Shown: in pieces, positions 1-64,000 of the stretch
How the letters are laid out: each line of letters begins with the position of its first letter
How positions within the stretch are numbered: the first letter of the stretch is position 1
Source: Chrysochromulina tobinii
Taxonomy: Eukaryota; Haptophyta; Prymnesiales; Chrysochromulinaceae
Reading direction: 5' to 3'
Length of the DNA stretch: 64,000 bases
NCBI GenBank assembly: GCA_001275005.1
Contig: JWZX01003203.1
Location: 20,013 to 84,012 of the forward strand
Made by a program: the position numbers and the translations under genes
Notes under the pieces: model-generated
What the model was told of the DNA's origin: nothing
Databases searched by the model: none
The model's input: only the letters and a program-made list of their open reading frames with translations

Positions 1-2084
1 CGAACAGCTTCTGGTTGAACGGCAGAAAGTAACGGTGGAGCAGCGCCGCGGTCTCGTCTGTCATCTTGTAACGGCTCACGCCATCCTTGCCTTTGATCAC
101 CTCGCCTTCCCTTCGCGCCGCGCACGGGCCAAGAATGTCGTCACCATCGTCGCCGTCGTCGCCGCCCTCGTCGCTCGAGCCGTCCAGTCGACCTGCTCGC
201 CATTCTCGAACGGGCGACGCCACGTCGTGTGGGTTAGTCGCGCTCGAGGCCGCCTTACCCACCACACACAGCCTGTGGCCCGAAGGAGGGAGGGGGCGCA
301 ACGGTGAGAAAGGCACGTGAGAAAGGCACGTGAGAAAGGCACGTGAGAAAGGCACGTGAGAAAGGCATTCCCACAGGGGCCTAGGCGTGCAGGCGGCGAG
401 CGGCCACGTCACCGGTCGTGCTTGGGCTTTGGCAGCTCCATCTCTCGTAGGCCCAGGAAGCTGATGACGTCCTTCATCACTGCGGTCGCGTCGCGCTCGA
501 GCTCCTCGGTCGCAAGCACCTTGATCTGTGAGCGCGGGAAGGCAGCGTACCACGCCGCCAAATTGGATGCATAGCGCGACGAGCGCCACACACCTGATGA
601 GGGATGCAATCAGCATGCAATCAGCATGCAATCAGCATGCAATCAGCATGAAATCAGCCCGCCACACACCAGCCCCAGGTACGAGCATGTACTGCTGATG
701 AGGGATGCTATCAGCATGCAATCAGCATGCAATCAGCATGCAATCAGCATGCAATCAGCATGCAATCAGCATGCAATCAGCATGCAATCAGCATGCAATC
801 AGCCCGCCACACACCCGCCCCAGGTACGAGCATGTACTGCGAGCATGCGCTGACTCGACGCATGCCCTCGGCGTAGGCGTCGCGCTCGGCGTCGGTGCGC
901 CGGCCCGCCAGCGCCTGGCGCGTGCGGAAGAGCGCCGCGACGTCCTCGCCTAGCGACGTGGAGAGGATGCATGCCTTGGTCTCGTTGGAGAGGGTCACCT
1001 CATCGCCGCCGTATTGGCCCCATCCCAAGGACGCACCGCACTCGCGTAATGCGACCTCGACGAGACCGAGGCGCGCCTGCGCGTCGAAGGAGAAGACCTC
1101 GCGCATCATGCGGATCTCGGGCAACGGCTGGGGCTTGAAGAAGCCTGTGGCGCGCGCCAGCGACGCGTTCGCGGGCATGGCCGGTGCGACGAAACATGAC
1201 GAATCCTTGAGCCAATCGACCCCGGCGCGCCAGTGGGAGTACGTGCGTTGGATGGGATCGCGGAGCAGGACGAGATGCTTCGCCTCGGGTACCCATTTCT
1301 TCACCCAGAGCGGCGCGAGCAGCGGCGCGTTGAAGACCGTCGGTGAGGCGTCGAGGGTGATCGCGCGCGCGTCTTGGCGGGCGACCGGCGCAAAGTTGGC
1401 CGCGTAGCTCGAGCCCGTGTGGTACCTGTAGTTGGGCAACGTGAGGTAGCGAGGCTCCTTGTTGAGGGGAGCCTCGACGTCCGGGTGGCTCAGCAGCCGC
1501 GCGTACAGGCTCGTCGTGCCGCAGCGCATCTCGCCAAGCAGGTATACGGCCGGCAGGCATGAGACGTTGCCGCTCTCCTCAACCCAGCACGGGTTGGCGC
1601 GCGGGAGACGCTGGCCGCAGACGGTCGTCGCGCGCATTGCGTCGAGGTGATCAGCGGCCGGGTGCACGCATGATGAGTTGGCTGAGGCCGCCTGTGACCC
1701 GGGCTCGCACGACTCCTTTTGCAGCGAGTAGCATCCACCACTTCCCGCGGCCGCAGCCCGCTTGCGTGAGCGCCTGCGGTTGCGAGCACGGCGCGCCCTT
1801 AGCCGAGCGTGATCGAGCTTGTTGGCCATGACCGGATCGAAGCGCGAGGCGCCGCGGCCGGCCAGATCGACCACGCGGCGGTAGGAGACACGGCTAGCCT
1901 GCTCGCGCTGCATAACACCGGTCGGAGAGGGCCCTCGCCGACGCGTGATCAGGTGCATGCAGGCGGCAGCGGTTGCCGCAACGAAGAGCACGGCTAAAAA
2001 GGCCTGCGCAGTGCTCAGGCCTTGACGCTGAGGAGGGTCGTCCTCGTCTTCCGATCGCGCAGGCCGAGGCCGAGGCGCGTCCAT
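1..2084 (-). CDS. Golgi carbohydrate sulfotransferase (partial, 3' end off window)
   Basis: Exons read on the minus strand are 2084..815, 593..413 and 110..1, the last continuing past the left edge. Residues about 27-45 form one hydrophobic segment after a short charged N-terminus, typical of a type II Golgi membrane protein. The catalytic domain has the 5'-phosphosulfate loop (LGEMRCGTTSLY) and the 3'-phosphate motif (LRDPIQRTYSHW), so it should move sulfate from PAPS to a glycan in the Golgi lumen; CHST15-like carbohydrate sulfotransferases are the nearest known type. Exon 2 (SQIKVLATEEL, ISFLGL) and exon 3 (MTDETAALLHRYFLPFN) supply the usual C-terminal helices, which is why I join them. 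The exon 2-3 junction (CG, then G GAA) is inferred from frame and is less certain than the first. The acceptor polysaccharide cannot be named. Confidence 0.8.
111..412 (-). repeat. Sulfotransferase intron 2 with 13-bp CACGTG repeat
   Basis: Inferred intron of 302 nt. At 303-366 it carries about five tandem copies of a 13-bp unit (GTGAGAAAGGCAC on the plus strand). Each unit junction creates a CACGTG palindrome. The acceptor (GCGAAG) is chosen from frame only. Confidence 0.5.
594..814 (-). repeat. Sulfotransferase intron 1: CTGATTGCATG minisatellite intron
   Basis: A 221-nt GT-AG intron made mostly of 11-bp CTGATTGCATG units (minus strand) in two blocks. It ends in CTGATTGCATCCCTCATCAG, the 3' cassette shared with introns of DDX54, the NLR-like gene and VPS8. 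The intron starts GTGTGTGGCG and exon 2 starts with the same ten bases, so its two ends are a direct repeat. Confidence 0.8.
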
Positions 2085-2297
2085 TTGCAGTTTGACACGT
2101 GGCAGCGAACACCCAGACTTTCAATGTCCCCAGCTCGCAGCTAAACGCAAGTTGTCTCGTGCTCTCTTTTTTCTTCACGCTTTCGCATGATTTTGAGAAC
2201 ACAAGTGTGGTGCCCCCAGCATGCCCCCAGGCTGGTGGAGCCTTTTTCTCGAGAAATGGAGAGTGATCTGCGAGATGCCCCTTGGTAGCTGGGCTGT

Positions 2298-2852
2298 TTA
2301 CTTTTTCTTGCTCGTTGGTCTGCGGCCAGCGCCTCGCTTCTCGCTCGCGGCAGCCTCCTCTGCGAGCAGCGCGGCGGCAGCAGCCTCAGCTCGAGCCTCC
2401 GCGGCCATGCGCTCCTCAGCCTCGACCTCAGCGGCCCGCTCAGCCGCGGTGTCAATGCGCCCCCGCACTGTACTGATCTCGGTCCCATCAGGCAAACGCA
2501 CGGAATAGTAGGGCGGCGGGTTGTCATAATATACGTGAGTGACGTGCACGAACTCCTTGCGCGTGCGGTGCCAGCAACGCTCACCGACAGCGATGGGTGG
2601 CCGAAAATTGCGAGCAGCCTCGTTTGCGTCCTCTATGGGCGCTTCTGCTCCTTTCTTTGATGGCTTGTGGCGACGCTTCTTTGACGAAGGCGACGGCTGG
2701 CTTCCGCTGTCAGCGGCGCCTTCGGCGAAATCTTCAGCGGCACCTTCGGTGGCAGTGCCATGAGCCATCTTGCTGGACCGGCGCACGTAGAGGGTCGCCG
2801 CTGCTATCGCCACGGATGTCGCCACTCCGATAAGCCACCACGGGGATTCCAT
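2298..2852 (-). CDS. Membrane-anchored protein with Tudor/SH3-like fold
   Basis: 184 residues, single exon, not assignable to a named gene. Residues about 5-22 (WWLIGVATSVAIAAATLYV) form one membrane helix, followed by a basic, low-complexity linker. Residues about 88-130 (ERCWHRTRKEFVHVTHVYY, then YYSVRLPDGTEISTVRGRI) look like a small Tudor/SH3-type beta barrel; a similar module occurs in the PDZ scaffold at 32456-37324. The C-terminus is an Ala/Glu-rich probable coiled coil ending in lysines. I infer a membrane-tethered binding or scaffold protein; no enzymatic motif is visible. Confidence 0.6.
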   Translation of the reverse strand: MESPWWLIGVATSVAIAAATLYVRRSSKMAHGTATEGAAEDFAEGAADSGSQPSPSSKKRRHKPSKKGAEAPIEDANEAARNFRPPIAVGERCWHRTRKEFVHVTHVYYDNPPPYYSVRLPDGTEISTVRGRIDTAAERAAEVEAEERMAAEARAEAAAAALLAEEAAASEKRGAGRRPTSKKK

Positions 2853-3008
2853 GGATGCCTGTACTTTTTTTCGGGCTCCAGAGCGTCTAAGCGGCGATGC
2901 CGCGGCAGCCGTGTGGCACGTGAATCGATAACTTTTCAGTCAGTGAGAACGTGAAACTTGTGAAGACACAGTGTGAAGACACAGACCGAGTCCAGAAGAA
3001 CCCGTCTC

Positions 3009-3914
3009 TCAGCAGATGCAGCTAAACCGCTTGCAGAACTCGCACTTCTTCTTCTCTGCTTTGCGCTCTGCCACTTCCTGCGCCGCCTCGTGCGCCCGCC
3101 GCTTGCGCCGCGCCTCCTCCTCGTCGTCAAACTCGCGGAAGCCGCCGGCCTCACCCGTGCGCTTCATGTCGCGCCCGGCCGTCGAATAGGACTTGGTGTC
3201 GAGCCCTACAGAGTGGTTGAGTTTCTGATCGACCTTGCCTGTCGCCGCGTCGCGGGGGTAGGCATTTGACCGGTCAGGCGACCTGGAGTGGGAGAGGGAG
3301 CGCTGGGGCCGCGCGTACTTGGTGGCAGCGGTGCGCGCGTCGGGTGCTTCGCGCCGCATTTGTTGCACTCGTTCCGCCGTGCCCAATTCCAATTCTGGCA
3401 GCCGGTGCACTGTGAGTCCACAGCGGTTCCACAGGGTGGGGACCCGCGTCACATACGAACCGAGAGAGGTAACGCGGCGCAAGGATTGTGGGCAGAGAGT
3501 GGGCGTGTGGCCATGCACCTGCCAGTCGCCCGCGCTCGGATCCACGTTCGGAGGCGGTGGCCTGCCTACTATGGGGAGGCCGCTGTGGGATGATGGTTCC
3601 GATGAGGATGAGCGGCCGCCGGAGCGGCCGCCAAATTGCGACGGGAAGACGTCGCCAGATCGTGAACTTTCGGATGGCCCACGTTCAAACTGGCGGCGCT
3701 CATCTGGCGGCCGAGGGCGCGGCCCGTCATCATCCAGTCCATGCGGCTTCTTTGTTGGGCACCTGTTACACTGAAATCGTTTCGCCCTGCGTGGGACCAG
3801 CAATCCGACCGTTCAGAGGCAGTTCAGGGCGGGCGGTGGTGGTCGTGAAGTGAACACGCGCCAGTTGAGGTTGCCACAGCCGGGGCAGTGCCAGTCGCCC
3901 GGGTCGAGACTCAT
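3009..3914 (-). CDS. RanBP2-type zinc-finger protein (ZRANB2-like)
   Basis: Proposed exons: 3914..3862, 3786..3519, 3409..3319, 3238..3009. Joining them restores two RanBP2-type zinc fingers, the first reading DWHCPGCGNLNWAKRFQCN and the second DWQCTGCQNWNWARRNECN. Both keep the W-x-C-x2-C-x10-C-x2-C spacing of fingers that bind single-stranded RNA with a GGU core. The fingers are separated by an Arg/Ser/Gly/Pro-rich linker. The conserved tail includes KSYSTAGRDMKRTGEAGGF, a charged helix and a final Cys cluster (CEFCKRFSCIC). Known relatives act in RNA binding and splicing. The first intron (3861..3787) has to be GC-AG for the first finger to be correctly spaced; the third (80 nt) is chosen to restore frame. 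The start at 3914 is the first ATG upstream of finger 1. Confidence 0.7.
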
Positions 3915-4363
3915 CGCGATGATGACGTGCGCGCAGCAGCAGGTCGAGCAGATCGTGCAAAATCTCTCCCAGGAGTTCCAGGGCGAGCTCAGAACGACGC
4001 GTAAGGAAGTTCAAGTTCAAGTTCAGGATCCAGTTCAAGTTCAAAAGAACCGGAAACGGCGACGCGGCCACTACCACACAGCACGCAAACCACTTTCCAT
4101 GAAAAGGTCAGCTCAGTAAGAGCGTTGCCTCTTGGGGAGGCGAGCGCGGGAGGCCTGCGTGCCCTCGAGCCTCGTCGCTGTCGTCGCCCATGTGGTCGCG
4201 CCTCGACCGCTCGAAGATGAGGTTCATCCAATGCGAGAGAGATGCGCTTAGCCCCGCGCGGGCGGCTAGTTTTATATTGATACATGTACACGACAACCGC
4301 ACGCTCGGGGCCCCCGGGTGGTCGAAGCCTAGGCTCGCACCTCGCAGTGCCCCTGCACTGTGG
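3915..4363. other. Intergenic, no gene seen
   Basis: Between the 3' end of the RCC1 gene and the 5' end of the zinc-finger gene. It contains a short AAGTTC hexamer array (about 4009-4045). I see no supported coding segment or RNA gene. Confidence 0.5.
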
Positions 4364-6346
4364 CTAACTTGGAGGTCTTGTACCCCTCGCCCGTCCCGTC
4401 GAGTTTCCAGGCGTCAAGGGCTGCCGTCCGCTCAAGCTAGCAGCCGTGCGCGCGGTGGTGCCCCCGGCCGTGCGCGCGGTGGCGCCCTTCGTGAACGAGT
4501 CACCTGCGTCCGAAAACGAGTCCTCAAGCGAGTCGGCCTCGCCCGTCATCAATTGATGGCTCAGCCGCACGAGCGCCGCCGTGTGGGAGCCGCCGCATGC
4601 AACCCACGCGACGCGCGCGCCGAGAGCCGCCACCTTCCGGGGCTCGAGCTCCGTCTGGACGCCGCCGTGCCCGAGCTGCCCATTCTGGTTCTTACCCCAG
4701 GTATACAAGCTGCCGTCGTCGCACACGGCCGCGCTGTGGGCGCCGCCGCACGCGACCAACACGGCTGTCTCGTCGGAGAGGGCGTCGACCTCGATGAACC
4801 GCTTGAGAGGTTCGTTGCCAAAGCGGGCTCCGTGACCGAGCTGGCCGTGCAGGTTGCACCCGCAAGACCACACTTCACTCCGCTCGCCGAGGACGAGGGT
4901 GTGTCGCCCGCCGCAGGCCACCTGCAGCGGCCCCGATGTAAACGTCCAAGGGACCTTGTGAGGGAACGCGCGGTCGTCGAAATCGCCCATCCCGAGCTGC
5001 CCGTCGGCGTTGGCGCCCCAGGCGAACAGCTGCCCGTCCGCCGTGCTCGCGACTGTGTGGTAGTTGCCACAGCTGATCGAAGCCACCCGCAGCGGAGTAT
5101 GCCTACGCCCACGTACCATGAAGCTGCGCCCCCCCACGTCCGCGGCCGAGATGAGCATCTGTACTTTAGCCTCCAGCTCAGCACGCCCTTCGAAGGCGCT
5201 CGAGGCGAGCAGGTGTGGCACGGACACGGCAGGCGGCGGCGGCGGCGTGTCGGCCGCTCCCTGAAGACGACCGGCCTTGCCGCCGCCGAAGCCGCGCACG
5301 CCGCCGCCGAAGCCGAAGCCGCCTACGCCGACGCCGCCGCCTACGCCTCCGCCGCCGACGCCGCCGACGCCGGCGCCGGCGCCCAAGCCCAAGCCGAAGC
5401 CCAAGCCGCCAGCACCAGCGCCTGCTAGCTCGTTGGGCTCGGGCGGTGCAGCGAGGAATGCCGGCAGGCCGAGCTGGCCACGCCCGTTGTCGCCCCAGAC
5501 GAACACGTGTCCATGGGACGAGAGCGCAGCCGAATGCAGCCCGCCTGCGCTCACCGTCACCGGCGGTAGCTCCCCCGGCAAGTAGAGTGCATGGCCGCAG
5601 ATGGGCGAGGCATCGCACAGAGCGCCAGGGCCGAGGCCGAGCTGGCCTTCGCGCCCGCGTCCGACGGCGAAGAGCGCCGGCTCGTCCCGGGACGTACGCG
5701 GCATCGTCATGAGCACCGTGTGCATGCCACCACACGAGACGGCCTGGATGGCCACCGCGCCCTCGCCCTCGCACAGGCCGGCCACCACCGGAGTGAGCAC
5801 GCAGCCACCGCCACGCGGCGAAGCCTCTATGTGGGCCGCGGCGCTCGGATGGAGGCCGAGCTGGCCCTCATGGGCGCGGCCCCACCCACGTGCCCGCAGG
5901 TCGCCCGTCACGGCAACAGTGTGGTCGAAACCGCAGCTGATGAGCAGCGTGCCGCCGTGCTTGCGCAGCGCGCTCACGAGGTATGGCGAGAGCTCGTCCC
6001 GAAAAGCACCGTTGCCCAGCGCGCCTTGACCGCCGAAGCCCCATGTGTACACGTCGTGGGGCTCACGCGTCGCGGGCGGCTTTGGCAGCTTAGTCTTCTC
6101 CGGCTTGGCTCTCACGCTCTTGCTCTCGCCTCCGGAACGGCGCGAATCCGTCGTCTTTTCGGAGCGCCCCGTCGTCTTTTCGGAGCGCCGCGAGTCCGCC
6201 ACGAGCCGGCTAGAGCTGGTGGACATCCGACGCACGCACGCACGCCTTTCGCGACCTCCACGACCTCCGCCGTGCGAGTCACAGTTTTGGACATGGAAGG
6301 CTCCCCACGTTGAACGCAGAGGCCTGTGCCTCGACTTTTTGATCAC
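4364..6346 (-). CDS. RCC1-repeat protein, seven-bladed propeller
   Basis: Single exon, 660 residues from the first ATG. A second ATG at 6226 (MSTSSSRLVADSRR) is an alternative start that removes 40 poorly structured residues. Seven RCC1 units are visible through their glycine-rich turns: WGFGGQGALGNG, GRAHEGQLGLH, GRGREGQLGLG, WGDNGRGQLGL, WGANADGQLGMG, GCNLHGQLGHG and WGKNQNGQLGHG. That is the number needed for a full propeller. Between repeats 4 and 5 a Gly/Val/Phe-rich insertion (plus-strand 5275-5425) interrupts the fold and is probably an exposed loop. RCC1 propellers act as Ran exchange factors or as protein-binding modules; the low-complexity tails do not match canonical RCC1, so I call only the fold. 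Confidence 0.85.
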   Translation of the reverse strand: MIKKSRHRPLRSTWGAFHVQNCDSHGGGRGGRERRACVRRMSTSSSRLVADSRRSEKTTGRSEKTTDSRRSGGESKSVRAKPEKTKLPKPPATREPHDVYTWGFGGQGALGNGAFRDELSPYLVSALRKHGGTLLISCGFDHTVAVTGDLRARGWGRAHEGQLGLHPSAAAHIEASPRGGGCVLTPVVAGLCEGEGAVAIQAVSCGGMHTVLMTMPRTSRDEPALFAVGRGREGQLGLGPGALCDASPICGHALYLPGELPPVTVSAGGLHSAALSSHGHVFVWGDNGRGQLGLPAFLAAPPEPNELAGAGAGGLGFGLGLGAGAGVGGVGGGGVGGGVGVGGFGFGGGVRGFGGGKAGRLQGAADTPPPPPAVSVPHLLASSAFEGRAELEAKVQMLISAADVGGRSFMVRGRRHTPLRVASISCGNYHTVASTADGQLFAWGANADGQLGMGDFDDRAFPHKVPWTFTSGPLQVACGGRHTLVLGERSEVWSCGCNLHGQLGHGARFGNEPLKRFIEVDALSDETAVLVACGGAHSAAVCDDGSLYTWGKNQNGQLGHGGVQTELEPRKVAALGARVAWVACGGSHTAALVRLSHQLMTGEADSLEDSFSDAGDSFTKGATARTAGGTTARTAASLSGRQPLTPGNSTGRARGTRPPS

Positions 6347-6433
6347 GCGATTCCCATCTGCCTCTGAAAATAGTGAAATTTGGAGTACTTTTCACACTCT
6401 CTTCTCAGCCCCTGTCGCGCCCCGACAAAGGCA
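6347..6433. promoter_or_regulatory. Compact divergent promoter RCC1 / YJU2-like
   Basis: Only 87 bp separate the RCC1 gene's first ATG from the ATG of the YJU2/CCDC130 gene on the other strand, so both promoters must share or overlap this segment (or the RCC1 gene uses its later ATG). No TATA box is obvious. Confidence 0.4.
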
Positions 6434-7762
6434 ATGTCCTCTCTCGCAGCCGCTCGCGCGGACAACTTCTACCACCCGCCGGATTGGGACCCACGCAAGC
6501 AGTCGCGCGGCGAGCATGCCGCCGGAGGCGGTGCCAAGCTCTCCAAGGAGGACAAGTGGAAGGCCCACCCACTGCGCGAGCGTGCGAAGCGGCTGGCCAC
6601 GGAGGGCGTGCTGATCATCCGGTTTGAGATGCCGTTCAACGTACGGTGCAACGGCTGCGGGAACCACATTGGCAAGGGCGTGCGTTATGATGCTGAGAAG
6701 CGCAAGATTGGCAAGTACTTTTCTACGAGCATCTACTCCTTCCGGATGCTGTGCCACTGCGAGGACGGCACTTCACGGACGTGCCAGCGGCGCAACCCGC
6801 ACTGGATCGAGATCCAGACCGACCCGAAGAATGCGGACTACGTCATTACCGAGGGCGCCGCGCGCCTCGCCGAGCCATCGGCAGACGACGCCGAGGCGCT
6901 CGGCGTCGAGCGCGCCCTCGACCCCAACGAAGCTTCGAAGCGGAGCGCCAACCCTTTTTACCGGCTGGAAGCGACCGGCGGTGGCGCGGCGGCGCGCAAG
7001 CCGTGGCTCGAGCGGCTGCAGGAGCAGCGCGATGACCGTTGGCACGACGACTATGAAACGAATCGCTCGCTCCGCCGCGCTCATCGCTCACAGCGTCAGG
7101 AGGCCTTTGTGGAAGCTGCTGTGCATCAGGCCAGGGGAGTACGCGTACCACTGCTCCCTGAGCACCCGGCCGACGTACTCGCCGCGCAACTTGCGCCGCT
7201 CCAGGCTGCACGACGAGCCTCCGACGTACGCGCGAGCGAGCGCCTCCATCAGCTCACGAACGGCTCGATCTTCGGAAGCTCTACGAAAGCGAGCGCCGTT
7301 GGCGCCGTGCCGAGCAGCACGAGCGCCGTAGCGAGCACATCGGGCGCGGCCGGCGCCTCCGTCGGCGGCGGCCGGGGCGGCCGAGCATCGGCGCAGTGGC
7401 ACACGCAGGAAGCGCAGCGGCTCCTGCGGCTCCAGCTCCGCCGTGAGCGCGACATGTGCATCACCGTCGTCCCTGCCGTGAGCCGCGTGGCACGCCCACA
7501 GATGGCGCCGCCCGTGGCGCTCGTGTGCGTGGCGGCGGCACCCGTGGCGTCGGACGCGACGAAGTCGGTCGCGACGGAGGCGATCGAGACGGAGGCGGTC
7601 AAGTCGGAGGCCGACGTGGTGGACGGGTCACCGAGCCTAAGGGCGGCCAGTAGGAAGCGCGAACGAAACACAAACAGTGACGACGGTAGATGCAGGCTCG
7701 GAGTCCGATTAGTGGCGTACTCGGACTCCGATGATGAAGCAGAGGGCTGGGATTCGTCGTAA
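6434..7762 (+). CDS. YJU2/CWC16-family splicing factor (CCDC130-like)
   Basis: Single exon, 442 residues. The start is set by the family's conserved N-terminus, MSSLAAARADNFYHPPDWDP; an upstream in-frame ATG at 6380 would add 18 unrelated residues. The zinc-binding core follows: FEMPFNVRCNGCGNHIGKG, VRYDAEKRKIGKYFST, FRMLCHC and WIEIQTDPKNADYVI, with four cysteines in the expected places. CWC16 proteins join the spliceosome around the first catalytic step. The C-terminal half is Ala/Arg-rich and less conserved, ending in an acidic tail (SDSDDEAEGWDSS). The next gene starts only 85 bp downstream on the same strand and also belongs to an RNA-processing-associated family. Confidence 0.93.
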   Translation: MSSLAAARADNFYHPPDWDPRKQSRGEHAAGGGAKLSKEDKWKAHPLRERAKRLATEGVLIIRFEMPFNVRCNGCGNHIGKGVRYDAEKRKIGKYFSTSIYSFRMLCHCEDGTSRTCQRRNPHWIEIQTDPKNADYVITEGAARLAEPSADDAEALGVERALDPNEASKRSANPFYRLEATGGGAAARKPWLERLQEQRDDRWHDDYETNRSLRRAHRSQRQEAFVEAAVHQARGVRVPLLPEHPADVLAAQLAPLQAARRASDVRASERLHQLTNGSIFGSSTKASAVGAVPSSTSAVASTSGAAGASVGGGRGGRASAQWHTQEAQRLLRLQLRRERDMCITVVPAVSRVARPQMAPPVALVCVAAAPVASDATKSVATEAIETEAVKSEADVVDGSPSLRAASRKRERNTNSDDGRCRLGVRLVAYSDSDDEAEGWDSS

Positions 7763-7847
7763 CTCTGTGAAGGCTGACCTTTTCGCGTTGAAGGGCCCTA
7801 GCCGGCCCTGGTGTGATTGCTTGCGCCGGACGATTTTCACGCCAAAA

Positions 7848-8442
7848 ATGGAGAAGAAGAACGTGGGCGGCATCACGTACATCAAGCAGGTGCCCAACTT
7901 CCTGAAGCAAATGATGCAGCTTGACGAGTCCGGGGTGCGCGCGCGCAGTCATCCTTGATCATTCATGCCTCCGCCATGGCTCTCCACCTCCCCCGCTCCT
8001 TTCCTCCACGCAATTGCTGCAGATTGATGGGGCCGTGCGCAAGGCGGAGAAGCAGCCAGAGAAGCAGGAGCGAGAGGACACTGAAGACGAGAAGCCTGTG
8101 GTCGTGGGCGATGCTGAAGCGCTGCCATCACAGCAACGTGGAAAGGAGATGAAGAGTGGAGGCTCGTTGCGGTTCAAAGGTGATGACGATGCAACCGCAT
8201 CGTCGAGGTTTCGTGAGTCTGCCCGTGAGCGCGTGCTGCAAGCGGAACGTGAAGCTTTTGCGGTGGCGGACGAATCAGACGCAGCTCAAGCGTCGGGAAA
8301 GGTCGTGTTCAATGCTGCAGTGCAAAAGAAGAGAAAGCACGTCGACGGCACCGCGAGCAGCTCCAAGGGCGTGGGTGTGGGCGCCGCGAAGGCTGTCAAG
8401 AACACCAAGCTGCTGTCTTTCGACGCGGAGGATTGTACATAG
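7848..8442 (+). CDS. KIAA1143/DUF4604-family protein
   Basis: Exons 7848..7934 and 8023..8442, giving 168 residues with the join LDESG|IDGAVRKAEK. Family marks are the N-terminal block (GGITYIKQVPNFLKQ, cf. the vertebrate start with YV-P-FL), a glutamine/glutamate-rich middle, a central FNAAVQKKRK segment and the diagnostic C-terminus KNTKLLSFDAEDCT (SLLSFD-x-ED in animals). Function is poorly known. The 88-nt intron is GT-AG with a pyrimidine stretch and TTGCTGCAG at the 3' end, so it is an ordinary intron rather than a minisatellite one. The ATG at 7848 gives the conserved N-terminus. Confidence 0.85.
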
Positions 8443-8667
8443 TGAGAGTGTCTTCTTTACATCTTAAATAGCGCGAATAGCAACAGACTAGGTCTAGGAA
8501 AAACGCTGCCGCTCAATGACCCGGCAACGGGACTGCGACGCTCGCTCCGGGCGCGCGGGCCTCTTGTGTGGGCACCCCGCTCCGTTCGCGATTCGGTTGT
8601 AACACTCGTACAGGTATGATTGCTTGTGATGGCCGTCGTGATTGCTTGTGGCATCTTGCACATCTCG

Positions 8668-11493
8668 TTAGGGATTGCCAATTATGGCTTCTGATATATG
8701 GTCTGCCTCGGCTGCTCCGCGGCGAGAAACGTCGTCGACGATGTCAACTCCGCTGCTCGTGCTCCCAGCCGGTGTGGGGCCCTCGGTCGGGCCCCTCGGC
8801 GACACGATGGCGATGGTCTGTGCGTCGCCCCCGCCTGGCCCGTCGTCGTCATTTTCGTGCAACTCCGCATCCACTTCGATGGACGAGTCGAACATCGACG
8901 TGCGGTTTTTGCCGCGCTTGCCGCCGCCCTCCGCATTGCTCTCGATTATCTGGTACTTGAACACCCACTTCATCGTGCCGCTCTGCGAATCTATCTGGCG
9001 CTCGCCGCAGTTCAGGTTGAGCCAGCCCCATCGCTGGAGCGTATAAATCTGAAGCTCGAGCCGGAGTACCTGGCGCGCGTAGGCGACCCGCCACTCGAGC
9101 GTCGCGTTCCGCATCGTATTCGCATACGTTTCGCCCATCATCGCGATCAGGAGATTGAGCAGCAGCACGAGCGCCATGATATAGTACATGATGACGCTAA
9201 GGAGGAAGGCGAGGAAGGCCAAATTTTTCCACACGGCCTTGGCCGAGCTGGTGTCGAAGCCGTTCCACGCGGCGATGTCGAGTGCGATACGTTCGCCGAT
9301 GAGACCGGCCTCGATCAAGCTCCAGAAAGCTGGCCAGAATTTCTCGAAGTTGGGGACGGGGTCCGCCGTCGCTAGCATCGAGTCGCTGAAGTTGGGCGGG
9401 TAGCACACGTACATGACTACCCCGTAGTTGAGAATGAAGATGGCGAAGAGCACTAGCCAGTTGCTCACGTCCTTGCCGAGCATCTTGAAGCACACTGTGT
9501 ACAAAACGCCGAGCCTCTCCAGGGGCGAGAGGAGCGCTTGAAAGAAGGCGCTTGTGTGGAGCAGAAGCCCGATTGCGAGCGGCACGAGCAGGCTCGTGAG
9601 CTGCTCCGCGGGCTGGTCGTGCGTGGCCGCGTCCCACCACGGCTCGTTGGGCTCGCGCTTCGAGGCCGCGCGGAAGGAATGGAGCTGAAGCACCACGAGG
9701 ATGGCGCACAGCCATCCGATTACGCGCATGAGCATCTGGTTCGAGCTGCACCACCGGAGGAGGAGCAGAATATCAGACCAACTCCGCGCGCGGAAGCTCT
9801 CGTCAGCTTGCTTAGCCGCGACCCGCTCCGTCAACCACCAACCGACTGCCGAGCGCACGTCCTCTTCGAGCATCGGCACGATGCACGCGAGCGTTGCGTA
9901 TGGCAGGTAGTGCGCCACCAGCCGGGTACCCACGTCGCCGTCGGCTCCACCTGCGTCATCGTCGTCCGCAAAGTACAGCATCGCTTGCGGATAATTCTTA
10001 ATTAGCATGGTCGTTGCGCAGAGGCAGAGGAGGTACGCGAGGTCGAGCACGCGCATGATGATGAAGATGGCGCGGCCGTAGCGCTGGAACTTTTGGGTCA
10101 AGAGCTTGTGGAAGATGCCGTCGACGAAGCTGTCGAGCAGCATTTCCTGCGTTTCGGGTAGCGCGTCAAGCTTGCCCAGGAGCTCCAGGATGCTCCTGGG
10201 CTCACGCCACTGGGTCCCGATGGAATCGATGCCACGCATGTCGATGTACCAGCTCGAGACTGGACCCCACACCCACTCGCAGGTGGACTGCTTGCGCAGG
10301 ATATACTGCACGATGCGCTTGTCGCCTAGCTTGACACCGAGACCCAGTGGCGTGAGCGCCGCCCACTGATGTCTGTGTCCTTGCTGCGAGAGCGCGAACG
10401 GACTCGCGCACACCTTGTCGAACGTGATCGGCAGCCCGGGCAAGTCGATCAGGAAGTTGAACATGCCCGTGAGCGAGTTGGCGACGGCCACGTGCAGGGG
10501 TAGGAAGCCGGTGAGCGGGCATGCGTTCTTCGGGTCGTTCAAGTCCACCAGGCCCGCCATCCCCGGCTCACGCTGGCTCGCGAGCAGCAGCGTGGTGAGT
10601 GCGCGCTGCAGCGAGAAGGAGACGAAGTACGAAAATGGATTCGACCCATAAAAGTCCATCGGATCGCTCGTAAAGAAGACGCCAGAGGTGACCGCGCGGA
10701 ACGTCTCGCGCAGCGCCTCCGGGTGCAACTCGCTCATAGCGATCACAATCACCCGGCACAGCTCGTCCTCCCTCTTGTTCACGGCGAGGATGTGCAGCGC
10801 GTTCTCGCCCTCAAAGGGTTGGCCAATGTGACGGAGCGGGATGAGCCCCGGGCGCGCTTCGAAGGCCTTGAGCACGAGCTCGAGCGATGCGGGCACGTTC
10901 GAGACGAGCAGCCCGTGATGTGGCCGCGCGCCCGCGCCGTCGAGTCTGCGCGCGAAGCAACGCCTATCCGGCATCGAGTCGTCCTCTTCAAGCAGCAGCG
11001 CGAGCAGCAGCTTCTCGAGCACGTAGAGCGATGAGACGCTGGGAACGACGGCCTTGTCCTTGCGAAGGTGGTCAAAGTAGACGCGCGGGTAGCGGTACAG
11101 GTTGCAGTACCCCGGTTGAAGCGTTGCTGGCTTGCCGTTGATGGGGAAAGGCAGCCTTATGGGCTTGGCCCATGTGACTGAGTGCTGCGCGTCGGTGCGC
11201 CCCGATAAGGTGACCTCTACCTCTATCTCGCAAGACAACTGCCCATCCGGTGCGCGGAACGGCACGAGCACCGTGTGTGCCATCCGCCCGTCGCTGAAGA
11301 GCACCTCTACCTGTAGCTGCTTTCTGGCCCATAAACCTCGTTTCTGCGGAGACGACGAGCCCTTTCCACGATCACTCCGTCCTAGAGTGGACTTGGAGGG
11401 TGACTGCATCGGCGACTGCGACGGCTCATCGCCAGAGGTCGCGGCAGAGGCGACCTCGGCTTTGGAGACCGGCCGGACCTTCGCCAGCCTCAT
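8668..11493 (-). CDS. TRPV-like cation channel
   Basis: Single exon, 941 residues. The N-terminal third has a Ser-rich start and ankyrin-like helices (GENALHILAV, GFLPLHVAVA, LTPLGLGVKLGD). A bundle of hydrophobic segments follows, with the last helix reading MALVLLLNLLIAMMGETY, the S6/gate signature of TRPV-type channels, then a post-S6 TRP-like helix (EWRVAYARQVLRLE). The pore region lies before S6 (FEKFWPAFWSLIEAGLIG). The C-terminus is cytosolic and low-complexity. I infer a non-selective or calcium-permeable channel in the plasma or a flagellar membrane. TRPV/TRPA/PKD cannot be cleanly separated by eye in protists; ankyrins plus the LLNLLIAMMG motif favour TRPV. Confidence 0.85.
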   Translation of the reverse strand: MRLAKVRPVSKAEVASAATSGDEPSQSPMQSPSKSTLGRSDRGKGSSSPQKRGLWARKQLQVEVLFSDGRMAHTVLVPFRAPDGQLSCEIEVEVTLSGRTDAQHSVTWAKPIRLPFPINGKPATLQPGYCNLYRYPRVYFDHLRKDKAVVPSVSSLYVLEKLLLALLLEEDDSMPDRRCFARRLDGAGARPHHGLLVSNVPASLELVLKAFEARPGLIPLRHIGQPFEGENALHILAVNKREDELCRVIVIAMSELHPEALRETFRAVTSGVFFTSDPMDFYGSNPFSYFVSFSLQRALTTLLLASQREPGMAGLVDLNDPKNACPLTGFLPLHVAVANSLTGMFNFLIDLPGLPITFDKVCASPFALSQQGHRHQWAALTPLGLGVKLGDKRIVQYILRKQSTCEWVWGPVSSWYIDMRGIDSIGTQWREPRSILELLGKLDALPETQEMLLDSFVDGIFHKLLTQKFQRYGRAIFIIMRVLDLAYLLCLCATTMLIKNYPQAMLYFADDDDAGGADGDVGTRLVAHYLPYATLACIVPMLEEDVRSAVGWWLTERVAAKQADESFRARSWSDILLLLRWCSSNQMLMRVIGWLCAILVVLQLHSFRAASKREPNEPWWDAATHDQPAEQLTSLLVPLAIGLLLHTSAFFQALLSPLERLGVLYTVCFKMLGKDVSNWLVLFAIFILNYGVVMYVCYPPNFSDSMLATADPVPNFEKFWPAFWSLIEAGLIGERIALDIAAWNGFDTSSAKAVWKNLAFLAFLLSVIMYYIMALVLLLNLLIAMMGETYANTMRNATLEWRVAYARQVLRLELQIYTLQRWGWLNLNCGERQIDSQSGTMKWVFKYQIIESNAEGGGKRGKNRTSMFDSSIEVDAELHENDDDGPGGGDAQTIAIVSPRGPTEGPTPAGSTSSGVDIVDDVSRRGAAEADHISEAIIGNP

Positions 11494-12156
11494 GCAAGAA
11501 AAACCTCGTACCGGTAAATTGTACCGAACAGTCGCCGCGATATGTGTTGCCGTTGGCTTGTTGGATCAACATCGATATTTCTAGACCATGAAACCGACGA
11601 CGGAAAAATGTGTTCGTGGGCCCTCTTATTTTGACTTTTAAAACAATTGTCTGCGACGACTTGCCTCGCGGGTCGCGCAGCCTGCGCCCTCTTGATTCTG
11701 AGTAACGGAGCAGTACCGCCAGTAACGGAGCAGTACCGGTAGTGTCCCGGCTCCCCCCGGTGTCTTTTTACCTGGTAGTACCCGTTGTCGCGCGTTTCTG
11801 TGTTCAAGTCAAGTCAAGACTACTGCACTGTACACAGAGAAATATAAAGCGTAGCAAAATTTCTAGTTCCCGGTTCACCAGCCCGCACGCCCACAGCGGG
11901 CCAGGGTGTGGCCGCTGGGCCAAATTGCGCTGGGCGGAGGGTGCTTGTGTTTCACGAGAACATCGGTGTAGTGCGTCGTGTGTGCGTGCAAAACTTGCCT
12001 TGCCCCGTGCCTTGCCTTCAGTCACGCCTGACAAGAACGTGTCTCTTCGGAGTACATGCCTCCGGATAAAAGGTAAACAGGAAGAAAAACGCAAGTTTGG
12101 AAGCCCTTGTGACGTAGCCGCGACGACCTTCACTGCCTGCGCTGCCCGGCCGTGCC
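11494..12156. other. Divergent intergenic region, no gene seen
   Basis: 663 bp between the start codons of the TRP-like channel and DDX54. It holds a 20-bp tandem duplication (11701-11740, AGTAACGGAGCAGTACCG core) and a TCAAGTCAAGTC run (11804-11818). A TCAAGTCAAGTC run also occurs in the divergent promoter at 42859-42870. No coding segment is supported. Confidence 0.5.
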
Positions 12157-15100
12157 ATGCCCAAAACCGGCAGCAAGAAGTCGAAGAAGAAGCATGCCCA
12201 GCAGCCCGCGTCGCAAGCCGACGCCGACGATGAGACGTTCGATGATCACAACGAGTTTGACGACGATGCCGGCCCCGCCTCGCTCACTGCACCCACGGGC
12301 TTTGACAACACCGTCGCCTTTCCGGGCGCCGAAGACGACGAGGACGACGACGAGAACGATGGCGCGGACGGCGACGACGGACCGCGCAAGCCCAAGGGCA
12401 AGGGCAAGACGGGCGGCTTCCAATCCATGGGGCTCAGCCCGTATATTTACCGGTCGGTGATGCGCAAGGGCTACCGTGTGCCGACGCCCATCCAGCGCAA
12501 GGCGATCCCACCGATCCTGGCCGGGCGCGACGTGGTCGCAATGGCGCGCACGGGTTCGGGCAAGACGGCCGCCTTCCTGATCCCGCTCATCGAGAAGCTC
12601 GGCGCGCACGCGTCCGTGGTCGGCGTGCGCGGTCTCGTGCTATCGCCCACGCGCGAGCTCGCGATGCAGGTGCGCTGCTTGCCGAGGATTGCCGCTGGTT
12701 GCCGCTGATGGCCATGGTTGTCACTGACCATCGCGCTCTTGCTCTCCCATTCACGCTCGCGCGCGTACCGGTACCAGACACATAAGTTCTGTCTCGAGCT
12801 CTCACACTTCGTGCAGCCTCCGATGCGCTTCGCTCTGGTGGTGGGCGGAGACGCGATCGAGGAGCAGTTCGAGACGCTCGCGCGCAACCCCGACGTGCTC
12901 GTCGGCACTCCTGGCCGTCTGCAGCACGTCCTCGTCGACGCGCAGCTCTCGCTGCAGGTGCCGCTGAGTGCCGCTGAGTGCCGCTGAATGCTGTTGAGTG
13001 TTGTTGAGTGCTGCTGATGACCACCGATGGCTCTCGTCGCAGCGTGTGGAGTACGTGGTGTGCGACGAGGCTGATCGTCTCTTCGAGATGGGCTTTGCCG
13101 CGCAGCTCGATGCAATCTTGCAATCTGTGCCGCCCACGCGCCAGACGCTGCTCTTCTCGGCTACGATGCCGGCGTTGCTGGCCGACTTCACACGCGCGAA
13201 CCTGCATGACCCTCAGCTCATCCGCCTCGGTGCGCGCATGGTGGCCTCTGATGCCCTCTGCTGCCCTCTGATGGTCTCTGATGGTTCCTGATGGCCTCTG
13301 CTGCCCTCTGATGGTCTCTGCTCGCAGACCTGGACACCAAAGTGTCGGACACCCTCGAAATACACTTTCTGCGCGTGCGGCCACAGGAGAAACTCGGCGC
13401 GCTCCTGGTGCTCCTCGGGCAGGTAACCGCGTGATAGCCGCTCATGGCCGCTCGTGGCCGCTTATGGTCTCTGATTGCGATCGGATTGCTCGTGGTCTCT
13501 GATTGCGATCGGATTGCTCGTGGTCTCTGATTGCGATCGGATTGCTCATGGTCTCTGATTGCGATCGGATTGCTTGTGGTCTCTGATTGCGATCGGATTG
13601 CTCATGGTCTCTGATTGCGATCGGATTGCTCGTGGCAGACCTTGCCGCGCGATCAGCAGACGATCGTCTTTGCGTCCACCCGCCATCATGTCGAGATGCT
13701 CTACGAGCTCCTTCTCACGGCTGGGTATGCATGCGCTGCCATTTATGGGTCACTCGACCCGGCGGCCCGCAAGATCGCCTTGGGCAAATTCCGGGCGGGC
13801 AAGGCGAAGGTTCTGATTGTGACCGACGTGGCGGCGCGTGGCATCGACGTGCCGCTGCTCGACAACGTGGTCAACTTCGACTTCCCGACGAAACCCAAAT
13901 TATTCGTCCATCGTGCGGGGCGTGCGGGGCGTGCGGGGCGTGCCGGGACCGCCTTCTCGCTCGTCGAGCCCGAAGAGCTCCCCTATCTCGTCGATCTCCA
14001 CCTCTATCTCGGCCGCAGATTGCGCCCAGTGCCGCTCGGGGGACTGCCCAGCGCCGGCGAGGGCGAGGGCGAGGGCGAGGGCGAGGGCGGCAGTGCTCTG
14101 GCACCGACCGACGTGCCGTTTGCCGTCTTCCCACCAACACTGCTCGAGAATGTGTGCTGAGTGCCGCAGAGTGCCTTTGGATGCCTCTGAGCGCCTCCTA
14201 GCGCCTCTGAGCGCCTCTGAGCGCCTCTGATTGCCTCCCTCATCAGGAGGTCGAGTACGCCCAACGGCTGCTCGATGCGAACCCGGACCTCGGCCAGCTC
14301 TTCGGCGTCGCCCAGCGCTCGCTGCAGATGGTGCGCAAGACGCGTGCGGCGGCCTCGAGGGCGAGCGTCTCGCGTGCTCGTGAGCTGCCCGAGACGCTCG
14401 GGATCCATCCGCTCCTCGCGCATAGGTCACGCTGATTGCCCTCTGATTACCCTCTGATTACCCTCTGATTACCCTCTGATTACCCTCTGATTACCTTCTA
14501 GCTCTATGACGAGACTCGAACTGTCTTCCTCCATGGAAGTTTACACCACAAAACTGATTTAATGAATCCGAGAGCTTTATGTCCCACCAATGCCAACGAG
14601 TGCCAACGAGTGTGAACGAGTGTGAACGAGTGCCATGAGAGCTCACGATTGGCAACCGTCCATTCCTCCTCGTAGGGTTGACGTCGGTGCCGAGGCGCGC
14701 CGCTCAGCCATGCTCACCGAGCTCAAGACATTCAAACCGGGGCGGGAGTCTACCGCGGTGAAGAGCCTCGCTGTGAACTCATGGCCACCTTGCTCGTCTG
14801 CTTGATTGCCTCCTTGATTGCCTCCTTGATTGCCTCCCTGATGCCTCACGGATTGCCTCCCTGATTGCCTCCTTCATCAGGTGAACAGCCTCAAGGGTAA
14901 CAAATTGGCCGAAGCAGGCAAGCGGGCGCCGTCGCTTCCGCCGCCGCCCACGTACGCTGCAGTAGCAGCTGCGGCCGCGGGCATAGCTGCCAAGGCTGGA
15001 GGGACGAGCAAGCGGGCATCTGCTGCTGCCGCCGCCGCCGCGGGTGATCCAGGCGCTCGCCACGGCGCTCTGGACGCCGACGCGGCGGGCCCATCTCACG

Positions 15101-16216
15101 GCGCCCGCCACGGCGCGGGGCCATCGCACGGCGGGGCCGAGATCTCGGAGATCTCCATGTTTGGCGAGTCGAAGGGCACCGATCGCTCCACCACGGCGCC
15201 CACCACGGCGCTGCCGCGCCAAAAACGCAAGCGCGAGCCCAACGACTACCGCGACAGCGCCTTCTACATGGCGCATGAACGGCCGGTCGATAAGGGGGCG
15301 CTCGCAGCCGCAGCGTCGGACGAGTACTTGCGCGTGCATGCGGGCGAGCGCAAGCTTGATGAGGCGGTGCTCGACCTCGTCGAGGACGAGCGCGACGGCC
15401 TCAAGAAGCGCCGCTCCGTCCTCAAGTGGGACCAAAAGAAGCGAAAGTATGTTCGCGAGGTGCTCGGACAGACGGGTGTTGGCGCTGCTGTGGGCGTGGC
15501 CGACCGTGGCAAGAAGCGGCTGCGGGATGAGAGTGGACAGCTGGTCAAGGAGAAAGCCAATCTGTAAGTGCCTCTGATGGCCTCGCTGATGGCCTCGCTG
15601 ATGGCCTCACTGATGGCCTCTCTGATGGCCTCGCTGATGGCCTCACTAATGGCCTCGCTGATGGCCTCTCTGATGGCCCCTGATCGCCCCCCTCATCAGG
15701 TACGAGGAGTGGAAGAAGAAATCGAAACGTCGCATCCAGCAGCCCGGTGAAGCAGAGAGCTCCGAGGCGGGTGAGTCGTACGAGCTGCGGAAGCGCACCA
15801 AAGGCGGCCGCTTCTACCATACGTTGACGAAGCCGTTGCCTAATGCGGACGTCAAGAGCGAGCTGCGATCTGAGCAGCAGATTGCGAAGATGCGCAAGGA
15901 AGAGGCGAAAAAGGGAGCCAAGGGCGGCGGCAAGGGCGGCGGCAAAGGAGGCGGCGGCAAGGGCGGTGGCGGCAAAGGGGGCGGCGGGAAAGGAGGCGGT
16001 GGCGGAAAGGGCGGCGGCGGAAAGGGCGGCGGCAAGTTTGGCAGCGGCAAGGGCAGCAGCAAGAGCGGTGGAAAGGGTGGCGGCAAGGGTGGCGGCAAGG
16101 GCGGCGGCAAGGGCGGTGGCGGCAAGGGCGGTGGTGGCAAGGGCATGGGCAAAGGCGGCGGCAAGGGCGGCAAAGGCGGTGGCGGTCGTGGCATAGGCAA
16201 GAAGGGCCGAAGGTGA
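12157..16216 (+). CDS. DDX54: DEAD-box RNA helicase DDX54/Dbp10
   Basis: Nine exons: 12157..12669, 12778..12957, 13043..13229, 13328..13422, 13639..14151, 14247..14425, 14676..14772, 14881..15563, 15700..16216 (about 987 aa). Helicase motifs in order: Q-motif ([14 protein letters not shown]), I ([10 protein letters not shown]), Ia (PTRELAMQ), Ib (GTPGRL), II with the family-specific [14 protein letters not shown] (SATMP), IV ([10 protein letters not shown]), V ([12 protein letters not shown]), VI ([15 protein letters not shown]). The DBP10 C-terminal domain is present ([26 protein letters not shown]). Dbp10/DDX54 acts in nucleolar 60S ribosome assembly. The protein ends in a long Gly/Lys (GGGK) repeat tail replacing the usual basic tail. 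All eight introns sit inside or between conserved motifs and restore the reading frame, so the model is well constrained. Confidence 0.93.
12670..12777 (+). other. DDX54 intron 1
   Basis: GT-AG intron of 108 nt between AMQ and THKFCLEL. Its body has degenerate TTGCCGCTGATGG-type units; it ends TACCAG. Confidence 0.8.
13230..13327 (+). repeat. DDX54 intron 3 minisatellite
   Basis: 98-nt GT-AG intron built of roughly 10-11-bp CTCTGATGGT / CTCTGCTGCC units, ending CTCGCAG. It lies between LIRL and DLDTKVSD; splicing restores DLDTK. Confidence 0.85.
13423..13638 (+). repeat. DDX54 intron 4, 28-bp minisatellite
   Basis: 216-nt GT-AG intron dominated by about six tandem copies of a 28-bp unit containing CTGATTGCGATCGGATTG (13467-13635), ending CGTGGCAG. 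It separates LLVLLGQ from [11 protein letters not shown]. Confidence 0.88.
14152..14246 (+). repeat. DDX54 intron 5 minisatellite with shared 3' cassette
   Basis: 95-nt GT-AG intron of GCCTCTGAGC-type units. It ends CTGATTGCCTCCCTCATCAG, the consensus 3' cassette of the intron family in this window. Confidence 0.85.
14426..14675 (+). repeat. DDX54 intron 6
   Basis: 250-nt intron. It opens with five to six CTCTGATTACC units (11 bp), then unique AT-richer sequence and a GTGCCAACGA/GTGTGAACGA array, and ends CTCGTAG. Frame and the continuation [11 protein letters not shown] support it. Confidence 0.75.
14773..14880 (+). repeat. DDX54 intron 7 minisatellite with shared 3' cassette
   Basis: 108-nt GT-AG intron of 12-bp TGATTGCCTCCT units, ending GATTGCCTCCTTCATCAG. 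The intron begins GTGAACTC and the next exon begins GTGAACAGCCTC, a short imperfect end duplication. Confidence 0.85.
15564..15699 (+). repeat. DDX54 intron 8 minisatellite with shared 3' cassette
   Basis: 136-nt GT-AG intron with about nine copies of 12-bp TGATGGCCTCGC, ending CTGATCGCCCCCCTCATCAG. Exon 9 restores LYEEWKKK of the DBP10 C-terminal domain. Confidence 0.88.
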
Positions 16217-16615
16217 ATACAACTGAAAAGCAGATGTGGACGTGCGGCGGTGCGTGCGGGTGGCCTCTTACGGCTGGCCCCGACCGCGGGAGCTGTTAAA
16301 AATGAGCGAGGTTAGGCAGGTTTGAAAGTGGTGCCTCGCGAACGAACGCTCATCACGGAACTCAAAGTCTCAACAACGAGCGCGCGCTCGCTTAATTAAG
16401 TTTTTCGTCCGTCCCACCCGCGCCTTACTGGCACATCGGTCATCGCAGGGAGCGCCGAGTGCCACATCTCGTCTACGGCGTACGGTACCAAGAAATCCTG
16501 CTACGTACGGTACATTGAATCCTCAAAGCCACCCTAATGATGACCGCAATCCTGATACGTACATTGAATCCTCAAAGCCACCCTTAGATGATGACCGCAA
16601 TCCAGCGCAAAGCAT
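16217..16615. repeat. Convergent intergenic region with 49-bp tandem repeat
   Basis: Between the 3' ends of DDX54 and the GT77 gene. A unit of about 49 bp (ACATTGAATCCTCAAAGCC core) occurs twice at 16512-16605. No gene is supported. Confidence 0.6.
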
Positions 16616-18845
16616 TCAATCCGAGGTGATGATGGCTGCCTGTCGGAGAGCCGTCTCGACCCAGCTGAGCTGCGGCTCTCCTCGCCACGCCCTCTGTCCC
16701 TCGAGCGGCGGCAGCAGGTAGGGCACGAGCCCCGCCGAGCGCCGGAAGCGCTCGTCCGAGGTACAGCACCAGCCGCCGAGCAACTGCTGCGCGTCGCGGT
16801 GGAACGGGACGAGATAGCGCGAGGGCGTTCCGTCGGGTTCGTCACTCAACCGCCCGAGGGCATGAGAGGCGTCCTCCAGGTGAATACGTGGCGTCGCGGC
16901 GAAGGGAGCGAGCGCAGCGAGTACTGCGCCCGATGAGGGCGCAGGTGGCAGCTCGATGCGCGCCACTTTGCTGTTGCTGCCATCGCTACTGCTGCTGCTG
17001 CCGCTGCTCTTGCTGCCGCTGCTGCTGCTGCCGCTGCTGCTGCTGCCGCTGCCGCTGCTGCCGCTTCTGGCCGCCGCGCTGCCGCCGGCGGCGACACCCA
17101 CGAGCAAAACCAGCTCCTTGACAGCGCGCGGTGTGCGTTCGGCGCGTAAAAAGGAGCGTTCGCGCAGGACGAAGGGCGACTTGCCGAAGTGCTCGGGCAT
17201 CAGCCAATGGTCGATGGTGCAGTTGTATGGGATCGGGGTGCTCGGGTGGCCAGCGCCCCGGCAATCCGGCTGCACGTGACGCGGATGAAAGCCATACTCG
17301 CACGCACAAAGCACCGGTTCCGGCAGCACGAGGGCGCGATGTAGCAGGCGCGCGAGGAAGAGGGCGTTGCGCAGTTGCGCGATCTGCAAGCGCATGAGCC
17401 GCAGGCCTGGTCAGTGGCAACTGGTCAATGGCAACCCGTGGCGATCAAATGCACTCAGATGCAATCAATGGACCTCCATGAGCAGCACTGACCTGCACGC
17501 GCATGAGCCGCAGATGAGTCCTTGGTAGCGTCGTCCCGCCGTCTGATCGACGTGGCAGCTCCGACGGCGCCACGAGCAGTGGAGCGGGAATCTGAGGCGT
17601 GTACGAGAGGTATCCTGCCCACGAGCCCCCCTCGCCGCCCTCGCCGGCTCGATGACGGTGCCGGCCTGCCATTGCGCCTCGGCTCGCCGTCGCGCCTCGG
17701 CCCGGCGTCGCGCCTCGCGCGTGGACGACCTCCGCTTCGTCATTCCACAGCCCTGCCTCACGAAGCCTTGCCAGCTTTACGGCCGGCTGCTGTACCCGCG
17801 CAAAGGTCGCATGGACGGCGTAGGGCAGCACATGCGCGGCCGCGTGCAGGCGCAGCACGCCGTGCGTGAGCAAGTTCCCAAACTGCGCGATCGGAAGCAC
17901 GCCCGCGACCACAGTCCCATTCACAAGGCCGCAAAGACGTCGCCCACGAGCGTCCGAGATGGCGAAGAGCGTACGGCGCCAGCGCCACCGGTCCGCCCCC
18001 TTCTTCCAGCGGTAGTTGATCGGCCCCTGGTCGACGCGTCGCAAATTGCCGGGCAGCAGCAGATGCGCCATCGCCTCGCGGATGGCGCGAATGGCGCCGT
18101 CGCGAGCGCCCGGAGGGAAGTGCATCAGACCGATATTGAGCGACTCATGGCAAGCGCGTGCGTGCTCGAGGTCGAGGTCGCCGCCGTCGCCGCTTTCAAC
18201 GGCGTCACCAACGCTCGGGCTGAGACGCTGGGCGTCAGTGGGGCCTTGCGCATCGCTCGAGATGGCCAGGTCCATGAGCGGATGCGCCGCCTCGAGCTGA
18301 AGGAGGTACGGCCTCGGGTCTCGCAAAAAGACGACATCACAGTCCGAGAGCAGGACACGCGCGCCTGTCCGGAGCAGCGGTAGCACGTGGAACCAGCGGC
18401 CGCCCTGCGCGTTCGAGCCCGCTTCCTTCGACACCGCCGAGAAGCCGATCGCTCCATATGGCCGCAGCGCAAGATTCATGCCAGCGAACGTCTGCGTTGC
18501 CGGCGACGCCTGCAGCAACCCGACCAGTATCCCGCGCACTCCGGCGCGGTGCAAATGGGCCGCCCAGTTGACCGCGAAACTCAACGCTTTGACATTGGCG
18601 AAGGTTACCACGATGGTGTTGTCGACGGCGTGCCTTGAGACGAGCCGGCGAAGGTCGTCGACCGCCATATCGTCACACCGCAGCTCCAGTGTGAAACGGC
18701 TGTGCGGTACCTGAAGGTACTTCACAAGGCACCGAGAAGGCACCACTGCTGCTCGGGTCTCGATACGTCTCCTGCCATTTTTGTGGAAAAAAAAGGTCAC
18801 GCTTGGGAAAGCGATCACCACGAGTACGTGGTATGCGCCAGCCAC
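16616..18845 (-). CDS. GT77-family glycosyltransferase, XEG113-like
   Basis: Exons 18845..17493 and 17383..16616 (about 706 aa). An N-terminal hydrophobic stretch (YHVLVVIAFPSVTFFF) could be a Golgi signal anchor. The nucleotide-sugar transferase domain has TIVVTFANVKALSF, the metal-binding LLSDCDVVFLRDPRPYL (DxD), SLNIGLMHFPPG and VDQGPINYRW. The second half (LRLMRVQIAQLRNALFLA, then DHWLMPEHFG) is the region specific to plant XEG113-type arabinosyltransferases, which act on extensin-like glycoproteins. I infer transfer of a pentose or hexose in the secretory pathway; sugar and acceptor are unknown. A Ser/Gly run interrupts the second half. The start at 18845 overlaps the PUS7 start on the other strand; a later ATG at 18668 would avoid this but lose the anchor. 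Confidence 0.8.
17384..17492 (-). repeat. GT77 intron with exon-end duplication
   Basis: 109-nt GT-AG intron. Its last 21 nt repeat the last 21 nt of exon 1 with one mismatch (shared GCGGCTCATGCG and TGCAG). Splicing gives LRLMRVQ|IAQLRNAL, matching the family. Body units are TTGCCATTGACCAG-like. Confidence 0.85.
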
Positions 18846-20605
18846 GCTGTTCGGCAGCGCAGCTGTCCCAGCTGTCCGCGGACGCGGAGCGCTCGGTGGG
18901 CATCTGCGAGTATGTGTCTCAGGCGCTGCCGGGTTTAGGCGGCGTTGTCAAAGCGCGTCCGTCCGACTTTCAGGTCAACGAGATCTCCATAGCTGGAAAC
19001 GAGGTCATCATCTCTGAAGCAGCTATCGACGAGGGCCGTGCAGACGAACAGTCTGAAAGCACTGATGATGCGCCCGATCAGTTCACTCGTTTCACGCTTC
19101 GCAAGGAGCGTATGGATACTTTCGGCGCCATCGCCGAGATGGCGCGTCAGCTCGAGGTGCCGGCACGCTCGTTTGGGTTTGCAGGCCTCAAGGACTTCCG
19201 AGCCGTGACGACCCAGGAGATGACCGTGCGAGGTGTGCCACCCGCGGCGGTGCGCGTCTTGGTGCACTCGCATTTGCAAGTTAGCTCGTGCCGCAAAGTG
19301 GCGCGCTCGCTGCGGCTGGGACAGCTCAGCGGCAACCGCTTCCGAATCGTCCTGCGTTCGTGCCACGGGACCGCCGCCGAGGTGGAGGCAGCGCTGTCGG
19401 CACTGGCGCGCCGCGGCTTCGTCAACTACTTTGGCATGCAGCGCTTCGGCGAGACCGCCGCGCGCAACGACGAGGTGGGCAAGCACCTCCTCCTCGGCCA
19501 GTACGCCGCAGCGGTCGATGCGCTGCTCAAGCCCCGCCCTGACGACGCGAGAACGGGCGGCGCAGAGGCAGAGGCGAGGGAGGCGTGGGAGCGTTCCAAT
19601 GACGTGCGCACCGTGCTCAAGCTGATGCCACGGGTGCGCAGCGTCGAGCGCGAGGTGCTCAGCGCGCTCGCGCGTACGCTCGGCGAGACCCAAACACTCT
19701 CTTATGAAGAGCGCTGCCGCTTGGCGGTGCTCTCGCTGCCCCTCAACCTACGTCGTCTGCTCGCGCATGCTTACTTCTCCCGGCTATGGAACCTGGCGGC
19801 GTCGGAGCGGCTGCGTCAGCATGGGCTCCGGCGCGCGCTCGAGGGCGAGTTCGTGCTTCCCAGGGGCAAGCGCTTCGCGCGTCTCATGCGACGGGGGTCT
19901 GGCGCACGTCGCGATGCAGTGCACGTGGTGACGGCGGAGGAGGCGGCCGCAGGCACTTACAGCGTGCGCCGAGTTGTGCTGCCGCTGCCCGGACGGTTGA
20001 TCGAGATGCCGCGCACCGCGGTGGGTCGCTTCTACTCGCAACTGCTTGATCTGGACGGCGTGGAGACGCCGAGCCTCGAGCGCTCCGCCAAACGGGCCCG
20101 TTGTGGCGCAGATGCTCCGGCGGATGGTGCTCACGTGGGTGCTAGGGAGGAGGAGGAGGAGGAGGAGGAGGAGGAGGAGGAAGGGCCTTGGGAATCGGAT
20201 GTTGCGGATCATGGGGCGAGCAATATGGACGCTGACAACGACGATGCAGCAGCGGAGGGGAAGGAGCTGCCGGACGCGGCATGGCAGGCGATGGACGAGG
20301 TCCATGCCGATTCGGATCCCAGCAGCAGCAGTAGCGACAGTTGGAGTTGGTTCGAGCTCAATGGTGACTACCGCCCATTGCTGCTACGGCCGCGCCGGAT
20401 GACGTGGCAGGTCAAGGACGCGGTCTCCCTCAACGAGATTAGTGAATTTAAGAACTTGTCGTTAGTCACCGCCGGCTCCGCTCTGGGCGCGCACGACGTT
20501 TTCCTCCAATTTGATCTGCCGCCGGGTGCGTACGCGACGATCGCCTTGAGAGAAGTGCAAAAGGAGAACCCAGCGCCGACGCGGAAGACGCACATTCGGT
20601 TCTGA
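18833..20605 (+). CDS. PUS7: tRNA/RNA pseudouridine synthase TruD/PUS7
   Basis: Single exon, 590 residues from the ATG at 18833 (an in-frame ATG at 18803 adds ten). TruD-family motifs in order: KARPSDFQVNEI, the catalytic segment FGFAGLKDFRAVTTQ with the nucleophilic Asp, GQLSGNRFRIVLR, and VNYFGMQRFG. PUS7 makes pseudouridine at position 13 of tRNA and at sites in mRNA and snRNA. An acidic, low-complexity Glu run followed by a Ser run (plus-strand about 20150-20345) is inserted before the last conserved block (WFELNGDYRPLLLRP), a common expansion in eukaryotic members. The gene is divergent from, and overlaps the 5' end of, the GT77 gene. Confidence 0.92.
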   Translation: MRQPRCSAAQLSQLSADAERSVGICEYVSQALPGLGGVVKARPSDFQVNEISIAGNEVIISEAAIDEGRADEQSESTDDAPDQFTRFTLRKERMDTFGAIAEMARQLEVPARSFGFAGLKDFRAVTTQEMTVRGVPPAAVRVLVHSHLQVSSCRKVARSLRLGQLSGNRFRIVLRSCHGTAAEVEAALSALARRGFVNYFGMQRFGETAARNDEVGKHLLLGQYAAAVDALLKPRPDDARTGGAEAEAREAWERSNDVRTVLKLMPRVRSVEREVLSALARTLGETQTLSYEERCRLAVLSLPLNLRRLLAHAYFSRLWNLAASERLRQHGLRRALEGEFVLPRGKRFARLMRRGSGARRDAVHVVTAEEAAAGTYSVRRVVLPLPGRLIEMPRTAVGRFYSQLLDLDGVETPSLERSAKRARCGADAPADGAHVGAREEEEEEEEEEEEGPWESDVADHGASNMDADNDDAAAEGKELPDAAWQAMDEVHADSDPSSSSSDSWSWFELNGDYRPLLLRPRRMTWQVKDAVSLNEISEFKNLSLVTAGSALGAHDVFLQFDLPPGAYATIALREVQKENPAPTRKTHIRF

Positions 20606-20985
20606 TGGGGTGTAACGTGGGTCGTGGGTCATAGGGATATGCTCATAGGCTTGGATTGGATTGGATTTTGGTTCGATTCGGCGCCGATGATCATCCGCCG
20701 CGCGTTACGCAATTTTTGGTATTAATAAAAGTAGTCTCAAAAAGTACGTGCTGCGAACAGGTCGCGCACCTGAGCCGAGATAAACAGAAGTGATGCATCT
20801 TCGGTATCTGTACCAGATCTGTACGCGGTGTCGAAAGCCACAGGCAGCGAGGCAGGTATCTGCTGGAGATAGTGCGGTTGTGATGTCTTGTACCCGGACA
20901 CACGACAGGAGTAGGCAATACGACGTGATCGCTCAGTGAACCACTCCGTAACCACTCCATACATGTAGGTGTTCGGCGGGCTCAC
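20606..20985. other. Intergenic, no gene seen
   Basis: Convergent region between PUS7 and the FkbM-like gene. I see no coding, RNA-gene or clear repeat signal. Confidence 0.5.
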
Positions 20986-22143
20986 TCACACCCAAAAGTG
21001 GGCCCGCACACCTCGCGAGCGCAGCTTGTGCATCAGCCGCAGTGCCTCGTCGACTGTGTGGTTAAAGTGCGTTTCCTTCCATCCAAACTCAACGCCGTGG
21101 TCGAATCGGAAGTGGTATTCAAACCAGAGTTCGTCCACGAGCGCGAGCAGCCGTGAGTCCGCCGCGATCGCATGCATGATCGAGAGCTCTGTCGGGCTGT
21201 GGTCGATGTCGAGCTTCAGCACTACGAAATCGTCAGGCGTGACAGTATGCTTCAGCCAGGACAGCACGCTCATGCCCGTGGGCGGCGCGTCGGCGGTCGC
21301 CGGCGCCTCGGGCTCCGCGTCCACGCGTACGTTGTAAAAGGACGTGCGCATGCGCATGAGCGGCGTGAGCGTCGCCCACCACGCGGGCTGGTTGTATGGC
21401 CTCGCCTCCCATGCGAAGATGCGGTCAAAGTGGATGCAGCGGCGCGCGTATCTGTCGATCCATGAAGGCACTGAGGCGCCTCCGCGGTAGCGTGTCGCCT
21501 TGCACTCTCTTGCTGCGCTTTTAGAGTCGTGATGGCCGAGGCGTGAGCTTAGAGTGCCCGCGCTGGCGTTGGTATGGTCGAGGATGGCCTCGGCCTTGAT
21601 CGCGAACAGCTTCTCGCGGCACTTGAGCCACTCGACCTCATTCGGGCCGCCGGCACCCACGTCGAAGAGCACGCTGCGTGCCAGCGGCGGCCGCCCGCAC
21701 CAGTTGAGCGGCACGAGATGCGACGTGCTGGACACATCTACTCCGGGCAAGCCCATGGGTTGAGCACAACGGCGACGCCAGGCATTTTGGTTGACAAGGC
21801 AGCCAACGCGGGCGCACGGATGCCGTGCCATGCCTGTGAGAGGCTCAAGATGGCTACGCGGAAGCTCGTCTCCGGAGCAGGAGAGCGTCGAAATGGCGTC
21901 TGCTTCTGCGCCGTCGCGAGGCTTACGATCGCCATTCTCGCCAGAAACATCGGCTGCATACGGCAACCAGCCATCGTGTGCGACATTAGATTGCAACATC
22001 GTTGTCACGCAGATGCGGTTGACAGCACTTCGCGAGAGCCATTGTGCCTCGATCTTCGACGAGACGTACTGGGGCGCGGCGCAGGGAGGATACCGGTAGC
22101 GGGCCGCCATGAGCAACCTCAGCCGTGCACCCCAGCAGGCCAC
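20986..22143 (-). CDS. FkbM-like methyltransferase-fold protein
   Basis: 385 residues, single exon. The C-terminal half resembles FkbM-type SAM-dependent methyltransferases: SVLFDVGAGGPNEVEW in the SAM-binding loop position, DRIFAWEARP (acidic residue after strand 2), DFVVLKLDIDHSPTELSIM and LVDELWFEYHFRFDHG. The substrate cannot be inferred. The N-terminal 130 residues are Cys-rich and unrecognised. The protein ends DEALRLMHKLRSRGVRAHFWV, a pattern often seen in algal FkbM-like secretory proteins. No clear signal peptide is visible, so an upstream exon could be missing. Confidence 0.5.
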   Translation of the reverse strand: MACWGARLRLLMAARYRYPPCAAPQYVSSKIEAQWLSRSAVNRICVTTMLQSNVAHDGWLPYAADVSGENGDRKPRDGAEADAISTLSCSGDELPRSHLEPLTGMARHPCARVGCLVNQNAWRRRCAQPMGLPGVDVSSTSHLVPLNWCGRPPLARSVLFDVGAGGPNEVEWLKCREKLFAIKAEAILDHTNASAGTLSSRLGHHDSKSAARECKATRYRGGASVPSWIDRYARRCIHFDRIFAWEARPYNQPAWWATLTPLMRMRTSFYNVRVDAEPEAPATADAPPTGMSVLSWLKHTVTPDDFVVLKLDIDHSPTELSIMHAIAADSRLLALVDELWFEYHFRFDHGVEFGWKETHFNHTVDEALRLMHKLRSRGVRAHFWV

Positions 22144-22688
22144 CGCTCAGCCTCCGAGACACGCAGTCTGGAACAAACTTCCTGTCCTGCAAAAAAGGAG
22201 GCATGCATGTACCGGTACAAACAAGCCCCACTCGCCAACATACTTGTGTTGTTTCGACTCATTAGCTTGCTTGCTTGCTTGCCAGCCGTGGGCGTGGCCG
22301 GCTCCCCATAAGGGGCCGGTCACGACGAGTTCCACCACGACGCCTCGCCATACGGCGCGTCGCCCCCCATCACGGGGGCGACCGTGACATGCAGCGGCAA
22401 AATCCTCCCCGTGAGGCGGCTCGAAAGCGCTTGTAAGCGATACTCCAGGTTCACTGTACGGTCCGGTTACGTTCCGATCGAAACAAAAGATAAACAAAAG
22501 AAAGCTTTCTACACCAACTCTTCGTATACACCGATCTCCGTTCATGTAGTACTGTAACGTACCGGTTTGTCAGCTTGTTCCAGTCCTGGTTGGTCTCTTG
22601 GTAGCCGAAGAAAAGGATCAACCTCTTCTACCGCTCCGGCTGCACGATCGTGCGCCGCGTCGGCGCGCGCTAGCGAGCTAGAGGACAG
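22144..22688. other. Intergenic, no gene seen
   Basis: 545 bp between two minus-strand genes. It contains a short CTTG microsatellite (about 22265-22281). No supported gene. Confidence 0.5.
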
Positions 22689-23708
22689 CTATGTAGGAAC
22701 GGCCTCGGCTGGGTACAAAGGATAGCCAGGCGCACCTGTCAACGCTTGCTCAGAATGTTGGTTAATGCTTGGGCATGGCCCGCCATAACCTTTGCTACGC
22801 AGCGCGGCAACCTTAGCGTGGCGGTGGAATTCGAGCACAAGCGTCGTGCGCGTATGATTCCCTTGGTGCATGCCACGGTGCAGAGCATTTGTGTCGAAGA
22901 TAAAGCCACCACCTGCTCGCCCCACCATCGGCACCACCCTGCCACTCTTCAACGCGTACTCGGGAGAGAATCGAGATACGCCAAGCACAGCAGTATGGTA
23001 GTACCATGTGCCATGTGTGCCCTCTGAAATGAGCGTCGGACGCCCGTCTTCTGCCACGTCATGCAAAAAGATGAACAACTTGAGCCGCCGGCCACAGCGG
23101 TCGTGGTGCCAGAGCGCCGAAACGTAGCTACTAGGATGGGTATCTTCGCCAATGTGCAGCAGGACGTGGCCCTCATATCGAACGGGCCCACCTAGGTACC
23201 GCTCGAGTAGTCTTGCGACACTCACGTTTGCCAGCAGGGGCTCGAGGGCTGGCATTTGAGGCTGCTTGATGCTGAGCACCCCGACCTTATGATTGCCGGC
23301 GGTAAGGTTAGCCAGAAGCGCTGTGCTTTGCGCTTGAAGGGCCCGTAAGTCGAGTCCCCAGTCGTCAATGCCAACCCACCCTCGATCACGCAGTTGAGAA
23401 CTGTGCGGATCATCCCACGGCTGTGTACACGCATCCTCAGGTGTCAAGTAGTCGAGCTGAAACATGATAGGAGTGACACGGTCTCCTGCAGAAGCGTTGA
23501 CAAGGTCAAGAACGGCTTGCTCACGCATCTTGGCGGCGCATGGCCTGGCGCCAAACTCAATACCCAGAGCATTAGCATGGAATGAGGTTGACGAAAGCAG
23601 TTCAGCAACACGGCCACCACGAAAAGCATGCCATCCGCGTGTAGCTGCCACCGCAATGGACCGGTATTGAGAATGGAAGGCGAGCGGATCCATTCGGCGT
23701 GATACCAA
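22689..23708 (-). CDS. PhyH-like Fe(II)/2-oxoglutarate dioxygenase
   Basis: 339 residues, single exon. The double-stranded beta-helix core shows the iron facial triad candidates HHDRCGRRLKLFIFLHDV (HxD) and ALHRGMHQGNHTRTTLVLEF (distal His and the Arg that holds 2-oxoglutarate). PTLISEGTH lies between them, as in phytanoyl-CoA-dioxygenase-type enzymes. These hydroxylate lipids, sugars or small molecules; the substrate here is unknown. The N-terminal 90 residues are unassigned and no targeting signal is evident, so the true start may lie in an upstream exon. Confidence 0.65.
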   Translation of the reverse strand: MVSRRMDPLAFHSQYRSIAVAATRGWHAFRGGRVAELLSSTSFHANALGIEFGARPCAAKMREQAVLDLVNASAGDRVTPIMFQLDYLTPEDACTQPWDDPHSSQLRDRGWVGIDDWGLDLRALQAQSTALLANLTAGNHKVGVLSIKQPQMPALEPLLANVSVARLLERYLGGPVRYEGHVLLHIGEDTHPSSYVSALWHHDRCGRRLKLFIFLHDVAEDGRPTLISEGTHGTWYYHTAVLGVSRFSPEYALKSGRVVPMVGRAGGGFIFDTNALHRGMHQGNHTRTTLVLEFHRHAKVAALRSKGYGGPCPSINQHSEQALTGAPGYPLYPAEAVPT

Positions 23709-24234
23709 GCAAGCAAGCGATAAGACTGACAGGCCACGACCTTTTCAACTGTGAGTTCTGCTGGTGCTGCTGTGAAACACACGACGCGCACACTCTCCGG
23801 TGAGTGCTGCTAAGGCTGTTCAACACAACGCGCACACGCTCCGGACCTGTGAGTTGGTGCCAGTCAGTCAGTCAGTCAGTTTCATCGCGGCCCCCCCGCG
23901 CTCACCACACCGACTCATGGGACGGCTCCGAGTTGGTGCCTTCTCGGGACCACACGCTCCGGCTCACAGCCGTTTCACACAGAGCTGAAGCGAACATGAA
24001 CGATTTACCTAGGATCCCTACCCGTTCCCTCACGACAAAGCCGCTTTTTCCCAAGGGGAAGTCAGGGGAGGACCAGAACACCCCAATCGCACGGGCGGAG
24101 GATTTGCCGATGCGTGTCACCGGCCCGCCCCCCGGGTGGAGGGCGTCGCGCCGCTGCGAGGATTTTCGGTTGCGGGGCTCCAATACAGGACAGTACTTAG
24201 GACACACAATCGTGTGAGTTAGATAACCCTTTGG
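23709..24234. other. Intergenic, no gene seen
   Basis: 526 bp. A short CAGT microsatellite lies at about 23864-23880. Neighbours are both on the minus strand; no coding segment is supported. Confidence 0.5.
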
Positions 24235-27200
24235 TCACAAGCTGCCCCGTTTGGGGCTCACCATCCTGGGACGATATCCCAGACGAGGAGAGCTCAGCAA
24301 AGGCGTTCCTGTAGCTTCATGAATGCGCCAAAGTGAAACCGGACTAGATGCAGAGATGGCGCCGAAATGGTGATCTTGCAGGTTGGTGCCTGTCGGAAGA
24401 GGCGTGTGCACCCGCCCGTACAGACGCGCGGTGAACGGCGGAAGGGCAGGAGGTCGTACTCGAGGGCTGGGCGTGCTCATCACCTCCAAGAAAGGCTGGT
24501 AGCCATTAAATCTGGGTCCGAGGCTGAGCGGCACGATAGTGCTGGTGGTGCGCGGCCGAAGGGTATCCGGGTCTATCGGTGCGTGCACGCGAGCGTCGGC
24601 AAAGCCATGGTGGGTCTGTGGCCTGCGCGAGGGTGGGCCAACCTGCAATCCATAAAAGGCGGGTGTGCAGGCGCGAAAGCTCTGCACGTGGTGATGGAGG
24701 CCTCTCGGCGTATCCCAGACCGGCGCGTTTGGCAGGTGCGCTGAGGGGCGCTTCGACGGTCGTTCCAACTGAGGCAATGGTCGCAGGTCAGGCTGAGGTG
24801 GCAACGGTAACGCAATGGGCTTTCCGCTGGAATCCAATGGGATCACTGCCAACAGACCATCGCGGTCCGCATCGTCGCCACGATGTACGGTTTCATCGCC
24901 ACTGCCATTGTCAATTCCCTTGCGATGATGTTCATTGACAGGTCCTTCGCCACGGCTGCGGCCACGCTTCCCCGTCTCATTCGCACGAATGTTCCTTCCG
25001 GTCGGCCCGTGGTTGCCATCCTTGCTCGCCGTAGTAGCAAGGGGCTCGTCGGGGCCGAGGTCCATGTGCGTCTCGCGCTCGTGCATGGCCTTCTTACTTG
25101 CCGTTGCCGGGGAGTGCTTGTCGAACTTGCGGTGGGGCGGACGCTCATGAGGGGCGTGGTCCTGTGGTGGTATTGGCACCTCGCAGCTGTCGGCGACCGA
25201 CGGAAAACCACGTGTCATCAGCGAGCCTGCCTGTCCTCCCGTGTTGCGCCAACCATGTGCTCGCCCGTCGTTATTGAAGGCGGCTTTGACGTCGTTGTAA
25301 CCAACCGTGTTCATGGGCGTGGCGTGCCATCCCTCGTCATCAGTCTCCTGCCCAGGCATGTCAAGGACCATGTAAATCTTGGCGCCTCCGTCCCAGAAGG
25401 ATTCTTGACCTGGACGCAGTTCAGATTTCTGCGGGACTTTCAGAATGACAGCATCGTGCGTGCGCACGCCGGCGCTTCTGAGCGCCTGGGTGTCTCGCAC
25501 GATCTCTGAATTGAACGTGATGGTTTGATGATTTGGTTGCGCCCCGATGATGTCGCAGATGGCGCCCTTGAGGTCTCGCCCAGTGGCAGCGGTGGTGACC
25601 TCCGCTTTGGGGTCCCTCCTGGGCTCGGGCGGGAGCGACACCTGTAGCGTTTTGCCGTACAGCGCGTGGAGAGATGCCGGCAGACATACCCTCAGTATGA
25701 AAGCTTGCATAGGTGGTGCTCCTTTTTGGATCAACGATAAGATGTCGCCAGAGCATATGCCAAGCGAGTCAAGGCTCTGTGACTCGTCCCGGAACACTTC
25801 ATTGAACGAGCTGAACTGCATAGCTGCAAGACTCGTTCCCGCGCGCAGCTCGACGGTCTTCTTGACTTTGGCTAGGCTTTCTTTAAGCTTGACGGGGATG
25901 GAAAGGGTCATACCAATCACGTTGACGATGATGAAGGGTCCCCCTTCAACTGGCGCCAGAGTGACGTAGTCGGTTGTGTGAATATTCTTCAACTTGTAGA
26001 TTTGGACCTCCATGGCAGTAAGTTCGCTGCGCTCGCGAAGCGTCTTAGCCAGGATGGCAGTTGTGATGTCTCTGCCTTCCTTCGGCTTCACCGTGACCGG
26101 CTTAAACCTCAAGCCGGAGGGAGGAGCAGCCTTGCGCTGCCTGTGGGCAGCTTCTGCCTTCTTCTTCTTCTCCTCCTCTGCTGCCGCGGCTGCCGCGACA
26201 GCCGCGGCAGCCGCGGCTGTCGCGGCCTCTTCTGTCTTCCTCTTCTCCATCATCTCTTCGTTCTTCGAGTTGTATGTTTTCTTCCGTTCAATGCTGCCGC
26301 GGGCGTGAGCCTGAATGGTTGCTGTGGCTTCCGATCGCTCTTGTGCCTCCTTCCTGGCAGTCCTGCCACGCACGAGGGCCTGGATCTTGGCGGCCGACTT
26401 CCGCCGTTTCTTGATCTCATCCTTCTTGCGCATCTTTGGACTCGGTGGGGCTTGCGTCCACTGAGCGAGTGGCCGCAACTCAGCGAGTGGCTGCAACTCA
26501 GCGAGTGGCCGCAACTCAGCGAGTTGCGTCAACTCTGCGAGTTGCGTCAACTCTGCGAGCTCATCTGGCGCGCGGATGGCCTCACCACTTACTTTCAGTG
26601 GCGGCTTTGGAATACCTTCATCCTCGTCCATGAACCTCTCGTCAAAGGATAGCGAATCGAGGCTTGCCCAATTGCCGGCGTCGAGGCGGCCGCCCATCAG
26701 CGTGGTGAATAGGTCCATCAAGAAGTCATAATATTCTTGCTCATCAATCTTATGGGTCCACGTATCAGCCAGCTCGAACAGGCTGTCGAAAAAGTCCTCT
26801 TTGGTCAAGATCTGATTGCCTCTGCAATCGTGAAGCCAATCTTCTTCAACGGATGCTTCGGCGTCGTCGCCATCTGGGTCCCAGCCTTCAAGCATCACCT
26901 TATAGATGCGACGGTAGAGTTCTCGGTGACCTTCTTTGGTAATGCTCCCTTGGCTAGCTTGGCTGTTGAAGTTCTTGATTTCGACCGCTTTCCTGCCAGC
27001 GCCTCGTATCCCGCCAGCAGCGGCTGAGTCTCGAATCGCTGCGCTGCCTGCAACTGCAGCGTTCCAGAATAACTCCAAGGCTTTGAGGATGAGCGGCGAC
27101 CACCTCAATTTGAAGCGTTTCCTCAGGCTTTCGGTCGTGCTCAGGGAAGCGTCGCCCTGCTGCCAGAAGGCTGACATGCTCTCTCCTGTACAGGTACGTT

Positions 27201-27471
27201 CAGTTTCCACTCTACCCGATTTCATGGCCATCATCGCAGCGAGCGCGGCACGATGCACTTGGGCATCGGTTAACGCCCCGGTTGATACCTGCACAATGTG
27301 AACGCCTCTTCTGAGCTTGTCGAGGTAGTTCTTGTGCCTCTTGAACTTGCGCTCATCGAGGTTCTCGATGACCGCAACAAAGAAGTTGGCGACCATCAAC
27401 CCCGATCGAATCTTTTCGAAACCTTTGCGCCATCGTACGAGTATTTCAGCACTCTTTTTCCAGACCGTCAT
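24235..27471 (-). CDS. IQ-motif and ubiquitin-like-domain protein
   Basis: Single exon, 1,078 residues, no named orthologue recognised. Residues about 180-260 (RELYRRIYKVMLEGWDPD, then EDFFDSLFELADTWTHKID) look like a degenerate EF-hand or flagellar calcium-binding helix pair. Residues about 305-335 are a short Leu-rich repeat (LAELTQ/LAELRP). Two IQ-like calmodulin-binding helices follow (SAAKIQALVRGRTARK, ATATIQAHARGS), then an Ala/Glu/Lys coiled coil. Two beta-grasp ubiquitin-like domains are suggested at about 513-583 and 590-690 (SLGICSGDILSLI, AGVRTHDAVILKV). The last 350 residues are His/Pro/Arg-rich and disordered. IQ plus ubiquitin-like architecture recalls axonemal IQUB, but the order differs, so a cytoskeletal or ciliary role is only an inference. 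Confidence 0.6.
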   Translation of the reverse strand: MTVWKKSAEILVRWRKGFEKIRSGLMVANFFVAVIENLDERKFKRHKNYLDKLRRGVHIVQVSTGALTDAQVHRAALAAMMAMKSGRVETERTCTGESMSAFWQQGDASLSTTESLRKRFKLRWSPLILKALELFWNAAVAGSAAIRDSAAAGGIRGAGRKAVEIKNFNSQASQGSITKEGHRELYRRIYKVMLEGWDPDGDDAEASVEEDWLHDCRGNQILTKEDFFDSLFELADTWTHKIDEQEYYDFLMDLFTTLMGGRLDAGNWASLDSLSFDERFMDEDEGIPKPPLKVSGEAIRAPDELAELTQLAELTQLAELRPLAELQPLAELRPLAQWTQAPPSPKMRKKDEIKKRRKSAAKIQALVRGRTARKEAQERSEATATIQAHARGSIERKKTYNSKNEEMMEKRKTEEAATAAAAAAVAAAAAAEEEKKKKAEAAHRQRKAAPPSGLRFKPVTVKPKEGRDITTAILAKTLRERSELTAMEVQIYKLKNIHTTDYVTLAPVEGGPFIIVNVIGMTLSIPVKLKESLAKVKKTVELRAGTSLAAMQFSSFNEVFRDESQSLDSLGICSGDILSLIQKGAPPMQAFILRVCLPASLHALYGKTLQVSLPPEPRRDPKAEVTTAATGRDLKGAICDIIGAQPNHQTITFNSEIVRDTQALRSAGVRTHDAVILKVPQKSELRPGQESFWDGGAKIYMVLDMPGQETDDEGWHATPMNTVGYNDVKAAFNNDGRAHGWRNTGGQAGSLMTRGFPSVADSCEVPIPPQDHAPHERPPHRKFDKHSPATASKKAMHERETHMDLGPDEPLATTASKDGNHGPTGRNIRANETGKRGRSRGEGPVNEHHRKGIDNGSGDETVHRGDDADRDGLLAVIPLDSSGKPIALPLPPQPDLRPLPQLERPSKRPSAHLPNAPVWDTPRGLHHHVQSFRACTPAFYGLQVGPPSRRPQTHHGFADARVHAPIDPDTLRPRTTSTIVPLSLGPRFNGYQPFLEVMSTPSPRVRPPALPPFTARLYGRVHTPLPTGTNLQDHHFGAISASSPVSLWRIHEATGTPLLSSPRLGYRPRMVSPKRGSL

Positions 27472-27747
27472 GGCGCCGGGTAGCGAAGCTCACGCGCAGA
27501 GGTGCAGCTCGCAACCCGTACTGCCCTGCAACTCGCACTGCATGGATTGAGGACCCAGGGACCGGCTGACAAAGTTGCAAAAGTCGCTGAAACAGCTTTC
27601 ATCCGAAGACGACACCTATACAACGAACCCCAAACCTATACTCCTTGAGGCCCATGTCATGTCTCTCCTCAATACCAATCCTGTGTGCCCAACCTTAGAA
27701 ATGTAACAGCCGATTCACACTGGATTGAGCCTGTTCACACTTGTGTG

Positions 27748-28941
27748 ATGGCCTCCTCGTTCGAACCTCTCAGTGGCGGCAGGGTACGGCACGGCAAATG
27801 GGTCCCGGACCATCGGTGTCGTATGCATTCTCGGCTCAACGTGACAGCGCCGCCAACGCCGCTGCCATGGAATGCGCCTCGCATGCTGCTAGCTTACAAT
27901 GCCTCCCGAGACCATGAGGCAGAGGATGGCGCACGGGGCCGATTGTATAACGTGATGTCCGTGGGCCAATCCGCAAAACAATGCGCTGAACGACCCGGGC
28001 CCAGCACACGGCATCCCGCACCTTCGACGTGGCGCTGTGAGAGCAGCACTTTTGTGGGCATGCGTCTCCTCCTCGGTGTAGTCACAGCACCTCGGAACCG
28101 CATGCGGCGGGACGCCATACGCGGCAGCTGGTCGAAATGGCCTGGTCGTGCGTCCCTCGTCTGCTTTGCCGTCGGGGTTGGTGGGCTAGCGCCGGCGCTG
28201 CGCACAGGCCTCAACGCGGAACAAGCCGAGTTTGGTGACCTAGTGATGCTGCCGGAGGTCAGCGACGTGTGCCATGCATCGATCGCAAAGGCACACGCGT
28301 GGTGGCGCTTTGCAGCCAGCACCGGCGTGCCGTACGTCGGTCGGGTCGACGACGACACCTTCGTGCACGTGCCCAATCTTGAGAGCGATCTCGAGAGCCT
28401 CTATTGCCACCCGCAGCTTGTTTATGGTGTCTCGGCCTTTGTGGGCTACAACCCGACGACTTTTCGCAAGTGTGGCTACTCCTGGAGCGGGAATCGCGCG
28501 TGGCGCAAGTACGGCTGCGGCGCGACCGGCGCGCACGAGGCGACTCCCTTCGTCTCCGGCATGCTCCAAGTGCTCTCCCGCGGCCTGGCGCACACGGTGG
28601 CTAGCTCAGAGGAAGTGCGCGCCTTTGTCGCACGCGCGAGCGCCGTCATCGACATGGTGACCTGGGATAAGACCGAGGACGTGGTGCTCGGCTACTGGCT
28701 CGTGCAGCTGCTCCTGAGCGGCGCCATCGCACCGCTCGTGCACCTCGCAGCCCTTGAGCCCGGCCGTGGGCACAACCTGGGATGCCGCAAGCAAGAAGGG
28801 TTCTATCAGCGCCCCTCCAACCGCTCAAGGGCCATTCACTTCGTGAAGAAGCCGCAGGGAATGATGTACCTGTATGGGGTGATGCGCGGGCAGCACGCGC
28901 ACGAGATTACGGCGTGCCGCAAGGCGGCTGGCGTCGATTGA
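27748..28941 (+). CDS. GT31-like beta-1,3-glycosyltransferase
   Basis: 397 residues from the ATG at 27748. Family marks: the acceptor-side RRDAIRGSWSKW, the DxD metal site VGRVDDDTFVHV, a Cys-rich mid-region (SFVG-type FVGYNPTTFRKCGYSW), GMLQVLSRGLA and the catalytic-region TEDVVLGYWL. GT31 enzymes add galactose or GlcNAc in beta-1,3 linkage in the Golgi. Several N-x-S/T sequons fit a lumenal domain. No membrane anchor is visible from this start, so either the anchor is on an unseen upstream exon (27480-27740) or the protein is soluble. Confidence 0.7.
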   Translation: MASSFEPLSGGRVRHGKWVPDHRCRMHSRLNVTAPPTPLPWNAPRMLLAYNASRDHEAEDGARGRLYNVMSVGQSAKQCAERPGPSTRHPAPSTWRCESSTFVGMRLLLGVVTAPRNRMRRDAIRGSWSKWPGRASLVCFAVGVGGLAPALRTGLNAEQAEFGDLVMLPEVSDVCHASIAKAHAWWRFAASTGVPYVGRVDDDTFVHVPNLESDLESLYCHPQLVYGVSAFVGYNPTTFRKCGYSWSGNRAWRKYGCGATGAHEATPFVSGMLQVLSRGLAHTVASSEEVRAFVARASAVIDMVTWDKTEDVVLGYWLVQLLLSGAIAPLVHLAALEPGRGHNLGCRKQEGFYQRPSNRSRAIHFVKKPQGMMYLYGVMRGQHAHEITACRKAAGVD

Positions 28942-29578
28942 GTAGGAAGGAGGGGCTAGCACACATCAAGCTGCAAAGATTCTAAGGTAGGCCAACGGTA
29001 TAACGCTCTATTCCGTATCGCTGATGTGCGTTACATCAGTAAGGAAACGCGGAGGTAGAAGCGTTTGCGATATCCGATAAGAATGACTTTTATATAACCC
29101 GTACCCGAGCCCCTGTGAGCTGACAGCTGTGTGCTGAGAAAAATCCAATTGGAAAGATCCGGAAACCGGGGAAAGCCCCGGTTTGGGGTTCGGAAGGAAA
29201 AAGGGAGGTTGTACTATCGAGTACACTCCACAGCGTACGGCTGTGAAACCTGTGTACGAGCGGGGCCGAAACTAATACACGTGGCTGCGTGAGGTGTGAC
29301 TCTCGTCTATCGTGAACCCATGCGTGCTCCGCGCGACATGCGGGCTGGCGGGCTCTTCTTGCTACTACCATAGGTAGATCATCATCGCCTCCTCCCCCTG
29401 CGTGACCGATGTTCAGCATTCGCGTGCCAGCACGTGCCGGTGCCGCCAACGGCTGACACGTGCCACTCGTTGCGCGGCTCTCGACTACGGTATCGTGCGT
29501 GTGCTATCGCTGCAGTCCGAGGCACGGCGAGCTTGCACATGCGGCCGCACTTCGCTCGCCCTCCTACTCAAGTCTCGT
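28942..29578. other. Convergent intergenic region, no gene seen
   Basis: 637 bp between two gene 3' ends, with lower GC than its surroundings. No supported coding or RNA gene. Confidence 0.5.
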
Positions 29579-32012
29579 CTAGACCCGCTTGCTGCGAAAG
29601 TGGATGTCGAACTCGCCGATGCACCTTTGAACGTCCGCCTTCAGAGCCTCGAGCGCTGCGGCGGCGACCGGCCGCAGCTCAGGCTCCTTGACCTCTGCCT
29701 TGTAGGTATGCGTCGCGTCAGCACAGCCGGCGCCGCTCACAGTGCCTGGGGTTGCGGTCGGGCTCACCTCGGCGTAGTGCAGCGTGCCCGAGCATAGCTT
29801 TGTCTCGATGACCTTGGCATCGACCGCGGGCGGGACGCCGGGGGGAGGAAGCTCCGCAAGCCGCTTCGCCTTCCATTCGAGCTCGAGAGCGTACTCATAG
29901 ATGTGGCGCACCTGGCCGCGCGAGGCGACGACCGAGGCGGTACCCTCGACACTCTTGACCTTGGTGATCGAGATCTGCACCTGTTCGGCAGAGCCGCGCG
30001 CCGTCTCGAGCACCTTTGTAAGCTCGGCCTTACACCAATCGCCCATCTCCTTCTCCTCCCACGTGCCGCCAGCATTCCAGGCCGATCCGGCGGCAGCCTG
30101 CTGCCGTGCCTCTTCCGCGCTCGCGGGCGCCGCCTCCGCCCCGCCCGCCGACAGTCGCTTCGGTTTCTTCTGCTCGTCGAGGAGCGCCTTCGTCTTCTCG
30201 TCAATCTGACGATCAAAATAGGAAGTTTTCGAGCCGTCAGCGCGGATCTTGTACCCCTTCATATCGAGGCCCTCCTCGCCGCTCACGGTCACCTTCTCGG
30301 CCTTGCGCGCGCGCCGCCGCTCCGCGTCCGCCTCCTCCTTGGCCTTCTTCTGGAGTGCCTCGACTCGCTCCCTGTCCTTCTTCTCCTCATCCTTCTTTTG
30401 CTGTTTGTAGACCTCAAAGGAGATGGGCTCGTCGACCTCCATCGCCTCCATCGCCGCCGTCGCTCCCTGCGCCTCATCCGCACCCTCGTTCGCACCAGCA
30501 GCAGCCGGCGGCGATGGCGTCACCGGCGGTGCGGACTCCTCCGCGAGCGCGCTAGTGGGCACCTCCTCGAGCGCCTGGGCAAAGTCAGACAGCGCGTCAC
30601 TCACCACCGTCTTGAGAATTTCGAGGGCGCTCAGCGTGCGCTCCTCGGGCAGAGTCTTGGCGCCCGGCACGGCGCCCATGTCCTCGTCGTCGTCGTCCCC
30701 CGTCCCTTCCTTGTCCTTGGGCGGTGGCGGCGGCGGCGGGAGGATCATCGTGTGGTTCACCTCGCCGATCGAGATGTACGCGCCGTCTCGAGCGCCGTCT
30801 GGCGCAGGCATCACCTCACTGTACACGAGCGTGCCCGAGCTCTCACCACGCTCAGTGGCGACGGCGTCGGCGGCGTCACCTTCAGGCGACTTGAGCGGGC
30901 CGCTCACCGTCCAGTCGAGCGAGAAGGCGTACTCAAAGAACCGCCGGCCGGTGGCGCCACCAAGGAGCGTCGAGGTCAGAGCCATCGAGCCCCCGCACGG
31001 CCGTTACCCGAGCGACACAGCCGTCCAAGTCGGCGTGACAGCGGAGGAGGCGAGGGGTGAGGTCAGCGCGCGCCCATGCGCTCAGGTCCACACCCGCCGC
31101 CGTGCCCGCCGCCGTGCCCGCCGCCGTGCCGGCCGCACCCGCCGCCGCGCCGGCGCCCTCGGCCGCACCCGCCACCGCTTCCACAGAGGAGGCATCCTCA
31201 CCGAGGAATTTCCGCAGCCGCGCTCGTCGAGTCTCCTCGCGCTGCGCCTTCTGCCGCTGGCGCAGCCTGTCGCACTCGACGCGCCACTCGGCGCGCAGCC
31301 TCTCCTCGGCGAGTGCCTTGAGTCGCGCCTCTTCTTGCTTGCGCGCCCTCTCCGCCGCCTCCTCCTTCGCCACCGCCTTCTCGGCGGCCGCCCCGAATTT
31401 CGCCGAGAAGCTCGACTTGAGGCCATCGCGCTGCACCTTGAGCGCCGCCTGTACCGTGACCAGCTCGGCGCGCGCATTCTTGTCCTTCGGGTCCGCCTTG
31501 CATGCGGCCAGCAGGTCCTGCTGCGCCGACGAAAGCTGGCCCAGCTTACCCCTAGCCATGCCGCGCCGGAAGAGCGCCTTCGAGTTGTCCGCCTCGAGCT
31601 CGAGCACCTGGGAAGCGCTCGCCTCGGCCGCCTCCCACGCCTCGAGCTTAATCTGCGCGGCCGCCGAGTTGTTGTGCAGCGAGATGAGCACCGGCTTGAG
31701 CAGCTCCTTCGCCTCATTGGAGGTGGGCGCGTCCTTCACCGCGTTGAGCGCCTCATCATACGTGGCAATGGCCGCCGCATTGTCGCCCGCCTTGAAGAGC
31801 GCGTTGCCCGCGTCCTTGAGCCGCGTCGCATCCTCCAGCAACGACTGCGCCATCGCGGCCGAAAGCTGCTCCTCCTCCTGCTCGGCGCCCGTCTTCTTCT
31901 TAGCTTCCGCTGCCTCCTCCTCTGGGTCCACGGGGTCTGGAAAGCCATCGTCGTCGTCTTCATTGTCGCCCGCAGACAGATCCATTGGTTCTGGCTTCGT
32001 CTCTGAGGACAT
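29579..32012 (-). CDS. TPR / Hsp90-activator (AHA1) fusion co-chaperone, apparent frameshift
   Basis: Two overlapping frames look like one gene. The first (32012 to about 30994) starts MSSETKPEPMDLS and holds a carboxylate-clamp TPR domain (KDAGNALFKAG, ISLHNNSAAAQIKL, KALFRRGMARG), the kind that binds the EEVD tail of Hsp90/Hsp70. A charged coiled coil and the beginning of an AHA1-N-like domain (SAWARADLTPRLL) follow. The second (about 30990 to 29579) continues that domain (RRFFEYAFSLDWTV), then has a Lys/Glu-rich helix and a second AHA1-N domain (WEEKEMGDWCKAEL, VKSVEGTASVV, IYEYALELEWK). A one-base change in the G5 run at 30990-30994 would make the frames continuous; I found no intron that does so. 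Either an assembly error, a real frameshift or two adjacent genes is possible. A direct TPR-AHA1 fusion would dock on Hsp90 and stimulate its ATPase. Confidence 0.65.
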
Positions 32013-32455
32013 GTAATAGGAGGCTGCACGGCTAGAGAGACTGGAGAGATAGAAGCTGGTGAGCCTTGACGCCAATACTAGTGTGCGTCTCGAAGTGCAA
32101 AAAGATTCCGCCACGTGGCGGAATCCTGGTTCATTCACAGCTATGTTTCTTGAACAGAAGAGTGAAAGCCGGAACGGAGGGAAATGTCGTCGTATGCATG
32201 CAAATCCAGGGAAGCAGGGATGCAAATGCGTGCTCTTTTCGGTTCGAGATGGCAGACATTCGCGACGACTCGCCCGGCCAAGATAATCTCAGTTTTATGT
32301 GTCTGCCACGCCAGCCCCTGGGGGCCTGGCCCTGGGCCATAGGAAACGTGTTGATATTTTCAGGTGAATCAGATGATTAGATTTCGCGGATTTGAGCTAC
32401 ACTTTCCCGCAGAGGTAGAGCCCAATTTCTATAAGACACCATCTGAACTGAACTT
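32013..32455. other. Intergenic, no gene seen
   Basis: 443 bp upstream of the co-chaperone gene and downstream of the PDZ scaffold. No supported gene. Confidence 0.5.
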
Positions 32456-35400
32456 TCAAATGATGCTGCGCTCGCCAGGTGTGCGCGACTTGAACGGTGC
32501 AGCCACAGCGCTGAGGGCCCCCCAAGAGCGCTGCGTGCGACCCTTGCCAAGATCCGGAGAAGATGCCGCGTGGTCAGGCACCTTGAGGACGTGTGGCCGA
32601 GAAGGCTGAAGAAGAGCTCGGGAGTTCGACGTATCTCCTCGGAAACGCTCGCATAATTCCTGGTAGTTTAGCGAGCCGGAGCGATCTTGGTCGAGCGAGT
32701 CAAAGGCGGCGTCGGCTTCGGCACTGGTGGCAACGATGACCATCTTCCGCAGCACGAGCCTGAATTCCTGCTTTTCAATCTGGCCCGATAGGTCCTGGTC
32801 GAACGCGCGGAATATGTCGATGATCCTCTTGGGCTCCCTCGCAAACTTATTCTTGAGCTGGCCGACGATGTCGGTCATGTTCCGCACGACCTTGATCACG
32901 ACCCGCAGCTTGTCGGTCGTGAGAAGCTCAGCAAAGTCTGTATCTTCCGCGACGGGGCGGCCGCCCACGGCCAGAAGCCGATCATTGATCTCAAGCCTCG
33001 GGTCACTATAGGCTGCGGGTGAGCCCGGCTTGATCGCGAGGACCAGCACGGCCCCGTCTTGGAAGCCCACTCCAAGTCCGAGTGACTCGTCCTTTGTACG
33101 CTTCCAGAGCGTAGCGTTGAAGACCTGGTCGATGTCCTTCTTAGGAAAGGAAGGAACATGCGGGGCCATCTGCTCCACCGTTGCCTCCTCCTTCAACTTC
33201 GCTTTGGGCGGCGCAAGGTCAAGGGTCTCCCTATTTAGGATTGACTCTTCAACCGGCGCGGCCTTTTCGGCAGGCGGTCGAGGAGGCGGCGTCTCGGCTG
33301 GCGGCCGAGGAGGCGGCGCCTCGGTGCGAAAGAGGGCTCCAAAACCTTGTCCCACTGCGCCGCCCCAGGCCTGCAGCCCTTGCCCTACGTTTTTGACGCC
33401 CTGCTCCCACTGCGACACGACTCCGCCCTGCTGGACCCCCTGGCCGACATCGGCCGCTGACACACCCTTGGTGGCAGCCGCAGCCTTCGCAGCCGCTGCT
33501 TCCTTGTAAGCGATTGCCGCCCTCTCGGCCGCTGCCACTCTCTCGGCCGCTGCCGCCCTCTCGGCCGCTGCCGCCGCCTCAGCCGCGGCCTTCTCGGCCG
33601 CTGCCGCCGCCTCGGCCGCCGCCAGGTCGAGCATCGTCAGGGGGGTGAGCCTTTGAACTGTGGGACGCTCCCACTGCGAAGTTCCGTCATCCGACCAGTA
33701 ATAGACGCCGCCACCAGCGGAGGCCTCCGCGTGCCAGCTTGGCGGCAGATCCGTGTCCAGCTTTGAGCTTGCATCTCGGCCATTTGAGCTGGCATCTCGG
33801 CTTGATGGCAGATCCGCCGCCAGCTCGGCCATCAAGGCAGCGACGTCCGCGGAGCGCCGAAGAGCGAACTTGTCCGTGCTCCCCGCCGTCGTGCTGGTCT
33901 CATTGTAGCCCGGGCTGCTCGCGCTGCGGACGGTGCCCGTGCTCCGGACCGAGGAGGTTTCGCTCTGCGCCACCTCTTGCGCGAGCAGCCTTCGCTCACG
34001 AGCAAGCCGCTGCTCCTCTGCATGCAACCGTGCAACCTCCGCTGCTCGCTCCGCCGCCCAGCGCCGCTGCGCCTCCTCATGAGCCCGTCGCTGCTCAGCG
34101 ATGGCCATCTGGTCATTGGCCATCCTCGCCGCCGCCGCCAGCTGCGCCTCGATGACAGCCTGCTGCTGCCGCGTGGCCGCGAGCGCAGCCTCGAGAAGCC
34201 GAACACCTTCGTCGGCAGGGGAGGCGGCTGCGACCGCCATCGCCGACGCCTTTCGCATCAGCTCGCTCACGTCGCTCAGCCTGCCGTTTGACGAGATCGT
34301 CGGCAACACTGTGAGCTCCATGGGAGCTCTGATCGTGCTCGATGTCGTCGCGGCGGTGGCGGCGGGGGAGGGGGGAGTGGGGGACACGTCTTCATAAGTG
34401 GCCGTTGGGGCGGGCGCAGGCGGGGCATTCGCGAGCTTATGCTGCTCCGTCTGCTTCACGATGAACTTGCCCATCCCCTCGTATCGAATCGTGTAGAGTG
34501 GGGGCGCGGTCTCGCGGTGCACCTCAACGATCTCGGCGCGGATCTGCGTGCCATGGGCCGTGCGGTAGAGGACGATGTCGCCCTTGGAGAAGGGGGCGCG
34601 CGGGCTCGACGTGCCGTGTGCGGTGGCAGTGCTGTTGAGCGAACGACGCGGCGGCGGCGGGGGTGCTTCATCATCAGAGGAGGGCTCAGAGAAGGAGGGC
34701 TGCCAGATGAGCTGCGAGGCGGAGGGCTGCGAGGCGGAGGGCTGCGAGGTGGAGGGCTGCGAGGCGGAGGGCTGCGAGGTGGAGGGCTGCGAGGCGCCGA
34801 TGCGAGGAGAGGGCTGCGAGGCGGATGCGTTCAACGAGGTCTGTGAGGGGCCGCGGCGCTCGTCACGGTGCTCGAGGGGGCTGGTACGAGTCTGAACATT
34901 GGTCTGAAGATCCAGCGACCAGATCCGACTAGATCCCACAGGCGCGGCCAGGTGTACCTGAGCTGTTGGGTCTTTCTGTGCGCCGGCCCATGGGTCCGTT
35001 GCGATCCTGGGACGGTCGGGCAGCGCGCTCGAGCGTTCGAGCGTCGCGCGCTGCTCGGCGATCAGACGGGAGAGAAGCGATTCGTCCACGTCAGGGCTCA
35101 AGCCCTCTGGCGAATCGGGCCGCGGTGAGAGTGACGCAACGCTCGAAATGCTCTCAAAGGGCGAATCAGGCTGCGAAGATTGGAGCGCCTCCACGATGGC
35201 ACGTGCAGCCTGCGCGCTCACCGCCGCCCGATGCCCCTCGCTGGCGGCGAGCTCTGCGGCGGCGGCAAGCTCAGCGGACGCACAAAAGTCCATGTCGTCC
35301 TCCACTGAGGATTCAGTGTCGAGGACGCGCATGAGATCGAATGTCACCGTCATCGCGTCCTTGAGGGCGCCAAAGTTGGACGCAGAGCTAACCGGCACGC

Positions 35401-37324
35401 CGTCAATTGCCATCACGCGATCGCCGATGCGCAGCCGCCCGCAGCGCATCGCCGGCGTGTCCTCGCCGATGGCTGAGAGCGTGACCACGTCGCCGCCGTC
35501 GAAGCCGAGGCCCAGCCCGAAACCCTCGTACGGGTCGCGCTCTAACGTCACGCGCAGCTTCTCAACGAGCGGCTTGGGCACTTGTTCATGATGCACCGTG
35601 ACGTCGGCAGTGGGCATCGGAGGTAATCTCGGAGGCAGGTCGACGGGGCCCGCCGCGGTGGATGTTTTCATGCCTCGACGCAAGAGTCGCGCCGGAGAGA
35701 GTATACTCGTGAGGCGGGAGGCGGCGCCATGCAGGGTCGCCTTGTGGGATGTCTTGGGCTTGGCGAGATCAACAGAACTGGCGGCATCGACGACGCGCGT
35801 GAGCACGAAAGTGACCGTGGTGGCATCCTTGAGTGCGGACAAGATGTCCAGGTATGAGGTGTCGGACTGGTGACGCACCGGAACGCCGTTGATCGCCACT
35901 ACGCGATCGCCCTTGCGCAGCTGCCCGCAGCGCATCGCCGGCGTACCCTCGGCAATCGACGACAGCAGCACCGCCGTCCCGTCGAAGCCAAGGCCCAGCC
36001 CGAAACCCTCGTACGGGTCGCGCTCTAACGTCACGCGCAGGACCTCGACGTCCGGTTTGGGCATGGCAGAGGCCGACTCCGGGGACGCGACCGCGACCGC
36101 GGTGCTGGCCGAACTAGCCTTCTTTCTGCGCAAGCTCGTCAAGCTCAAGCTTCGCCATGACCGGCGTGCCTCCTTGCGCTTCGGAGTGCCAAAAAGGACG
36201 GATTCGACCTCTGTGGAAGAGTCCATTGGAGCGGGCTGCACCGCAGGGCTATTCTTTGGCTTGACCACGATCGCGTCTCCACCCAAGTCGACCACCCGTA
36301 CCCAGCGCGCCTTGCCGTTCGCGAGCGCCGGGCTCCCGTGTCGCCCATTATGGCTCACCTTCGGGCTCCCCTGTCGCCCATCGGGCGCCGAGGCGACAAA
36401 CCGGAGCGCGCGCTCCTGCGCCTCGCCATCAGCCTCATCGCGTTCGTCGCTGCTGATCAACTCCGAGATCATGCGCTTCTCATTGTCCTCAAGCCAGGCA
36501 AGTTGACCCTCCATCGGGCGATTGCCGCGCTCGGGCGGTTGCAATCGCAAAGGCGGCGGTGACGTCGCGAGCTGGGGCTTCTGAAGCTGGGGTGGCCCGG
36601 GGGCAAGCTGGGGTGGCCCGAGGGTGGGGATGCCTCCGATGGGGATGAACGTGCGGTCGGGGATGGTGATCGGCGTGACCACCTGGGACATGCCGCGGCC
36701 ACCATCTCGCGACCACTCGGGAGCTTGCGGTGGCGCCCGGGGAAGGGGGGGTGGGGAGCCCGCCTGTGATTCAGACGCAGCAGTGGTGCACGAGCGCTCC
36801 TTGGTAAACGAGCGAGCACGGAGAAGGCGCTCTTCAATGCGACTCCTCACGAGTCGTCCAGGGATACGTGCTGTAGCCGCGCGCACGCTTTCGAAGGAGA
36901 CAGACCCTGGAGACACAAGTGGAGACAGCGGGGAAGTGTCCGCCTCCTCCTCGCTCGAAAACGAGCCGGTTTTGTTGGCCAACAGTATTGTGGCTGACGT
37001 CTCCGGCTCTGGGCTCACCGCTTGGATTGTTGGCGTCTCCTGTGCGCCGCCAAAGCGGGGAAGATCTGGGAGCCCAAAGAATGACATCACCGTTTTGCGC
37101 TCCCCGGGCTGCACGTCGGACTGCACGCTAGGCGTCTCGTTTGGCGTAATCTTATGCCGCCGATCCAGCTCGCCGAACGGCACGGGCACCTCAATGCAGG
37201 CGCTGTGGCGGCGGCGCGGCGGCGGCGGCGGGGGGCTGCCGTCGCCATATGGGAACTCCCCTGCCAGCTCGCGCATGGTGGACTCATATCCTGCCCCAGG
37301 GCTAGGCGCGCCCGTCGTCGACAT
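32456..37324 (-). CDS. PDZ-WW-EF-hand scaffold protein
   Basis: Single exon, 1,622 residues. Domains in order: PDZ at about 428-510 (EGFGLGLGFDG, GDRVVAINGVPV), PDZ at about 590-668 (same GLGLGFDG and GDRVMAIDGVPV loops), a SQPSTSQPSA repeat (about 835-870), a Tudor/SH3-like module at about 910-965 (KGDIVLYRTAHG, YTIRYEGMGKF), an Ala/Glu/Arg coiled coil, a WW domain at about 1192-1222 (LPPSWHAEA, YYWSDDGTSQWERP), a second coiled coil, a third PDZ at about 1420-1495 (ESLGLGVGFQDG), and paired EF hands at about 1515-1580 (FDQDLSGQIEKQEF, LDQDRSGSLNYQEL). Both EF loops keep the Asp/Glu calcium ligands. It looks like a calcium-responsive adaptor; partners cannot be told. The combination is not one I recognise. 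Confidence 0.75.
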   Translation of the reverse strand: MSTTGAPSPGAGYESTMRELAGEFPYGDGSPPPPPPRRRHSACIEVPVPFGELDRRHKITPNETPSVQSDVQPGERKTVMSFFGLPDLPRFGGAQETPTIQAVSPEPETSATILLANKTGSFSSEEEADTSPLSPLVSPGSVSFESVRAATARIPGRLVRSRIEERLLRARSFTKERSCTTAASESQAGSPPPLPRAPPQAPEWSRDGGRGMSQVVTPITIPDRTFIPIGGIPTLGPPQLAPGPPQLQKPQLATSPPPLRLQPPERGNRPMEGQLAWLEDNEKRMISELISSDERDEADGEAQERALRFVASAPDGRQGSPKVSHNGRHGSPALANGKARWVRVVDLGGDAIVVKPKNSPAVQPAPMDSSTEVESVLFGTPKRKEARRSWRSLSLTSLRRKKASSASTAVAVASPESASAMPKPDVEVLRVTLERDPYEGFGLGLGFDGTAVLLSSIAEGTPAMRCGQLRKGDRVVAINGVPVRHQSDTSYLDILSALKDATTVTFVLTRVVDAASSVDLAKPKTSHKATLHGAASRLTSILSPARLLRRGMKTSTAAGPVDLPPRLPPMPTADVTVHHEQVPKPLVEKLRVTLERDPYEGFGLGLGFDGGDVVTLSAIGEDTPAMRCGRLRIGDRVMAIDGVPVSSASNFGALKDAMTVTFDLMRVLDTESSVEDDMDFCASAELAAAAELAASEGHRAAVSAQAARAIVEALQSSQPDSPFESISSVASLSPRPDSPEGLSPDVDESLLSRLIAEQRATLERSSALPDRPRIATDPWAGAQKDPTAQVHLAAPVGSSRIWSLDLQTNVQTRTSPLEHRDERRGPSQTSLNASASQPSPRIGASQPSTSQPSASQPSTSQPSASQPSASQLIWQPSFSEPSSDDEAPPPPPRRSLNSTATAHGTSSPRAPFSKGDIVLYRTAHGTQIRAEIVEVHRETAPPLYTIRYEGMGKFIVKQTEQHKLANAPPAPAPTATYEDVSPTPPSPAATAATTSSTIRAPMELTVLPTISSNGRLSDVSELMRKASAMAVAAASPADEGVRLLEAALAATRQQQAVIEAQLAAAARMANDQMAIAEQRRAHEEAQRRWAAERAAEVARLHAEEQRLARERRLLAQEVAQSETSSVRSTGTVRSASSPGYNETSTTAGSTDKFALRRSADVAALMAELAADLPSSRDASSNGRDASSKLDTDLPPSWHAEASAGGGVYYWSDDGTSQWERPTVQRLTPLTMLDLAAAEAAAAAEKAAAEAAAAAERAAAAERVAAAERAAIAYKEAAAAKAAAATKGVSAADVGQGVQQGGVVSQWEQGVKNVGQGLQAWGGAVGQGFGALFRTEAPPPRPPAETPPPRPPAEKAAPVEESILNRETLDLAPPKAKLKEEATVEQMAPHVPSFPKKDIDQVFNATLWKRTKDESLGLGVGFQDGAVLVLAIKPGSPAAYSDPRLEINDRLLAVGGRPVAEDTDFAELLTTDKLRVVIKVVRNMTDIVGQLKNKFAREPKRIIDIFRAFDQDLSGQIEKQEFRLVLRKMVIVATSAEADAAFDSLDQDRSGSLNYQELCERFRGDTSNSRALLQPSRPHVLKVPDHAASSPDLGKGRTQRSWGALSAVAAPFKSRTPGERSII
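34700..34815 (-). repeat. In-frame 15-bp minisatellite in scaffold gene
   Basis: Tandem GAGGGCTGCGAGGCG/GAGGGCTGCGAGGTG units on the plus strand encode the Ser-Gln-Pro-Ser repeat of the scaffold. The array is in frame and is probably a copy-number-variable disordered linker. Confidence 0.75.
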
Positions 37325-37700
37325 GGCGCCCGCCTTCGCTCACCGGCACTTGAATCCCTCTGAAAAATTCTCGAAACTTGTGAACGGCCACTTACCTAAA
37401 TTACAAAAAGTACAATGTGACCAAGAAGTTGGGTCAGCTCTGCTCTCGTGCATGCTTGATTGCGATTGAGAGTTCGAAAGGATAGTGTGTGCGCCGCGCC
37501 CGGGACGACGACTGTACGATCATTCCCCTTTCCTCGGAAAGACCCGCCTTCGCTCTTGGTAGGCTTTCGTGAAGGACCCCCAAACTTTATTTCTAGAGGC
37601 CACATAGCGCTGGACGTTGACGTGACAAAAGAAGAGTGAGCGCGTGCGCGTTCACAGATGCACCCACGAGGTCGTGAAACCACATTTTGCGACCATTGTG
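37325..37700. other. Divergent intergenic region, no gene seen
   Basis: 376 bp between the starts of the PDZ scaffold and the JmjC-like gene. No extra coding segment supported. Confidence 0.5.
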
Positions 37701-39194
37701 ATGCCAAAGACCTTGCCTGTGCTGCCAATCACTTGCAACGCATCCGAGTTTGCAGAGGTGTACGCGCGCACGCGCGCCGTGCTTCTCCGCGGCGGCGGCG
37801 AGCACGCGGAGCGCCGCTTCGGTTTGGAGGAACTGCGCAGGCTTCCCGCGCACTCCGAGCTGTTGCGAGACGCGGGCGAAACCTTCACCGTTGAGAATGC
37901 GCCGATTCGCGTCGCTGAATTCGTCGATGGCCGCGGCAAGCGCAAGCACGCACCCGAGGATGCCACGGCGGCGGTATTTGGACCGCGAACGGCGTCTGAG
38001 CTCCTCGACAGCGCTTGCGCTCTTCCAGGAGCCTGGTATGCATCATGCGTGCTCGGAAGGGAGCCCGCCGCCATCGATGCGCTGCTCCGCGCCGTCCCTC
38101 TCGCCGTGCCGCCCTCTCTCGCAGATGCCCATGCGCGCCACTCGCGCGCAGTCTGGATCTTTATCGGCCGAAATGACGCGAGCGCTCCACTGCCAGGCCG
38201 ACCGGAGCACACGGATAGTGTGCAGCACGACGGCACTTGGCACTACCAGGCGGAGGGCGTCAAGGAGTGGCGTCTCCGTCCCACCGACGAGCTCCTCGCG
38301 TCTGCGCCGCCGGGCACCCTCCCCTCCCGATGCCGCGTCCTCTGCGAGCGCGGCGACGTGCTGGTGATCTCGACGCGCGATTGGTGGCATGCCACGTCAC
38401 TGCCTCCTCAGACAAATGAGTCCAAGGTGTCGCTCTCATATGCGCGCGAGTTTCGACTGGGAGGAGCGGCAGCGGAGGGGCAGAAGAGGAAGCGCAAGCA
38501 GGCGGAGATGATGGGTGGGGAGGTAGAGGAGAAGGGGGAGGAGAAGAAGGAGGACGACGAGGAGAAGGCACGTGCGAGCGAGGACGAGGGTGACCACGAG
38601 GACGGCGATACTTTGCAGATGGGCAATGTGGATGGGCTGTGCGCGGGCATGGCCATCAAGGCGGGAGAGATCGTGCTGCGCGAGGCACAGATGCCAGATT
38701 GCACTCTGCCGATGGGCGAGGTGTACAACGTCCAGGCCGAGCGCGTGCGCGTGCGCACGACGGTTGGTGGTCGCAGCAAGCGTGAGCAGGTGCTGATCGC
38801 AACTCGCGATATCAAGAGCGGGGAGGCTCTCATCCTGCCGCCAGCAGAGCTGCAGGAGTCTCTGGCAGAGGAGGACAGCGACGAGGACGAGGAGCGGGAT
38901 GAAGAGGACGAGGACGACGAGCAGGAGGGGAAGGTGGAGGGCGAGGATGGCGAGGATGGCGAGGGCAGTGACGACGACGAGGACGACGACGACGACGTGG
39001 AGGAAGAGGCCGTCGTGCAATGCGACGGGCGCAAGTGTCGAAAGGAGATGAGCTCGCTCGACGAGATCGTGTTCACCAGCCGCTTCGGGCAGGACTACTG
39101 CGCGGCATGCGTGGCCACCTTTTCTGACTTGCGACGGGAGGGGCTGACGCGCTCAACGGTCGCGGAGCGCCTCCAAGCAGTGACGGTCGCATAA
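37701..39194 (+). CDS. JmjC/cupin-like dioxygenase with acidic tail and zinc-knuckle
   Basis: 497 residues, single exon; the start is the first ATG in the frame (MPKTLPVLPITC). The core resembles JmjC-type Fe(II)/2-oxoglutarate oxygenases: RPEHTDSVQHDGTWHYQ provides an HxD pair and ERGDVLVISTRDWWHAT the distal His. A Lys/Glu-rich linker follows, then a domain containing VLIATRDIKSGEALILPP that recalls the end of a SET domain, a long Asp/Glu tract, and a Cys cluster (VQCDGRKCRKEM with YCAACVATF). Known JmjC enzymes hydroxylate or demethylate proteins in the nucleus. Placing a SET-end-like block and a zinc knuckle after a JmjC core is unusual; the substrate is unknown. Confidence 0.6.
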   Translation: MPKTLPVLPITCNASEFAEVYARTRAVLLRGGGEHAERRFGLEELRRLPAHSELLRDAGETFTVENAPIRVAEFVDGRGKRKHAPEDATAAVFGPRTASELLDSACALPGAWYASCVLGREPAAIDALLRAVPLAVPPSLADAHARHSRAVWIFIGRNDASAPLPGRPEHTDSVQHDGTWHYQAEGVKEWRLRPTDELLASAPPGTLPSRCRVLCERGDVLVISTRDWWHATSLPPQTNESKVSLSYAREFRLGGAAAEGQKRKRKQAEMMGGEVEEKGEEKKEDDEEKARASEDEGDHEDGDTLQMGNVDGLCAGMAIKAGEIVLREAQMPDCTLPMGEVYNVQAERVRVRTTVGGRSKREQVLIATRDIKSGEALILPPAELQESLAEEDSDEDEERDEEDEDDEQEGKVEGEDGEDGEGSDDDEDDDDDVEEEAVVQCDGRKCRKEMSSLDEIVFTSRFGQDYCAACVATFSDLRREGLTRSTVAERLQAVTVA

Positions 39195-40060
39195 CGGTCG
39201 CGGAGTGTCTCCAAGCCGCGCGCGAGGAGCCGTGAGAGCCACTCAGGCTGCCAGGTTTGGGTGAGATGTGGGCTCGACTCGACGAAGAAGTGCATGGATG
39301 GATGACTCGCAGACTGATACTGTGTGATATGATGAATGCCAGAGTTTCGGGACACCCACCGCACACTGCGAACCTGTGCGCCCTAATATTCAGTACCGAC
39401 ATACAGCTGCGCCCTAATATTCAGTACCGACATACAGCTGAGCCTGTAAAGTTTGTGTACTGTACACTGTGAATACACTAGGTGTTCGTACGTATCACCC
39501 ACCCTGCCGAGTATGTCGCGACTTTGACTTTATGGGCGAAACGAGGTGAAGAATCTCCAATCTGAATGTGATAACAATCCAGAAATAATACTGTAGTATA
39601 GTACCTCTGGGTCACTAGCAACCGAGATTGTTAGGGATGGCGTACCTCACCGCGCACTGGACTGGTTTTACGTATACCACGAACCACACGCGCCCAATTC
39701 CGGGAGGGTCCAGGATGCAGGAACGCGACGGAGACTCTGGCATGTTGCAAGATGCATGCGGGACCGGACAGTCAGCAGACCGGTCCCTAAACAGCTTACT
39801 TTTGGTCCGATAATTTCCACGTCACGTTCGCTCTTAAAGAAACCCTCGTCCACAGGACGATCAGGCGCAACCGCCCAGCAGCACCACCGCACGCACCTGC
39901 ACGAGCACATGCACGAGCATCCGAGTAAGACCGCCGCCACTTCAGCTTGCAGCGAAGCGCCGCCACCACGCTCACGACCACACGAGACCCGCGATCACGA
40001 AAAGCAGGTTCGTACCGTTCCGTGTCATCCCAAGGTGTGGGCGGGTAGATGTTTCCTCTG
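39195..40060. other. Intergenic region with 31-bp tandem repeat
   Basis: No gene seen. Two copies of a 31-bp unit (CCCTAATATTCAGTACCGAC core) lie at 39379-39441. From about 39867 the sequence becomes similar to 49986 onward, the 3' flank of the second TIR/TPR copy. Confidence 0.6.
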
Positions 40061-40422
40061 TTACAGTTTGCGCAGATCGGCTGGCTTCAAGGCTACCGTG
40101 CTCCCATGGTGCAGCCGCACAGAGTACCGCCCGCGCTCGCTGTCCCAACCGGCGGCCGTCCCCATCCTGTCGTTGAGCTCCGGCTTCACCACGAGCCCAT
40201 GCACCAGCACCTACTCGCAAACGAGCCCTTCAGCACTCGGGCCGGGTGATGACGAAGACGGCGCCGTCCCTAGGCACAGATTGTGTCCCTGGCTGTGGCT
40301 CCTGTGCAGTGTGTCAAGCTGTCGCAGGTTGGCTGGCTTCAAGAACAGCAAGCTCCCATCCTGCAGCCCCACAAAGTACCGCCCGCGCTCGCCTACGGAT
40401 GAAATCCCATGGAGCTCAAACA
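40061..40422 (-). pseudogene. Eroded 3' tail of TIR/TPR copy 1
   Basis: This segment matches the last 145 codons of the second copy but is out of use. A deletion fuses TPR sequence to the middle of the first C-terminal module and shifts frame, giving an early TGA at 40423. Downstream the module sequence is still readable (LQDGSLLFLKPANLRQLD) until a TAG that replaces a CAG of the other copy. The final module (GRYSVRLHHGSTVALKPAD) then remains open to its old stop at 40061. Confidence 0.8.
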
Positions 40423-42822
40423 TCAGTCATCACTATCGCGCAGCAGCGGCCGCGCCTCGTCGAGCTTGCCCTGATGAAACAGGAAGAAACCCAATGCTCT
40501 CATGGAGTCGAGCGTGGTAGGGTGCCGATCGCCGAGCGTCGCACGCTGCGCCTCGAGCGCCTCGCGGTACAGCGGCTCCGCCTCATCGAGCTTGCCCTGG
40601 GCTTCCAGCAGATTCCCCAGATTGTACATGATTCTGAGCGTGTCAGAGTGCCTATCGCCGATCGTCGCACGCATCGCCTCGAGCGCCTCCCGGTACAGCG
40701 GCTCCGCCTCATCGCGCTTGCGCTGAGCCGACAGCAGATTCCCCAGATTGTTGATGGATCTGAGTGTGTCAGGGTGCCGATCGCCGAGCGTCGCACGCAT
40801 CACCCCAAGCGCCTCGCGCACCAGCGGCTCCGCCTCGTCGAGCTTGCCCTGGGCCCGCAGCAGATTCCCCAGATTGTTCAAAAACTTGAGCGTGGTAGGG
40901 TCCCGATCGCCGAGCGTCGCACGCACTGCCTCGAGCGCCTCGCGGTACAGTGGCTCCGCCGCGTTCAGCTTGCCCTGGGCCTTCAGCAGCTGCCCCAGAT
41001 TGTTCATGGAGATGAGCGTAGAAGGGTGCCGATCGCTGAGCGTCGCACGCTGCGCCTCGAGCGCCTCGCGCAGCAGCGGCTCCGCCTCGTCGAGCTTGCC
41101 CTGGTCCTGCAGCAGCGCCCCCAGGCGATTCTGCAGCGCCGACGTCGCCCGCTCCTCGCGCGGCATGCGCGCCAGCGCCGCGCGGCCCTCCGCCGCGAGC
41201 CACTCGCGCAGCGCCTCCGAGAGCCGCGCATCCAGCTCTGTGTGACCGCCTTTCAGCGTGCGATCGATCGCCGCGTGGACCATCGCCTGATCCTCCCGCG
41301 TGAAGCACTCGGCCGAGCGCGAGTCGATGTGTGCCACGCTTGCCGCGATCACGTCAAACTCATTCACCAGCGCCGCCTGAAAGTCGTCCGACTCCGCCGG
41401 CGGCAGCCGCACCCTCAGTGCGGACGACGCGCCGCCCTTTCCTCTTCGCGCCGTGAGAGTGCACAGCACCTCCCAGAGCATCCACGCGCGCCGAAGTGGC
41501 ACCGCGTCCCGCCATGGCGCGAAGACGAGGCACGTGTGCCCGATCGCGGCCGTCGTGAGCTGGAAGACGACGTCCCAGTTGCAAGGCCGTTGCGCCGTGC
41601 CCACGTCGCCGATCCAGTGCTGGTACTGCGAAAAGATGTCGAGCCACACGTAATGCCGCTCGTGCTCCTCTTCAGGCAGCGACGACACGTGCGCACACAC
41701 GGCGTCGACGAGGTCGCGGAAAAGGTACTTGCGCGCGTGCGAGACGAAGATGGTCGGTGCGGCGGCCAACGGCACGCCCGTCACGGGGTCGACTGCCCCC
41801 AAGCGGACGAGGCACGCGGCCAGCGAGTCCCCTGCTGTCTCGGTGAGCGGCATGCACACGCGCTCGCACACGTCCTCAGTCGTGGCATCGACGAGCAGTG
41901 CCTCGTGTGCCCGAGCGAATGCGCGCAGGCACGCGACCGACACGCCGAGAAACGGCCAGTTGGGCAGCACACCGATGGCCGCAGCAGACACCACGCACTC
42001 CATCTGCGCATCCTTATCGCCGAGCCGCTCGAGGCGGACGCGCCACCGCCCGTCGGAAGATCCCAGCTTCTCGAGGAGGGTGACACCCTGAATGTGACAA
42101 AAGGACAGAGAGGGGCGCACGCGCGGTCAGCGCACATTGAATGCTGTGGTCCATGAATGCAGAGAGAAGACACTCGACTCGGGTCCACGCACCTGGCCAT
42201 TGAGCTCCGGCTCGTCCTGCAGGCCAAACAGCGCAGCCGGGTCGCCCACGGAGAGCGCCCTTGGGCTGCCGTAAATATCAAGCTCGAGCGACCCGATCCC
42301 GAGCCAGTCGGCCTTGCGCGCCGCTAGCCGCAGCGGCGCCAGGCGCACCGCCTTCATCCACATGTCGCGGCCCGCCCTCCACGAGAATGTGACGTCGGAT
42401 GCTGGCACGTTCATCTCCTTCACTGGTTGCTGATCGCCGCCAGTCTTGGCCCGAATGACCCACTCTCCCGGCCGGCCCTCGCGCAGAAGGTCGCCCTCCA
42501 GGCCGACACCGGCGACGGTGGCGACGACAGGATCGCCCGGCCGCAGCGGCTGGTGGCGCCGCCGCTCCACCACGACGTGGACGAGCGAGGTCACGCCGTC
42601 GGACGCGAGGACGTCGAAGCCATCCTCGGTCGTCTCAACGAGTGTCGCATCGAGCGGCACGCCGGGCAGGTACTCTTCCATGTCCTTTGCAGCCATGTAG
42701 GTGCGGCTCCAATCGTATGGCGGGGCGATTGCGAGGTGCCGCGTCGGGCAAGGACGGTCGGTCGGCACGCGCGCCGTCGTGATGGCGTCAAGCAGCGCGC
42801 GTTCCGCGAGGGAGTCCTCCAT
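40423..42822 (-). CDS. TIR-like/TPR (kinesin-light-chain-type) protein, copy 1, shortened
   Basis: Exons 42822..42193 and 42087..40423, 764 residues. An N-terminal domain of unknown function (APPYDWSRTYMAAKDMEE) leads into a small barrel split by the intron (FGLQDEPELNGQ|GVTLLEKL). The TIR-like domain follows: APTIFVSHARKYLFRDLVD, HYVWLDIFSQYQHW, TCLVFAPWRDAVPLRRAW and MLWEVLCTL, whose Glu sits where NADase TIRs have the catalytic Glu. Five and a half 42-residue TPRs (AEPLYREALEAQRATLGD) follow. It ends inside the sixth TPR, whereas copy 2 continues for several more repeats and two barrel modules, so this copy is truncated. TIR/TPR proteins in bacteria and protists are often immune-type sensors or effectors; that role is an inference here. 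It diverges from the NLR-like gene across a 380-bp promoter. Confidence 0.8.
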
Positions 42823-43202
42823 CTTGCGAGCGAGGCTTCCGTGATCGCCTTTTTTAGGTCAAGTCAAGTCTATAGCTGTGAATTTGAACCTACCGGCGTG
42901 TACGGGGCCTTTTCGACATGATCTAACATGACTTGACTTTACCACAGTAACCAGTACTGTACTCTCTTCAGTCTGTCTTGAGAAAGGGTCAGTTGAATCG
43001 ACACACAAGGTACCGACCAGCCACTACCACACGAAACACTGCCACGCAGTGATCGCGTCGCTCGGTGGACTAACACACCGGCGAGGATTTTCAAGGATCC
43101 GGCCCCCACCCCCCGTCCCGGCCACGCTACATCTATCGGCCCCCGGCCGATAGTTCACGTGACCGGCCTCTTGTGAACGTTCACAAGAGCCTCGCCGCCT
43201 CA
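42823..43202. promoter_or_regulatory. Divergent promoter TIR/TPR copy 1 / NLR-like gene
   Basis: 380 bp between two start codons on opposite strands. It carries a 10-bp inverted repeat AAGTCAAGTC (42861-42870) / GACTTGACTT (42930-42939), a 9-bp-stem, 3-nt-loop hairpin (CTATCGGCC/GGCCGATAG, 43133-43153), a TCACGTGA E-box-type palindrome (43154-43161), and a perfect 22-bp palindrome centred on TTGTGAACGTTCACAA (43168-43189), 14 bp before the NLR-like ATG. The symmetry suggests binding sites for dimeric factors, or RNA hairpins in the leader. Confidence 0.55.
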
Positions 43203-46200
43203 ATGCCTCCAAAGCCCACAGCCGGCTCCGGCTTTGCTGCGGCGAAGGCAGCTACTGCGCTCAAGCTCAGTGCTAAGGCAGCGACTGCGTCCAAAGGAAA
43301 ACAGCCCGGACGTTCACTCGACGACGAGCTCGCCGCCGCTTGGATGGTGGCACCGACTCAAGGTGAGGAGACCTGCAGCTGCTCACAGCCGAGCTTGGCA
43401 GCGTTGTCACTTTCGACAGAGCTGGCTGCAAAGCTCAATGAACAGCCTGCGGACATGCAGCAGGCTGCTCGGAACTTGCTCGAGCTGCTCATGGCAACCT
43501 CTGCTGGCGTGCACGCCAGCGTGCTGCGATGGGAAAGCCTCAACGAGACCTCTGGATGCCGAGTTTGTTGGCTGCGCGTGACCGCGCTCGGTGAGCACCC
43601 CTCCCTCATCAGGCTCGGCCGCGTCGCTCTCGTACGCGCCGAGACCGCGCGGGCCACTCGCTTGGAGCCGAGTCGGCACTTGCCAACGGCGATCTCTCCG
43701 GTGCTCGTGCACCCGCCGCTCGCCGCCCAGAGGTGCGATCTCCCGCTGGCCTCTTGGCGATCGCTCGAGCCGTCGCGCTGCACCGAGGACGGCGGGTTGC
43801 TCCAGACGTGGGCCGACCGGCTGGCCGCGTACCTCAAAGCCTCGGCGAGCCACGCACAGCACAGCGAGGCAGCCCTGTACAGCGTGCTCGAGGAGCTGTG
43901 GGATCTTGATGGTCCGTTGGCACGGCTCGCCGGTACGACCGCCGAGCGCACCGCCACGTCCAAAGCATGGCTTGCCGCACGGCTCGGTACGCTCACCCAC
44001 GAGCTCAGCCAGCAGCTCCTCCCTGGCCTCAAAGACACACGGCGCGAGGCGCTCACGACGGCGTTGCATGCGCCGCTGCTGAGCGAGCTGAGCAAGTGCA
44101 TTGCACTCAAGGAGCTCGCGACGGTCCTGCCGCCGGGGCAGCAGCTTGCATGGGGCAGCCAGCCCGAGTGGTTTGAGCAGTCGGAGCTCAGCCAGCTCGC
44201 GCGTGATGAGCGGTCCGAGCCGGTGCGCTCCTGATGACCCTTGATTGCGGTCCGAGCCGGTGCGCTCCTGATGACCCTTGATTGCGCGAGCCGGTGCGCT
44301 CCTGATGACCCTTGATTCCGAGCCGGTGCGCTCCTGATGACCCTTGATTCCGAGCCGGTGCGCTCCTGATGACCCTTGGTGGCGTCGGAATGCTTCGCTC
44401 TGAGCGGTCGGCTCCTGATGACACTCGAGATTGCATCTGATGGCGTCTGATGGCGTCTGATGACCTCACTCATCAGGTGCGCGCCCTCCTCGAGGCGCTT
44501 GCCGCGCTTGTGACGGCCGGGGCCGGTGGTGCCGCTGAGGCGGCGGCGGCGGCGGCGGCGCTGTCGGCGCACAAGCCGGCCAAAGGTGGAGGTGCCGGCG
44601 GCAAGGGCACCGGCAAGGGCGGCAACAAGAGTCTCGGTGCTTTGTTGGCACAAGCAATCGGTGCTGCTGGTGGCGAGGGTGGCAAGGGCGGCGCCAGTGG
44701 GGAGGATCAGGGGACCACATGGCTGGCTCTGTGGAAGCCGACTGTTGCCGCCCACCACGGCGCCCTTAACCAGGCGGCGAGTTTGTTACTCGACGTCAAG
44801 GGTCGCTGGTGGCTTGCGGACGCACCGACCGACACGTCACGGCGCGCGGACTTGTGGGAGGATGCAGCGGGCGTCGTCGTGGCGATGGTGCTCGAGGCGG
44901 CGCCGGCTGCGTCGATGGCGGCAGACGAGGTGCTCGCCACGACGCGATCGTGCCCACGACTTAGCATGCAAGTGCTCACCACGGTGTCCTCTCCCCACAG
45001 GTGCTCGCCTGCATCGACGCGATCGTGCCCACGACGCCGACCGCCGCCATGGAGTTGTGGACGCCCTTGCAAGTGCCCATTGGAGGGAGCCAGATGGCAC
45101 GCCGCCTGATCAAGCTCGTCGAGGAAGTCCTGGTGAACTCGACCCGGCATGCGGCACGCGTATGCAGCGGCCGTGCGCCCTCGTCTGCGCGCCAGCCGGC
45201 CGACTTGCATCCGTTACCGTGGCGGCTGGCGCTGCTCACGACGGCGCTCCGGGCCGTGCGCTCGCCGCGATTGTGCTCCGTGGCCAAAAAGGCCGCGTGG
45301 CACCTAGTGGTGCGCTGCGCGAGCGCGGCGCTGCTCGATTTGCGCCGACCGCCCGCGACGACGCCCCCTGAGGACGCACGCGCACTTGAGGAGGTCGTGG
45401 TGCGTGAGCAGAGGCTGAGTCTTGCGTGCGTGCAGCCGCTCGCCCTACGCGCCGTCGCGGGCGGAATGAGCGCCGACGCCGCTGACATCAGTGCCACCTC
45501 CGACGCTACCGCTACTGACTCCTCCACTGCCACTTCCGAAGAGACGGTGGCGTACATTGATATTGAGGGCGCACTGCTCACCTCGAGCGGCGGCCGCTTC
45601 GGACGCGAGTTTGATGACGTGCTCAGCTCATTCCGATTCGACGAGCTTGACGGCGCGCACCACTTGGCCCACCGTGCGCCCAGCACGTTCGACGAGATCA
45701 GCAGCTACGAGATGGCCTTCTCGGCCGTGGGCAGTGCGTTTACGAGCTTGCACTCGAAGCTACACACACTCAAGCCGCGTCTCGCCGAGCTCGCCGCCCT
45801 GCTCCTGGGCGGCGCGCTGGGCGGCGCGGGCAGTACAGCTAAGGCCGAGCAGCTGCTCGCGGCGCTCACGGACGATGTGGTGACGAAACTCCTCAAGGAC
45901 GAGGCCGAGGCGGTGCTCAGCACGGCGCTCGAGGCGCTCCAGCAAGGGGTGAGCGACGCGCGCCGATGGTGCGCCGCTCATGCGAAGGCGGCCCAGGCGA
46001 AGCTCATCGTGACAGAGCGGCTCGTCAACGCGATCGCCTCGAGCGCTCACGCTGCGGCGGTGTGCAAGAGCCGCCAGGGTGAGACGCTGCGCAGCGGCTA
46101 CCGAGGGCCACGCTTCGACTCCGGCCAGCCGTTGGCCGTGCTCGATCGCTCGCAGGCGCGTTGATTGCCACTGATGACCTGCCTTGCATGCCACTGCTCA

Positions 46201-49200
46201 CCACAGCGCGAGACGTGCTCGATCGCTCGCAGGCGCCCTTCGTGTGGAGAGAGGCGCGAGTGGTCCACGGCGGCCCCATCCTCGCCGCTATCGACGCCCA
46301 GGGGCGCGTGGTCACGTGGGGAGCGCGTGCGGAGCAGCTGACTGGTCTGCCGGCCAAAGCGGCGCACGGGCAGCCGTGGGCGAGCGTGCTGCTGGCCGGC
46401 ACGGACGACATGATCATGGACTCGGAATCGCATGCGAACAAGGTGCTCGCGGGCGAAGCCGAAGGCAACGCGTATGTGAGCATCTGCACGCCCATACGCG
46501 ATGCCCACGGAAACCCCACAGTCGTCGCCCCGATGCTCATCCGGCCGGTTACGTCGGCCGAGCATGGCGCGCTGCTGACGGCCGCCGCGGCCGCCGTCGT
46601 GCTCGAGGCGGCAACGGACATTGCACTTCTGAGCGTCTATGATGGTGGCGAGCGGCTGGCGGGCGGCACAGCAAGGGCGCGGCAGCTCGAGATGAGCCTC
46701 GAGCCGTTCAACCACGCGCCTCGCCTGCTGTCCATGGCGGCGTTTGACAAGCAGCTGCGCCTCTTCATGCAGGGCATGCAGATGGAGCTTGGGTGTGTCT
46801 ACGACCCCGTCGATGGTACGGCGCGCCCAGCAGGCATGGAGCCCGTGCCCGTCACGCTCGCTGCCAATGCTCCAATGGTCGCTGGGAATGGGACGGCGCC
46901 CGCGCCACCCTCTCTGAAAGACGTGACCGACGCACGTGCCCTGTGGGATCAGCTACAAGCCGCGCATCGCGCCAACCTCGCCAATAGCGAGCACGCGAGC
47001 CGGCAACCGGTCGGCGCCGTCGTGAGCGGTCGCATTGGCGCCGGCAAGAGTACCTTTTTGCGTCAGCTTGGGCTGCGCGGCTGCTCGACCTTCCTCAATC
47101 TGGATGCGGCGGCGGCGGCGACGGCGCTTGTGCCGCTGCTTGTGCCGGTGCCGCAGCTCGCACGCCTGCTGCGCTCGAAGCCCGCCGCGTTTGCATCCGC
47201 GTGGAACCACGCAGCTGCCTTCGTGACGCTCGCGATCGAGGGGGAACTTACCCAGCTCACGCTGCGCCAGTGCCTGATGCAGCGGCGCTGCGTGGTGCTC
47301 CTCGATGGCGTGAGCGATGGCGGCCTCGTGGGTGAGAATGAGCGGGCCATTCTCGAGCACGTGGTGCACGTGCTTGTCCCACAGGGCCACGCAGTCGTTG
47401 CGACCATCCGCGACGAAGCCATCCCTGCCGATGGAAGCAGCAGCAACGTCCGAGCCGACGGCTGCGCCAGAGCAGACGACCCACGCATGCAAGCGCTCAC
47501 CACGGCGCCGCCTTTCGGAGCAGACGACCCACGCACCGCCGATGGGCACAGTCCCAATGCGGAGCCCTTCCGGCTCAGCCGCTCGGCCCGTTTGCCGTGG
47601 CTGCAGCTCCGCACGCGAGATGGAAAGGCGCAAAGAGCTTACCTCAAGAGCCTGCTCCAGGGGAATCAATCGCGCCTTTTCGACGCGACAGCGTTGCTAC
47701 ACGCTGCGGAGCAGGCGGCGCTCGACGACGTGCAAGGACTCGGAGAGGCAGCGGCCGAGGAGGCGGCGAATGAGTTTGCCTCTCCGTTGCTGCTGGCCTG
47801 CTTAGCGGCTGGCGTCTCTCCGCGCACCGACAGGAGCACAGGCACAGCAGCCACGTTCAAGCCCCCCGACTCAGTAGGAGCACTTCTGAGCGCTGCAGTG
47901 GATCGAATGCTGCGTGCCGCCGACCAGGTACCTCACCCTACTCGCCCTACTCGTGCAAGCGCTCACTACGGCGCCGCCCTCCTCACCCTACTCTCGCCTG
48001 CGCCTTCCCCTCATCACCCCTCGCATGCAAGCGCTCACTACGGCGCGGCGACCTCCGTTCCCCACAGGTACAGCGAGCGTGGCCGCTCAATCCGCAGACG
48101 TTCCAAGCGCAGCGGGCAGCGTGCGAGGCCATCGCGCTCGCAGCACATCTGAAGGGCGCGCCCAAGCCGGCGCCTTTGCAGCTGCCGCAGGCCAGTGGCG
48201 CTGGTGGCGCCGCCGCCGCTGCCGCTGCCGCCGCCGCCGCGAGCGTTTCAGACGCCTCCACAGATACCACCACGCCGATGACTGCAGGTCTGGCCGCATG
48301 CGTGCTGACTGAGGCGGAGGTGCTCGAGGCTCTCGAGGGCGCTGGGATGGGCGCCGCCGCCGCCGCCGCATGGGCCGCTCTTCGACGGCGGCTCGCGCGT
48401 GGTACGCTCCCCCTGCTGCGTCTCGTGAGCGCGCGTCCGCTGCTGCTGTGCGTGGCGCATCCACGGCTGCAAGAGCTCCTCGCGGCCGAAGCGCTCAGCC
48501 ACGGCCTTTGGCCCGCGACGATGCCCAAGCCGTGGGCATGGGGGGCTTGGTGGCGAGGCGTCAGTCGGTTGGGCTCCGACGAGCGGTTACGCGACCAATT
48601 CGGCGCGGCGCTGTTCAGCGCGAGCCGTGCCGATGAGCTCAAGCTCGAAGGCGTTCGAGGCGACAGCGTCGCGGCGGCGAGCGCGCTGCTGCTCATGAGC
48701 AGGCATGCAGCAGCCCACGCAAAGCAGTGGCGGCTGCGCACCGAGACGCTCATTGACGTAATGGAGACCATCGAGGAGCAGGGCAAGGCTGCGGCGGTGG
48801 AGGCTGGGGAGAGACGACTGGTGGGCTTGGGGCTGGGCGGGCTGCCGTTGGCGGGCTTTGCCGTGCTCTGCGCTCTGCTCGTGGGTGAGGCGAACACGAC
48901 GGCTCTCGACGTGAGCAAGAATGCGCTCTCGCCACCCCTCGCCGAGGCGCTGTGTCGAGCGCTGGTGCGTGCAGGCTCCGGCGTCCGACGGCTGCGGCTC
49001 GAGCGATGCACCCTGGGGGCGGAGGGCGTGTGTCGTGCGTGCGCGGCTCTCCAGGGCCGCCCGCCGCTCATCGACGTGGACCTGAGCCATAATGGCATCG
49101 GTGGCCTCGCGGCCGTCAAGGCGATTGCGTGCCTGCTCAGCCAGAGTCCACTCGAACGCCTCGTCCTCACCTCCAACCCTCTCGGCCAGCCACTTGCGGG

Positions 49201-49744
49201 CAGCGACGAGACGCCCGAGACGGCGCTCGAGGCCATCAAGACGCTGGCAAGTGCGCTAGCCAATAGCAAGTCGCTCAAGGAGCTGCAGCTGCGCGACGCT
49301 GGGCTCGGCCCCTCTGCCTGCGCGCCTCTGGGCGCCGCCCTCGCCGAGCATCGGAGCCTTGAGACGCTCAGTCTGTGGAAGAATCGGCTCGGGGCGTCGG
49401 GCGGCGGCGCCGCGTTTGTGGCCGCGATGAAGCTCAACGGCAGCCTGACGTGCCTCGACTTGCGCGGCAATCATCTTGATGACGAGTGCGGCGTCGCCTT
49501 AGCGGGCTACCTCGCCCGCCGCACGAAGCTGGCCACCTTGCTCGTCTCGGACAATGCCCTCCTGCCAGCGGCGGCCAAGGCGCTCGCCAAATCGTGGGCC
49601 GAGAACAGCGTGCTCACGGCGCTCGACGTGCGTGGCAACCAGCTCGACGCCGACGCGCTCAAGGCGCTCAAGGCGGCGCGTGTCGCGGCGGCCAAGAAGC
49701 ACGCTGGCGCCGTCGAGCTGCTCGTTGATGAGGTCGAAGGGTAA
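43203..49744 (+). CDS. NLR-like protein: PAS-like, NACHT ATPase, leucine-rich repeats
   Basis: Exons 43203..44222, 44477..44929, 45001..46155, 46233..47927, 48068..49744, about 1,999 residues, all junctions phase 0. Residues 1-876 are mainly helical, with a Lys-rich start and a Gly/Lys linker, no match seen. From 877 a PAS-like stretch (GGPILAAIDAQGRVVTWGA, RAEQLTGLPAKAAHGQPW). Walker A GRIGAGKST at about 1142-1150 and Walker B CVVLLDGVSD at about 1229-1238 define the ATPase. SPLLLACLAAG (about 1393) and LCVAHPRLQELLAAEAL (about 1568) are the NACHT-associated helices, the latter the F-x-H-x-x-QE-F-x-A motif. Residues about 1691-1987 are ribonuclease-inhibitor-type LRRs (LDVSKNALSPPLAEALC, VDLSHNGIGGLAAVKAI, LDLRGNHLDDECGVALA). 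NACHT-LRR proteins oligomerise on ligand binding to trigger immune signalling; a sensor role is inferred. No TIR, CARD or membrane segment is present. It sits between two TIR/TPR genes. Confidence 0.8.
44223..44476 (+). repeat. NLR-like intron 1, minisatellite with shared 3' cassette
   Basis: 254-nt GT-AG intron of about 34-bp units (GCGCTCCTGATGACCCTTGA), ending CTGATGACCTCACTCATCAG. It begins GTGCGCTCCT and exon 2 begins GTGCGCGCCCTCCT, an imperfect end duplication. Confidence 0.85.
44930..45000 (+). repeat. NLR-like intron 2 with long end duplication
   Basis: 71-nt GT-AG intron. Its first 31 nt are nearly the first 35 nt of exon 3: both start GTGCTCGCC and both contain GACGCGATCGTGCCCACGAC. 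It also carries GCATGCAAGTGCTCACCACG, a second intron-family motif, and ends CCCCACAG. Confidence 0.88.
46156..46232 (+). repeat. NLR-like intron 3, GC-AG with end duplication
   Basis: 77-nt intron with a GC donor (CAG|GCGCGTTG) and an AG acceptor (CGCTCGCAG|GCGCCC). A 22-bp direct repeat (GTGCTCGATCGCTCGCAG plus GCGC) spans both splice sites, starting at 46138 and 46215, so donor and acceptor contexts are copies of one another. Confidence 0.75.
47470..47535 (+). repeat. 48-bp intron-like in-frame insertion in NLR-like exon 4
   Basis: GAGCAGACGACCCACGCA occurs at 47470 and again at 47518. Between the copies lies GCATGCAAGCGCTCACCACG, the motif of introns 2 and 4. The 48-bp offset keeps frame and adds 16 residues. 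It has the structure of the gene's introns but no convincing donor/acceptor pair, so I keep it as coding. Confidence 0.6.
47928..48067 (+). repeat. NLR-like intron 4
   Basis: 140-nt GT-AG intron with two copies of GCAAGCGCTCACTACGGCG (about 47958 and 48029) and CTCACCCTACTC runs, ending CCCCACAG. Intron and exon 5 both begin GTAC. Confidence 0.85.
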
Positions 49745-50185
49745 GCTTCTCAGGGATTAGGCTAAGGTGCCCTTAGAATGAGGCTACTGTATTTCCTCAT
49801 ATCCGATCCTTATAGGCTTTGACCAGACCTTTGATGCACATTTTTGGAAATCAACTCCAAGCGAACCGAACTCCACCTCTTGTGATCGGTTCCGATCAGT
49901 TACGACTTACGTACATGAATCAGGCGTTACGGTACTCGGTAGGAACGGAACCACACCAATCCGGTCGGACCGACCTGCCGCGTACCGCCCAGCTCCACCA
50001 CACACCGACCGCACCAGCACGAGAACAATGCACATACGCAAGCATCCGAGCAAGGCCGTCACCACCAGCATGCAGCACGCAACGCCACCGCCATGACCTT
50101 GACCACACGAGACCCGCGATCACGAAAAGCAGGTTTGTACCATTCCGTATCATCCCAAGGTGTGGTCGGGTAGATGTTTCTTCTG
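49745..50185. other. Convergent intergenic region, no gene seen
   Basis: 441 bp between the 3' ends of the NLR-like gene and TIR/TPR copy 2. From about 49986 it matches 39867 onward, the flank of copy 1. Confidence 0.6.
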
Positions 50186-53100
50186 TTACAGTTTGCGCAG
50201 ATTGGCTGGCTTCAAGGCAACCGTGCTCCCATCCTGCAGCCGCACAGAGTACCGCCCGCGCTCGCTGTCCCAACCGGCGGCCGTCCCCGTCCTGTCATTG
50301 AGCTCCGGCTTCGCCACGAGCCCATGCACCAGCACCTGCTCGCCAACGAGCCTTCCAGCACTTGGGTTGGGTGACGACGAAGACGGCGCCGTTCCTGGCA
50401 CAGATTGTGTCCCTGGCTGTGGCTCCTGTGGAGTGTCAAGCTGTCGCAGGTTGGCTGGCTTGAAGGACAGCAAGCTCCCATCCTGCAGCCGCACAGAGTA
50501 CCGCCCGTGCTCGCTGTCCCAGCCAGCGGCGGTCCCCGTCCTGTTGTTGAGCTCCGGCTTCGCCACAAGCCCATGCACCAGCACCTGCTTGCCGACGAGC
50601 GGCGCGCGCTTCGACTCTAGCGCCCTATGCAGGTCCATGACTTTGATCGTGTCGGGGTGCCGATCGCCGAGCGTCGCACGTCTATGCTCGACCAAAAGTG
50701 GCAGCGCCTCGTCGAGCTTGCCCTGGTCTTTCAGCAGATGTCCGAGATTCCTCATGAAGCCGAGTGTGTTAGGGTGCCGATCGCCGAGCGTCGCACGCAT
50801 CGCCTCGAGCGCCTTGCGCACCAGCGGCTCCGCCTCGTCGAGCTTGCCCTGGGCATGCAGCAGCGCCCCCAGATTGCCGATGGAGGCGAGCGTGTAAGGA
50901 TGCCGATCGCCGAGCGTCGCACGCTTCGCCTCGAGCGCCTCGCGCACCAGCGGCTCCGCCTCGTCGAGCTTGCCCTGGTTCTGCAGCAGCGACCCCAGAT
51001 TTTGGATGGAGGTGAGCGTGTTAGGGTGCCGATCGCCGAGCGTCGCACGCCTCACCTCGAGCGCCTCGCGCACCAGCGGCTCCGCCTCGTCGAGCTTGCC
51101 CTGGTTCTGCAGCAGCGACCCCAGATTGCTGATGGAGGTGAGCGTGTCAGGGTGCCGATCGCCGAGCGTCGCACGCCTCACCTCGAGCGCCTCGCGCACC
51201 AGCGGCTCCGCCTCGTCGAGCTTGCCCTGGTCCTTCAGCAGCCCCCCCAGAGCGTTGATGGAGCAAAGCGTGTTAGGGTGCCGATCGCCGAGCGTCGCAC
51301 GCATCGCCTCGAGCGCCTCGCGCCTCAGCGGCCCCGCCTCGTTGAGCTTGCCCTGATGATGAAGCAGCGATCCCAGATTGTGGATGGAGGCGAGCGTGTC
51401 TGGGTGCCGATCGCCGAGCGTCGCACGCCTCGCCTCGAGCGCCTCGCGCTTCAGCGGCTCCGCCTCGTCGAGCTTGCCCTGGTCCTGCAGCAGCGCCCCC
51501 AGATTGTTGATGGCGGCGAGCGTGTCAGGGTGCCGATCGCCGACTGTCGCACGCCTTGTCTCGAGCGCCTCGCGCAGCAGCGGCTCCGCCTCTTCGAGCT
51601 TGCCCTGGGACTTCAGCAGCGACCCCAGATTGTTGATTGAGCCGAGCGTGTCAGGGTGGCGATCGCCGAGCGTCGCACGCTGTGCCTCGAGCTCCTCGCG
51701 CCACAGCGGCTCCGCCTCGTCGAGCTTGCCCTGGGCATGCAGCAGCATCCCCAGCTGGTTCTGCAGCTCCGACGTCGCCCGCTCTTCGCGCGGCATGCGC
51801 GCCAGCGCCGCGCGGCCCTCCGCCGCGAGCCACTCGCGCAGCGCCTCCGAGAGCCGCGCATCCAGCTCCGTGTGACCGCCTTTTAGCGTGCGATCGATCG
51901 CCGCGTGGACCATCGCCTGATCCTCCCGTGTGAAGCACTCGGCCGAGCGCGAGTCGATGCGTGCCACGCTCGCCGCGATCACGTCAAACTCATTCACCAG
52001 CGCCGCCTGAAAGTCGTCCGATTCCGCCGGCGGCAGCCGCACCCTCAGCGCCGACGACGCGCCGCCCGTTGTTCTTTGCGCCGTCAGAGTGCACAGCACC
52101 TCCCAGAGCATCCACGCTCGCCGAAGTGGCACCGCGTCCCGCCATGGCGCGAAGACGAGGCACGTGTGACCGATCGCGGCCGTCGTGAGCTGGAAGACGA
52201 CGTCCCAGTTGCAAGGCCGTTGCGCCGTGCCCACATCGCCGATCCAGTGCTGGTACTGCGAAAAGATGTCGAGCCACACATAATGCCGCTCGTGCTCCTC
52301 TTCGGGCAGCGACGACACGTGCGCACACACGGCGTCGACGAGGTCGCGGAACAGGTACTTGCGCGCGTGCGAGACGAAGATGGTTGGTGCGGCGGCGAAT
52401 GGCACGCCCGTCACGGGGTCGACTGCCCCCAATCGGACGAGGCACGCGGCCAGCGAGTCCCCTGCTGTCTCGGTGAGCGGCTTGCACACGCGCTCGCACA
52501 CGTCCTCGGTTGTGGTATCGACGAGCAGCGCCTCGTGTGCCCGAGCGAATGCGCGCAGGCACGCGACCGACACGCCGAGAAACGGCCAGTTGGGCAGCGC
52601 ACCGACGGCCGCAGCAGACACCACGCGCTCCATTGGCGCGTCTCCGTCGCCGAGCCGCTCGAGGCGGACGCGCCACCGCCCGTCGGAAGATCCGAGCTCC
52701 TCGAGGTTGGATGACTTGAGCGAGACAGTCTTGTTGTGCGGCGCATCGAGACGAACGAACACGCGCTCGTCCAGGGCAGGCCCTTCGACCTCACCGACGC
52801 TTCCGTTGAGCTCGGGCTTGCTCGCGAGTCCATGAACCCGCACCCGGCTCCTAGCGAGCTTCTCGAGGAGCGTGACACCCTGTGTAGTCAGCAGAGGGGC
52901 GCGGTGAGAGACAGCGCAATGCACTCAGGCGTCACTGAAGGGGGTTTTGCGGTGTGCAATCCACCCGTCTTATCTTCGCACCACAGATATGAGGCGGGGC
53001 CGCGCGCCCGCACGCATGGCCGTGACACAACTCGATCGGCGTCCACGCACCTGGCCATTGAGCTCCGGCTCGTCCTGCAGGCCAAACAGCGCCGCCGGGT

Positions 53101-53689
53101 CGCCTGCCGAGAGCGCCCTCCGAGCTGCCTTCGCATCCTCGCTCTCGGGCTCGAGCGACCCGATCCCGAGCCAGTCGGCCTTGCGCGCCGCCAGCCGCAG
53201 CGGCGCCAGGCGCACCGCCTTCATCCACATGTCGCGGCCCACCCTCCACGAGAATGTGACGTCGGAAGCTGTCACTGTGATCTCCTCCACTGGCCGCTGG
53301 TCGCCACCAGTCCTGGCTCGAATGACCCACTCACCCGGCCGGCCCTCGCGCAGAAGGTCGCCCTCCAGGCCGACACCGGCGACGGTGGCGACAACAGGAT
53401 CGCCTGGACGCAGCGGCTGATGGCGCTGCCGCTCCACCACGACGTGGACGAGCGAGGTCACACCGTCGGACGTGAGGACGTCGAAGCCATCCTCGGTCGC
53501 CTCAACGAGTGTCGCATCGAGCGACACGCCGGGCAGGTACTCTTCCATGTCCTTTGCAGCCATGTAGGTGCGGCTCCAATCGTATGGTGGGGCGATTACG
53601 AGGTGCCGCGTCGGGCAAGGACGGTCGGTGGGCACGCGCGCCGTCGCGATGGCGTGAAGCAGCGCGCGTTCCGCGAGGGAGTCCTCCAT
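50186..53689 (-). CDS. TIR-like/TPR (kinesin-light-chain-type) protein, copy 2, full length
   Basis: Exons 53689..53051 and 52879..50186, about 1,110 residues. The start is set by conservation with copy 1 (MEDSLAERAL); an in-frame ATG at 53716 would add nine. Order: N-terminal domain shared with copy 1; barrel (GLQDEPELNGQ|GVTLLEKL); a second barrel absent from copy 1 (VHGLASKPELNGSVGE, VSLKSSNLEEL); a TIR-like domain at about 376-528 (TIFVSHARKYLF, HYVWLDIFSQYQHW, AWMLWEVLCTL); nine 42-residue TPRs from about 584 to 960; and two C-terminal barrels (VLVHGLVAKPELNNRTGTA, RYSVRLQDGSLLSFKPANLR, repeated). The TPRs probably bind a ligand or partner and the barrels may be protein-interaction modules; TIR enzymatic activity (NAD cleavage) is possible but unproven. 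The gene converges on the NLR-like gene. Confidence 0.85.
50632..51769 (-). repeat. 126-bp tandem array encoding nine TPRs
   Basis: Nine in-frame, closely similar 126-bp units, each encoding one 42-residue TPR ending ATLGDRHPDTL. Such identity at DNA level predicts copy-number change by recombination; copy 1 has five and a half units. Confidence 0.85.
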
Positions 53690-53933
53690 CTTGCGAGCGA
53701 GGCAGGGTTCCGGCATGCTCGCTTTGTTGAAATGATTTTATTCACGAACGTGCTCACGCGACCTCAAGACCAGAAGCTCACGCAGCACCGAGCTCCCCTC
53801 GGTCATGTGAGAGGGCGGTGTGATGCTCTCTCTCGGCAAAAAGTTAAAATAGAATCCCCATGTTGCAGCCGAATCCTGGGGTTTTCACTCGATCACAACA
53901 TACACGCGCTCCACCATTGTAGCAACCTTTCAA

Positions 53934-54890
53934 TCACTTGGCCCAAGCCGGCGGCGAGACGAGCATCATGTTGCTGGGTGCCTCGTCGGGTGGGTTGCAG
54001 TCGCCACGCGTCATCGTCAGTGAGAAGCACTCGCTGTAGTCGAAGGAGAGCGTGCTCGCCGCGGCCGCATCGAGCGCCCAGGTGGCCACGCCACGCAGCC
54101 CAACGGCCGGGAAGCTCGACGGCGTCTCATCGCCCTCGATGCCACGCGCCATCGCTGCAGACTTGCCCTGCGGATACTTATCGGACACGCCGCACGCTGC
54201 GATGAGCACCTCCTTGGCGGCCGCCATCACCGGCAGCGAGAGCGTGATCGAGCCGGGCTGCTTCTTCTCGACGGGCAGCACCCACCGGCCCGACGCGTCC
54301 AGCACTTCGTCGCGCCCCGGATAGAGCGAACCCACGTGCCCGTCATCGCCCACACCGATCAACATCATGTCAAAGATGGGGTAGCCCGCAGGGTTGACCG
54401 GCAGCTTGCTGGGTGGCACCGCGCGCATCTTCTCCTCGTAGGCGACCGCCTCAGCGACGGCGTCTTCACTCCCGCTCATCAGGATGCAGTCGATGCCCTT
54501 CCACGCGTCCAAAAACAGCTTCGAGGCCTTCGCATGCGTGGCCAGCTTGGCATCGTCCATCGGCACAGCCTTGTGGTTGACGTACGCGAGCGTGCAGTCC
54601 TTGGCCCACGCCGGGGAGCCGCCGAGCATCTTGAGAATCGAGCCACCAGGGATCGCGAGCGCAAAGTGGCCCTTCTGTGCGATGGCCTCTGCTGCCGCCG
54701 CCTCCACCCTTGCCATGACGTATTTACCGACAGCGTCTGCATCCGAGAAAATGTTCACTTTGCTGGCTGGCACAGGGGCGAGCTTCATGTGCACATGCTG
54801 CGTACGTGCGTGCGGCACTTGGCCACGGCCAAGCACCAGGCCGGCTACCGCGGTGGAGAGGAGCAACATCACAAACACAACATTCCGCAT
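53934..54890 (-). CDS. 6-phosphogluconolactonase
   Basis: 318 residues, single exon. Starts with a cleavable-type signal sequence (NVVFVMLLLSTAVAGLVLG), so the protein enters the secretory route or, in an alga with a secondary plastid, possibly the plastid. The enzyme core has FALAIPGGSILKML (sugar-phosphate loop), KLFLDAWKGIDCILMSG and the family signature IGVGDDGHVGSLYPG, followed by TLSLPVMAAAKEVLIAACG. It hydrolyses 6-phosphogluconolactone in the oxidative pentose phosphate pathway. The signature reads GDDGHVGSL rather than the usual GPDGHTASL, a mild divergence that keeps the Asp and His. Confidence 0.85.
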   Translation of the reverse strand: MRNVVFVMLLLSTAVAGLVLGRGQVPHARTQHVHMKLAPVPASKVNIFSDADAVGKYVMARVEAAAAEAIAQKGHFALAIPGGSILKMLGGSPAWAKDCTLAYVNHKAVPMDDAKLATHAKASKLFLDAWKGIDCILMSGSEDAVAEAVAYEEKMRAVPPSKLPVNPAGYPIFDMMLIGVGDDGHVGSLYPGRDEVLDASGRWVLPVEKKQPGSITLSLPVMAAAKEVLIAACGVSDKYPQGKSAAMARGIEGDETPSSFPAVGLRGVATWALDAAAASTLSFDYSECFSLTMTRGDCNPPDEAPSNMMLVSPPAWAK

Positions 54891-54996
54891 AGAATCGGAG
54901 ATTCACGAGATATTCCCACTGGGCCGGGGATCTTGCGCAAAGTTAGAGAAGGGAGAGTTTCGGGACGCTCTCTTTTATCCTAGCCTCAGTTCAGCA

Positions 54997-56244
54997 TCAC
55001 CTCCAGTACGTACCCTTCTCGACGCCGTGCGCGCCGGCTGGCGTCTCGGCGGCGCTCGGCCGCACCCAATTGGCGAGGAGCGACTTGTTGAGCAAGGCCT
55101 GGTTGCCCGCGAGCTCGGCGGCCCAGCGCCGGCCGTAGACGCCAAACCAGAGCTGTAGCTCTCCACCGTGGTACAATGACGAGCGGTTCGTCGCGAGCAG
55201 GTGGGCGCCAAGAAGCATCCCAAGGCCTCCGCAGGCAATCATCGCGAGGTCGAAGTGGCCGGCCGCGTCCACACGCTCGATGAGGGTGTCCAGCGCGTCA
55301 CGCCAGTCGGCGTTCTCCGTCTGGCGCGCCAGATTTTGGGGAGGCGCCACGATCTTGAATCGGATGGCCGGAGGCATGATGTGCTCGGCATAGGATCCCC
55401 ACAACGCACGGCTGCCGCGGCTCAGCTGCTTGGCGATGCTCTCGTTGAACGGGTGCACCACGAGTACCGTCTTGCCCTGCAGCGCGCGCGTCCAAGCGAA
55501 CACACGTGGCAGCAGATTCGCCTCCTCCTTGCCTGCGAGCAGCTCCTTGCGCATGTGATAGGCAGCGAGGAACCACGGGTTGAGACCGCGGTCTCCGATC
55601 ACGCGCGCGGGGAAGTGGCCCGACTGCGCGAGCAGCACATCCGCCTTCTGGTGGTGCTTCGTGCCCGTGCGCGCGCACGTGTGATCGGGCTTGCGTAATG
55701 GCATGTACGGCCCGCCGCCCACGCGCACGATGACGTCGGACACGTTGATGGCCGCGGCATAGCAGCGTGCGTAGCTCATGGCATCTTCGTCATTGCGAGT
55801 CAGAATCCCGTTGAGCTGTTTGAGCACTCGCCGCTGTCCGGCAAGGAAGAGCGTCAGGTTGTCCATGGCATGCGTGCGGCCTGTCATCGCGCGACACGCG
55901 ACCTCCTCGGGCGCGCCCATGCCTGGCCGGCCGACCATGAAGGGCTCGCCACTACGCAGCAAGCAGTGGATGCACTCGCTAAACGTGGCCGCCGAGCGCA
56001 CGTCCAGCTTCCAGCTACGCTCGACTGCCGTCAGGTTGGCAAGCGCGGCGTCGTTGCTCTGGTAGGCCGGGCACGGCAGGCAGCCACCAACGGAGCGACG
56101 TGTCGGCAGGATACGCTCACGGCACGGGTGCCGTGCGGGCGGTCCGTTGGCATACTGGCCAGCCGGGGACCATGAGGCACCGCCGTCGCCCCAGATGTCG
56201 CCCGAAGAGCCGGCCGCGGCGCCGGTTGCGGCGATGGCTGCCAT
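54997..56244 (-). CDS. GT-D-fold-like glycosyltransferase-related protein
   Basis: 415 residues, single exon, no firm family name. The C-terminal region reads KTVLVVHPFNESIAKQ, RFKIVAPPQNLA, DLAMIACGGLGMLLGAHLLA and YHGGELQLWFGVYGRRW. The G-x-G-x-x-L-A-H and GG-LQ-FG-G-RW pattern is that of GT-D-like domains of bacterial glycan-modifying proteins. Upstream, EPFMVGRPGMGAPEEVACR fits the first nucleotide-binding loop of the same fold. Several N-x-S/T sequons suggest a secreted or lumenal protein, but no signal peptide is seen at this start (MAAIAATGAAAG). Likely role: glycosyl transfer in the secretory pathway. Confidence 0.5.
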   Translation of the reverse strand: MAAIAATGAAAGSSGDIWGDGGASWSPAGQYANGPPARHPCRERILPTRRSVGGCLPCPAYQSNDAALANLTAVERSWKLDVRSAATFSECIHCLLRSGEPFMVGRPGMGAPEEVACRAMTGRTHAMDNLTLFLAGQRRVLKQLNGILTRNDEDAMSYARCYAAAINVSDVIVRVGGGPYMPLRKPDHTCARTGTKHHQKADVLLAQSGHFPARVIGDRGLNPWFLAAYHMRKELLAGKEEANLLPRVFAWTRALQGKTVLVVHPFNESIAKQLSRGSRALWGSYAEHIMPPAIRFKIVAPPQNLARQTENADWRDALDTLIERVDAAGHFDLAMIACGGLGMLLGAHLLATNRSSLYHGGELQLWFGVYGRRWAAELAGNQALLNKSLLANWVRPSAAETPAGAHGVEKGTYWR

Positions 56245-56616
56245 CGGATGGTCGGGAAAGAACCCTCCTGTGAATTAACACGAAATGCGAGGCCGCGAAG
56301 CAACTCGTGAAATTGAATCGTGGGGGCCACGACCCCACGTTGCGTTACACGTGCTGGTAAGTGGGATGCAGTAAGGTCGGTTTTCTTACAAGAACCGGGT
56401 AATGGGTTCACACTCGCGCACACTCTGAGTGACGCTCAAACCGACTGATGTCATCCACATCGCTCAACGTGTGTCGATCGTGGTTTTCGCCTCTCCACAT
56501 CCAATGAAAACTCCGCTTTCGTCTCGCGTGCCGCGTTTTCTCGCTGTCGGTGTCGCTCTCGAAACTCGCAACAGCACGGCGAGGTTCCCAGAGGGTCGAT
56601 GCTTTCCGGGCCGACG
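56245..56616. other. Intergenic, no gene seen
   Basis: 372 bp between the GT-D-like gene start and the end of the FHA gene, both minus strand. No supported gene. Confidence 0.5.
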
Positions 56617-56906
56617 CTAAGGCGGCTGTGGAGGGAGGCCCCGTAGCGGTTGTGGCCGCGGGACGCCCGGCGGAACCATGGCGATCGCCGCCGCCATCGA
56701 CGCCGGCGTGCTGCTGCCAAGGGCGCCGGTGCTCGACGCCCCTACGAGATGTCCTGGCAATGGCCGCATGGCGGTGGGTGGTGGCGCTGCTAAGGGTCTC
56801 ATTGGAAAGCCCGATGGCATGGGGAGTGCATTGGAGAGCATTTGGTCGGCGGCGCGCTTGGGGGGCAAGATGGTGGGGGCGCTCGCTGCAGGCAGGCCGG
56901 CGGTGG

Positions 56907-56947
<41 letters not shown>

Positions 56948-58134
56948 AGGCGCTGCATGAACAACAACTGCTGCTGCTGCTGCTGCTGCTGCTGCATAAG
57001 CTGCTGCTGCAGATGCTGCTGGAATCCCTGCTGCTGCTGATACATCTGCTGCTGCTGCTGATACATCTGCGGCATCTGCGGCGGCATTTGCTGTGGCTGC
57101 AGCTGCGATGCCGGCGCCGCGGCAGCGGCCGGCAGCCCTCCAGGCGGTGCGAAGCCCGCCGTCGCTCGCGCGCGCGCCTGCGCATACAGATGCTGCTGCG
57201 CTTGCTCGGCGCTGGGCTGCGCAGCTGCCGCGGCGGCCTCGAGAGCTAAGCGCCTCTTCTGCTGCGCCTCGAGTAGGGCCTCTTGTTGCGCCTGCTGGAG
57301 CGCCTGCTGGGCCGCCTGCTGCTGGCGCTGCTTCTCCTGCTCCTGTCGCTGCTTCTCCTGCTCCTGCGCGAGGGCGAGCGCCTTGGCCTGCGCGAGCGCC
57401 TGCGCGTGCGCCTGCGCGACCGCCGGATGCAGCTGAAAGACGAGCCCCTTGCCATGCTCCGACGAGTGCCGTTCGCGCTCCACCACCAAATCGGGTCGTG
57501 CCTGGAGGGCACGCATCATGTTTGCGCGCCACTCCTCGCGCCGCGCGGGGCCCTGGCACGAGGCGCGCACGTGCGGGTACACGCGCCGTGCCCACTCCTC
57601 TACCTCCCCTAGTGTGAGAAGACCACCCGGCGTGTCGCGCAGGGCATTCGTGGCGAGATCGGCGAGCCCCATGGGCGGCGGTGCGTCGCCGCCCGCGCCC
57701 GCGAGCGCCGGCATGGGCAGCGGCGGCGGCGGTGTGCCGCGCGCTGGATGCGGAAACAGGATGGCGATCTCGTATGCGCCGATGCGCACCGTGCTGCCAG
57801 AGACCACCCGCACGAGCGCCTTGCGGCCGTAGTGGACGCCGTCAATCCGCACCCCCGCCTCGCCGAGCACACGCACTTCGTGACTGAGGGAGAGCGGCTC
57901 GAAGATGAGCTCGAGGTGCGCCGTTTCGACGGCCGCATCCTGACCGACCATGCAGTGATCACCGTGGGCCCATGACTGCACGTGCATCGCGCCGCTTCCG
58001 ATTGTGAGCGGCAGTGACGTCGCGTAGAAGCGCAGGCCCGGGCAAGTGCCTGTTGGTAGCCCGACGAGCTTTGCGTACGCCTCGATCGGGTCGGTGGGCT
58101 GTGACGGACCTTCCTGTTCATCGGGCGCCATCAC
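56617..58134 (-). CDS. FHA-domain protein with poly-Gln tail
   Basis: 505 residues, single exon. Residues about 20-130 have an FHA-type beta sandwich (LPLTIGSGAMHVQSWAHG, VETAHLELIFEP, VRIDGVHYGRKALV, TVRIGAYEIAILFP). The canonical first-loop Arg-rich segment is replaced by GSGAMHV, so phosphopeptide binding is uncertain. Residues about 155-235 (LLTLGEVEEWARRVYPH, EEWRANMMRALQARPD) form a compact helical domain with winged-helix character. The remaining half is Gln/Ala-rich, with long CAG-encoded Gln runs. FHA plus winged helix plus poly-Gln is the layout of fork-head-type co-regulators such as Fhl1/FOXK, so a nuclear transcription role is likely. Confidence 0.65.
56911..57062 (-). repeat. 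CTG/CAG trinucleotide tracts (poly-Gln)
   Basis: Several uninterrupted CTG runs on the plus strand (longest about 56911-56946) encode Gln runs in the FHA protein. Such tracts are commonly length-variable. Confidence 0.9.
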
Positions 58135-58357
58135 TCAGCGTCGTGCGGCTCTTAGTCCTAGCGCCGCGGCGTCGCGCCGCACGCACGCGACAGATGAGCC
58201 CACGCCGCGTGGTCTCTCAAGGACCGGCATTGATGAGGGCGCAATCAATTGCTCCGAAGCTCACAAGCCGCACACGAACGTCCGCAGAGACGATTTGGAG
58301 AAAGTCTCCTTCAAGTTTTTGTTTGACGAAAGGCGCCTCGTGGGCTTCTTGCGCGGA
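58135..58357. promoter_or_regulatory. Divergent promoter FHA gene / VPS8
   Basis: 223 bp between the two start codons. The VPS8 frame is open upstream of 58358 but has no earlier in-frame ATG within this stretch, which supports the chosen start. No TATA box recognised. Confidence 0.4.
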
Positions 58358-61300
58358 ATGGCCGACAAAGTGAAGGCCGAGGCGCAGATTGCTGCGCTTG
58401 GGTCGGTGGCGGTCGTGAGGCCATCACCCCTGCGCGCGCTCGAGCACTTGGAGCTGGAGCTCGCGACGAGCGAGCCGTCCTCGTCGACGAGCCACGATCT
58501 CGACGACGATCTGCAGCGGATCCTCGACGACGCGGAGGACGATGGTTCCATCGATGAACTTCTGGATGCGCAGTCGTTCACGTCGCCGGAGCGCCGTCGC
58601 GAGGAGCTGGACAAGATCCTGGAGCGCGCGGACGCACTGGCCGCGATGACCACGCGCTCGCTCGAGAGCGCGCAGCTGGAGCTTGCATTGCAGGCACGCT
58701 CACGGCATGGGTCGAGAGTCGAGAGCCCGCGCCCGCAGATGGCGGCCGCGCTGGAGGCGGAAGCGGCGGCGGCGGCGGCGGCGGCGGCAGCGGCTTCGGA
58801 TGGTGCGGAGCACGGCGCGGCCAAAGGCTTGGAGAACCCGTTGGACAAGCCCCTGCGAGATGTGGGCAGCCTCGCCGACGCCGAGGCGGCCGAGAGGCGC
58901 ACGCTCGCGGCTGGGAGCGAGCGCGCGGCGCCAGAGCCGATCCGGAGCGGCGCGAGCCCGAGCGGCACGGTCGAGGAGCGGCGCCAGCTCGGGCTGGAGC
59001 TGCTGCGCGTGGTGCCGCTCGAGCAGATGGCGAAGGAGGTCGCCGATCATCTCGAGCGAGGTCGGCCGACCGCCATTGCCATGAACACGTCCTGCGTGGC
59101 AGTGGGCACTTCGCATGGGCACGTGCTCGTCTTCGACCGGCGGCAGACGCTGCGCACGACGCTCTGGCTGTATGGTGGAGCCGGCGGGCCGACGGCGAGC
59201 GCGGTGGCGCCACCCACGGCAGCACCGTCCTGGGCATCGTCCGCGCCTCGCACGAGCCTTGGCTCATCGTTATCGTCCACCCTATCCTCCAAGTTCATCG
59301 GCGCGGGAGCTTCCATTTCAGGCGCGAAGCCGAGCGCGGGCACGCCGGGCCCCGCGATCGACGCGGTCTCGGCGGTGCGGCTGGCCGAGAACGCGAGCCT
59401 ACTGCTGGCGGGGCACGCCTCGGGCGCGCTCGTCCTGTGGGATCTTGCGACCGTTACCATCCTCAAGGCATGCCCGAGCCTACACGACAAGAGCATTTGC
59501 CACATCCGGATGCTTCACCCGTACCGACCGTTTGCGCTCACGTGCGACGCGGGCGGCACGACGCACCTGGTGACCTTTAGCCGATCGATGGTGCTCTCGC
59601 AGTACACCGTCTCGCGCCAGTGCCTCCTCGATGGCGCCGCCGGCGTCGTCACTGCGCTCGAGCTGCTCACCAACTTCTTGCCACCGCCCGCCGGCGCCGG
59701 CGCCGGCGCAGCCGCCGGCGGCACCGGCGGCATCGCCCTCACACCACGTAGCCGGGAAGGGTCGGTGGCGTCAACGGCCGGCGAGTTCGTCAAGGGGGCG
59801 GCGAGCGTCGCGAGCTCCGCGGCGGCCATGGTGTCAAGTTCGTCAAGTTCGTCAAAGGGGGCGGCGAGCGTCGCCGCGGCGGCTATGGCGGTCGCCGCAC
59901 ACAAGGGGAGTAGTGCAACCTCAAAGCCTGCGAGCGGTGAGACGGCCGGCACGCCCCTCGAGGTCGAGGACGAGATGGCGCTCGAGACGGCGCGAGAGTC
60001 TGCATCGCTCGTAGCGGCGCTGTGCACGCCCAAGGTGACTTTCGTCATTCGGCTCACACCGAAGGTCGAGCTACTCCAGCGCCTCACTGCGCCCGCCTCC
60101 TCGCCCGCCCGCCCTCTCAACGCGAGCTCGCCGAGCTCGCCGATCTCGCCACGGCTCGCCTGGCGGCCCGCTGACGGCATCGACTGCGCCAGGCTCGCGT
60201 TGTCGTGGGGCACGCAGCTGCAGCTGCTGCAGCTGACGACGCCCGTGACGGCGCCCGCGCTCACGACGGGTGGTGGCGCCGCCGCCGCCGCCGCCGCCGC
60301 GGCGGCGGCGGCGTTGGTGGCGACGCCGAAGCTCGAGATGAGCGCGACATGCTCTTTGCGCGTGCCCGTGTGCGGGCTGGAATGGTTGAGCGATGGGGTG
60401 CTGTTGCTCCTTGATGTGACGATGATGGTGCGCGGCGCGCTCGAAACGGCGTTCGAACCGCGCTCGGCACGGCGCTCGCACTCGAACCACTGATGACCTC
60501 TGATGAGCACCGGATTGCCTCCCTCATCAGGTGCGCGCGCTCGACTCGGCGCTCGTCATCCTCGAAACGGTCGCTTTGGTAGAGGGCGTGCCCGCCAACC
60601 TCCCGCCCGCCTCCCTCCCGCCCGCCCCCGCCACTGCTGCCGCCGCTGCTGCCACCAGCGCTCCAACTGCCGCCGCTGCCGCCGCTCTCAGCACCGCGAA
60701 GAGCGCTAGTGCGACGACGACGCCGGCGCCGGCGCCGGCGCCGTCATTAGCGACACCGTCCTCGCTGCCCGCGTATGGGCTGAGCCCCGCACTTGTCGCC
60801 GCTCGTGTGTCGTCGTCGGCGGCGCCGGTGCCGACGACGACGGCGGCGCCGGCGTGCGCAGCACCCAACCCCGACCCGAACGTGCTCACGCCGAATGCCC
60901 TGTGCTGCGACGGTCGGGTGCTGTACCTCTTGGGCGCCGTGGCGGGCGGTTGCGCGCTGCTGGGCGTTCGAGCGCTCACGTGGACCGAGTGGATCTCCAA
61001 ATTAGGTACAACGCGCGCGCTCTGATTGCATGCTGATTGCATGCTGATTGCGTGCTGATTGTATGCTGATTGCGTGCTGATTGCGTGCTGATTGCGTGGA
61101 TATTAGGACAATCCGGTCAGTGGCTCGAGGCCTTCGCGGCGGCCTGCGACCTCGTGCACCCGTCCGCGTATCCACGCGCTCAATACGGCGCGTCCGCGCT
61201 CATCTCGGCGGTCTCGTGGGAGCGGGCGCCCGCGACGGCGCGCTCGGGCGGCGGGGTCGCGGCGGGTGCGGCCGAGGAGGAGGAGGCACGACTCTTCCGT

Positions 61301-64000
61301 GACGAGATCGCCGAGCTCTCGATCTCGATGCTCGACACGTGCGCGCCCGCGACAGCGCCGCGCGCCCCTCTGCACCGGCGCCTGATTGCCTCCGATGGCT
61401 TCGAGTTTCGTCACCGGTTGCGAGTTTCGTTATCGGCTGTGATTTTCGTCACCGGTTGCGAGTTTCGTCACCGGCTGTGAGTTTCGTCGCTCCTCAGGTA
61501 CGTCCGCCTCCATTTCGAGGTGGAGCACGGCAAGCCGCCGCCGCCCGTGGCCGAGTACTTCGCCGCGCCGTCGCGGGCGCCGGCGCACGCCGACGACGTT
61601 AGTGTGACGGCCGCGTCCCATGATGACGAAGCGCTCTCGTCTCCTGACGAAGCGGAGCGCCGTGCTGGGCGCGATCCTGACGAAGCGGAGCGCCGTGCTG
61701 GGCGTGACGAGCCGCCGGCCGACGCTGCGGAGGCGGCGATGGTCGCTTCGGATCTGCCCGAGACGACGCCCGGAGCGCCGTACCGAGCACAGGTCAACTT
61801 TGGCGCGCTCGCGTCCGTGTGCCTCGAGCTGTGCGTCAACGTCGGTCGTCTCGACCATCTGCTCGGGCCGATCTACACTCTCTTCTGCACCTCGAGCCGC
61901 TCACGCGAGGCATACCTTCTCGCGCTCGAGCCGTTCATCGTGACGCGCCGCGTGCCTCGCTTGCCTGGCGCGCTGCTGCTCAACATGGCGCGCCTCTTCG
62001 CGCTGCCGCCGTGCGATCCGGGCAGCGCCGCCGCATTGACCGGACACGTCGGCGCGTCGTCGTGGGCGCTGACCGGCCACCCGAGCGCCGTGGCGAGCGC
62101 ATCCGTCGGCGAGCCTGGCGTCGTCGGCGGGTGGGAGCATTGCCTGATTGCGGCTGATTGCGACTGATTGCGACTGATTGCGACTGATTGCGACTGATGA
62201 GCTCTGATGGCCTCCCTCATCAGGTGGGAGCATTGCCTGTGGCTCGCGCGCCTCGAGGCGATCCTTCTCGCCCTCACGCTCGCCGAGCGCCGAGATGAGC
62301 GCACGCCCGGCACGGCGCCCGGCACGGCGCGCGGCACGGCGCGCGGCCTCGGTGGCACGCCCCTCGAGCTGCTGCTCGCGATCTGCCGCGATCTGCGCCT
62401 GCTCTCGGCGTACGCGCATGCATGCAACGCCGTGCATGCCGACTATCACTCGCCTCTGGAGCTGATGCTCTCCATCCTCTCGACGCCCCTCGCACCCGAC
62501 GACGACGTGAGGGGTGGCGGCGGCAGCGGCGGCGGCGGCGGCGACGGCGAAGGCGGCTTTGAAAGCAGTTCACACCCATCGAGCTTCGCCTCCGGTGTGA
62601 AGGCTTTGGATGAGGCTTTGGATGAGGCGTTGCTGGCGACGGCTGACGGCGCCGCGGCGGCCGTTGAACTTCATCTGCCGCCGCCGCCGCCGCTAGACAG
62701 ACCCATGCGAAGAGCATGTGGCTACCGGCTGCTTCTCTACCTGCGCCACTGCCTCGAGGGCCTCACATTCCCCAGCGGCGAGCCTCTGCCTGCATCGAAG
62801 GCCGCCGCCGCGCGGGCGCAGGCGTGCGCGTACTTGTACGACCCGGAGCTCTCATCCACAAGACTCCGTCCGCTGATCGACTTTGACCCGGTGCGTGAGG
62901 AGTCCATGATGGCTCCATGATGGCTCTGTGATGGCTCTGTGATGGCTCTGTGATTGCTCTGCGATTGCTCTGCGATTGCGCTGTGATTGCGCTGTGATTG
63001 CTCTGTGATTGCTCTGTGATTGCTCTGCGAGCAGGTGGCGGCGCTCGGCGTGCTCGCGAAGGCCTTCGAGGAGCTTCCGATCCTTGAGAGATTCGAGCCC
63101 GAGGCGACGCGAGATCGCGCGAGGTCGCGCGAGCTCACGCCCGAGGCGAGCGGGACACGGCTCACGATGGTCGACGAGAGCAGCCCCGTCGGAGATCGCA
63201 CCTCGCTCGGAGATCGCACCTCGCTCGGAGATCGCACCTCGCGCGTGCTCGAGCCCAATCCCAATCGGAGGTCACGCGAGGACTCCTCCTTGAGCGCTCA
63301 CGACGGCGCGCCCGAAGACGGCGGGGCGATGGGGGCGATGCTCCCCGCCCATCTCCTCGTGGGCCGTCCCCCGCCCGAGGAGCAAAGCTTTGGGATGCCA
63401 AGCGCAGAGCGGATGCTCGACGCGTTGGATGCGGCCGTCATGGGCGCCCCCCCCGACGGGCCGCGCGCCGTCATGGGCTCTCCTCCTCCTCTCCAACGGG
63501 CGAGTGACGAAGCCGTGAGCCACTTCGCACGGATGGCGATTGAGCTGCGTCTTGTCTGGAGTGCGGCCGTGTCCAAAATTTGGCAGACGCACCGGGCGAG
63601 TACGAGCTCGTCCATTTCGTCACTCGGCGCGCCACTCGCCGCCTCCCCCTCCCCCTTTGGTGAGCGGGGTGGGGGTGGGGGAGGGGGAGGTGGAGGCGCC
63701 ACGCGCAGTCCCGCAACCCCCTTCCCCGCGCCCGGCGGCGGCGGCGGCGGCGATGCGGCGGTGCCGAATGCGGTGCTTCACCGCGCGGTCCTTGCGCTTG
63801 CGCAGCATGCGGCCGCGCGACGCACCGCTTCGTCAGCGGCTCATCTGGCCAGCGAGATTGGAGTGGCCAATGAGAGGAGCTCGATAGCCGCACGCGCCGC
63901 CGGCAGCGGCGGCAGCAGCGGCGGCAGCAGCAGCGGCGGCAGCGGCGGCGGCAGCGGCGGCGGCGGCGGCTGCGGCGGCTGCGGCGGCGGCGGCGGTAGC
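58358..64000 (+). CDS. VPS8: VPS8, CORVET tethering-complex subunit (partial, 3' end off window)
   Basis: Exons 58358..60427, 60531..61005, 61107..61377, 61498..62130, 62224..62890, 63035..64000 (open at the edge), 1,694 codons so far. The N-terminal acidic region (DDDLQRILDDAEDDGSIDEL) leads into a WD40-type propeller: SCVAVGTSHGHVLVFDRR, AVSAVRLAENASLLLAGHA, GALVLWDLATVTILKACP, CHIRMLHPYRPFALTCDAG, and after splicing LLLLDVTMM|VRALDSALV. The helical solenoid follows with WTEWISKLG|QSGQWLEAF, YVRLHFEVEHG and DFDP|VAALGVLAKAFEEL, landmarks of Vps8. Vps8 lets CORVET tether early endosomes with Rab5. All five introns are confirmed by the restored Vps8 sequence. Low-complexity Ala/Gly insertions are frequent and the window ends in a Gly/Ser run. 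Confidence 0.85.
60428..60530 (+). repeat. VPS8 intron 1 with shared 3' cassette
   Basis: 103-nt GT-AG intron. It starts GTGCGCGGCGCGCTCGAAAC; exon 2 starts GTGCGCGCGCTCGACTCGG, an imperfect end duplication. It ends CGGATTGCCTCCCTCATCAG. Confidence 0.85.
61006..61106 (+). repeat. VPS8 intron 2, CTGATTGCATG minisatellite
   Basis: 101-nt GT-AG intron with seven CTGATTGCATG/CTGATTGCGTG units, the same 11-bp unit as the sulfotransferase intron 60 kb away. It ends ATATTAG. Confidence 0.88.
61378..61497 (+). repeat. VPS8 intron 3, GC-AG
   Basis: 120-nt intron with a GC donor (CACCG|GCGCCTGATTGCC), a body of GAGTTTCGTCACCGGTTGC units (18-19 bp), ending GCTCCTCAG. GC is required to keep the Vps8 frame (LHR|YVRLHFEV). 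Confidence 0.65.
62131..62223 (+). repeat. VPS8 intron 4 with perfect 16-bp end duplication
   Basis: 93-nt GT-AG intron of CTGATTGCGA units ending CTGATGGCCTCCCTCATCAG. The first 16 nt of the intron, GTGGGAGCATTGCCTG, are identical to the first 16 nt of exon 5. Confidence 0.9.
62891..63034 (+). repeat. VPS8 intron 5 minisatellite
   Basis: 144-nt GT-AG intron of 11-bp TGATGGCTCTG/TGATTGCTCTG units, ending TGCGAGCAG. Confidence 0.88.

Follow-up and report, generated by a model that had tools for sequence, protein, structure and literature searches.

NACHT-LRR receptors are for the most part regarded as belonging to animals; a choanoflagellate report (PMC6040629) and a mention of protists (PMC12909245) stand at the margin of this view. 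A gene of the haptophyte Chrysochromulina tobinii raises the question whether the same architecture occurs in a microalga, and what a PAS-like sequence might do within it. A first-pass annotation, made from the sequence alone, had read the gene as a NACHT-LRR protein fronted by a PAS-like segment and by about 870 helical residues, and had proposed an unusual sensor.

The combination of NACHT and LRR outside animals is not wholly new: both domains are described together in choanoflagellates, proteins that can be likened to ours by description only and for which the available text differs in not mentioning PAS (PMC6040629). Fungal NLRs are reported to have no LRRs (PMC4986451), and the same source cites Yuen 2014 for NACHT proteins of several genomes, holozoan and non-holozoan, that lack LRRs and carry repeats of other kinds. 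Early green plants are described as having NACHT NTPases, with WD40 in a green alga (2016; PMC4773052), and a haptophyte as having no LRR receptors, as that source defines them (PMC2939053). The main text of the C. tobinii genome paper contains none of the terms 'leucine', 'NLR' and 'immun' (PMC4580454). No published description of haptophyte NACHT-LRR proteins was found among the matches listed from the open-licence literature, nor any publication there that joins NACHT, a PAS domain and a STAND NTPase. We take PMC4986451 to be Dyrka et al. 2014, PMC6040629 to be Richter et al. 2018 and PMC2939053 to be Soanes and Talbot 2010. A NACHT-LRR STAND protein as such being already known, the novelty lies in the PAS-like insert, in a lineage that is little described.

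Gene model and N-terminal region

The window, a stretch of 64,000 nt of GenBank contig JWZX01003203.1, contains at 43203-49744 on the plus strand one gene model of five exons, which runs from an ATG at 43203 to a stop codon ending at 49744 and whose joined frame is free of internal stops. Four models (A, B, C and D) were made that differ only in the surroundings of intron 3. The predicted protein has 1,999 aa in the preferred model D, the exons of which are listed here, and 1,993 aa in model A, which the residue numbers in this text follow.

43203..44222 (+), exon 1: residues 1-340, open frame from the ATG, no recognised domain
44223..44476 (+), intron 1: GT-AG; about two thirds is a 32-nt tandem repeat in 4.9 copies
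44477..44929 (+), exon 2: residues 341-491
44930..45000 (+), intron 2: GT-AG; 21 nt close to its start (44940) are repeated just past its end (45015)
45001..46155 (+), exon 3 (end in model A: 46137): no recognised domain, then the first part of the pre-NACHT module
46156..46232 (+), intron 3: GC-AG preferred (model A 46138-46232, GT-AG); a direct repeat of 23 nt has its copies at 46137 and 46214
46233..47927 (+), exon 4: holds the PAS-like segment, the pre-NACHT module's second part, the P-loop NTPase of NACHT and the beginning of the helical domain
47928..48067 (+), intron 4: GT-AG; two copies of a dispersed repeat motif
48068..49744 (+), exon 5: winged-helix/second helical module followed by the LRRs

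The splice sites allow all exons to be joined in frame, and GC at the third codon position is 0.75-0.83 in each of the five. A chance ORF or a pseudogene was ruled out by shuffle and reversal controls together with open frames in orthologues.

Residues 1-870 of the joined frame matched no Pfam family at E<=10 (HMMER filters drop most matches above 0.1). Scanned singly, exon 1 gave an HbpS-like match (E 0.11) and the exon-3 frame a PDDEXK_6 match (E 0.41), both far under the cut-off. Exon 1 found only itself in its own genome, and residues 1-1040 and 1-870 compared with the N-termini of 50 relatives (profile and HH) no better than reversed sequence did. The protein database was searched three times, each time from a query centred on NACHT. 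Pfam detected neither a CARD nor a PYD nor a death domain in residues 1-870, and the protein is therefore not classed as an animal NLR.

NTPase core, LRRs and haptophyte relatives

Walker A and Walker B are both present in the exon 4 frame, as the first-pass annotation had reported. The main features of the core and of the C-terminal part are as follows.

47028..47054 (+), Walker A GRIGAGKST; GRIGTGKST in orthologues
47289..47324 (+), Walker B CVVLLDGVSDGG; LLLLDGLDEAG in relatives
47400..47414 (+), sensor-1 arginine region ATIRD, from the alignment with relatives
47472..47519 (+), in-frame insertion of 48 nt flanked by direct repeats of 15 nt (at 47472 and 47520); missing from 4 of 4 orthologues
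48335..48769 (+), post-NACHT module, VAHPRLQELLAAEAL ... PWAWGAWW; counterpart in relatives SSHLSFQEYFAARAL ... PWQWPAWW; domain 2 of the family profile, 63.6 bits
48896..49730 (+), LRRs of ribonuclease-inhibitor (RI) type, about nine repeats of 28-29 residues, counted by eye

A family profile built from 116 relatives, this protein being left out, scored 198.2 bits against the protein; the best of 200 shuffles reached 5.7 bits and the reversed protein 0.2 bits. The Pfam NACHT cut-off (PF05729) was not reached by the protein itself in the scans of the protein and its exons, the gene is absent from the 34 NACHT matches that the genome yields at E<=0.001 (27 of them clear the cut-off, singly or taken with neighbours), and the P-loop region gave a subthreshold match to Pfam nSTAND_NTPase5. 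LRR_6 passed its cut-off of 23.4 with 51.5 bits in the exon-5 frame and 47.5 bits in the joined C-terminal part. The same Pfam scans found no match to NB-ARC (PF00931), on which ground a plant-type NLR identity was rejected; the genome has NB-ARC in five places, all on contigs other than that of this gene.

The predicted structure has a NACHT-type fold around the Walker motifs. In VIA-align, a re-ordering of Foldseek's own list, the top 14 rows for the predicted NTPase are all animal NLR chains. Foldseek alone gave nothing at E<=0.001, with p97 ranked first and NLRP7 ninth, and did not single out NLRs; a PDB search with the family alignment matched mostly LRRs. Past sensor 1 the alignment is poor and the model of low confidence, and about 60 residues there, of which 16 stem from the 48-nt insertion, have no clear counterpart in relatives.

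Sequence and predicted fold place a NACHT-class P-loop NTPase first, then counterparts of the winged-helix and helical modules, then the RI-type LRRs at the C-terminus as in metazoan NLRs; the order given in the first-pass annotation was right. With animal NLRs such as NLRP3, NOD2 and NLRC4 the protein shares the predicted NTPase fold and this order of parts; it differs from them in its long N-terminus, its PAS-like insert and the lack of any CARD, PYD or death domain found. Plant NB-ARC-LRR receptors have an analogous STAND-LRR plan and occasionally carry extra, integrated domains, whereas our protein has no NB-ARC match.

The genome searched comprised 53.15 Mb in 2,253 contigs (the published assembly is given as 59 Mb, 3,472 contigs and 63.4% GC in PMC4580454). 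Exon 4 matched 33 places in it, itself and 32 others on 30 contigs, including C1641 and C1087, which carry family members; among the 32, two contigs hold a pair each, and one pair may represent a single gene. These matches mostly cover exon residues 148-398, past the PAS-like part. When 20 loci were checked with phmmer, an ORF like exon 4 was present at 12 and one like the post-NACHT part of exon 5 at 14, both falling in one ORF at six. All ten ORFs taken from paralogous loci for a Pfam scan had NACHT at E<=0.01 (three over the cut-off), seven passed LRR_6, none had PAS at E<=0.01, and single ORFs carried PUB, Tpt1/KptA or IQ as extra domains.

The protein-database search with residues 871-1440 returned six relatives, no orthologue among them; five were scanned, and each of the five scored over the cut-offs of both NACHT and LRR_6. 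A search with one relative gave 176 proteins; the 120 best carry no PAS accession among their precomputed accessions, and the accessions they do carry we take to denote PUB, SPRY, C-type lectin, EF-hand and ankyrin. Among the database relatives are Ctob_001341, Ctob_005934 and Ctob_016483 of C. tobinii itself, each a 'hypothetical protein', and C. parva models in EukProt. Some metagenome relatives are labelled RanGAP by JGI and one 'NLR family CARD domain-containing protein 3'. Four metagenome orthologues, proteins of the size of exon 4, are 86-88% identical over this exon. No relative was found in the prokaryote genome contigs scanned. In the members aligned or scanned, the haptophyte relatives share with our protein the NHAP motif, the NACHT NTPase, the post-NACHT module and the RI-type LRRs; they differ in a mostly unsplit pre-NACHT module, in the lack of a PAS accession among the 120 listed and in the unlike N-termini of 50.

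On the family-profile score, the relatives that pass NACHT and LRR_6 and the animal-NLR rows in VIA-align, we place the protein, as a divergent member, in a NACHT-LRR family of haptophytes, the NACHT assignment being made only through the relatives that pass the cut-off and not through its own score. Profile, paralogues and fold all support the NACHT-LRR architecture that was first proposed for this microalga.

In the relatives Walker B is followed by the acidic pair D-E; here and in the orthologues S-D stands in its place, so that ATP hydrolysis may, by sequence, be weak or lost. The protein could, within the same family, be a pseudo-NTPase or nucleotide-binding scaffold without catalysis, with regulatory or housekeeping functions instead of defence. 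A PAS-like input would fit metabolic regulation, and exon 1 is without a paralogue match in its own genome. On the other side stand the retained Walker A lysine and serine, Walker B aspartate and sensor-1 arginine. Several animal NLRs likewise deviate from the canonical acids, which also counts against loss of catalysis. We regard this scaffold as a real possibility, short of probable.

The PAS-like segment and its probable insertion into the pre-NACHT module

In the relatives, NACHT is directly preceded by a compact module (RRYAAGQPLTV..GGWRDADV...LHPWNHAP), which is in one piece in most non-redundant relatives listed and deviates in P0026, P0078, P0081 and P0119. From its look we would guess it to be SH3/Tudor-like. 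In the window protein it is not in one piece, its two parts flanking the PAS-like segment:

46093..46265 (+), pre-NACHT module, first part, GQPLAV...WREARVV; split by intron 3; placed by module profile, excision scans and shuffle control
46275..46571 (+), PAS-like segment; 21.1 bits with Pfam PAS (E 3.2e-4) against a cut-off of 22.6
46635..46730 (+), pre-NACHT module, second part, ending in NHAPRLL

With 123 residues cut out, the module score rose from 27.6 to 37.1 bits in model D (best of 97 starts) and from 23.3 to 32.5 bits in model A, and on these scores after excision the GC-AG intron 3 of model D was placed above that of model A (A and D were scored). The best start for this length was 64 of 0-96, three residues past WREARVV, and the seven best scores lay within about 1 bit at starts 62-75. 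When start and length were both varied (6,157 combinations), model D had its optimum at start 61 and length 113 (38.8 bits), whereas for 117 residues starts near 79-85 were best. Since starts up to about 85 are nearly as good at some lengths, the boundary of the insertion is approximate. After shuffling of the part upstream of the module's second half, the best score of the same scan had its median at 25.0 bits and never exceeded 33.6 bits, so that none of 200 shuffles reached 37.1. The PAS-like segment thus seems, from these profile scores, to be inserted inside the conserved module just before NACHT. The PAS-like segment of the first-pass annotation is retained as a probable, subthreshold PAS, for which an insertion into this module is a better description than a place at the front of the protein.

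As to its identity, the segment is quite probably a PAS domain by sequence, not a proven one. Across Pfam scans PAS scored 17.4-21.1 bits, always under the cut-off, and in three scanned orthologues 17.8-19.6 bits, also under it. A single-sequence PDB search gave six matches (E 0.09-0.16), all to one region of phytochrome B. The 20 best of 47 plasmid records, none below E 0.3, include nine with a named product: six PAS domain S-box proteins (three of them from near-identical Rhizobium beringeri records), two ATP-binding proteins and one SpoIIE phosphatase.

The light sensing first considered for the segment is not supported. The flavin-binding motif of LOV domains is GxNCRFLQ, which is absent from the translated segment, and a LOV domain is rejected for now.

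The segment might instead be an integrated decoy, by analogy a mimic of a host PAS protein attacked by pathogens that itself senses nothing, a precedent being plant NLRs with integrated domains. It sits in a module that is unsplit in most listed relatives, the genome holds 26 PAS matches elsewhere, and family members carry other extras, namely PUB and Tpt1/KptA and, as we read the accessions, presumably SPRY, C-type lectin and EF-hand. Unlike a fast-evolving bait, though, it is better conserved in the orthologues P0122-P0125 (97-98 of 100 residues) than the NTPase part (92-93% identity), and we consider a decoy unlikely.

Also to be weighed is an insert that is no PAS domain and merely resembles PAS-type profiles. 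The Pfam cut-off and the PAS-type cut-offs of NCBIfam were missed by the window protein and the three scanned orthologues, and a PDB search with the orthologue-built profile found no PAS chain. Five near-identical sequences gave an unusable structure model of the PAS-like part (mean pLDDT 37.2); Foldseek gave PAS or LOV in the titles of 16 of 50 rows for it, none at E<=0.001, the model's confidence being too low for these to count. The first structure model had shown low-confidence helices in this region, perhaps because 34 of the 38 alignment rows were distant relatives. Against such an insert speak the Pfam PAS match itself, with PAS_4, PAS_7, Cache and GAF on the same stretch, the consistent phytochrome B matches and the PAS domain S-box proteins among the plasmid products; it appears improbable. 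Improbable too is a division into neighbouring genes, one for an N-terminal protein (exons 1-2 or 1-3) and one for a PAS-NACHT-LRR protein: no homologue joining exon 1 to the remainder was found with the NACHT-centred queries, but the splice sites connect all exons in frame, third-position GC is alike throughout and the pre-NACHT module, straddling intron 3, ties exon 3 to exon 4.

Proposed mechanism and meaning

We consider it likely, from sequence and modelled fold, that the gene encodes an intracellular STAND-type switch of the haptophyte NACHT-LRR family, with sensing by the LRRs and a PAS-like input or bait. The LRRs would keep the NTPase closed and ADP-bound until they detect either a ligand or a host factor that has been modified; exchange of ADP for ATP would then open the NTPase and permit oligomerisation, and the long N-terminal region would relay the signal. 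The PAS-like segment would most likely provide a second input (a small molecule, redox or partner binding) or act as an integrated bait. As output, defence or cell death would be the most plausible. The size of the family and its exchangeable extra domains are typical of immune receptor families and also of other signalling families.

The first-pass annotation had proposed an unusual sensor; with 32 other exon-4 matches on 30 contigs it is no lone oddity. Tentatively, haptophytes may have evolved an NLR-like repertoire of their own, expanded and with exchangeable accessory domains, in which, in this lineage, a PAS sensor entered the module next to NACHT so that a bound metabolite, redox state or partner could directly gate the STAND switch. 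A multigene NACHT-LRR family in a haptophyte bears on the question whether this architecture had more than one origin, and it offers concrete candidates for the detection of viruses, bacteria or damage by a single-celled alga. The PAS-like insert marks a defined position at which environmental input might reach the STAND switch.

A recurring motif and direct repeats at the introns

Introns 2 and 4 of the NACHT-LRR gene share a short motif, which is also contained in the in-frame 48-nt insertion of exon 4; its copies, in window numbering, are:
44965, intron 2, imperfect
47486, 48-nt exon insertion, exact
47952, intron 4, imperfect
48024, intron 4, imperfect

The 19-base core of this motif, GCAAGCGCTCACYACGGCG, was found at 110 positions genome-wide, while its backward control yielded 0 occurrences. 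The motif has the appearance of a dispersed introner-like element. Judging by the translation of the metagenome orthologue P0124, an orthologue seems to have it in intron 4 as well. Intron 2 (region 44930-45035) is accompanied by a 21-nt direct repeat and intron 3 (region 46137-46236) by a 23-nt direct repeat, as if both introns had originated by insertion with target-site duplication.

Tandem repeats

Starting at the 3' end of exon 1, a 32-nt unit is repeated 4.9 times in tandem (44214-44378), and this array occupies much of intron 1. At the protein level, the copy number of the 12-residue repeat GSSSSNGRADGC, located after sensor 1, varies among the four orthologues P0122-P0125, whereas the window protein possesses a single shortened copy.

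Neighbouring and paralogous genes

The NACHT-LRR gene is flanked by two similar ORFs, both with many TPRs:
40423-42126, minus strand, TPR-rich ORF on one side
50186-52924, minus strand, TPR-rich ORF on the other side

In both, the TPRs are preceded by the stretch IFVSHARKY...LRRAWMLWEVLCTL, which by eye resembles TIR-like domains; no TIR-like Pfam match was obtained for it in either ORF.

Elsewhere in the genome, two paralogous NACHT ORFs have additional domains: one (L025, contig G000:C1990) a Tpt1/KptA RNA 2'-phosphotransferase domain, the other (L027, G000:C664) PUB domains, with an OTU match under its cut-off. Identical scores (NACHT, 42.6 bits; NB-ARC, 41 bits) were obtained for G000:C252:13438-14094 and G000:C920:5851-6507, which perhaps represent a single STAND gene, duplicated or allelic.
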